From positions 1 through 34,579 of the forward strand of contig DATLZA010000148.1 in assembly GCA_035574235.1 (NCBI GenBank): a stretch of DNA of 34,579 nucleotides, read 5' to 3'. Positions 1 through 34,579 of this stretch are shown in pieces (position 1 is the stretch's first letter; every line of letters starts with the position of its first letter). Source of the stretch: Planctomycetota bacterium (GTDB lineage: Bacteria; Planctomycetota; MHYJ01; JACPRB01). Under the pieces are notes generated by a model. The model was not told where the DNA came from, made no database searches, and saw only the letters and a program-made list of their open reading frames with translations. The position numbers were made by a program, and so were the translations under genes.

Positions 1-887
1 ATCTGGACCTGCGCCGGCGGGAGGAAGCGGCGCCGCCCCCCGTGGCCACAGCTCCGGAGAGCAGGCCCGCCCCGTCCACCGCTCCGGCGCCTCCCGTTTC
101 TTCGAATCCCGAGCCGAAACCCGCGCCTCCGCGGCCTGAAGCCTCGGCGAAAACGGGTGAAGCCCCGGCGCCACCGCCGCCCGCGCCCCGCCCCGAGACG
201 CCCGCTCCCAAGCCGCCGGCCGGGAACGTTCCGGCCCCGGCGCCCTCTCCGGCCCCCCGTCCGACGCCCCCCGAACCCGCGCCCGCGCCGGACCCCTTCC
301 TCCTGGGCCGCATCGCCAACCCCTGGGAGCGCGAACCCGCCGGAAGCTGGTACCGCGTGCGCCGCGTGAAGAACGGCCAGACCGTCTACACGGACGTCGG
401 CCTGAAGTCCAAGACCCCCGCGTCGTACGTCCTGGTGACGCAGGTCCGCACCGCCGAAGGCGCCGAACCGGTCCGCGAGGAGCAGGTCGAGGTCGCTCCC
501 TATCTCGTCAAGGGCGAGGAGACGCTGGAGATCGAAGGCCGAAAGTTCCTCTGCGAGATCCAGGAAAGCAAGGAGGGCGAGGCGATCGTCCGTTCCTGGG
601 TGCTCGTCGAAGGCATCCACGCCGGGGCGGTCCTCAAGCGCGTGGGACCGGAGGGAACGCTCACGGCCCGCCGGGTCTGGGAGCACGCCCTTCGGATCCA
701 GCGCCGGACGTTCGACTGCCTGGTCATCGAAGCCGAACGCGAGACGCCTCAGGGAATCCGGCCCGTGAAGACCTGGTACTGCGCGGCCGTGCCGCTCCGG
801 AAGCTCCGCGAGGAAACACCGGAGGAATCGATGGCCGTCGTGGACCTGGGAGACGACTGGTCGCGCCGCCCGCCTCCGGCCCGCTGA
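1..887 (+). CDS. 3' part of a Pro/Ala-rich protein of unknown function
   Basis: The reading frame is open from base 3 with no stop, so the true start very probably lies before the window; a GTG at 42 is available but has no convincing ribosome site. The first roughly 95 codons encode a low-complexity linker of proline, alanine and charged residues. A compact, mixed-charge domain of about 190 residues follows (about 290-880) with many valines and alternating charged residues, which looks like a beta-rich fold. It contains two tryptophan-centred stretches (PWEREPAGSWYRVRR, KTWYCAAVPL). I do not recognise the family. A Pro/Ala linker before a beta-rich C-terminal domain would suit an exported or membrane-anchored protein, but the N-terminus that would show this is missing. 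It ends 9 bases from the stop of the convergent transglutaminase gene. Confidence 0.6.
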   Translation, partial: LDLRRREEAAPPPVATAPESRPAPSTAPAPPVSSNPEPKPAPPRPEASAKTGEAPAPPPPAPRPETPAPKPPAGNVPAPAPSPAPRPTPPEPAPAPDPFLLGRIANPWEREPAGSWYRVRRVKNGQTVYTDVGLKSKTPASYVLVTQVRTAEGAEPVREEQVEVAPYLVKGEETLEIEGRKFLCEIQESKEGEAIVRSWVLVEGIHAGAVLKRVGPEGTLTARRVWEHALRIQRRTFDCLVIEAERETPQGIRPVKTWYCAAVPLRKLREETPEESMAVVDLGDDWSRRPPPAR

Positions 888-896
888 CGCCCCCGG

Positions 897-2864
897 TCAC
901 TCGGCCAGTTCCAGCACGATCGATTTCATCGTGGGCGCCGACGCGCACGTGATCGTGAACTTCTCCTGGGGCTTGCGGGCCACCAGGACCTGCTCGCGAG
1001 CCCGACCGTCTTCCTCCCACCGGTAGGTGATTTTCACGGGGCGGAACCCCCCGAAGGGCTCGCGGTAGTCCGCGTCGATCCGGAATCCGAAGATGCCCGT
1101 GGCGTTCCGGCTCGTGCCGGCGAAACGCACGAGCGCTTCGCGGGCGGCGCGGGGAACGTCCTCGAACGTCACGTACTTCGAGAAGCCCGCCACGCCGCCG
1201 GGCGCCCGATCGACGGTCGTCCAGGTCTTTCCGGCGTCGAACGAAACCTGATAATCCAGGCCGTCCCGGGGGTCCCGCGCCCGGTAGTGCGCGCCGAAGC
1301 GCAGCCGCACGAGATCGCCCGGAACGGACACGGGGAAGGTGATGTGGCCCCGGCCCCCTTCGATGAAGAGATTCTCCCCCATGCCCTGAATCTCCGGCCG
1401 GAAGTCGGTATAGACGAGCTGCTTGCCCCGGTTCCGAAGGTGCACGGAGCCCTCCACCGTCACCGTTCCTTCCGGCGGTCCGGCCGTGAAGGAGAGGGTG
1501 TTGGTCCCCTGGACGAGCGCGGGCAGCGGTCTCTGGGAATGCTGGATATCGTGCGCGATCCTGAGGGTCTCGAGCCCCGCGCCCGGCCCCCGCAGCTCCA
1601 GGCGCAGGCGGTAATCGTAGCGCCGGAAACAGTAAGGCCCCAGGTCCACCTCCATCGCTCCCGAGCCCCGGGCGATCTCCTTCCAGTCCAGTCCGTGATT
1701 GTCGGAGAACGAGACGGCGACTTCTCCGGAAGCGCGCAGCGACAGCTTTCCCCCGAGATACACGTAGCTCGAAGGCATGCGGACGACCAGAGCGCCCGGC
1801 CGGGACGGATCCTTCACGGCCGCCCGGTCTTCCCGGAGATTCTCGACGGAAAGCGCCCCCGTGCGATACAGGGGGGAGCGGACCGGCATCTCATACTCGT
1901 GCAGGCCGTTGCCCACGCGGCCCGGGGCCACGTCGCCGTACTTGGGCGTGTAGACGAGCGACTCCTGCCCCGTCTTCATGGCCATGCACCCCGGCGGCCC
2001 GTGTTCCTTCATGTTGACGTGCAGCCCCTTGTGGAACCAGTTCCGGGTCAGCCGCTCTCCCGGCCGGAGCTGAATGTTCACGCGGTAGCCCTGCGAGTAG
2101 CCGTATTCGTAGAGAAACGCCTTTCCGTCGGCCCCGCCGCCGCGGCCGTCGTATTCCTGCATCGTGGCGTACCAGCCGTGCGTCCGGGCGGGCCACCAGC
2201 CCGTCTCGTCCATCGTCGGCGCCCGCTTGAGAATCTCCGGACCCTGGCGCCATCCCTGCCAGCCGCCCTGGCGGTGAAATTCGACGATCTTGTCGGGGTT
2301 CCCCTTGAGGCCGGGATTCTTCTCGTACCACGCGGAGACGCCGGCGATGATCTCCTCCACGGAGGCGATTTTCCCGTCCGGCTTCGGAAAGTAATTGATG
2401 AGCGAGGCGTCCAGAAGATGCCAGGCGCCGTCCCAGAAGACCTCCGACACGCTGTGCTGGTTAATCCCCCAGCCGCGGGCCTGGAGCCCCACCGAGCGCG
2501 CCAGCGTGGCCACATGCGCCGAGGCCATGCTGCAAAACCCGTATCCGTACACGTTGAACATCTTGATCGCGTCGCAAACGACGTCCTCGTTCGCCAGGTA
2601 TTCCACGGGCGGGGCGTCCTGGTGCTGGAACGAGGCGACCGTCCGCCAGCAGGCGAGCGCCTTCTCCTCGTCGGTCATTCCGTCCCGGAGGAAAGACTTC
2701 CTCCAGGCTTCCAGGCTCGACACGTCGGCCACCTTGTCGGAGACGACCTTGACCTGGCAGACGACCCCCACCGTCTCGGCGGTTCCCGGGGCCGGCGGGG
2801 AGGACTGAGCCGCGGCCGTCACGGCTCCCGTCAGAAGCACGAGTGCCGCTCGAAGGACGTTCAT
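897..2864 (-). CDS. Exported transglutaminase-like protein
   Basis: A 655-residue protein that begins with a signal peptide (hydrophobic residues 4-19, likely cut near AAAQ at 17-20). Residues about 60-160 carry a transglutaminase/protease-like core with the expected triad: Cys111 in GFCSMAS, His137 in NQHSVSEVFW and Asp152 in WHLLDAS. The rest, about residues 200-650, is long and rich in Trp, Gly and beta-type sequence and may be carbohydrate-binding or beta-sandwich modules. Members of the fold act as cysteine peptidases, amidases or crosslinking enzymes; the substrate here cannot be told. The ATG at 2864 is preceded by GGGAGG at 2873-2878 with 8-base spacing, which fixes the start. A TATAAA at 2882-2887 lies just upstream, but its position relative to the Shine-Dalgarno site makes its role unclear. 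The gene appears monocistronic. Confidence 0.8.
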   Translation of the reverse strand: MNVLRAALVLLTGAVTAAAQSSPPAPGTAETVGVVCQVKVVSDKVADVSSLEAWRKSFLRDGMTDEEKALACWRTVASFQHQDAPPVEYLANEDVVCDAIKMFNVYGYGFCSMASAHVATLARSVGLQARGWGINQHSVSEVFWDGAWHLLDASLINYFPKPDGKIASVEEIIAGVSAWYEKNPGLKGNPDKIVEFHRQGGWQGWRQGPEILKRAPTMDETGWWPARTHGWYATMQEYDGRGGGADGKAFLYEYGYSQGYRVNIQLRPGERLTRNWFHKGLHVNMKEHGPPGCMAMKTGQESLVYTPKYGDVAPGRVGNGLHEYEMPVRSPLYRTGALSVENLREDRAAVKDPSRPGALVVRMPSSYVYLGGKLSLRASGEVAVSFSDNHGLDWKEIARGSGAMEVDLGPYCFRRYDYRLRLELRGPGAGLETLRIAHDIQHSQRPLPALVQGTNTLSFTAGPPEGTVTVEGSVHLRNRGKQLVYTDFRPEIQGMGENLFIEGGRGHITFPVSVPGDLVRLRFGAHYRARDPRDGLDYQVSFDAGKTWTTVDRAPGGVAGFSKYVTFEDVPRAAREALVRFAGTSRNATGIFGFRIDADYREPFGGFRPVKITYRWEEDGRAREQVLVARKPQEKFTITCASAPTMKSIVLELAE

Positions 2865-2954
2865 GGGATGCGCCTCCCTTATTTATAGCCGTTCGGAGGA
2901 TTCTTAAGGCAGGTGCCCGCCGGAAGCGCACGGCGGCGCGCCAATCGGAAGCAC

Positions 2955-3386
2955 TTACCCTTCTTCGACGAGGTCCGTTCCCTCGAAGGCCCGGATGCCC
3001 CGGCGGATCTCCTCCGGAACGCGCACGGGCCTCCAGGTGGCCGGGTCGATCATGACGTGGACGCTGCGGCCCTCGGCCACCGTGCGCCCCTCCGGCCGGT
3101 GCGCCACGCGAAATTCGAACGTGAGCGAGGTGTTGCCGATCCGGCTCACGCGGCTCTGAACCGCCAGCACGTCGTCGAAGCGGGCGGGGGAGCGGAACTC
3201 CGCGGAGGCGTGCACGATGAGGTTGGCTCCCCGGCCCGTCCCGAACGCCTCGACGAGGTGGAGGTTCCGGAGATAATCCATCCGAGCCACGTCGAAGTAG
3301 GTGAAGAAGTAGCCGTGGAAGACGATGCCCATGGCGTCGGTTTCGGGCAGGCGGACGCGGATCTCGGTCGAGAACTTGTAGCTCAT
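2955..3386 (-). CDS. YbgC/FadM-type acyl-CoA thioesterase (hotdog fold)
   Basis: A 143-residue single hotdog domain, the normal length for the 4-hydroxybenzoyl-CoA thioesterase/YbgC family, which hydrolyses acyl-CoA thioesters in the cytoplasm. The signature ETDAMGIVFHGYFFTYFDVA at residues 16-35 holds the family catalytic aspartate (Asp17) and the helix that contacts CoA. The second half has the usual beta-strand motif for dimer formation (VSRIGNTSLTFEFRVAH). The start codon overlaps the stop of the upstream gamma-glutamyltransferase gene in an ATGA arrangement (3383-3386), so the two are probably translationally coupled and share the promoter at 4886-4913. The acyl substrate cannot be read from the sequence; the pairing with a gamma-glutamyltransferase gives no obvious metabolic link. 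Confidence 0.9.
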   Translation of the reverse strand: MSYKFSTEIRVRLPETDAMGIVFHGYFFTYFDVARMDYLRNLHLVEAFGTGRGANLIVHASAEFRSPARFDDVLAVQSRVSRIGNTSLTFEFRVAHRPEGRTVAEGRSVHVMIDPATWRPVRVPEEIRRGIRAFEGTDLVEEG

Positions 3387-4876
3387 AGCGGCAGCGCCAC
3401 GCCCTCGCGCCGGGGATCGGCCACGCCCACGATCGTCCCGTCGTCGAGAATCTCCACGCCGTGAACGCCGCCGAAGAAGAGATCCTGCCGGCGGCGCTCG
3501 GAAACCGGCTGGTCGAGCTCCCGTCGGGCGCGCGCGCGGATTTCCTCCGGAATGTCGCCCTCGAAGAAGAAACGGTTGTCCTCCCAGTGGACCCGCCCGG
3601 CAGCCACGGCGCGCTCCAGATCCATGCCCTGGAAAAGCACGTTGCCGATCACCTGCGCCAGCGCCGGGAAGATGCGCAGACTCCCCGGCGTGCCGAGCGC
3701 CAGCCGGGGCCGTCCCTGCCGGAAGACGATCGTGGGAGCCATGTTGGCCACCGACCGCTTCCCCGCGGCGATGGAATTCGGATGCCCCGGAAAACGCTCC
3801 ATGTCCGACAGATCGTCGTTGAGAAGCACGCCGTATCCCTGGGCGATCACGCCGCTGCCGAAGAAGTGCCCGATCGTCTGGCTCATGGAGACGACGGTGC
3901 CCTCGGAATCCACGACGACGAAATGGCTCGTCCCGCCCCCGCCCGGGGGGCCCTGCGGACCTTCGGAAAGCTTCGTGAGATCGACCGGCATGAGGTCCGG
4001 GTCGCCGACGACGGGATCGAGCTCCCGGAAGATCGTGCGCAGCAGGCGCGCCAGGGCGACCGGATCCGGGTCATACCGCAGAAGCGTCTGGAGGATTCCG
4101 GCGCCCCCGCGGGACGGCGGCGGCGTCGTGGCCACCCGGTGACCGGCGACGTCCGCCGAGAGAGGAGGCCGGATCTTGACCTCGTACCGCGCCAGGTCGT
4201 CGCGCCCCCACACGGGGCCCGTGGCGTTGACCGCGCGCGCCATGGCCAGGCCGACTTCGCCCGTATAGCAGGCTTCGAAACCGCGGTCGGCCACGATCCG
4301 GAGCGTCCGGGCCAGGTCCTTCTGAACGAGCCGTTCGCCCGGCTTGAAACGCACGCCGTTGTTGTAGAAGATGCGCGCGCACTCGGGGGTGCTGCGCACG
4401 GTGCTCTCGAAGAGGGCCGAACAATAGACGTAGACCTCGCCCACCTCGAAGCCGTCGGCCGCCAGAGCGATGGCGCGGCGCGCGAGCCTCGAAAGCGGCA
4501 TCTTGCGCCCGAATTTCTTGAGCGCCGTGTCCAGAAGGCGCGCCAGGCCGGGCACCGCGACCGAGAGCGGCCCGATCTTGGGCACCCAGGGAAGCATGAC
4601 CCCGCGGGGATAGACGTACTCCTCCGTCAGAAGCGAAGAGACCTTCGCGCGGCCGTCGAGAACCTCCGTCTTCCCGATCGAGCCGCTCGGGGAAACGATC
4701 ATGAAGCCCCCGCCTCCGAGCCCCGAGGCGAACGGCTCCACCACCCCCAGCGCGAGCGAAACCGCCACCGCCGCCTCGACGGCGTTGCCCCCTTCGGCCA
4801 GAATCTCGCGCCCCGCCTCCGCCGCCAGCGGATGGGCGGCCACGACCATGCCCTTCTGAGAACGCGCGACCTTCAT
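3383..4876 (-). CDS. ggt: Gamma-glutamyltransferase family protein (Ntn hydrolase)
   Basis: A 497-residue member of the gamma-glutamyltranspeptidase family, which cleaves or transfers the gamma-glutamyl group of glutathione and related amides after autocatalytic splitting into two subunits. The family start motif GMVVAAHPLAAEAG is at residues 9-22, followed by GGNAVEAAVA (29-38) and SGLGGGGFM (51-59). The processing site and nucleophile is Thr316 in GGGGTSHFVVVD. Downstream motifs TPPPSRGGAG (251-260) and GTPGSLRIFPALAQVI (395-410) match the substrate-binding regions. There is no signal peptide, unlike the periplasmic E. coli enzyme, so a cytoplasmic location is inferred. Family members with this architecture include cephalosporin acylases and YwrD-like proteins, so the substrate may not be glutathione. 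It is the first gene of a two-gene unit; the ATG lies 9 bases after a TATGCT box with no Shine-Dalgarno site. Confidence 0.9.
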   Translation of the reverse strand: MKVARSQKGMVVAAHPLAAEAGREILAEGGNAVEAAVAVSLALGVVEPFASGLGGGGFMIVSPSGSIGKTEVLDGRAKVSSLLTEEYVYPRGVMLPWVPKIGPLSVAVPGLARLLDTALKKFGRKMPLSRLARRAIALAADGFEVGEVYVYCSALFESTVRSTPECARIFYNNGVRFKPGERLVQKDLARTLRIVADRGFEACYTGEVGLAMARAVNATGPVWGRDDLARYEVKIRPPLSADVAGHRVATTPPPSRGGAGILQTLLRYDPDPVALARLLRTIFRELDPVVGDPDLMPVDLTKLSEGPQGPPGGGGTSHFVVVDSEGTVVSMSQTIGHFFGSGVIAQGYGVLLNDDLSDMERFPGHPNSIAAGKRSVANMAPTIVFRQGRPRLALGTPGSLRIFPALAQVIGNVLFQGMDLERAVAAGRVHWEDNRFFFEGDIPEEIRARARRELDQPVSERRRQDLFFGGVHGVEILDDGTIVGVADPRREGVALPL

Positions 4877-4885
4877 CGCGCGCCC

Positions 4886-4913
4886 AGCATATCATGAGCG
4901 TCCCGATTGGCAA
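4886..4913 (-). promoter_or_regulatory. Promoter for ggt-thioesterase pair, probably leaderless
   Basis: On the minus strand TTGCCA (4913-4908) and TATGCT (4891-4886) are separated by 16 bases. The -10 is preceded by TGA, giving an extended -10 (TGnTATGCT). Only 9 bases separate the -10 from the ATG at 4876, which places transcription start at or within a few bases of the start codon. No Shine-Dalgarno sequence fits. Confidence 0.6.
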
Positions 4914-4953
4914 GCGCCCGCTTTCCTCCGGTTCCGAGCGGGCTCCTTGCCAA
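4907..4953. repeat. Inverted repeat joining two divergent -35 boxes
   Basis: The left arm TTGGCAAGCGCCCGCT (4907-4922) and right arm AGCGGGCTCCTTGCCAA (4937-4953) are near-perfect inverted copies: 8 bp plus 6 bp exact matches with a 2/3-base mismatch between them. The central spacer is 14 bases. Each arm contains the TTGCCA -35 box of one of the two outward-facing promoters. It could be a shared operator, or symmetry arising from two similar promoters. Confidence 0.6.
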
Positions 4954-4974
4954 ACTCCCGTCATGGACTAGAAT
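4947..4974 (+). promoter_or_regulatory. Promoter for the HEAT-like gene
   Basis: TTGCCA (4947-4952), a 16-base spacer and TAGAAT (4969-4974). The expected start near 4981 leaves a leader of about 87 bases before the ATG at 5068, which has AAGGAG at 5054-5059. The -35 hexamer and spacer length are the same as in the divergent ggt promoter. Confidence 0.55.
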
Positions 4975-5067
4975 TGAAATAGCCGTTTCGGAGGAGAACC
5001 CGGGGACCGCGGAAGGGGAAAACCCCCTCCGGGCGATCCGCGTTCCGGACGGGAAGGAGAGAGGGAC

Positions 5068-6345
5068 ATGGGGGAAACCGCCGCTTCTTCGACGCTCGCT
5101 TCGATCCGTCTCCTGGCCGATGACGATCTTCTGCACCTCCTGGCCACGGAGGAGGACCGCCTGCCCCGCTCCGTCGCCGAGGAGATCCTGCGCCGCGGCG
5201 AGGATCTGACCGACGCCCTGGCGCGCCTCTGCACCGACCCGGACCTCTGGGGGACGGAGGGTCCGGGCGCGTGGGCGCCGGTCCATGCCGCGATCCTCCT
5301 GGGGGCGCGGCCCACGTCGCGGGCGCTCCCGGCGCTCCTGGCGGCGCTCCGCGAGGCGGCCCGCCGCCGCATCGCCTGGCTGCTGGAGGCGCTGCCCTGC
5401 GCGTTCGGGGAGCTGGGCCGGCCCGGCGTCGTCCCCCTCAAAGTCCGTGCCCTGGATCGAACGACGTCCGACCTCGAGCGCGACCTGGCCCTGCGGGCCC
5501 TGGCCGCCGTCGCCGCCCGCACGCCCATCGAACAGGGCGAGATCCTCGACTTCTTCCGGTCGCTGACCGAAGACGAAGAGGAGACCGACGGCGTCCGTTC
5601 CCGCGCCGCCGCCGAGCTCCTGCGCTTCCGGAGACCGGGCGACCGGACGGTCCTCCTGGCCGCCGCCTACCGGCAGGCGTGGGCCGAAGGGCCGGCGCTC
5701 CTGACTCCTCAGGACGTCGAGTCCGCCTACCGATCCCCGGCGCCCGATCTCGAGACCTACCGGCGCGATCTTCTGGACGTCTACCGGCCCGAAACCGTAG
5801 AGACGCGCCTCCGCCGGCGGCGCGAGGAGGCCGAGGACGCCCGATGGGCCGCCGGCGCCCGCGCCGGGGCGGCGTGGGTCGAGGAGCTGCGCGGACGCCT
5901 CCTGCGGCGCTACGAGGAGACGCTCTCCGGACTGGACGACGAGGCGCGCGGCGACGCCGTCTGGGTCGCCGAGTCGATGACCGAATACCTGGTCCGTCAC
6001 GAAGGCCGCGCCCCGTGGCGCTGGACGGCGGAGACGGCTTATGCGTATCTCATGGACGTGCTGGCCCGCCGTCTGGCGTTGGACGCTCCCGGCCGCGCCG
6101 CCGCGGTCCCGGACAGTCTCCTGCGCTTCGCCCGCTTCTGCCGCGACGACGGACGCCTGGCCGACGACGCGCTGGCGGCGGTGGAGCGCACCGTCGAGGA
6201 CGAGCGCGAGGGATACCTCCAGGCGATCGCCCGCCCCGCCGCCCGGCGCGCGGCGCGCGAAACGCTGCGCCGCCTCTTGGCCGAGGGCGTCGACCCGGCC
6301 GATCCCCGGGCCGCCGAGGCCTGGCTGGAAGGCGCGCAGCACTAG
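5068..6345 (+). CDS. HEAT-like alpha-helical repeat protein of unknown function
   Basis: A 425-residue soluble protein, almost wholly helical and rich in Arg, Ala, Glu and Leu, with no signal peptide or membrane segment. Residues about 60-160 read as helix pairs of HEAT/DUF1186 style (HAAILLGARPTSRALPALL, then WLLEALPCAFGELGRPGVV), in which a gene-wide pattern of exhausted-row repeats is typical. Residues 160-280 are less regular and strongly charged; the C-terminal third (about 290-425) is again helical. HEAT-like proteins usually bind other proteins, and no catalytic motif is seen, so I give no function. The ATG has AAGGAG 8 bases upstream, and a promoter with a long leader lies at 4947-4974. 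The next gene has its own -10 box just after this stop, although read-through into it is possible given the 36-base gap. Confidence 0.75.
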   Translation: MGETAASSTLASIRLLADDDLLHLLATEEDRLPRSVAEEILRRGEDLTDALARLCTDPDLWGTEGPGAWAPVHAAILLGARPTSRALPALLAALREAARRRIAWLLEALPCAFGELGRPGVVPLKVRALDRTTSDLERDLALRALAAVAARTPIEQGEILDFFRSLTEDEEETDGVRSRAAAELLRFRRPGDRTVLLAAAYRQAWAEGPALLTPQDVESAYRSPAPDLETYRRDLLDVYRPETVETRLRRRREEAEDARWAAGARAGAAWVEELRGRLLRRYEETLSGLDDEARGDAVWVAESMTEYLVRHEGRAPWRWTAETAYAYLMDVLARRLALDAPGRAAAVPDSLLRFARFCRDDGRLADDALAAVERTVEDEREGYLQAIARPAARRAARETLRRLLAEGVDPADPRAAEAWLEGAQH

Positions 6346-6366
6346 CGGTTCCGGGGCCGGCCCTTG

Positions 6367-6372
6367 TATAAT
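6367..6372 (+). promoter_or_regulatory. -10 box TATAAT of the M16-glgP operon, leaderless
   Basis: A perfect TATAAT lies 9 bases before the TTG at 6382. The only alternative upstream start, a TTG at 6364, lies inside the promoter itself and would not be transcribed from it. No clear -35 is present and there is no Shine-Dalgarno site, so a leaderless mRNA starting at the TTG is inferred. Confidence 0.55.
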
Positions 6373-6381
6373 GGGCCCCCG

Positions 6382-7914
6382 TTGAAGACCCTCCGCCGAC
6401 GTGCGGTCCTGAGTCTCGCGGCGTCGCTGCTGCTCTCGGCGGCCGCGCCTCCGATCGGCGCCCAGGAAACGGAGCTCCGCCTCCCGGTCGAGGAAACCGT
6501 TCTCGACAACGGTCTGCGGGTGCTCGTCGTCCGGCGCGCCGAATCGCCCCGCGTCTTCTGCTCCCTCTGGTGGCGCGTGGGATCCGTCCACGAACGCCCC
6601 GGGCTGACCGGCCTGTCCCACTTCTTCGAGCACATGATGTTCATGGGAACGGACGTCATCGGCACGACCGACGCCCGCCGCGACGCGGAGATCAACGCCC
6701 GCATCGAGGACGTCATGAACCGCGTGCGGCAGATCGACCTGGCCCGGCTCGAGGCGTCCCGCCGCGGCGATCCGCCCGATCCGGCGCTGGAGAACCGCCG
6801 GGCGGAGCTTCTCAAGGACTACGACGCCCTCGTCGAGGAGCAGAAGAAGATCTCCATTCCCGAACACCTGGCCAAGATTTTCCAGGCTCAGGGCGGCACC
6901 GGGCTGAACGCCACGACCTCCTACGACCGCACGAACTACTTCGTCGAGCTTCCGGCCAACAAGGTGGAACTGTTCTGCTGGCTGGAAAGCGACCGGTTCC
7001 TCAAGCCCGTCTTCCGGAGCTTCTATCCCGAGCGGGAGGTGGTCAAGGAGGAGCGCCGGATGCGGACCGAATCCACCCCCACGGGGCTCGTTCAGGAAGC
7101 CTACTGGGCGCTCTTCTGGCAGGCGCACCCCTACGGATGGCCCGTCATCGGCTGGATGAGCGACATCGAGCAGTACACCGCGGCCGACGCGCGCCGCTAT
7201 TACGAGACGCACTATTCGCCCGAGAACGCGACGGCCATTTTCGTCGGAGATCTCGATCCGGCGGAGGTCCGGGAGCTCTGCCGGCGGTATTTCGGGAGGC
7301 TGCGCCGGTTCCCGGGCGGGCGCCCCCCCGTGGTGACCCAGGAACCCGAGCAGAACGGCGAGCGGCGGCTGCACGCCGAGGCGGACGCCCCCGGCGAGGT
7401 CGCGGTCCGCTGGCACGGCCCTTCGGGGGTCCACCGGGATTCCGCCGCCCTGGACCTCCTCATGGCGATCTTCGCGGGCCGCTCCGGAAGGCTGTACCGG
7501 CCCCTCGTCGAGGAGAAGGCGCTCGCCGTGGACGTCGAGAGCTGGTACTGGTCGCTCCGGTACGGCGGCGTGATCCACGTGGGGCTGACCCTGCGCGAAG
7601 GCGCCGACCCGGCGGCCGCGGAGCGCGCGCTTCTGGACCTCGTGGAGGACGTCCGAAAAAACGGCGTCACGGAGCGCGAGCTTCAGAAGGCCCGCAACCG
7701 CCAGACGGCCGACCTCGTGCGGCAGCTGAAGACCTACTCCGGCATCGCCCAGCAGCTCGGCTACTTCGAGACGATCGGAACGTGGCGGGACTTCGACGCG
7801 TACGTTCGCAACCTTCAATCGGCCACGGCGGCGGACCTCAAGCGTTGCGCGGAGCAGTATCTGCGTCCCGCCGGACGCAACGTGCTCGTCCTGCGCCGGA
7901 AGGGGGCCCGATGA
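6382..7914 (+). CDS. M16 family zinc metallopeptidase, catalytic member
   Basis: A 510-residue exported peptidase of the insulinase/pitrilysin family. From the chosen TTG the protein starts MKTLRRRAVLSLAASLLLSA, a clear signal peptide cut near IGAQ. The inverted zinc motif HFFEH is at residues 80-84, followed by MMFMGT, and the third zinc ligand should be one of the glutamates in YPEREVVKEERR (about 215-226). A charged helical insert of roughly 60 residues (about 100-165) separates the two parts of the active site. The second, non-catalytic half carries the usual FVGDLDPAEV and GRSGRLYRPLVEEKALA motifs. M16 peptidases degrade peptides inside a clamshell chamber, often with an inactive partner; that partner is the next gene, overlapping by ATGA. 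Location is most likely periplasmic. Confidence 0.92.
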   Translation: MKTLRRRAVLSLAASLLLSAAAPPIGAQETELRLPVEETVLDNGLRVLVVRRAESPRVFCSLWWRVGSVHERPGLTGLSHFFEHMMFMGTDVIGTTDARRDAEINARIEDVMNRVRQIDLARLEASRRGDPPDPALENRRAELLKDYDALVEEQKKISIPEHLAKIFQAQGGTGLNATTSYDRTNYFVELPANKVELFCWLESDRFLKPVFRSFYPEREVVKEERRMRTESTPTGLVQEAYWALFWQAHPYGWPVIGWMSDIEQYTAADARRYYETHYSPENATAIFVGDLDPAEVRELCRRYFGRLRRFPGGRPPVVTQEPEQNGERRLHAEADAPGEVAVRWHGPSGVHRDSAALDLLMAIFAGRSGRLYRPLVEEKALAVDVESWYWSLRYGGVIHVGLTLREGADPAAAERALLDLVEDVRKNGVTERELQKARNRQTADLVRQLKTYSGIAQQLGYFETIGTWRDFDAYVRNLQSATAADLKRCAEQYLRPAGRNVLVLRRKGAR

Positions 7915-9382
7915 GAGCGCTTGCGCGGGCGGCGCTTCTTCTGGCGGCCTGCGGCCCGGCCGCGGGGCAGGAAATCCCGGACCACCCCGATCGCCTGGTC
8001 TTCAAGCCGCTGCGTTTCGAAGTCCCCGACCCCGCCTCCATGCGGGTGGAACTCCCCGGCGGGACCGTCGGGTACTTCATCGAAGACTTTTCGCTGCCGG
8101 TCGTGGATCTGCGCGTGTACTTCCCGGGGGGTTCGTTCCATGAGCCGCGCGGGAAGGAGGGCCTGGCCGACCTCACCGCCGGGCTTCTGCGCACGGGCGG
8201 CACCGAAAGCCGCTCTCCGGAGGCGCTCGACGAGGAACTCGATTTCCTGGCGGCCGACCTCGAGATCGAGATCGCCGACGTCTACGGATCGGTCTCGCTT
8301 TCGATTCTCGCGAAGGACCTGGATCGGGGCCTGGAGATCCTTTTCGACATCCTGCGCCGCCCGGCCTTCCGGGCGGACAAGCTCCAGGTGCTCAAAGCCC
8401 AGGCGCTCGACGCCCTGCGGGCCCGGAACGACTCGACGGCCGCCATCGAAACGCGGGAGTTGAACCTCCTCGTCTACGGCCCGGAGCATCCGATCAACCG
8501 GCTGGAGACGAAGGCGTCGATCGAGGCGATCACGCGCGAGGACGTGGCGGCGTTCCACCGCCAGCTGGCGCATCCTTCCCGCTTCGTGGTGGCGGCGGCC
8601 GGAGCGTTCCGGAAGGACGCCTTCGCCGCCGCGTTCGCGCGGGCGACGCGCGACTGGCCCTGGGAGGCCGCGCCTCTTTCCTCCGTGCCGCCCCCGGCTC
8701 ATGCGCCGACGCCGGGCGTCTATCGCTTCCACAAGGAGGGACGCCACATCACCCAGGGACGGGTGACGGCCGCCCACCTCGGGGTGGACGTGCATCATCC
8801 GGATGTTCAGGCCATCCGGGTGATGAGCTACATCCTGGGCGCCGGCGGTTTCAGCTCGCGCCTCATGCAGCGCGTCCGCACTCAGGAAGGGCTCGCCTAC
8901 GACGTGGGGTCCGACTTCCGCCCCGGCTTCACGTACCCCCTGCCCTTCCGAATCTCGTTTCAGTCGAAGAACGAATCGGTCGCCGTGGCGGCCAAGCTCT
9001 GCCTGGCGGAAGTCACCCGACTGCGCGAGGAAGGCGTCTCCGAGAAGGAGCTGGCGGACGCGGTCCGGTTCTACCTGGACGCCTTCCCGGGACTGTTTTT
9101 CGCCACCCGCTTCAGGACCGTCACGACCTACGCGCAGGCGGAGCTCCTGAAATTCCCGAAGGACTACTACGCCACGTACCGCGAGAAGATCGCGCGACTC
9201 ACGACCGAAGACGTCCGCCGCGCCGCCCGCGAGCACCTCCGCCCGGAACGTTTCGTGTGGGTCGTCGTAGGGAATGTTCCGGCCATCGAGCGGGGGGATC
9301 CTTCGCGGCCGGCCGCGCTGTCGGACCTGGGGCCGGTCTTCGACGTGCCCCTTCCGGATCCCCTCACCCTGGAGCGACCGAA

Positions 9383-9386
<4 letters not shown>
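7911..9386 (+). CDS. M16 family protein, non-catalytic partner, possible lipoprotein
   Basis: A 491-residue M16 homologue in which the zinc motif is lost: the position of HFFEH is ADLTA (residues 86-90, in GKEGLADLTAGLLRTGG). The remaining fold signatures are intact, including the second-domain motif GAGGFSSRLMQRVRTQEGLAYDVGS, which matches the glycine-rich substrate-guiding loop of mitochondrial alpha-MPP and similar subunits. The N-terminus MRALARAALLLAACGP has a short hydrophobic stretch ending in LAAC (11-14), a possible lipobox with Cys14 as the lipidated residue. Active plus inactive M16 gene pairs are common in bacteria and make heterodimers; that is the likely role here. Start and stop both overlap the neighbours by four bases (7911-7914 and 9383-9386). 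Confidence 0.9.
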
Positions 9387-11893
<2,507 letters not shown>

Positions 11894-11917
11894 GTTCCCG
11901 GCGCCTCCGGGGGCGGA

Positions 11918-11923
11918 TATAAT
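11918..11923 (+). promoter_or_regulatory. -10 box TATAAT before an unknown gene, leaderless
   Basis: GGCGGATATAAT ends 7 bases before the ATG at 11931, putting the transcription start at the A of the start codon. TTCCCG at 11895-11900 with a 17-base spacer is a weak -35 candidate. No Shine-Dalgarno site is present. The same 12-base string with the same 7-base spacing precedes the kinase gene at 15278. Confidence 0.6.
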
Positions 11924-11930
11924 CCCATCG

Positions 11931-13382
11931 ATGGCCGCGATCCTGACGGCGATCCTGGCGCTCGCGCAGCAGGATCAAACCGCCACGAGGGCGGAGAAAG
12001 CCGACTACCTCGTCGCCGTCGCGAAGTGCCGCGAGGGCGAAGCGCTCCTGGAATCCGACCCCCGGGCGGCCGTCGAGAAGTTCGACGAGGTCATCGACAA
12101 TCCGCGCGTCGCCCGGAAGATCGAGTCCCGCCTGCGGATCGAAGAGCGTAGCGGCGAGTACACCGCGTGGTACCTCTTCCTCCCCTACCAGTACCGGGGA
12201 CGCGCGCGCCTCACCCTGGCCCGCACGGCGCCGCGGGAACAGGCGGAGCGCCTGCTGGCCGCGGCCGCGGCCGACTTCGAAGAATCCGTCAAGCGCGGCG
12301 TGCGGTCGAGCGAGGCCTATCTCAAGACCGCGCGGGCGGAGCTCGAACGCCTCAAGGCGGCGGCCGCCGCGCCCGCCGAGCCCCCCAAGGATCCCGAGGC
12401 CGATTTCCGCGTCGAGTGGCGGGACCTTCTCTCCCGGCGCCGCTATCGCGAGGCCCTCGAACGCCTCGAGCGCGCCGCCGACTTCCTCCCGGAGGCGCGC
12501 CGCCGCGCATACCGGGCGGAGGCCGAAGCGGAGGGCCGCCGCCATCTCGACGACCTGCTCCACCGCTACGCGGCCAGCCTGGCCGCCGCCACTCCCGAAT
12601 CGCTGGCGCGCCTGTCCGCCGCGGAAATGGACAGGCTCTTCCCCCTCCCCTCGCCGGAAGAGACGGCCGTGAAGCTCGACGCGCTGGCCTGGGCCGCCGC
12701 CTTCCGCGCGACGCTCGAGAAGCTCCGCCTCCGCGAGGAGGCGCTCGAGGACGTCCTCCGCGCCGCGGCCGCCGCCGGGCCGCTCGAAGAGGCGGACGGA
12801 CGTCCCTGGTTCCGCGGCGCGGCGGAGCTGGCCTGGAGAATCCTGGAGCCCCGCGTCCGCGCCGCCGCGGAGGGCGCGCGCCTCGCCCCGGCCGCCGAAC
12901 GCGACCGCCTCAAGAAAGAGGCCGTCGCCCTCAAGCAGCGCTGGGACGCCCTCGTCGCCGCCGCCTCCCCCGCCCTCCGCGCCCGCCTGCCGTGGGTCGC
13001 GGAGCGCGCCCGCGCCCTGGACGAGATCCTCTCCCGATTCCCCATCGATCTTGAGGACATCGAGAAGGCCGCCCCCGGCCTGGAGCGTTCTTTCGAAAGC
13101 GACCGCCCCGACGCGGAACTCGAGAAGATCGAAAAGGATCTCCGGCGGATCCACGCGGAACACAGCCCCCGACTGTCCCTCGAATCCCGCCGCACGCTTC
13201 TGACCTGCCTGCTGGAGGCCGCCCTCCTGCGGGATCTCCTGCGGGGCGCTTCGCCGGAACGGATCGCCGCGCGGGAGGATCTGCGCGCCTTCGGCAAGGA
13301 ACTGCGCGAGCTCGGCGGGCCCGCCGACGCCGGGCGGTTCGGAACGAAAGTCGCCCGTCTCCTCGAGACGCTCGCGCGGTAG
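11931..13382 (+). CDS. Unknown alpha-helical protein with TPR-like repeats
   Basis: A 483-residue protein, extremely rich in Ala, Arg, Leu and Glu and predicted to be almost all helix. The first 14 residues (MAAILTAILALAQQ) form a short hydrophobic stretch ending in AQQ, which may be a minimal signal peptide. Residues 25-145 resemble degenerate TPR hairpins (ADYLVAVAKCREGEALLESD, then AEKFDEV and YRGRARLTLARTAPREQAERLL). The middle (150-260) and C-terminal parts are helical and partly coiled-coil-like. I do not recognise a catalytic motif. It converges on the membrane kinase gene with a 10-base gap, so the two are not cotranscribed. Its start is fixed by the TATAAT box 7 bases upstream. If exported, it would be a scaffold of the cell envelope, but that is a guess. 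Confidence 0.7.
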   Translation: MAAILTAILALAQQDQTATRAEKADYLVAVAKCREGEALLESDPRAAVEKFDEVIDNPRVARKIESRLRIEERSGEYTAWYLFLPYQYRGRARLTLARTAPREQAERLLAAAAADFEESVKRGVRSSEAYLKTARAELERLKAAAAAPAEPPKDPEADFRVEWRDLLSRRRYREALERLERAADFLPEARRRAYRAEAEAEGRRHLDDLLHRYAASLAAATPESLARLSAAEMDRLFPLPSPEETAVKLDALAWAAAFRATLEKLRLREEALEDVLRAAAAAGPLEEADGRPWFRGAAELAWRILEPRVRAAAEGARLAPAAERDRLKKEAVALKQRWDALVAAASPALRARLPWVAERARALDEILSRFPIDLEDIEKAAPGLERSFESDRPDAELEKIEKDLRRIHAEHSPRLSLESRRTLLTCLLEAALLRDLLRGASPERIAAREDLRAFGKELRELGGPADAGRFGTKVARLLETLAR

Positions 13383-13392
13383 TCCGGCGCCT

Positions 13393-15213
13393 TCAGGGTC
13401 CAACGAGGCGCACGGCGCCCGGGCGACCCACGAGCGTATACGTCTTCCCGTGCGCCGCGCCCTTGACGGCCACCGTCTCGCGGCCCGAGGCGTGCGCGAG
13501 GTCCACCTCGTAGTCGTCCACCTCGAGTTCGACGACGTAGGGCGCTTCGGGATCGCCGGGGAAGGAGACGGGTTTCCCGCCCCGCCGCAGTTCCTCGACG
13601 CGCGCCCCGCGGACGTACACGCGCAGGAGGAACGTGCCGCGGTACGACGCCATCGCCGCCGCCCGCGCGCCGAGCGCCTCCGCTTCCGAAGCCACCCCGG
13701 CGAGCTCGGGCACCTCCCGGACGGCGCCGCGGACCGCTTCGCACCACCGCGCGGCCCGGGCCGCTTCTTCCCGCCGATCGGGCCATTCCGAGCGGGGTCG
13801 GGCGGCCCAGCGATCCACGTCGCGCCGGACGTCTTCGATCTGGCCTCGGAACCAGTCCTTGACTTCCTCCGTTTCGACCGCGGGCAGGTCCCTGAGGCCG
13901 CGCAGCCGCGCGGCGGCGCGGGAGGCCGCCTCGGCGTCCTCCGGACGGAACGCGGTGTAGACCAGGGCGCGGCGGTCTTCCAGCCATCCCTTGCGCCAGC
14001 GCGTCACGGCCGCCAGGGGGTCCTCGCGCGGAGCGGAGGACGTCGCGGCCACGGCGGGCCTCCCCGCCTCCCGGATCCGCGGGCGCGCCGCGAGGCGCCA
14101 GACCATCGCCGCCGCGCCCAGAAGGACCGCCGTTCCCGCCAGCAGGATTCCCAGGCGCACGCCGCGAGGGGGCGGCGCGGGGGCCTCGACCGGTCGGCTG
14201 TCCAGGAACCGCTGGAGGTCCTCCGCCAAGGCGCCGGCCGAGGGGTAGCGGTCTTCCTTCTTCGGGGCCATGGCCTTCCGAAGGATCGCCTCCAGGGTCT
14301 CCGGAAGGTCGGGCCGCACGGAGCGGGGGGGCGGGGGCGACTCGGTCGAGACCTTCATGAGAACTTCCATCACGCTGCGCCCCTCGAAGGGAGGCTTGCG
14401 GCAAAGCACCGCGTAGAGCGTGGCGCCGAGGGAGTACACGTCGCTGCGCGCGTCGATCTCCTCGAGATGTCCCTGGGCCTGTTCGGGGGCCATGAACGCC
14501 GGGGTGCCCATGATGGCCCCGGACACGGAAAGCGAACTTTCCATCTCCAGCGCCTTGGCCAGACCGAAATCCATGACGTACGGCCAGCCGTCGGCGTTGA
14601 GCATGATGTTCTGCGGCTTGAGGTCCCGGTGGACGACGCCGGCGCGGTGAGCGGCATCGACGCCGCGGGCCACCTTCACGAAAATCTCCACCGTCTCGCG
14701 GATCGGAAGCGGCGGAGCGGCGGCCAGGGTCTGCCCGTCGATGTATTCCATGGCCAGGTAAGGACGCGGCGCCTGGCCGGGAGCGGTGGGCGGGGCTTCG
14801 CCGACCTCGTAGATGGGGGCGATGTTCGGATGGCGCAGCCGGGCGGCGAGCTTCGCTTCCCGCTGGAAGCGCGCCACGTCCTCCTCATCGGTGGCGGTGA
14901 GAAACTTGATGGCGACCCAGCGGGTCAGCTTCAGGTCCCACGCCTTCCAGACGGTGCCCATGCCGCCCTTGCCGATCTGGCGGACGAGAATGTACTGGTG
15001 GAGGCGCCGCGAAGGGTCCTGGGCATGGGCCGCGGCTTCCTCGGGAATTTCGTCCAGACGCGAGCGGGAGGAGGCCGGCCGCGTGGGCCCCGCGGCGCAC
15101 CCCGAATGTCCTTCCCCCGCATAGCGTTCGCCGCAGGAGGGACAGCGCCGGGTGGTGGCGTCCAGACCCAGGGGGTCGCCGCTCTCCGACGACGCGGACG
15201 GGAAGTCAGGCAT
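13393..15213 (-). CDS. Membrane Ser/Thr protein kinase with N-terminal Cys motif
   Basis: A 606-residue Hanks-type kinase. Residues 24-39 hold a CPSCGERYAGEGHSGC cluster that could be half of a zinc ribbon. The kinase domain spans about 74-340: glycine loop GKGGMGTVWKA (81-91), ATP-binding Lys103 in VAIKF, HRDLKPQN (195-202) with catalytic Asp197, DFG (215-217), APEQ (242-245) and SDVYSLGATLYAVL, so it should be active. One membrane helix follows a proline linker (about 353-372). The 230-residue outer part is helical, then ends in a beta-rich stretch (RGTFLLRVYVRG onward) resembling PEGA-type domains, which are thought to sense or bind envelope components. The gene is divergent from another kinase; the two starts are 64 bases apart. 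A TATAAT lies 11 bases before the ATG. Confidence 0.93.
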   Translation of the reverse strand: MPDFPSASSESGDPLGLDATTRRCPSCGERYAGEGHSGCAAGPTRPASSRSRLDEIPEEAAAHAQDPSRRLHQYILVRQIGKGGMGTVWKAWDLKLTRWVAIKFLTATDEEDVARFQREAKLAARLRHPNIAPIYEVGEAPPTAPGQAPRPYLAMEYIDGQTLAAAPPLPIRETVEIFVKVARGVDAAHRAGVVHRDLKPQNIMLNADGWPYVMDFGLAKALEMESSLSVSGAIMGTPAFMAPEQAQGHLEEIDARSDVYSLGATLYAVLCRKPPFEGRSVMEVLMKVSTESPPPPRSVRPDLPETLEAILRKAMAPKKEDRYPSAGALAEDLQRFLDSRPVEAPAPPPRGVRLGILLAGTAVLLGAAAMVWRLAARPRIREAGRPAVAATSSAPREDPLAAVTRWRKGWLEDRRALVYTAFRPEDAEAASRAAARLRGLRDLPAVETEEVKDWFRGQIEDVRRDVDRWAARPRSEWPDRREEAARAARWCEAVRGAVREVPELAGVASEAEALGARAAAMASYRGTFLLRVYVRGARVEELRRGGKPVSFPGDPEAPYVVELEVDDYEVDLAHASGRETVAVKGAAHGKTYTLVGRPGAVRLVGP

Positions 15214-15224
15214 AAACCTGATTC

Positions 15225-15230
15225 ATTATA
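15225..15230 (-). promoter_or_regulatory. -10 box TATAAT of the membrane kinase gene
   Basis: On the minus strand TATAAT at 15230-15225 is 11 bases before the ATG at 15213, leaving a leader of at most about 4-5 bases. There is no Shine-Dalgarno sequence. No good -35 is seen. It lies back to back with the promoter of the divergent kinase. Confidence 0.55.
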
Positions 15231-15264
15231 CCGTGGCCGAAGGGGGTCGCCAGCGGCGGGCGGA

Positions 15265-15270
15265 TATAAT
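15265..15270 (+). promoter_or_regulatory. -10 box TATAAT of the soluble kinase-FHA operon
   Basis: GGCGGATATAAT ends 7 bases before the ATG at 15278. An in-frame GTG/ATG start further upstream (15152) would lie before this box and inside the divergent kinase gene, so 15278 is preferred. A run of six G before the ATG is too close to act as a normal ribosome site. Confidence 0.6.
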
Positions 15271-15277
15271 GGGGGGC

Positions 15278-16099
15278 ATGGAAGCGCTGGGGGGATGCCG
15301 CATCCTGGGCGAGCTGGGCCGCGGCGCGATGGGAACGGTCTACAAGGCCGAGCGGGGCGGCACGATTGTGGCGCTCAAGGTGCTGGCCGATCGGTGGGCC
15401 GGGGATCCCGCATTTGCCGACCGGTTCGTGCACGAAGGGCTCATCATGGCGCGGCTGTCGCATCCCGCGATCGTGCGGGTGCTCGACGTCGGACGCGACC
15501 TCGGAAAGTTTTACCTGGTCCTGGAGTACGTGGAGGGGCCTCCGTTCGCGCGCGCCATCCGCCGCCGGGCGTTCACGCCCCGCCAGAGCGCGCGGATCGT
15601 GGCGGCGGTCGCGCGGGGGCTGGACCACGCGCACGCCCACGGAATCGTGCACGGCGACGTGACGCCCTCGAACATCCTGCTCAAAGGGGACGGCTCGCCG
15701 AAGCTGACGGACTTCGGAATGGCGCGGCGGCCGGGGGGACCGTCCGGCGAGGCGGGCCGGACGGCCGGGACGCCCGTCTACATGAGCCCGGAACAGGCCG
15801 CGGGACTTCATGACGTGATCGACGCCCGCACGGACGTCTATTCCTTAGGGGCGGTGCTGTACGAGGCCGTCACGGGCCGGGCCCCGTTCGCCGGCCGGTC
15901 CACGATCGAGATCCTCGAGAAAGTGCTGCGGGAGGCTCCGCCGCGGCCCTCGGAGGCGGAGCCGGAGCTCGAGGCGATCGTCCTGAAGGCGATGGAGAAA
16001 GACCCGGCGCGCCGCTGGGCCTCGGCGAAGGAGCTGGCCGAGGCGCTGGAGGGCTGGGCGCGGCGGGCGTCGGACTGCTTTTCGATGCTTTCGCCATGA
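15278..16099 (+). CDS. Soluble Ser/Thr protein kinase with HGD catalytic loop
   Basis: A 273-residue protein that is nothing but a kinase domain, with no membrane helix or extra module. The glycine loop GELGRGAMGTVYKA is at 11-24 and the ATP-binding lysine is Lys34 in VALKV. The catalytic loop reads VHGDVTPSNIL: Asp127 and the metal-binding Asn132 are kept, but the usual HRD arginine is glycine (126) and the DLKP lysine is threonine (129). DFG is at 145-147, then TPVYMSPEQAAG and TDVYSLGAVLYEAVTG. Kinases with HGD loops need not be controlled by activation-loop phosphorylation, so it may be constitutively active. The next gene overlaps by ATGA and encodes an FHA-domain protein, the natural reader of its phosphothreonines. 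Confidence 0.92.
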   Translation: MEALGGCRILGELGRGAMGTVYKAERGGTIVALKVLADRWAGDPAFADRFVHEGLIMARLSHPAIVRVLDVGRDLGKFYLVLEYVEGPPFARAIRRRAFTPRQSARIVAAVARGLDHAHAHGIVHGDVTPSNILLKGDGSPKLTDFGMARRPGGPSGEAGRTAGTPVYMSPEQAAGLHDVIDARTDVYSLGAVLYEAVTGRAPFAGRSTIEILEKVLREAPPRPSEAEPELEAIVLKAMEKDPARRWASAKELAEALEGWARRASDCFSMLSP

Positions 16100-17127
16100 G
16101 CCGATTCGTCGCCGTGGAGGGCCCCCTGCGGGGCAAGTCGTTCGAGGTGACGGAGCTCGCCTCCATCGGACGGGGCGAGGCGTGCGCCGTGCGGCTGGAG
16201 GGCAGGCACGTCTCCCGGATCCACGCGCGCCTGGAGCGGCGCGGGGACTCCATGGTGATCCGGGACAACGACAGCCGGAACGGAATCTACGTGAACGGGC
16301 GGGCGGTGCAGGAGGCGACCCTGGCGCCGGGGGACGAGGTCGAGATCGGCGAGCACGTGCTCGTTTTCGATCCCCCGGGGGAGCCGCCGGCGGAGCCCAC
16401 GCGGGGAGCCCGGGTTCTGGCGACGTGTACGGATCCGTTCGCGCCGCTCGGGGAGCCCGATCCGCGCCTGGAGCCCCTGCTCCGGCAGGCGGCGGCGATC
16501 GTCGCGGCGGACGCGGAGCGGGACGTGGCCAAACGGCTCCTGGAAGCGTGCCTGGCGACGCTTCCGGCGGAGCGCGGATTCGTGATGCTCCAGGAGGCGT
16601 CGGGGGCGCTGCGGCCGATGGCGCGGAAGGCGCCGGCGGGGGAGGAGTTTTTCCTCTCGAGCGTCCTTCAGGCGCGGCTGGAGCGGGAGCGGGCGGCGAT
16701 CCTGGCGCGGGACATCCTGCGCCGCCCTCCGCGGGCGGGTCAGGCGGTGGGGATTCTGGCGGCGCCGCTGGCGACCCCCGGAAGGTTCCACGGCCTTCTC
16801 TATCTGGATGCAGCCTTGGCCGCGCCGGAGGAACATCCGCGGTTCACGCGGGCGGATCTTCGCTTCGCCGCGGCGCTCTCGTCCTTTGCGGCGATGCGGG
16901 TGGCTCAGCTCGGGCGCCCGAATCCGCTGGACGGGCTCGGTGAAAAGCCGCTCCCGGACCTCCGCGCCGCCTTCGAAAAGGAGTGCGCCGTGGAGGCGCT
17001 CCGGCGCCACGGCGGGAATCTCGACGCGGCGGCGAAGTTCCTGGGACTCACGCGGGCGACTTTGGACGAAAAGCTCAAGGTTCTGGGGCTTCTGGAAGCG
17101 CCGTCCTCCCCTCCGCCGGCCCGGTGA
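16096..17127 (+). CDS. FHA-GAF-Fis type HTH regulator without AAA+ domain
   Basis: A 343-residue protein with three recognisable parts. Residues 1-93 form an FHA domain with SIGRG (23-27), SRIHA (40-44) and SRNGIYVNG (60-68), the phosphothreonine-binding loops. Residues about 120-272 match a GAF-like sensor (AKRLLEACLATLPAERGFVML, then GRFHGLLYLD and LRFAAALSSFAAMRVAQL). Residues 292-332 are a Fis-type helix-turn-helix (EKECAVEALRRHGGNLDAAA, then KFLGLTRATLDEKLKVLGL), as found at the end of sigma-54 activators. The central AAA+ ATPase that normally sits between GAF and HTH is absent. It probably binds DNA and senses both phosphorylation and a small ligand; the targets are unknown. It is translationally coupled to the kinase gene upstream (ATGA overlap). 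Confidence 0.85.
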   Translation: MSRFVAVEGPLRGKSFEVTELASIGRGEACAVRLEGRHVSRIHARLERRGDSMVIRDNDSRNGIYVNGRAVQEATLAPGDEVEIGEHVLVFDPPGEPPAEPTRGARVLATCTDPFAPLGEPDPRLEPLLRQAAAIVAADAERDVAKRLLEACLATLPAERGFVMLQEASGALRPMARKAPAGEEFFLSSVLQARLERERAAILARDILRRPPRAGQAVGILAAPLATPGRFHGLLYLDAALAAPEEHPRFTRADLRFAAALSSFAAMRVAQLGRPNPLDGLGEKPLPDLRAAFEKECAVEALRRHGGNLDAAAKFLGLTRATLDEKLKVLGLLEAPSSPPPAR

Positions 17128-17147
17128 CGGCGGGCCGCGGCTCCCCT

Positions 17148-17186
17148 AAAAAAAAGAAGGCCGAATCGGGGGAAGTGATTCGGCCT
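17148..17186 (-). terminator. Intrinsic terminator of the TPR gene
   Basis: A perfect 10-bp stem, AGGCCGAATC (17158-17167) with GATTCGGCCT (17177-17186), has a 9-base loop. On the minus strand it is followed by a run of eight T (plus-strand A at 17148-17155) after a short TTC gap. This serves the minus-strand gene ending at 17268, giving a 3' tail of about 110 bases, and shields it from the convergent FHA gene. Confidence 0.85.
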
Positions 17187-17267
17187 CTGAGGAGAGAGGG
17201 TCGTGTGAACCCTTCGACCTGAAGTATCGAACCATCCCGTGACAGAATAGGTCACCGCTCGCCGGGA

Positions 17268-18140
17268 TCAGTCGTTGACCCAGCCGAGGGCGGCGCGGAA
17301 CTCGGAATCGCGGGCGAAGTCCGCGAATTTCGAGAGGGGGGAAGCCAGATCTTCGCGCCAGCGGCGGCGGGCCGACTCCAGGTCCGCCGCGGCCGCGCGC
17401 CGGAGGAACTCCAGGGCGACCGCGCGATCCCCGCGGCCGGCCGCGTCGGCGGCCAGGCTGAACAGAGCGCCGGCGTTCCGGGGATCGAGCGCCACGGCCC
17501 GTTCCCAATACGGGCGGGCGGCGTCGGAATCCCCGTGCGCCAGGACAAAGGAGTCCCCCGCCGCGGCCTGGAGCGCCGCGTCGTCGGGAAAACGCCCGGC
17601 GCCCTCCACGAGCAGCTCGTGCGCCCGCTCGGGGCGCCCAAGGCGCATGTAGGCGTCCCAGACAGCGCGGTAGAGTTCCGGCGTGGCATGGCCCAGCCCC
17701 AGCGCCTGCTCGAAGGCGCGGGCGGCCTCGGCGTATTCCTCCCATCGCATGAGGAGATGCCCGATCGCCTCGTGCGTGGGGCCGTGACGGTCGTCGATCT
17801 CGAGGGCGGCGTTCAAGAGTTCGTCCGCCCGGTCGAGTTTCCCCTCGGCCATAAGGGTGCGGGCCAGCGCCACGAGGGCGGCCGGGCGCCGGGACCAGTG
17901 AAGGGCCCGTTCGAAATCGTCCCGGGCTTCGCGGAGCCGCCCCTTGCGGGCGCGGGACTCTCCGCGGCGAAGAAGAACCTCCGCGATCTGCGGCCGGATC
18001 TCCCCGGCGTCGGGGTATTTCTCGGACAGATGAAGGAGGTCCCGCAGCGCCTCGTCGTACTTGCCGCGATCCAGGGTCTGCGCGATGCGCCGGAGAACCC
18101 GGGTCACTTCTCCTTCGCGCGCGCTCATGCCGTTCTTCAT
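17268..18140 (-). CDS. TPR-repeat protein, cytoplasmic
   Basis: A protein of 290 residues (286 from the second Met) built of consecutive tetratricopeptide helix pairs: DRGKYDEALRDLLHLSEKYP, GRLREARDDFERALHW, GKLDRADELLNAALEIDDRH, EEYAEAARAFEQALGLGH, GRPERAHELLVEGAGRFPDD and SDAARPYWERAVALDPRNAG. No signal peptide or membrane helix is seen. Such proteins mediate protein contacts; the partner is not evident. The start is uncertain: AGGAGG (18142-18147) lies only 1 base before the first ATG (18140) but 13 bases before the second (18128, MSAREGEV), so neither spacing is ideal. A TATGCT box at 18195-18200 would give a leader of about 50 bases. It ends at a strong terminator. Confidence 0.85.
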   Translation of the reverse strand: MKNGMSAREGEVTRVLRRIAQTLDRGKYDEALRDLLHLSEKYPDAGEIRPQIAEVLLRRGESRARKGRLREARDDFERALHWSRRPAALVALARTLMAEGKLDRADELLNAALEIDDRHGPTHEAIGHLLMRWEEYAEAARAFEQALGLGHATPELYRAVWDAYMRLGRPERAHELLVEGAGRFPDDAALQAAAGDSFVLAHGDSDAARPYWERAVALDPRNAGALFSLAADAAGRGDRAVALEFLRRAAAADLESARRRWREDLASPLSKFADFARDSEFRAALGWVND

Positions 18141-18194
18141 GCCTCCTGAAGGTTGGACGACCGCGCGGGCCGGAAGTTCCTCCCTTTTCAGTTT

Positions 18195-18200
18195 AGCATA
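18195..18200 (-). promoter_or_regulatory. Possible -10 box TATGCT for the TPR gene
   Basis: On the minus strand TATGCT at 18200-18195 is the same hexamer as in the ggt promoter. A clear -35 is not seen. It would give a leader of about 50 bases carrying the AGGAGG site. Confidence 0.35.
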
Positions 18201-18267
18201 AGGGACGCCCGGGGAACAGGCCCCTGGAAGGCCGTTTCTTGCCTCCGCGGCCGTTTCCCACTAAGCT

Positions 18268-18286
18268 GGCCTCCTTCCAGGAGGCC
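18268..18286 (+). promoter_or_regulatory. Hairpin that hides the ribosome site of the M61 gene
   Basis: GGCCTCC (18268-18274), loop TTCCA, and GGAGGCC (18280-18286) form a perfect 7-bp stem. The right arm contains most of the AGGAGG Shine-Dalgarno (18279-18284), which is ideally placed 7 bases before the ATG at 18292. In the folded state the ribosome site would be blocked, so translation could depend on unfolding. Confidence 0.5.
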
Positions 18287-18291
18287 GCTCG

Positions 18292-20040
18292 ATGACCCGC
18301 GTGCACTACGTCCTTTCCATGCCCGAGCCTCAGTCCCACCTCTTCCACGTCCGTGTGGAAGTGCGGAGCGCTCCGGGAGAGTTCACGGACTTCGTGATGC
18401 CCGTCTGGACGCCGGGGTCCTACAAGGTCCGGGATTTCGCCCGCCACGTCCAGGACTTCTCGGCCGGACCTCATCCCTGGAAGAAGCTCGACAAGAGCCG
18501 CTGGCGGGTCTTCGCCGGCGGCGACGTGACCGTCGAGTACCGCGTCTGGGCGTTCGAGCTTTCCGTCCAGACCTCCCACCTGGACGCGGAGCACGGCTAC
18601 GTCAACGGCGCGAGCGTCTTTGTGTACGCGGACGGCCACAAGGACGCCCCGGTCACGCTCGAGGTCCGGGCCCCGCGCGGGTGGAAGATCGCCACGGGCC
18701 TCGACCGCCGCGGCCGCCTCTTTACGGCGCCCAACTACGACGTCCTCGTGGACTGCCCCCTGGAAATCGGCACGTTCCGGGAACGCTCTTTCCGGGTGCG
18801 CGGCATCCCCCACCGGCTGGTCATCCATGGCCGCGGGAACTACGACGAGGACCGCCTGGTCCGGGACATCCGCCGGATCGTAGCCACGGAGATTTCGATC
18901 TTCCGCCACATCCCGTACCGCCACTACACGTTCATTCTGCATCACGCGCCCGACCGCGGCGGGGGCCTGGAGCACCTCAATTCCACGTCCCTCCAGTACC
19001 CGCCCACCGGCTACCGGCCCCGCGAGAAATACGACAACTTCCTGGAGCTCGTGGCCCACGAGTTCTGGCACCTCTGGAACGTCAAGCGCATCCGGCCGGA
19101 GATGCTCGGGCCCTTCGACTACGAGCGCGAGGTCTATACGACCCTCCTGTGGGTCCTCGAAGGCCTGACGAGCTACTACGACACGCTCGTTCCCTGCCGC
19201 GCCCGGCTCTTTACGCCCGAGACCTACTTCAAGCGCATCGCCGAGCGCATCCAGAAGTACGAGGAGAAACCCGGCCGCAAACGCCAATCCCTTTCCGAAT
19301 CGAGCTTCGACACCTGGATCAAGCTCTACCAGCCCAACGAAAACGCCCCGAACTGCCAGATGAGCTACTACGAAAAGGGCGAGCTCGTGGGGCTGTGCCT
19401 GGACCTGGAGATCCGGCGGCGAACCCGCCAGCGCGCCTCCCTCGACGACGTCTTCCGCACCCTGTACGAGGAGTACGGCCGCGAGGGCCGCGGATTCCCG
19501 GAGGGGGAGTTCAAGCGAACCTGCGAACGCTTCGCGGGAAACCTCGACCGCTTCTTCGCCGACTACGTGGACGGCACCGCCGACATTCCCTGGAACCGTT
19601 TCCTCGGCGTCGCCGGACTGCGCCTGGAGAAGAAACCCCGCAAGCCGGAGGAGGGCGAACCCCGGCGCCCCGAACGGCCGTGGCTCGGGATCACCACCCA
19701 GAAGAGCGCCGGAGCCCTGACCGTCGCCTCCGTCCTGGAAGGCTCCCCCGCCTGGCGGGAGGGACTCTCCCCCAAGGACGAAATCATCGCCCTGGACGGA
19801 GCCCGCGTGAATCCCGACGAGTTCGATAAGCGCCTGGAGGACTACGCCCCCGGAGACCGCGTCCGAATCGCCGTCTTCCGCAACGGATTCCTCAAGGAGA
19901 TCCCGGTCACGCTCGGCCGCAAGGAGAATCTCCAGTGGACGATCCGGAAGGTCAAGGACGCCCGTCCCGCCCAGAAGGACGCCTACGAGAGCTGGCTGTG
20001 GAGGCCGTGGCAGGAGAAGCGGAAGGGAAAAAGCGAATGA
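18292..20040 (+). CDS. M61 family metallopeptidase with PDZ domain
   Basis: A 582-residue aminopeptidase-like protein of the M61 (glycyl aminopeptidase) family. The N-terminal beta domain begins directly with the family motif (VHYVLSMPEPQSHLFHV, residues 4-20) and WTPGSYKVRDFARHVQ (39-54). The zinc motif HEFWH is at 256-260 in VAHEFWHLWNVKRIRPE, and Glu290 in WVLEGLTSYY is the likely third ligand. A C-terminal PDZ domain spans about 455-545 (PWLGITTQKSAG, then LEGSPAWREGLSPKDEIIAL). The family removes N-terminal residues from peptides, and the PDZ domain helps bind C-termini. There is no signal peptide, so it should be cytoplasmic. The start has a perfect AGGAGG at 7-base spacing, inside a hairpin. 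Confidence 0.94.
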   Translation: MTRVHYVLSMPEPQSHLFHVRVEVRSAPGEFTDFVMPVWTPGSYKVRDFARHVQDFSAGPHPWKKLDKSRWRVFAGGDVTVEYRVWAFELSVQTSHLDAEHGYVNGASVFVYADGHKDAPVTLEVRAPRGWKIATGLDRRGRLFTAPNYDVLVDCPLEIGTFRERSFRVRGIPHRLVIHGRGNYDEDRLVRDIRRIVATEISIFRHIPYRHYTFILHHAPDRGGGLEHLNSTSLQYPPTGYRPREKYDNFLELVAHEFWHLWNVKRIRPEMLGPFDYEREVYTTLLWVLEGLTSYYDTLVPCRARLFTPETYFKRIAERIQKYEEKPGRKRQSLSESSFDTWIKLYQPNENAPNCQMSYYEKGELVGLCLDLEIRRRTRQRASLDDVFRTLYEEYGREGRGFPEGEFKRTCERFAGNLDRFFADYVDGTADIPWNRFLGVAGLRLEKKPRKPEEGEPRRPERPWLGITTQKSAGALTVASVLEGSPAWREGLSPKDEIIALDGARVNPDEFDKRLEDYAPGDRVRIAVFRNGFLKEIPVTLGRKENLQWTIRKVKDARPAQKDAYESWLWRPWQEKRKGKSE

Positions 20041-20073
20041 GCGCCCGCGGAACGCCCCCCGAGGGCGGGCGCT
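20040..20073. terminator. GC-rich hairpin between convergent genes
   Basis: AGCGCCCGC (20040-20048) and GCGGGCGCT (20065-20073) form a perfect 9-bp inverted repeat with a 16-base loop. It fills the 31-base gap between the convergent M61 and MshEN-like genes and touches both stop codons. No U-tract follows on either strand, so it may be a weak or bidirectional terminator. Confidence 0.4.
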
Positions 20074-20590
20074 ATCCCTCGTCGAGCTCGAGGGCGGGCT
20101 TCCCGCAGGATTCGCAAAGGATCGAGGCGCGCTCGATGCGGGGCCGGTCCAGAAGGTGACCGCACGAGCCGCACTTGAAGCTGCCCTGGGCGCGGATCAC
20201 TTCCCAGAACTGGGACGGCGTGATCGCCTTCATCCGCAGGAGGATCTGCCCGATCCGGACGTGACGGCCCTCGTAGTCCAGGGCGAGCTGCCGCCGGACC
20301 GCCTCGGCGAGCTGCGCTTCCTTGATGAAGCCGAGCTGGATGGCGATCCGGCCGAAAAGGCCGCTCACCGAAAGATGGCGCTCGTAATCCTCGATCGCCT
20401 GGCGTTGGCGCTTGAGAAGGGCGTCCAGCTGCGCCGGCGTGAGGAGCTTGCGCTCCAGCATGAGAGCGCCCAGGGGTTGCGCGAACCGTCCTTTCGCCTG
20501 GAGCGCCACGATCTCGTCCAGCTGGTCGCGCGTCAGAAGCCGCTCCCGCACCGCCAGCTCTCCGATGACGAGCCCCCGCGTGTCGAGCAT
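20072..20590 (-). CDS. Stand-alone MshEN-like repeat protein with C-terminal zinc ribbon
   Basis: A 172-residue soluble protein with four tandem copies of a helical repeat: LGELAVRERLLTRDQLDEIV (about 9-28 with the preceding Ile), LGALMLERKLLTPAQLDALL (40-59), FGRIAIQLGFIKEAQLAEAV (79-98) and IGQILLRMKAITPSQFWEVI (113-132). This pattern of Gly, hydrophobic helix, Thr/Lys turn and Gln-Leu helix is that of the N-terminal domain of type II secretion and MSHA pilus ATPases, which can bind c-di-GMP. Here no ATPase follows; instead four cysteines (140, 143, 159, 162) form a probable zinc ribbon. A scaffold or c-di-GMP effector role is possible but not shown. TATAAT lies 8 bases before the ATG. Confidence 0.75.
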   Translation of the reverse strand: MLDTRGLVIGELAVRERLLTRDQLDEIVALQAKGRFAQPLGALMLERKLLTPAQLDALLKRQRQAIEDYERHLSVSGLFGRIAIQLGFIKEAQLAEAVRRQLALDYEGRHVRIGQILLRMKAITPSQFWEVIRAQGSFKCGSCGHLLDRPRIERASILCESCGKPALELDEG

Positions 20591-20598
20591 ACCTGCCC

Positions 20599-20604
20599 AT
20601 TATA
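20599..20604 (-). promoter_or_regulatory. -10 box TATAAT of the MshEN-like gene, leaderless
   Basis: On the minus strand TATAAT (20604-20599) is followed by 8 bases and then the ATG at 20590. Transcription should begin at or next to the start codon. No -35 is recognisable. Confidence 0.55.
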
Positions 20605-20656
20605 GCGCGCGCGGAAGGTTTCCAGCCCCCTTTCGGCTCTCCCGTTCCAAGGCTTT

Positions 20657-20665
20657 TGCTATAAT
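20657..20665 (+). promoter_or_regulatory. Extended -10 promoter of the tRNA gene
   Basis: TGCTATAAT is a perfect extended -10 (TGnTATAAT) about 20 bases before the tRNA 5' end. The expected transcription start near 20672 leaves a leader of about 14 bases for RNase P. No good -35 is present, as is usual with extended -10 elements. Confidence 0.65.
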
Positions 20666-20685
20666 CGCGCCCCTCGCCCTCGAAC

Positions 20686-20758
20686 GGGCCGGTAGCTCAA
20701 CGGTCAGAGCAGGGCCCTCATAAGGCCTTGGTTGTGGGTTCGAGTCCCGCCCGGCCCA
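20686..20758 (+). tRNA. tRNA with CAU anticodon (Met elongator or Ile2)
   Basis: A full cloverleaf: acceptor stem GGGCCGG (20686-20692) pairs perfectly with CCGGCCC (20751-20757); D stem GCTC/GAGC with an 8-base loop; anticodon stem GGGCC/GGCCT with loop CTCATAA, anticodon CAT at 20719-20721; T stem GTGGG/CCCGC with loop TTCGAGT. The 3' CCA is not fully encoded (ACC followed by T), so it must be added after transcription. It is not an initiator tRNA because the first acceptor pair is G-C and the three G-C pairs of the anticodon stem are lacking. Between elongator Met and lysidine-modified Ile2 the extra-arm pattern (TTGGT) looks a little more like Ile2, but I cannot decide. Confidence 0.95.
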
Positions 20759-20800
20759 CCTCGGCCCGCGATGTCTCGTCGCGACGCGGGACGGCGCGGA

Positions 20801-22681
20801 TCAGGTTCCCGAAACCGCCCCCGCCCATCCCTCCACCGGCGGCTCGGGAGCCGAATAAACCACCACGCTCGACGGGGCGACATCCACCTCCGCCGGCGCC
20901 GCGAGATCCAGCCCTTCCGGCGCGCGCGTCCCCGGCCCGCCCCAACGCGGATCCGCCGAGTCCAGTTCCTTCGCCCATCGCCCGCCCGCCGCCGGAAGCG
21001 TGACCCGCCGGGACGCACGCGCGAAATTGAGCACCCCCAGCGCCCGCCCTCCCGCCGCCCGATGCACCAGGAGCACCCGCTCCGCTTCCCGGACCTGGAC
21101 CGAAGTCGCTTCCTTGTTCAGCCGCGCCAGGGCCGGCAGCCGCCGGCGAAGCTCGAGAAACGCACGCACGTACTCCCGGAGCGCCTTCCCGGCCGGACGG
21201 CGGGCCAGCGTCCGATCGAGCTTGCTGCGGAGAAACGTCTCCTCCGCCTGAGGATCCGGAATCCCCTCGGAGACCCCCCATCGACGGGCCTCCTCGCTTC
21301 GCCCGCGGCGGACCGCCTCCACCAGGCCCGGATCCCCATGGCTGACGAAGTAAAGAAAAGGCGCCGTCTCCCCGTACTCTTCCCCCATGAAAAAGAGGGG
21401 CACGTTCGGCGCCAGAAGCACCGCGCCCGCCGCCAACTTCAGCTCCTCGAACGACACCTGCGCGGCCAGCCGCTCCCCCTTCGGACGGTTCCCCACCTGA
21501 TCATGGTTCTGGGCGAACACCACCAGCTGCTCCCCGCGCACCCGGGCCGACGAAGCCCCGTGCCGACGCCCCCGAAACTCGGAGTATTCCCCCGCGTAGA
21601 CGAATCCGTCCGTGAAGGCGCGCCCCAGCTGCCCCAGGGTGCCGAAGTCCCGGTAGTAGCCCTCCCTCTCGCCCGTGAGAAGCGCATGAAGCGCGTGATG
21701 AAAGTCGTCGTTCCACACCGCATCCAGACCGTCCCCGCCGCGCTCGGGGGGCGCCACCAGGCGCGGATCGTTCCGGTCGCTCTCCGCGATGAGATACACC
21801 CGCCGCCCTAGGGATCGCCCCAGCGCATGGACCTCGTCCGCCAGCTCCCCGAGGAAGGGCCGCGCCGAAGGGTCCACGATGGCATGCACCGCGTCCAGGC
21901 GCAACGCGTCCACGTGGAAATCCCGGATCCAGCGCTTGGCGTTTTCGATGAAATAGGCCCGCACTTCGTCGCTCCAGGGGCCGTCGAAGTTGATCGCCGC
22001 CCCCCAGGGCGTCCGATACGCCTCCGTGAAATAGGGCGCCAGCCCCCAGAGGGGATTGCCCTCGGGCCCCAGGTGGTTGTAAACCACGTCCAGGACCACG
22101 GCCAGCCCGCGCGCATGACAGGCATCCACGAACCGCCGCAGACCCGCCGGCCCCCCGTAGGTGTTCTGGATGGCATAAGGGAATACCCCGTCGTATCCCC
22201 AGTTGCGCGATCCGGGAAATTGCGCCACCGGCATCACTTCGACCGCCGTGACGCCGAGGTCCCGCACGCCGTCCAATTCCGAAATCGCCGCGTCGAACGT
22301 GCCTTCGGGGGTGAAGGTTCCCACGTGAATCTCGTAGATCACGTAGCGATCGAGCGAAAGGCCCGACCAACCGGCGTCGGTCCACGGAAAGCGGGGATCG
22401 TCCACTTCCGACGGGCCGTGCACCCCCTCCGGCTGGAAGGCGGACGCCGGATCCGGACGCTCCTCCCGCCCGTCCACGCGGATCCGATAGCGCGTCCCGG
22501 GAGGGACTCCCTCGACGACGGCCGCGTGGTAGCCCCGCTCGGCCGGCACGAGCCGCACCCACCGTTCGCGCGGTCCGAGCAGGTGGATTTCGACCGCCCG
22601 GTCCGGCGCCCAGACCACGAACCGGCACCGCTCCTCTCCGAGCCAGGCGGCGCCCGGAACCCGCGTCCCGTCCCCGCTCAC
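20801..22681 (-). CDS. treZ: Malto-oligosyltrehalose trehalohydrolase
   Basis: A 626-residue GH13 enzyme that releases trehalose from the reducing end of maltooligosyl-trehalose. An N-terminal beta-sandwich (about 12-100, [17 protein letters not shown]) precedes the TIM barrel. Catalytic residues are Asp263 in [11 protein letters not shown], Glu300 in [10 protein letters not shown] and Asp394 in [16 protein letters not shown], a stretch typical of TreZ. A small C-terminal beta domain closes the protein. The start is the GTG at 22681, overlapping the treY stop by four bases (GTGA), which implies translational coupling; the frame is open further upstream but only as a shadow of treY. It completes the TreY-TreZ pathway from glucan to trehalose, used for osmoprotection or storage. 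A tRNA gene lies head-on just past the stop. Confidence 0.96.
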
Positions 22682-25575
22682 GAGACCGCCTCCAGAAGCG
22701 CGACCGGAAGCTCCGCGAAAAGGTCGGCCAGCGCCGTCCTCGGTCCGGCCGGAATCCGCCGGCCGGTCAGGACGTCCCGCCAGCTCCTCTCGACCAGGTC
22801 CGCCGGAAGCATCAACGCCGTGTCGCCCCACGCTCCGCGTCCCACCGGGGGGCGTTCCGCCGCCCCCAGCGCCAGGAAAAACCGGCCCGCCGCGACCACC
22901 GCCGCGCGGGTCCCCAGGCGCCGCGCGAAGGCGCACACGTGCGCCGCCCGGGTTCCCGAGACGGCCAGCGGCACGTAGCTTCCCCGCTCGAAGAGCTCCC
23001 GGGCCGCGCCCCGGAACCGGAGGGACGCCCGCATCACGTGCATCTTGATGCGGCCGTCCTCGGGCCGCGCCAGAAGCCGCGCGGCCAGGCCTTCGGGGGC
23101 GGCGGCTTCCTCGTCGCGGAGCGACGCCAGGAGCGCCCGCCGGCGCTCATAATCCACCGGCCGCCGGTTGTCCGGATCCACGAGACTGAAATCCCAGATC
23201 TCCGTCCCCTGATAGAAATCCGGCACGCCGGGCGAGGCGATCTTCAGAACGGTTTGCGAGAGCGCGTTCAGCATCCCCGCCCGGCTCACCGGCGCCTGGA
23301 ACGACGCCACATCCGCCACGAACGCCGCGGAGGCGACCGGATCGAGCGTGCGGCGGACGAACTCCCGCGCCGCGGCCTCGTACGGCTCGTTCGGGGTGAT
23401 CCAGCTCGTGTGGAGCTTCGCCTCCCGGAGCGCCTTGACCATGTATTCCTCGATCCGCCGCGCGAACTCCTCCCGTTCGGCCGGGGAGGGGGCGCCCGGC
23501 GGCCACGCGCCGACGAGGGTCTGGTAATAGAGATACTCCTCGTTCGCGTCCGGCGCCTCGCGTCCCTCGACGATCGATTTGTGCGGCCGGTTCAGGCGGC
23601 GCCAGCGCTCGACGGCCTCGGCCCAGGCGCCGGGCATCTCCGAGAGGACGTTGAGTCGGGCCCGGACGTCCTCGCTCCGCTTGGTGTCGTGGGTGGAGGT
23701 GGCCAGCAGGGCGTGCGGCCAGGAGATCACGCGCTCCGCGTTGCGCGCGTGGAACTCCTCCAGGGACGCCGCCATCCGCCCCGGCTCCGCCCCCACCTCG
23801 TTGGCGGAGGCCAGCGGAAAATGCCGGTAGAAGAGGGTGTCCTCGAGTCCCTTGGCCATGACGGGACCCGTGAACTGCTGGAGGCGCATGACGAACTGGC
23901 GGCGCTCCTCCCGCTGCGCCTCGGTGAGGCCGTCGGGATGCTCCAGGAGCCACACCTGCCGGATGAACTCGAAAAGGGAGGGGCTTGTCGCGGGACTCCG
24001 GCGCCGCGCCTCGAGAACCGCCTCGCGGACGTGGCGGCGGTCTTCAGGAGAAATGGCCTCCCCCTCGCCGCGGATGTAGGTCCGGTACACGGGGAACCAC
24101 GCCGCGACCTCGCGCAGGGCGAACCGCTGGCTCTCCCGCGTGAAGTCCCGCGACCAGCGGTGCTGCTCCGAAATCGCGTCCAGGCGGCACGCCAGCATGA
24201 AAAGCTCGCTGGCCATCGACACGTGCATGATGAATTTCTTGCACGTGGCCAGCGCCTCCCGGACGTCCGCGGCGCCGCCGGCGAACCGGCGGTAGAAGTC
24301 CCCCAGGGCCTCCGCCCCCCGGGGATCGACGAAAAGGCCGTTCAGGACGTTGAGAAAATCGTATCCCGTCGTTCCATGGACCGGCCAGTCCGGCGAGAGG
24401 CGCTCGTCCCGCATGAGGATTTTTTCCACGACCACGTAGAGCGCGAGACGGGCGGGATCCTCGGCCGCTCCCCGCGCCCGCGCCGCCGCCTCCTGCAGGG
24501 CGCGCAGGTAGGCCAGGGGGTCGTAGAGGCCGTCCACGTGATCGACCCGCAGACCCGTCACCCAGCCGCGGCGGACGTACTCGAGAACCGCCCCGTGCAC
24601 CGCCTCGAACACCTCGGGATCCTCCACGCGGATCGCCGCCAGCTCGTTCAGATCGAAGAAGCGCCGGTAGTTGATCTCGTCGGCGGCCACCTGCCAGAAA
24701 CAGAGCCGATACGCCTGATCCTCCAGAAGCGCCTCCAGGCGGTCGAAGCTGCGCGGATCCCCGCGGCGCCCGTTGACCTCCTCGAGGGAACGATCCACGG
24801 CCGCGCGGACGTCGGAACTGGCCTCGACCAGCGCGGCCAGCCGGCGGCGGATCACCTCCTTTTCCCGCAGGCGCTCGCGGACCTTCTCCGGCCGCGTCTC
24901 GTCGCGACCCGGCAGATGCTCGAGGGCCGTCAAAATGCTTTCAAGTTCCATGCGGTGGGGATCGTGCTCCGGGAGGGACCGGCGCAGGGAGTCCAGGGCC
25001 GGCTCCAGAAGCCGCCTCCAGCTCCGCGGCGCCAGCGGAAGGAGCTTGTCGTACACCGCCACGAGGAACGCTCCCGCCTGGAAGACGATCCGCAGCTCCT
25101 GGTTCTCGAGGACCCGCCCGTACTGATCCCCCAGGAAGGGAAGGAGCACCTTGTTGACGAGCTCCGCCTTCGGAGGATGCCAATCGATGTCGAAATAGCG
25201 CGCGTAAGGGGAGCTCGGGCCGTTCTCCAGGACATCCGCCCACCAGCGGTTGGAGGGATCGGCCACGCACATGTGGTTGGGCACGATGTCCAGGACGAGC
25301 CCCATGTCGCGGCGCCGGAGTTCCCGGGCCAGAGCCTCGAAATCCTCTTCCGTCCCCAACTCGGGATTCAGGCGGGTGGGGTCCACCACGTCGTAGCCGT
25401 GAAGGCTGCCCGGCCGCGCCGCCAGAAGCGGCGAGGCGTACGGGTCGCTGATCCCGAGCTCCGCCAAATAGGGCACGAGGTCCGCCGCCTGCCGGAGCGT
25501 GAAGTGACGGTTGAATTGCAGCCGGTAGGTCGCCACGGGAATGCGCGCCGAGGGCGGAGAATCCGGGGAGGACAT
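22678..25575 (-). CDS. treY: Malto-oligosyltrehalose synthase
   Basis: A 965-residue GH13 enzyme that converts the terminal alpha-1,4 bond of maltodextrin to an alpha,alpha-1,1 trehalose bond. The protein starts [20 protein letters not shown], and [16 protein letters not shown] (15-30) is the family start. Residues 90-105 hold [16 protein letters not shown]. The nucleophile is Asp345 in [13 protein letters not shown], the acid/base Glu384 in [13 protein letters not shown], and the third acidic residue is in [18 protein letters not shown]. The length is at the upper end, with a charged helical insert at about 185-285 as seen in long proteobacterial forms. The ATG at 25575 is preceded by TTTACA and TATCTT with no Shine-Dalgarno site. 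treZ follows with a 4-base overlap. Confidence 0.96.
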
Positions 25576-25581
25576 ACGCCG

Positions 25582-25611
25582 AAGATAGCCGCGCGGCCCC
25601 GGGCCTGTAAA
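25582..25611 (-). promoter_or_regulatory. Candidate treYZ promoter, leaderless
   Basis: On the minus strand TTTACA (25611-25606) and TATCTT (25587-25582) are separated by 18 bases, and the ATG of treY follows after 6 bases. It lies in the 56-base gap after the TIM-barrel gene, so treYZ can be transcribed on its own even if read-through from upstream also occurs. Confidence 0.5.
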
Positions 25612-25631
25612 GACCCCGCCGGGCGGAACTC

Positions 25632-26465
25632 CTAAAGTTTTTCGAGGAGCGGCGCGAGCGCCCGGTGCGCCTCCTCCGCCGCCTCCGCCGCGCGATGGCT
25701 GTCCCGCGAAAGCTCCAGGGCCAGCGGACCCGCGTATCCGAGACGCCGCAGCTCGCGGAAGACCGCGGCGAAGTCCACCACCCCGCGGCCCGGCGGAAGA
25801 TGCTCGTGCACGCCCGGGCGCGCGTCGTCGAGCTGCACGTTCCGGAGCGTTTCCGCGAACTCCGCCAGGTACTCGTGGGGCGCCCCCCGCTCCGTCACCA
25901 CCAGATGCCCCACGTCGATCGTGGTCCAGAGATCGCTCCGCCCCAGCTTCCGGCGAAGCTCCCGATAGCGCGCCAGACCGTCCACGAGCATTCCCGGCTC
26001 CGGCTCGAAGCACAGCGGAAGCCCCGACGCGCCCGCCTCGTCCAGAAGCCGCGGAAGTCGAGCCAGCAACCGGTCGAAGGCGGCCGACGGAGCGTCCCCG
26101 GGCTCGACCGCGCCGCTCCAGATCGACACCGCCTCGGCCCCCAGGGCCCGCGCCAGACGCAGGCACCGCCGGTAAAAATCCATCCGGCGCCCGGCCGCCT
26201 CCGGGTCCGGAGTCACCAGCGTCGGCCAGTGCTTGCGGCGGGGATCCAGCAGGTAGCGCGCTCCGGTCTCGACCACGCAGCGCAAGCCCAGCCGTTCCAA
26301 AAGCGCCCGCGCCGCCTCCCATTCGCGCTCGGCCGTCCGATAGGGATCCAGGTGAACCGCGTCGGGCGTGAGGGCCACGCCCCGGTAGCCCAGATCGGCC
26401 AGGAGGCGGAGCGCGTCCTCCAGCCGATGATGCGCCAGGCCGTTCGTGTTGTAGGCGAGATACAC
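25632..26465 (-). CDS. Sugar phosphate isomerase/epimerase-like TIM barrel
   Basis: A 277-residue single-domain protein of the xylose isomerase-like/AP endonuclease 2 TIM-barrel superfamily. It starts [20 protein letters not shown] and shows the expected acidic and histidine metal ligands: Glu154 in LCFEPEPGM, Asp184 with His187 in [10 protein letters not shown], His220 in [14 protein letters not shown] and Glu251 in LALELSRD. These proteins isomerise or epimerise sugars or cyclic polyols, but the family is too broad to name a substrate. The start is a GTG at 26465, 4 bases after the stop of the SGNH hydrolase gene, so the two are surely cotranscribed. The spot next to treYZ may point to a carbohydrate role; it does not prove it. 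Confidence 0.85.
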
Positions 26466-26469
26466 GGCC

Positions 26470-27855
26470 TCACTTCGAGTAAAGCGGCGGCCGGTAGACC
26501 CGGAGCGCCCGCACGGGAGCCTGCGGCCCTCCGCCGAGAAGCTCCAGCCGATGGCGTCCCCCGGGCAGCCCCTGCGCCAGCGTCACGACGGTCTCGACGG
26601 CCGGATCCGTCCCTCCCGAAGAGACGAGTTCGTCGACGAAGAAAGGGACGACCTTCCAGCGGATGCGGAAGCCTGCGTCGATCTTGCGACCGAAGACTTT
26701 CAGCGCGTACGCGAAGTTCCAGTCCGCCGGGTCGATGACGACCCTCCCGGAGCGGGACACGAAACGCTCCGATCCGTTCCCCTCGCCGTCCGGCCCCGTC
26801 CGGGATCCTTCCACGCGGAACCGAAACCGCTGGAGGTCCTCGGAGATCTCCGTCAGCGTCAGGGTCCACTCCTCCACCACGGGCGGCTTGTCCGCGGTCA
26901 CGCGCAGAAGGCACGGCCAGATCGATCCCGGGTAGGCCGTCGTCCGCGTCCGCCCGTAGAGCTCGGGAAACTCGGAGGGCTTGCGTCCGTCGATCCGCAC
27001 CGCCACCGGGGCCGCCGAGCCCGGCGCGACGATCGCATCCACGCGGTTTCCCTCGAATTCGAGCGCGAGCGCGCCGTCCTTCCAGAACAGGTCCTTTCCC
27101 ACCTCGTAGGTCCGGACCCATTCCTTCCAGGAGCCGTCCGAAAGCCGCGGATCGTGGCGCAGGTGGGCCTTCACGATCTCCGCCATGAGATAGCAGCCGT
27201 GCGCGTTGAGGTGGACGGCGTCGCGGAGCAGGCGCGCCGCGGGAAGCCTGTGCGCCCGGAGGTACTCCTTCCAGAGCCGCCGCTGATCCACGAGCTCCGC
27301 CCCGTACTTGCGGGCGATCGAGGGGAGAAACACATGGTTCATCCACGCGCTCCAGTTCGCCGGGGTAAGCCGCGCCGGATCGGTCTCTTCGGTCAGATCC
27401 TCGTCGCGGGTGACGTGATCCGTCTGGAGGAGAATCTCCGCCGTGGTCCGCTCGCGCAGCCGGCGGATGATGTTCTCGTACTCGAGGTGAGATCCGTAGA
27501 CGTGGAAGATCACGAGATCCGGGTAGAAGGGATAAAGATCGGTTTCCGCCGTCTTGACGAGAAGCTGAGAGGCGAAGCCGCCGATCGCCCGATTCTCGAG
27601 GACGAGGTTCGCGTGCGGAAAGCGGCGCCGCAGGTCCTCGGCCACCTCCTTCCACCAGGCCTGTTCCGTGATCGACTGCCCGTAGAAAAGAACACGCACG
27701 GTGGAACGCCTCCGCGGCGTGCTTTCGGCCAGGAGGCTCATCGTCCGCTGGATCCGCGCGCCGTAGGTCTCGACCGGTCCGAGCGTCGTCGGGGGCGGGT
27801 AAGACTCCGTCTGCGGAAAAAGCAGAACCGCCAGAAGCGCCAGCGTGTCGGGCAT
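26470..27855 (-). CDS. Exported SGNH/GDSL-type hydrolase
   Basis: A 461-residue protein with a short N-terminal hydrophobic stretch (MPDTLALLAVLLFPQ), probably a signal peptide. The SGNH core spans about 53-230: Ser61 in VLFYGQSITEQ (block I), the glycine of ENRAIGGFASQ (block II, about 87-96), and Asp212/His215 in RDAVHLNAHG (block V). Block III, normally GxND, reads VYGSHLEYEN, so the oxyanion-hole Asn appears replaced. The remaining 230 residues are beta-rich and Trp-containing, possibly a carbohydrate-binding sandwich. SGNH enzymes are esterases, often acting on acetylated glycans. The ATG at 27855 has GGGAGG with 6-base spacing; a longer open frame upstream overlaps the methyltransferase gene and is not used. 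Confidence 0.85.
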   Translation of the reverse strand: MPDTLALLAVLLFPQTESYPPPTTLGPVETYGARIQRTMSLLAESTPRRRSTVRVLFYGQSITEQAWWKEVAEDLRRRFPHANLVLENRAIGGFASQLLVKTAETDLYPFYPDLVIFHVYGSHLEYENIIRRLRERTTAEILLQTDHVTRDEDLTEETDPARLTPANWSAWMNHVFLPSIARKYGAELVDQRRLWKEYLRAHRLPAARLLRDAVHLNAHGCYLMAEIVKAHLRHDPRLSDGSWKEWVRTYEVGKDLFWKDGALALEFEGNRVDAIVAPGSAAPVAVRIDGRKPSEFPELYGRTRTTAYPGSIWPCLLRVTADKPPVVEEWTLTLTEISEDLQRFRFRVEGSRTGPDGEGNGSERFVSRSGRVVIDPADWNFAYALKVFGRKIDAGFRIRWKVVPFFVDELVSSGGTDPAVETVVTLAQGLPGGRHRLELLGGGPQAPVRALRVYRPPLYSK

Positions 27856-27874
27856 GCGCGCCTCCCTGAAAGGC

Positions 27875-28528
27875 CTACGCCGGGCCGGACCGGCGGCGCA
27901 GGACCGCGTAGTGATGGCCGGAGAAGAGCCTCGAAAGCGGAATCGAGGCGACCACGTCCCATCCCGCGCGTCCGGCCACGTCGCGCAGTTCACCCGTTGT
28001 CATGGTGACCTTGGGGCGCTTGCGGTTGAACGGCCGCCGGAGGCGCCGGAGGATGTTCTTGAGGGACCAGGTATGGAAATAGGTCATCACCACCCACCGG
28101 CGGCTCACCCGGCAAAGCTCCCGGATGTACCGGTGGCGCTCCTCCCGGTCGGGAACGTGATGGAAGAGGCGCGCCGAAAAAACGCAATCGAACGCGCCGT
28201 CCCGGTACGGGATATGGAACGCCGACGCCTGCACGAGATGAGGCCGCCACGCCGCCAGGTTCCGCCGCGCCAGCCGAAGCATTTCGAAGGAGACGTCCGT
28301 CTCCACATGCCGGCGCGCATAGCCCTGAATCGTCGGGAAGAGCCGTCCCGTGCCCGAAGGCAGATCGAGCAACCACTCGATGGGCCCTTCCACATACGAA
28401 AAGGCCTTGCGGATCACGCGCACTTCCGTGCGATGGGAGAGCCGCTTGTGCCACCGGCGGACGTAGAGCTCGTTGTAACTCTCCGCCCCCTCCCGGCTCT
28501 GGTATTTGGCGATGACGCGCGGGTCCAT
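27875..28528 (-). CDS. Class I SAM-dependent methyltransferase
   Basis: A 217-residue Rossmann-fold methyltransferase. Motif I LLDLPSGTGRL is at 53-63, the acidic residue that binds the ribose is Asp78 in HVETDVSFEML, and post-motif stretches ASAFHIPYRDGAFDCVFSAR and LFHHVPD (about 101-126) are typical of the UbiE/Methyltransf_11 type. The small-molecule or glycan substrate is unknown. Two ATGs are possible (28543, 28528); TATGAT at 28539-28544 overlaps the first, so the second (MDPRVIAKYQ) is chosen. It is the first gene of a minus-strand series with the SGNH hydrolase 19 bases downstream. Confidence 0.85.
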   Translation of the reverse strand: MDPRVIAKYQSREGAESYNELYVRRWHKRLSHRTEVRVIRKAFSYVEGPIEWLLDLPSGTGRLFPTIQGYARRHVETDVSFEMLRLARRNLAAWRPHLVQASAFHIPYRDGAFDCVFSARLFHHVPDREERHRYIRELCRVSRRWVVMTYFHTWSLKNILRRLRRPFNRKRPKVTMTTGELRDVAGRAGWDVVASIPLSRLFSGHHYAVLRRRSGPA

Positions 28529-28538
28529 CGGAGGCCCG

Positions 28539-28567
28539 ATCATACCGCGCCGCGCCGGCCGCGCCAA
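28539..28567 (-). promoter_or_regulatory. Promoter of the methyltransferase gene, near leaderless
   Basis: On the minus strand TTGGCG (28567-28562), a 17-base spacer and TATGAT (28544-28539), followed by 10 bases and the ATG at 28528. No Shine-Dalgarno site fits that ATG. Confidence 0.55.
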
Positions 28568-28629
28568 CTCAAAACATCCCCGGCCCCGCAACGCCCGGGC
28601 CCTCCCGGACGTCTTTAAGGGAGGAACCG

Positions 28630-28938
28630 ATGCACCTCCTTCCGGCGACGTCCTGCTTGGCGGCCGCCCTCCTCCTGGGTCCTCAGGAAACCGGGCGCGC
28701 CCCGGATCCGGACCGATGGCTCAATCGCCTGATCCGTCGCACCCTGGAAGAGAGATTCCACCCTTGGGAACGCGTGCCTCACGAGGAACGCGACCTTCAC
28801 GCTTCCGGAAGCGATCTCAAGGGAGACGAAACGGCGGCCAACGACCTGGCGGGCTCCGGTTTCCTCCGGGCGATCGCGGAGATCGTGAAGGACCCCTCCT
28901 CGCTCCTCGAGTTCGAGCCGAGCGCCCGTCCCGAGTAG
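28630..28938 (+). CDS. Small exported protein of unknown function
   Basis: A 102-residue protein with a signal peptide-like start (MHLLPATSCLAAALLLGPQ) and a short, charged mature part (DPDRWLNRLIRRTLEERFHP, then a Gly/Ser/Asp-rich stretch). The ATG at 28630 has GGGAGG at 28619-28624 with 5-base spacing, which supports a real gene. No family is recognised and no cysteine pair or catalytic motif is seen in the mature part. It is divergent from the methyltransferase gene and converges on the Cys-rich protein gene. Confidence 0.6.
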   Translation: MHLLPATSCLAAALLLGPQETGRAPDPDRWLNRLIRRTLEERFHPWERVPHEERDLHASGSDLKGDETAANDLAGSGFLRAIAEIVKDPSSLLEFEPSARPE

Positions 28939-28963
28939 ATCCTGCCCGCTCGAATCGCGATTC

Positions 28964-29605
28964 CTACGGCACTTCTTCCCAGCGGCCGTTCCCGTACCGC
29001 CACTTCATGATCACCTTTCCGTCCGCACAAATCCGATAGGTTCTCCCCGGCGCCGCCGGAAGCCGGACCGTGCACGTCCCGTCCTGCGGAACCGAGGCCG
29101 GCCCCGGGACCGACTCCCCCTCGCCGTCCAGCCTCCAATGGACCGGCGTGGTCGCCTTCACCTGGACCTTCTTGTCCGCCGCCGGGGGATCCAGCGGATG
29201 CGCCTCCCGAACGATCCACGTGTCGGAATCCTTGGGCCACACCCACAGAAGCACCCGTCCCTGACGGGGAATGCGCCCGTGCGGGCTGTAAATCCCTTGT
29301 CGGCGACCGTTCTCCAAGACGAGGACATGATACGTCAGGTCGGTTCGCGGCTGCTTGTCCACGAGAGAAAGCTCCCCCACGAGAACGATCAGGGTGGGCA
29401 GCGGTTTGCCGCAGTGGACGCATGCCCTGCCGGCTTCCCCACAAGAACGGCACAGCTGATCCGTCCGGGAAGGAATCTCACCACCGCACGACCGGCAGGT
29501 CCCGAGAGCCGTGAGGTGGCCCCCCGCACATCCCCCGCATCCGCAGGTATCCTGGGCGACGCCGGGCCAGCACCCCAATGCCAGGAGCAGGCAGAACGTT
29601 TTCAT
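28964..29605 (-). CDS. Exported cysteine-rich protein with zinc-ribbon-like knuckles
   Basis: A 213-residue protein beginning with a signal peptide (MKTFCLLLALGCWPGVAQ). The mature N-terminus is packed with cysteines: CGCGGC (21-26), then CxxC pairs at 37/40, 52/55 and 62/65, the last three like rubredoxin or zinc-ribbon knuckles (CRSCGGE, CRSCGEA, CVHCGKPL). The remaining 145 residues look beta-rich (LTYHVLVLENGRRQGIYSPH, GRVLLWVWPKDSDTWIVREA) and end at KWRYGNGRWEEVP. Metal-knuckle motifs of this kind are usual in cytoplasmic proteins, so their presence behind a signal peptide is odd. The ATG at 29605 is preceded by AAGGGG, very close. A longer upstream frame overlaps the metH leader and is not used. 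Confidence 0.65.
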   Translation of the reverse strand: MKTFCLLLALGCWPGVAQDTCGCGGCAGGHLTALGTCRSCGGEIPSRTDQLCRSCGEAGRACVHCGKPLPTLIVLVGELSLVDKQPRTDLTYHVLVLENGRRQGIYSPHGRIPRQGRVLLWVWPKDSDTWIVREAHPLDPPAADKKVQVKATTPVHWRLDGEGESVPGPASVPQDGTCTVRLPAAPGRTYRICADGKVIMKWRYGNGRWEEVP

Positions 29606-29669
29606 GCCCCTTGGACGCAACCCGGCAGGAAACGGTTCCCGACTTTCCGCGCTCCCGTTGCGGAGGCGC

Positions 29670-29698
29670 TTGAAAAACCGCCCTCCGGCGGATACATT
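29670..29698 (+). promoter_or_regulatory. Candidate metH promoter
   Basis: TTGAAA (29670-29675), a 17-base spacer and TACATT (29693-29698). Transcription would begin near 29705, leaving a leader of about 94 bases before the TTG at 29799. The -10 is weak (4 of 6 matches), the -35 good (5 of 6). Confidence 0.4.
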
Positions 29699-29705
29699 TC
29701 CGCGT

Positions 29706-29760
29706 GTCGCGCCTCCCCGCTCCGGGGGAGGCCGGGCGGGGCGACCTTCCATTCGCCCGG
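29706..29760 (+). promoter_or_regulatory. Structured leader of metH
   Basis: GTCGC plus GCCTCCCC (29706-29718) pair with GGGGAGGC (29725-29732) and GCGAC (29741-29745), giving a 13-bp stem with an 8-base bulge (29733-29740). CCGGGCG (29732-29738), mostly in that bulge, is perfectly complementary to CGCCCGG (29754-29760), so a pseudoknot or an alternative fold is possible. I cannot match it to a known riboswitch class. Confidence 0.4.
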
Positions 29761-29798
29761 GGAGTAGGACACCGCTGCCCTTCAACCGGTCACTGCCG

Positions 29799-32700
29799 TT
29801 GCGGGAATCTTCACGGGAGCTGGAAGCGCTCCTGGCGGAGAGGATCCTCGTCCTCGACGGCGCGATGGGGACCATGATCCAGTCGCGCCACCTCTCGGCC
29901 CAGGATTTCGGCGGCGCCGACTACGAGGGCTGCAACGAACTTCTCGTCCTGACCCGGCCCGACGTCATCCGCGACATTCACGCCGCCTACTTCGAGGCCG
30001 GCGCGGACATCGTGGAAACCAACTCCTTCGGCGGCACGCCGATCGTCCTGGGGGAGTACGGGCTGGCCGATCGGACGGAAGAGATCAACGAGGCCGCCGC
30101 GCGGGTGGCCCGGGAGGCCGCGGCGCGGTTCCCGGGTCCCCGGTTCGTGGCCGGCTCGATGGGGCCGACCACGAAGACCATCACCGTGACCGGCGGGGTC
30201 ACGTTTTCCGAACTCGTTGAGGCCTACCGCCGCCAGGCCGTGGGGCTTCTGCGCGGCGGGGTCGATGCGCTCCTCGTGGAAACCGCGCAGGACACGCGCA
30301 ACGTCAAGGCCGCGATCCTCGGGATTTCGCGCGCGTTCGACGAGACGGGTTTCCGCGTGGCGCTCATGCTTTCGGCCACGATCGAGCCCATGGGGACCAT
30401 GCTGGCCGGCCAGGGCGTGGAGGCCTTTTACGCCTCGATCGAGCACGCGGCCCCGCTCTCGGTGGGCCTCAACTGCGGCACGGGCCCCGAGTTCATGACC
30501 GATCACCTCCGCACGCTGGCCCGTCTGGCGCGATGCTTCGTCACCTGCTATCCCAACGCGGGCCTCCCGGACGCCGAAGGCCGCTACAACGAGACTCCGG
30601 CCATGGTCGCCGGGACGCTGGCCCGGTTCGTGGAAGAGGGGTGGGTGAACCTCATCGGGGGCTGCTGCGGAACCACGCCCGAGTACGTGCGCGAGATCGC
30701 CCGGGTGGCCCGCTCGGGGCGCCCGCGCGTCCCGGCGCGGACGCGGCTCACCCACGTCAGCGGCATCGACTACGTGCCCTGCGAGGAATCGAACCGCCCG
30801 CTCCTCATCGGCGAGCGGACCAACGTCACGGGTTCCCGGAAGTTCCGGGAGCTCATCATGGCCGGCGAGTACGAGAAGGCCGCCGAAATCGGACGCCGGC
30901 AGGTGAAATCCGGCGCCCACATTCTGGACGTCAACCTCCAGCACACGGAAATCGACGAGCTGGCGGCCACGGCGGCGTTCCTGGACAGGCTCATCCGCAT
31001 GGTCAAGGCCCCGCTCGTCATCGACACGACCAACCCGCGGGCCATCGAACTCGCCCTCACCTACTGCCAGGGCAAGTCCATCATCAACTCGATCAACCTC
31101 GAGGACGGCGAGGACCGCTTCGCGAAGATCTGCCCGCTGGCCCGCGCCTACGGCGCCGCCCTCGTCGTGGGCCTGATCGACGAGGAAGGACAGGCCGTCA
31201 CCCTCGAGCGCAAGCTCCAGGTGGCCGAGCGGAGCTTCGGACTGCTGACCGGCGCGTACGGGATCGCGCCCGAGGACATCCTGTGGGACCCGCTCGTGTT
31301 CCCCTGCGCCTCCGGCGACCGCGCCTACCAGGGCTCCGCCCGCCACACGATCGAGGCGGTCCGGGCGCTCAAGGAGCGCTTCCCGGGAACCCGGACCGTC
31401 CTCGGGATCTCCAACGTCTCGTTCGGGGTTCCGCCGGCGGGCCGGGAGGTCCTCAACGCCGTTTTCCTCTACCACGCCACGAAGGCCGGGCTCGATTTCG
31501 CCATCGTCTCGACCGAGAAGCTCGTCCGGTACGCCTCGATCCCGGAGGAGGAACGGGTCCTGGCCGATAATCTCCTTTTCGATCGGGGTCCGGATCCCCT
31601 GGGGGCCTTCGCGGCCCGATTCCGCGGCCGGACGGCGCGGGCGGCGACCGCGGAAAAGCTCTCCCTCGACGAGCGCCTGGCGCGCTACATCATCGAGGGC
31701 ACGAAAGAAGGCCTCCTCGAGGATCTCGACGAGAAGCTCAAGACGACGCGGCCGCTGGACATCATCAACGGGCCGCTCATGAAGGGAATGGACGAGGTGG
31801 GCCGGCTCTTCAACAACAACGAGCTCATCGTCGCGGAAGTGCTGCAGTCCGCCGAGGCGATGAAGGCCGCGGTGGCGCACCTCGAGAAATTCATGGAGAA
31901 GTCGGACGCTCAGAACCGGGGCCGGATGATCCTGGCGACGGTCAAGGGGGACGTCCACGACATCGGGAAGAATCTGGTCGAGATCATCCTTTCGAACAAC
32001 GGCTACTCGGTGGTGAACCTGGGAATCAAGGTGCCCCCGGAGGAGCTCATCCGGGCGGCCCAGGAGCACAAGCCCGACATGATCGGGCTGTCGGGGCTTC
32101 TCGTGAAGTCGGCGCAGCAGATGGTGCTGACGGCGCAGGATCTTCGCGCTGCGGGAATCGCGCTGCCGCTGCTCGTGGGCGGGGCGGCCCTGACGAAGAA
32201 GTTCGCCTACACGCGGATCCGTCCCGCCTACGGGGCGCTCGTGGCCTACGCGCGCGACGCCATGCAGGGCCTGGAGCTGGCCAACCAGATCATGAGCCCC
32301 GAGGGGCGGGCGGCGCTGGAGCGGCGGCTCGAGGAGGAAGCGCGTCGGCTGGACGAGGGCGTCGCCGCCGCCGAAACCCCCGCCGCGGCGGCCCCCGCGG
32401 TGCGTTCCGCCCTCGTGCGGGCCGACGAACCCGTGCGGGTCCCGCCGGACCTCGAGCGCCACGTGGTCGAGGTCCCGGATCTCCGGGCGATCTGGCCTTA
32501 TCTCAACCGCCAGTTCCTGTACTCGAAGCATCTGGGCCTCAAAGGCGCCGTGGCGCGCCTGGAGGCGGAGCGCGATCCGAAGTTCCTCGAGATCGAGGAG
32601 GTCGTCCGCGAGGTGATGCGGCGGTGTGAAGCCGGGTGGATGCGCGCCCGCGGGGTCTACCGGTTCTTCAAGGCCGACTCGGAAGGAAACACCCTCTCCG

Positions 32701-33227
32701 TCTACGATCCCGCGGGAAGGCTTCTGGAACGGTTCGACTTCCCCCGCCAGCCGCGGCGGGACGGCCTGTGCCTGGCGGACTACGTGCGCCCCGCGGGGAG
32801 CGGGCCGGACTACGTGTGCTTCTTCGTCACGACGACCGGCGGGGGAATCCGCGAACGGGCGGAGGAGCTCAAAGGGCGGGGCGAGTATCTCCTGTCTCAC
32901 ACGCTCCAGGCGCTGGCGATCGAGGCGGCGGAGGCTTTCGCGGAAAAGCTCCACCGGGATCTCCGGACGCTGTGGGGATTCCCCGATCCGCCGGGGCTCA
33001 CGATGATCGACCGCTTCCAGGCGAAATACCAGGGGATCCGGGTGAGCTTCGGCTACCCGGCGTGCCCGAATCTCGCCGACCAGGAGAAGCTCTTCCGGCT
33101 GCTCCGGCCCGAGGACGTGGGCGTGCGTCTGACGGAGGGGCACATGATGGACCCCGAGGCCTCGGTGTCGGCGCTCGTCTTCCACCACTCTCAGGCGGAA
33201 TACTTCAACGCGTCGGCCGCCTCGTGA
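29799..33227 (+). CDS. metH: Cobalamin-dependent methionine synthase
   Basis: A full four-module MetH of 1142 residues; it transfers a methyl group from methyltetrahydrofolate to homocysteine through methylcobalamin. Homocysteine module 10-310: DGAMGTMIQ (20-28) and zinc cysteines 226 (GLNCGTGPE), 289 and 290 (GGCCGTTPE). Pterin module about 330-610: IGERTNVTGSRKF (337-349), HILDVNLQ and NSINLEDGEDRF. Cobalamin module about 620-850: cap helices (LDIINGPLMKGMDEVGRLFN) and DVHDIGKN (718-725) with the cobalt-ligating His720. Activation module about 880-1140, with RARGVYRFFKADSEG and VSFGYPACPNLADQ for reactivation with SAM. No in-frame ATG lies close before the first motif, so TTG 29799 is the best guess. 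Upstream ATGs in frame overlap the divergent exported-protein gene. Confidence 0.95.
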   Translation: MRESSRELEALLAERILVLDGAMGTMIQSRHLSAQDFGGADYEGCNELLVLTRPDVIRDIHAAYFEAGADIVETNSFGGTPIVLGEYGLADRTEEINEAAARVAREAAARFPGPRFVAGSMGPTTKTITVTGGVTFSELVEAYRRQAVGLLRGGVDALLVETAQDTRNVKAAILGISRAFDETGFRVALMLSATIEPMGTMLAGQGVEAFYASIEHAAPLSVGLNCGTGPEFMTDHLRTLARLARCFVTCYPNAGLPDAEGRYNETPAMVAGTLARFVEEGWVNLIGGCCGTTPEYVREIARVARSGRPRVPARTRLTHVSGIDYVPCEESNRPLLIGERTNVTGSRKFRELIMAGEYEKAAEIGRRQVKSGAHILDVNLQHTEIDELAATAAFLDRLIRMVKAPLVIDTTNPRAIELALTYCQGKSIINSINLEDGEDRFAKICPLARAYGAALVVGLIDEEGQAVTLERKLQVAERSFGLLTGAYGIAPEDILWDPLVFPCASGDRAYQGSARHTIEAVRALKERFPGTRTVLGISNVSFGVPPAGREVLNAVFLYHATKAGLDFAIVSTEKLVRYASIPEEERVLADNLLFDRGPDPLGAFAARFRGRTARAATAEKLSLDERLARYIIEGTKEGLLEDLDEKLKTTRPLDIINGPLMKGMDEVGRLFNNNELIVAEVLQSAEAMKAAVAHLEKFMEKSDAQNRGRMILATVKGDVHDIGKNLVEIILSNNGYSVVNLGIKVPPEELIRAAQEHKPDMIGLSGLLVKSAQQMVLTAQDLRAAGIALPLLVGGAALTKKFAYTRIRPAYGALVAYARDAMQGLELANQIMSPEGRAALERRLEEEARRLDEGVAAAETPAAAAPAVRSALVRADEPVRVPPDLERHVVEVPDLRAIWPYLNRQFLYSKHLGLKGAVARLEAERDPKFLEIEEVVREVMRRCEAGWMRARGVYRFFKADSEGNTLSVYDPAGRLLERFDFPRQPRRDGLCLADYVRPAGSGPDYVCFFVTTTGGGIRERAEELKGRGEYLLSHTLQALAIEAAEAFAEKLHRDLRTLWGFPDPPGLTMIDRFQAKYQGIRVSFGYPACPNLADQEKLFRLLRPEDVGVRLTEGHMMDPEASVSALVFHHSQAEYFNASAAS

Positions 33228-33237
33228 CCGGAGGGGA

Positions 33238-34579
33238 TCAGCGCCCGCGCGTCCAGCGGCTCAGCAGCGGCGTGATTTTCGGCGCCAGGGCGGGGGCGTG
33301 CCGCGTGGCGTGCTGGAGGTCGGCCACGGCCTGGGGGTGGGAGAGCTCCTGAAGGATGTGCGCCCGGAGGAGATAGACGAGGGCGGCGATCGCGGAATCC
33401 TTCGGGGCGGCCTCGACGGCGCGGTGGGCGTCCTCGAGCGCCCCGGCCAGATCCTCGGTCCGGAACCGCGCGGCCGCCCGGAGGAAGAGCGCCTCCAGGG
33501 AGGCCGGCCGCAGGTCCAGGGCGAGCGTCAGCTCCTGGTGCGCCGCCCGCCATTCGCCCCGCTCCATCCGGATGCACCCCATCAGGAAGTGCCAGAAGTA
33601 GCTCGATCGCCCTTCGCGTTCCACCGTCCTCAGCGTCTCTTCCGCCTTGAGATACTGGGCCTGGTGAAGCTCGATGAGCGCCTTGGCGCACCACCGCTGG
33701 AATTCGTTGCGGTTGTCGGCGGAGGAGGCCTGACGCGCCCACGCCAGCATCCGCCCCAGGGCGGCGTCGCGCGCGGCCGGATCGAGCGTCTGGAGCCTTC
33801 CCTCCGGGGCGTAGGGAACGTGCGCCTGGAGCATGTAGAGCGCGAGCTGCGAAACCGCCGCCCCGAACGCCGCGGGGCCCGAGTCCGAGCTGTGTTTGAG
33901 CGCTTCTATGAAATCGCGCTCCGCCAGATCGTACTCCCCCATGCGGTGCTTGACCTGGCCCCGGTAGTGGTAGGCCTCCGCGTACGTGGGATCTTTCTCG
34001 AGGGCCCGCCCCAGGGCCTCCCGGGCCTCCCGGAGCCGGGCCAGGACGTCGGCGATCGTCAGGCCGTCGGCCGCCAGCCGCATGCTGGCGGCCGCCTCGA
34101 CCGCCTCGCGGGCCTTCTCGTAATCGCCGAAGGCGGCGATCCGCGCCAGGCGCTGACGTTTCTGAGCCTCCTCCTGCTCCTGGCGGGCCCGCAGGACCTG
34201 ATCGAAGTCCTCCCGCAGGGCCTCCTGGCGGGCCCGTTCCTTCTCGAGCTCCGCCTCGCACAGGCGCCGGCGGCGCTGCGCGTCGGCGTCGTTCGGGTCG
34301 AACGCCAGGATCTGGAAGGTCAGGTTGAGGGCCTCCTGGTATTTGCCCGCCCGGAGGAGGATCTCCGCTTCCCGGTGATTCTTCTGGATGAGCTGTTCCT
34401 GGAGCCTCCGCTCCCGCTCGCGCTCCTGCCGCTCCGAGCGGCCGCGGTCGGCCGCCTCCTCCCACCCGCGCAGGGCGTCCGGATCCTCGGGATCCAGGGC
34501 GAGCGCCTTGTCCCAGAGCGTCATCGCCTCGTCGTACCGGCCCGCGCGGAACGCCTCCTGGGCCTGGCGGGCGAACTCC
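33238..34579 (-). CDS. TPR protein with coiled-coil segment (5' end beyond window)
   Basis: The frame continues open to the right edge of the window (18 more codons beyond the first ATG at 34524, encoding FARQAQEAFRAGRYDEAMTL), so the ATG is internal to a longer protein. Visible repeats include AGRYDEAMTLWDKALALDPE, AGKYQEALNLTFQILAFDPN, PTYAEAYHYRGQVKHRMGEY, GEWRAAHQELTLALDLRPAS and AGALEDAHRAVEAAPKD-like units. A highly charged helical stretch of about 70 residues (RQERERERRLQEQLIQKNHR and ERARQEALREDF onward) is a likely coiled coil. In planctomycetes such TPR tails often sit behind a Ser/Thr kinase domain; this would be encoded upstream of the window and cannot be checked here. It converges on metH with a 10-base gap. 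Confidence 0.85.
   Translation of the reverse strand, partial: EFARQAQEAFRAGRYDEAMTLWDKALALDPEDPDALRGWEEAADRGRSERQERERERRLQEQLIQKNHREAEILLRAGKYQEALNLTFQILAFDPNDADAQRRRRLCEAELEKERARQEALREDFDQVLRARQEQEEAQKRQRLARIAAFGDYEKAREAVEAAASMRLAADGLTIADVLARLREAREALGRALEKDPTYAEAYHYRGQVKHRMGEYDLAERDFIEALKHSSDSGPAAFGAAVSQLALYMLQAHVPYAPEGRLQTLDPAARDAALGRMLAWARQASSADNRNEFQRWCAKALIELHQAQYLKAEETLRTVEREGRSSYFWHFLMGCIRMERGEWRAAHQELTLALDLRPASLEALFLRAAARFRTEDLAGALEDAHRAVEAAPKDSAIAALVYLLRAHILQELSHPQAVADLQHATRHAPALAPKITPLLSRWTRGR

Follow-up and report, generated by a model that had tools for sequence, protein, structure and literature searches.

We propose, with roughly an even chance of being right, that two overlapping genes of a Planctomycetota bacterium encode a kinase-coupled phosphothreonine reader derived from a retired sigma-54 activator, resembling the EmbR/PknH system and carrying a helix-turn-helix (HTH) that most likely still binds DNA. 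The window, meaning the whole 34,579-nucleotide stretch that was analysed, is contig C148 of a 4.06-Mb genome in 203 contigs (G000). At the level of sequence and predicted structure, comparison with related genomes demonstrates descent from sigma-54 activators, decay and deletion of the AAA+ domain, coupling to a kinase, an intact FHA pocket and a predicted HTH fold. Control of DNA by the window protein is plausible, as a role that is not conserved across the family.

The family, f1, comprises the window genome and four family-mates (G001–G004). A scan of named genomes with two conserved FHA patterns, which can miss members, returned full-length relatives in these four family-mates only, which match the Planctomycetota metagenome assemblies JAHFOZ01, JACPRB01, JACQVR01 and JACPRC01, three of the four labelled as groundwater.

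The kinase gene and its FHA-GAF-HTH partner

The sequence-only reading described a kinase gene overlapping a gene for an FHA-GAF-Fis HTH protein that lacks AAA+, and both frames were found as described, in agreement with Pfam. They lie on the same strand (Table 1) and overlap by 4 bp (ATGA at 16096–16099). ATG 15278, taken as the start of the kinase, matches the start of the G001 ortholog (MEALGGC and MEFLGGC), and an in-frame ATG at 15269 provides an alternative. The likely −10 element that precedes this start is placed identically in G001, and no −35 match was found for it. Short, chance-sized repeats were all that emerged when a conserved promoter palindrome was considered as an autoregulatory site, and this candidate was rejected. 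The hairpin that follows the second gene has a fold z-score of −1.87 and was not scored as a T-tailed terminator; it is a possible end of the two-gene unit.

The hexamer TATAAT occurs six times in the window, which has a G+C content of 70%, against 0.28 copies expected. Four copies lie 7–11 bases 5′ of an ATG with no clear Shine–Dalgarno sequence, an arrangement that suggests leaderless messages. Another observation is that one copy may precede a candidate tRNA-like sequence, and the 65-bp intergenic region between the kinase pair and a divergent second kinase gene holds one TATAAT for each.

Table 1. Features of the gene pair and its surroundings, in window positions
Feature	Position	Strand	Basis
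Soluble Hanks-type Ser/Thr kinase, no membrane or sensor domain	15278..16099	+	Pkinase 1.9e-48 (Pfam); five-member ortholog clade
Atypical catalytic loop HGDVTPSN, with changes at the HRD Arg and the loop Lys	15650..15673	+	comparison of kinase loops
Thr165 (numbered from ATG 15269), activation loop; candidate phosphothreonine for FHA	15761..15763	+	kinase alignment
TATAAT 7 bases ahead of ATG 15278, likely −10 element for the pair	15265..15270	+	same placement in G001
FHA-GAF-Fis-HTH protein, 343 residues, AAA+ lost	16096..17127	+	Pfam, model, orthologs
FHA domain, residues 1–93, phosphothreonine-pocket residues kept	16096..16374	+	FHA 8.6e-17 (Pfam, residues 23–85); GarA fold match
GAF domain, residues 125–272	16468..16911	+	GAF 2.3e-5 (Pfam, residues 143–268); AlphaFold2 model
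Linker at AAA+ deletion junction, residues 273–285	16912..16950	+	low pLDDT at 276–284
Fis-type HTH, residues 286–332, recognition helix diverged	16951..17091	+	HTH_8 6.2e-11 (Pfam, residues 291–328), 42.3 bits against a cut-off of 22; predicted helices
Hairpin GGCCGAATC/GATTCGGCC after the FHA-GAF-HTH stop codon, between convergent genes	17159..17185	+	sequence
Other TATAAT copies	6367–6372	+	
	11918–11923	+	
	15225–15230	−	
	20599–20604	−	
	20660–20665	+	

The FHA residues that form the phosphothreonine site (R26, S40, R41, H43, N62, G63 and N67) are invariant in all five orthologs. Foldseek identifies GarA/OdhI as the nearest solved FHA domains, with the PknB:GarA complex (6i2p) as the top fold match, and the match to GarA extends over about 91 residues at 1.0–1.2 Å. 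The window protein thus has both the fold and the pocket Arg, Ser and Asn of a phosphothreonine reader, the role that had been assigned to this domain. No Thr in the FHA–GAF linker is conserved in all five orthologs, and an intramolecular phosphothreonine site there was rejected.

An AlphaFold2 model of the protein, computed from an 18-row alignment of the window and locus proteins (mean pLDDT 83.5), contains an FHA sandwich, a GAF domain, a low-confidence linker (residues 276–284) and a three-helix C-terminal unit (residues 286–329). The helices span residues 286–304, 309–315 and 320–329 with pLDDT values of about 85–92. The sequence-only reading was to be abandoned if structure prediction gave no HTH at residues 292–332; because three C-terminal helices are predicted with confidence, that outcome did not arise.

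Descent from sigma-54 activators and loss of the AAA+ domain

A profile of the FHA-GAF region finds one ortholog in each of the five f1 genomes at an E value of about 1e-130, the next best match in these genomes being about 1e-31. No further family member is present among 392 genomes of the phylum at E ≤ 1e-36, where the other matches are AAA+ activators or proteins with different C-terminal parts. The nearest relatives, which occur in other families of the same class (G007–G020) and in four further genomes of the phylum, are complete FHA-GAF-AAA+-HTH activators that carry GAFTGA (GAFTDA in one) and the recognition segment SRPTLDKK.

The f1 orthologs differ from one another in the state of the AAA+ domain. 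The G002 protein (612 residues) keeps the FHA-GAF-AAA+-HTH order, with an AAA+ domain from which the GAFTGA loop and loop 2 are missing and in which Walker B reads YLAEVG (Asp to Ala). The G003 protein (525 residues) consists of FHA, GAF and AAA+ with neither an HTH nor GAFTGA, and its AAA+ domain is more damaged than that of G002, with Walker A as GEPGAGR (Lys to Arg) and Walker B as IENL (DE to EN). The orthologs in G001 (384 residues) and G004 (362 residues) are, like the window protein, FHA-GAF-HTH proteins, and none of these three gives a Pfam match to AAA+ or Sigma54_activat or has the Walker A and Walker B motifs of a sigma-54 activator. The GAFTGA loop that contacts sigma-54 is absent from all five orthologs and present in the class-level relatives examined. 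At the site of the window linker (residues 273–285), an AAA+ domain is found in G002, G003 and the class-level relatives.

A frameshift or assembly artefact was rejected as an explanation for the shortened protein, because the same AAA-less frame is found in three different assemblies, no AAA+ remnant is present, and the hairpin and a convergent gene follow the window gene. Nor is the arrangement of the locus due to chance, since orthologs occur in five genomes and the AAA-less architecture with its upstream kinase recurs in G001 and G004; the full arrangement is thus found in three of the five genomes and has a single shared origin.

In a tree of FHA-GAF sequences, all five proteins of f1 group together in a single clade (98/89), nested within a 97/92 clade that includes intact FHA-GAF-AAA+-HTH proteins. 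Other FHA-GAF proteins fall outside the 97/92 clade, including the f1 paralogs with intact AAA+ (for example, on G000:C184), and the idea that one of these paralogs is the true ortholog of the AAA+ clade was rejected on this basis. Together with the degenerate AAA+ domains of G002 and G003, the tree demonstrates common descent with sigma-54 activators, an origin that had previously been proposed from the FHA-GAF-HTH order. The split between G000, G001 and G004 on one side and G002 and G003 on the other has a bootstrap value of 100 in RpoN and concatenated trees, and is weak when FHA-GAF or kinase sequences are used alone. The bootstrap value of 100 implies that one final AAA+ deletion explains the three AAA-less proteins, and these sequence relationships support a single decaying lineage in which AAA+ was deleted once, in the ancestor of G000, G001 and G004.

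RpoN is kept in all five f1 genomes, and the window genome has 22 Sigma54_activat matches and about 20 AAA+ activators. Sigma-54 and its activators therefore persist, so that one activator was uncoupled rather than the whole system, and an organism-wide loss of sigma-54 was rejected as the cause.

The pattern of conservation also differs between the two kinds of protein. Between f1 members, identity is 60–75% in the FHA domain versus 39–50% in the HTH, which makes FHA the most conserved f1 domain, whereas in the AAA+ relatives the HTH is conserved as well as FHA or better (G007 and G016: FHA 77%, HTH 95%; G007 and G014: FHA 46%, HTH 76%). The f1 recognition helices (TRATLDEK, DKAAFDAK, PPPQFEAK and TQTALAQK) diverge from the SRPTLDKK of the AAA+ relatives, and the net charge of the HTH falls from +6 to +8 in those relatives to +2 in G000, +1 in G001, 0 in G004 and +4 in G002; for seven intact activators from f1 genomes, this charge lies between +3 and +9. 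HTH_8 scores are 42.3 bits for the window protein, as high as for intact activators, 30.4 for G004 and 16.7, below the cut-off, for G001. Although few sequences are available, it appears that selection now acts less on DNA recognition and more on phosphothreonine recognition, with lineages differing in the extent of this change.

The paired kinase and its linkage

In a tree of 45 kinase domains, the window kinase and its best match in each family-mate form a five-member clade (SH-aLRT 99). In three genomes the orthologous kinase gene is the immediate upstream neighbour of the FHA gene, overlapping it by 4 bp in G000 and in G001 and separated from it by 10 bp in G004, as expected if the pairing anticipated from the window alone is conserved. 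In G002 the two genes share a contig and are about 3 kb apart, and in G003 they are on separate contigs. The flanks of the window and G001 loci are partly shared, with a cyclase-FHA gene inserted and a TPR gene located elsewhere, and the G004 flanks differ. Because the pair was kept while its flanks changed among these three genomes, its linkage outlasts its surroundings. None of seven flanks read from class-level AAA+ relatives contains an adjacent kinase gene, the nearest being about 4 kb away, in G020.

The window kinase retains its glycine loop, VAxK Lys, catalytic Asp, loop Asn, DFG and an APE equivalent; of the Hanks-type motifs (VAxK, HRDxKxxN, DFG and APE), only the HRD Arg, now Gly, and the loop Lys, now Thr, are changed. 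The corresponding loops are HSDIVPGN in G001, HADITPGN in G004, HRDITPGN in G003 and HRDIKPGN in G002. At 30 kinase loci, the window genome shows 28 distinct loops; 27 of these are HRDxK, the one departure being that of the window kinase. Its substitutions suggest that the paired kinase may be weak or inactive. The HGDxT loop is used by active atypical kinases such as Bud32, and this likeness argues that the window kinase is atypical rather than clearly dead; Bud32 models match it weakly. The activation-loop position of Thr165 is Thr in the kinases of G000, G001, G004 and G002, and Ala in the unlinked kinase of G003.

Several other features were noted at or near these loci. The divergent second kinase of the window (13393–15213, minus strand) has a zinc-ribbon-like N-terminus (CPSCGERY) and a typical HRDLKPQN loop, and a similar, PknB-like kinase lies near the pair in G001; the window copy could phosphorylate the pair. 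Between the pair and the PknB-like kinase of G001 is a gene (L038:11340–12263, plus strand) encoding a nucleotide-cyclase domain followed by FHA, a second FHA output at the same locus that has no counterpart at that place in the window. G002 has a tandem pair of kinase genes (L040:4927–7106) at a distance of about 3 kb from its gene for the degenerate activator; the second of them is orthologous to the window kinase and has a normal HRDIK loop. The FHA proteins of G001 and G004 (L009:1363–2514 and L010:1492–2577) end in ATWNSVQT and ADWKSVEV, and the paired kinases end in EDWNSMLPS, PDWFSIIPSS and, in the window, SDCFSMLSP. This similar short W-x-S tail could be a docking peptide or a product of chance.

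A proposed phosphothreonine reader and its alternatives

The model that we favour starts from what the comparison shows: the protein descends from a Planctomycetota FHA-GAF-AAA+-Fis sigma-54 activator whose AAA+ domain first lost the sigma-54-contacting loop and later, in the common ancestor of G000, G001 and G004, was removed entirely by deletion; in these three genomes the gene is coupled to a dedicated soluble kinase. The kinase may produce a phosphothreonine, on itself or on its partner, or may itself carry one, with Thr165 as the best candidate. The FHA domain would bind this kinase-linked phosphothreonine, docking the partners in a manner like that of EmbR on PknH, while the GAF domain might serve as a second input (small-molecule or conformational) and as a dimer interface. 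The HTH of the window protein is predicted still to fold and most likely binds DNA with altered specificity, in which case it would act at sigma-70-type promoters through binding or roadblock rather than through ATP-driven opening of sigma-54 promoters.

The sequence-only reading had portrayed the locus as a phospho-signalling to DNA switch. Its sigma-54-activator origin, its conserved kinase pairing and its invariant FHA pocket have been borne out, whereas its kinase proves not to be ordinary, lacking the HRD Arg and the catalytic-loop Lys, and its DNA-switch role is plausible with partial support. The main rival, a tenable though somewhat unlikely one, is that the protein is a kinase adaptor with marginal or no DNA binding, a GarA-like partner that senses phosphothreonine and a ligand and whose HTH is mainly a dimerisation unit in the course of being lost. 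Such an adaptor would accord with the loss of SRPTLDKK, the lowered charge, the sub-threshold HTH of G001, the absence of an HTH from G003 and the fact that FHA, not the HTH, is the best conserved domain. However, the window HTH scores as high as those of intact activators and its three helices are confidently predicted, and the HTH-less G003 is also the genome with the unlinked kinase. Sequence-specific DNA binding by the predicted window HTH is plausible, although its recognition helix has diverged and its charge is lowered. We regard as rather doubtful a related scheme of stepwise conversion to a kinase partner that does not regulate DNA, in which the motor was silenced and then deleted, DNA recognition was relaxed, FHA was tightened and a kinase with a Bud32-like loop co-evolved.

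The altered loop also bears on a different arrangement, in which a weak or dead kinase is phosphorylated by another kinase, such as the divergent one, and the FHA protein of this scaffold pair reads the mark. That each of the three paired kinases has other residues in place of the HRD Arg and the loop Lys fits this idea, as does the presence of about 50 kinases in the window genome, one of them divergently transcribed beside the pair; nevertheless, the remaining catalytic motifs are intact and HGDxT occurs in active kinases of the Bud32 type, and we consider a scaffold pair unlikely. Least probable, and by a wide measure improbable, is ordinary decay, whereby a redundant sigma-54 activator erodes with no new function beside an incidental kinase neighbour. 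The disappearance of AAA+, the missing HTH of G003 and the divergent HTH of G001 do resemble erosion, but frames remain open in five diverged genomes, the FHA domain is strongly conserved and the pair stays linked in three genomes with differing flanks.

Several known systems share parts of this design. The Planctomycetota FHA-GAF-AAA+-HTH activators (for example, in G007, G008, G014, G020 and G062) have the same FHA-GAF order, Fis-type HTH and descent, and differ from the window protein in their intact Walker A, Walker B and GAFTGA, their SRPTLDKK and their lack of an adjacent kinase. RegA/PrrA/ActR proteins join a sensor domain to a short Fis-type HTH with no AAA+, as the window protein does, but they use a receiver domain and a His-Asp phosphorelay in place of FHA and a Ser/Thr kinase. 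GarA and OdhI, an FHA domain with a short tail, act on metabolic enzymes and have neither the GAF nor the HTH of the window protein. EmbR is composed of an OmpR-type winged helix, BTAD and FHA, and PknH, a membrane kinase, has an extracellular sensor. As with EmbR/PknH, the window places an FHA protein (DNA-binding in EmbR) and a Ser/Thr kinase in one predicted operon, judged from the ATGA overlap and the pair kept in G001 and G004. Pfam and the model give FHA-GAF-Fis HTH instead of winged helix, BTAD and C-terminal FHA, and EmbR has no GAF or sigma-54 ancestry; the window kinase, unlike PknH, is soluble. In Mycobacterium tuberculosis, EmbR and PknH are encoded in one operon and EmbR needs its FHA domain for phosphorylation by PknH (PMC9239209, PMC4601284), although EmbR phosphorylation was undetected in vivo under normal growth (PMC9239209).

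Loss of sigma-54 coupling also has precedents. Among the activator relatives that lost GAFTGA (NtrC of Caulobacter and R. capsulatus, TyrR, DhaR, HupR and VpsR), action at sigma-70 promoters has been shown or proposed for several (PMC10274813, PMC3162934): NtrC of Caulobacter and R. capsulatus does so (PMC10274813), and the GAFTGA-defective homologs TyrR, DhaR and HupR are linked to such promoters (PMC3162934). Their coupling to sigma-54 is lost as in the window protein, but the two NtrC proteins keep AAA+ with a loop deletion, and TyrR, DhaR, HupR and VpsR are described as GAFTGA-defective homologs, whereas three of the f1 genomes lack the entire domain through deletion. The FHA and kinase input of the window protein sets it apart from all of these. 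A search of the literature for FHA-GAF regulators with kinases in Planctomycetes found nothing specific.

Kinase-linked FHA regulators and uncoupled sigma-54 activators are thus already known kinds, here combined and accompanied by unusually clear evolutionary intermediates. The sigma-54-contacting loop is known to have been lost in a handful of activators, but intermediates on the way from a full AAA+ activator to an AAA-less regulator are seldom seen. The five f1 genomes display a silenced motor, a ruined motor with no HTH and complete deletion, with intact relatives in the same class, and the catalytic loop of the coupled kinase is changed in the same three genomes as the AAA+ deletion. The system allows tests of how control by sigma-54 gives way to phosphothreonine signalling, and of whether the HTH has been kept for DNA or for another role.
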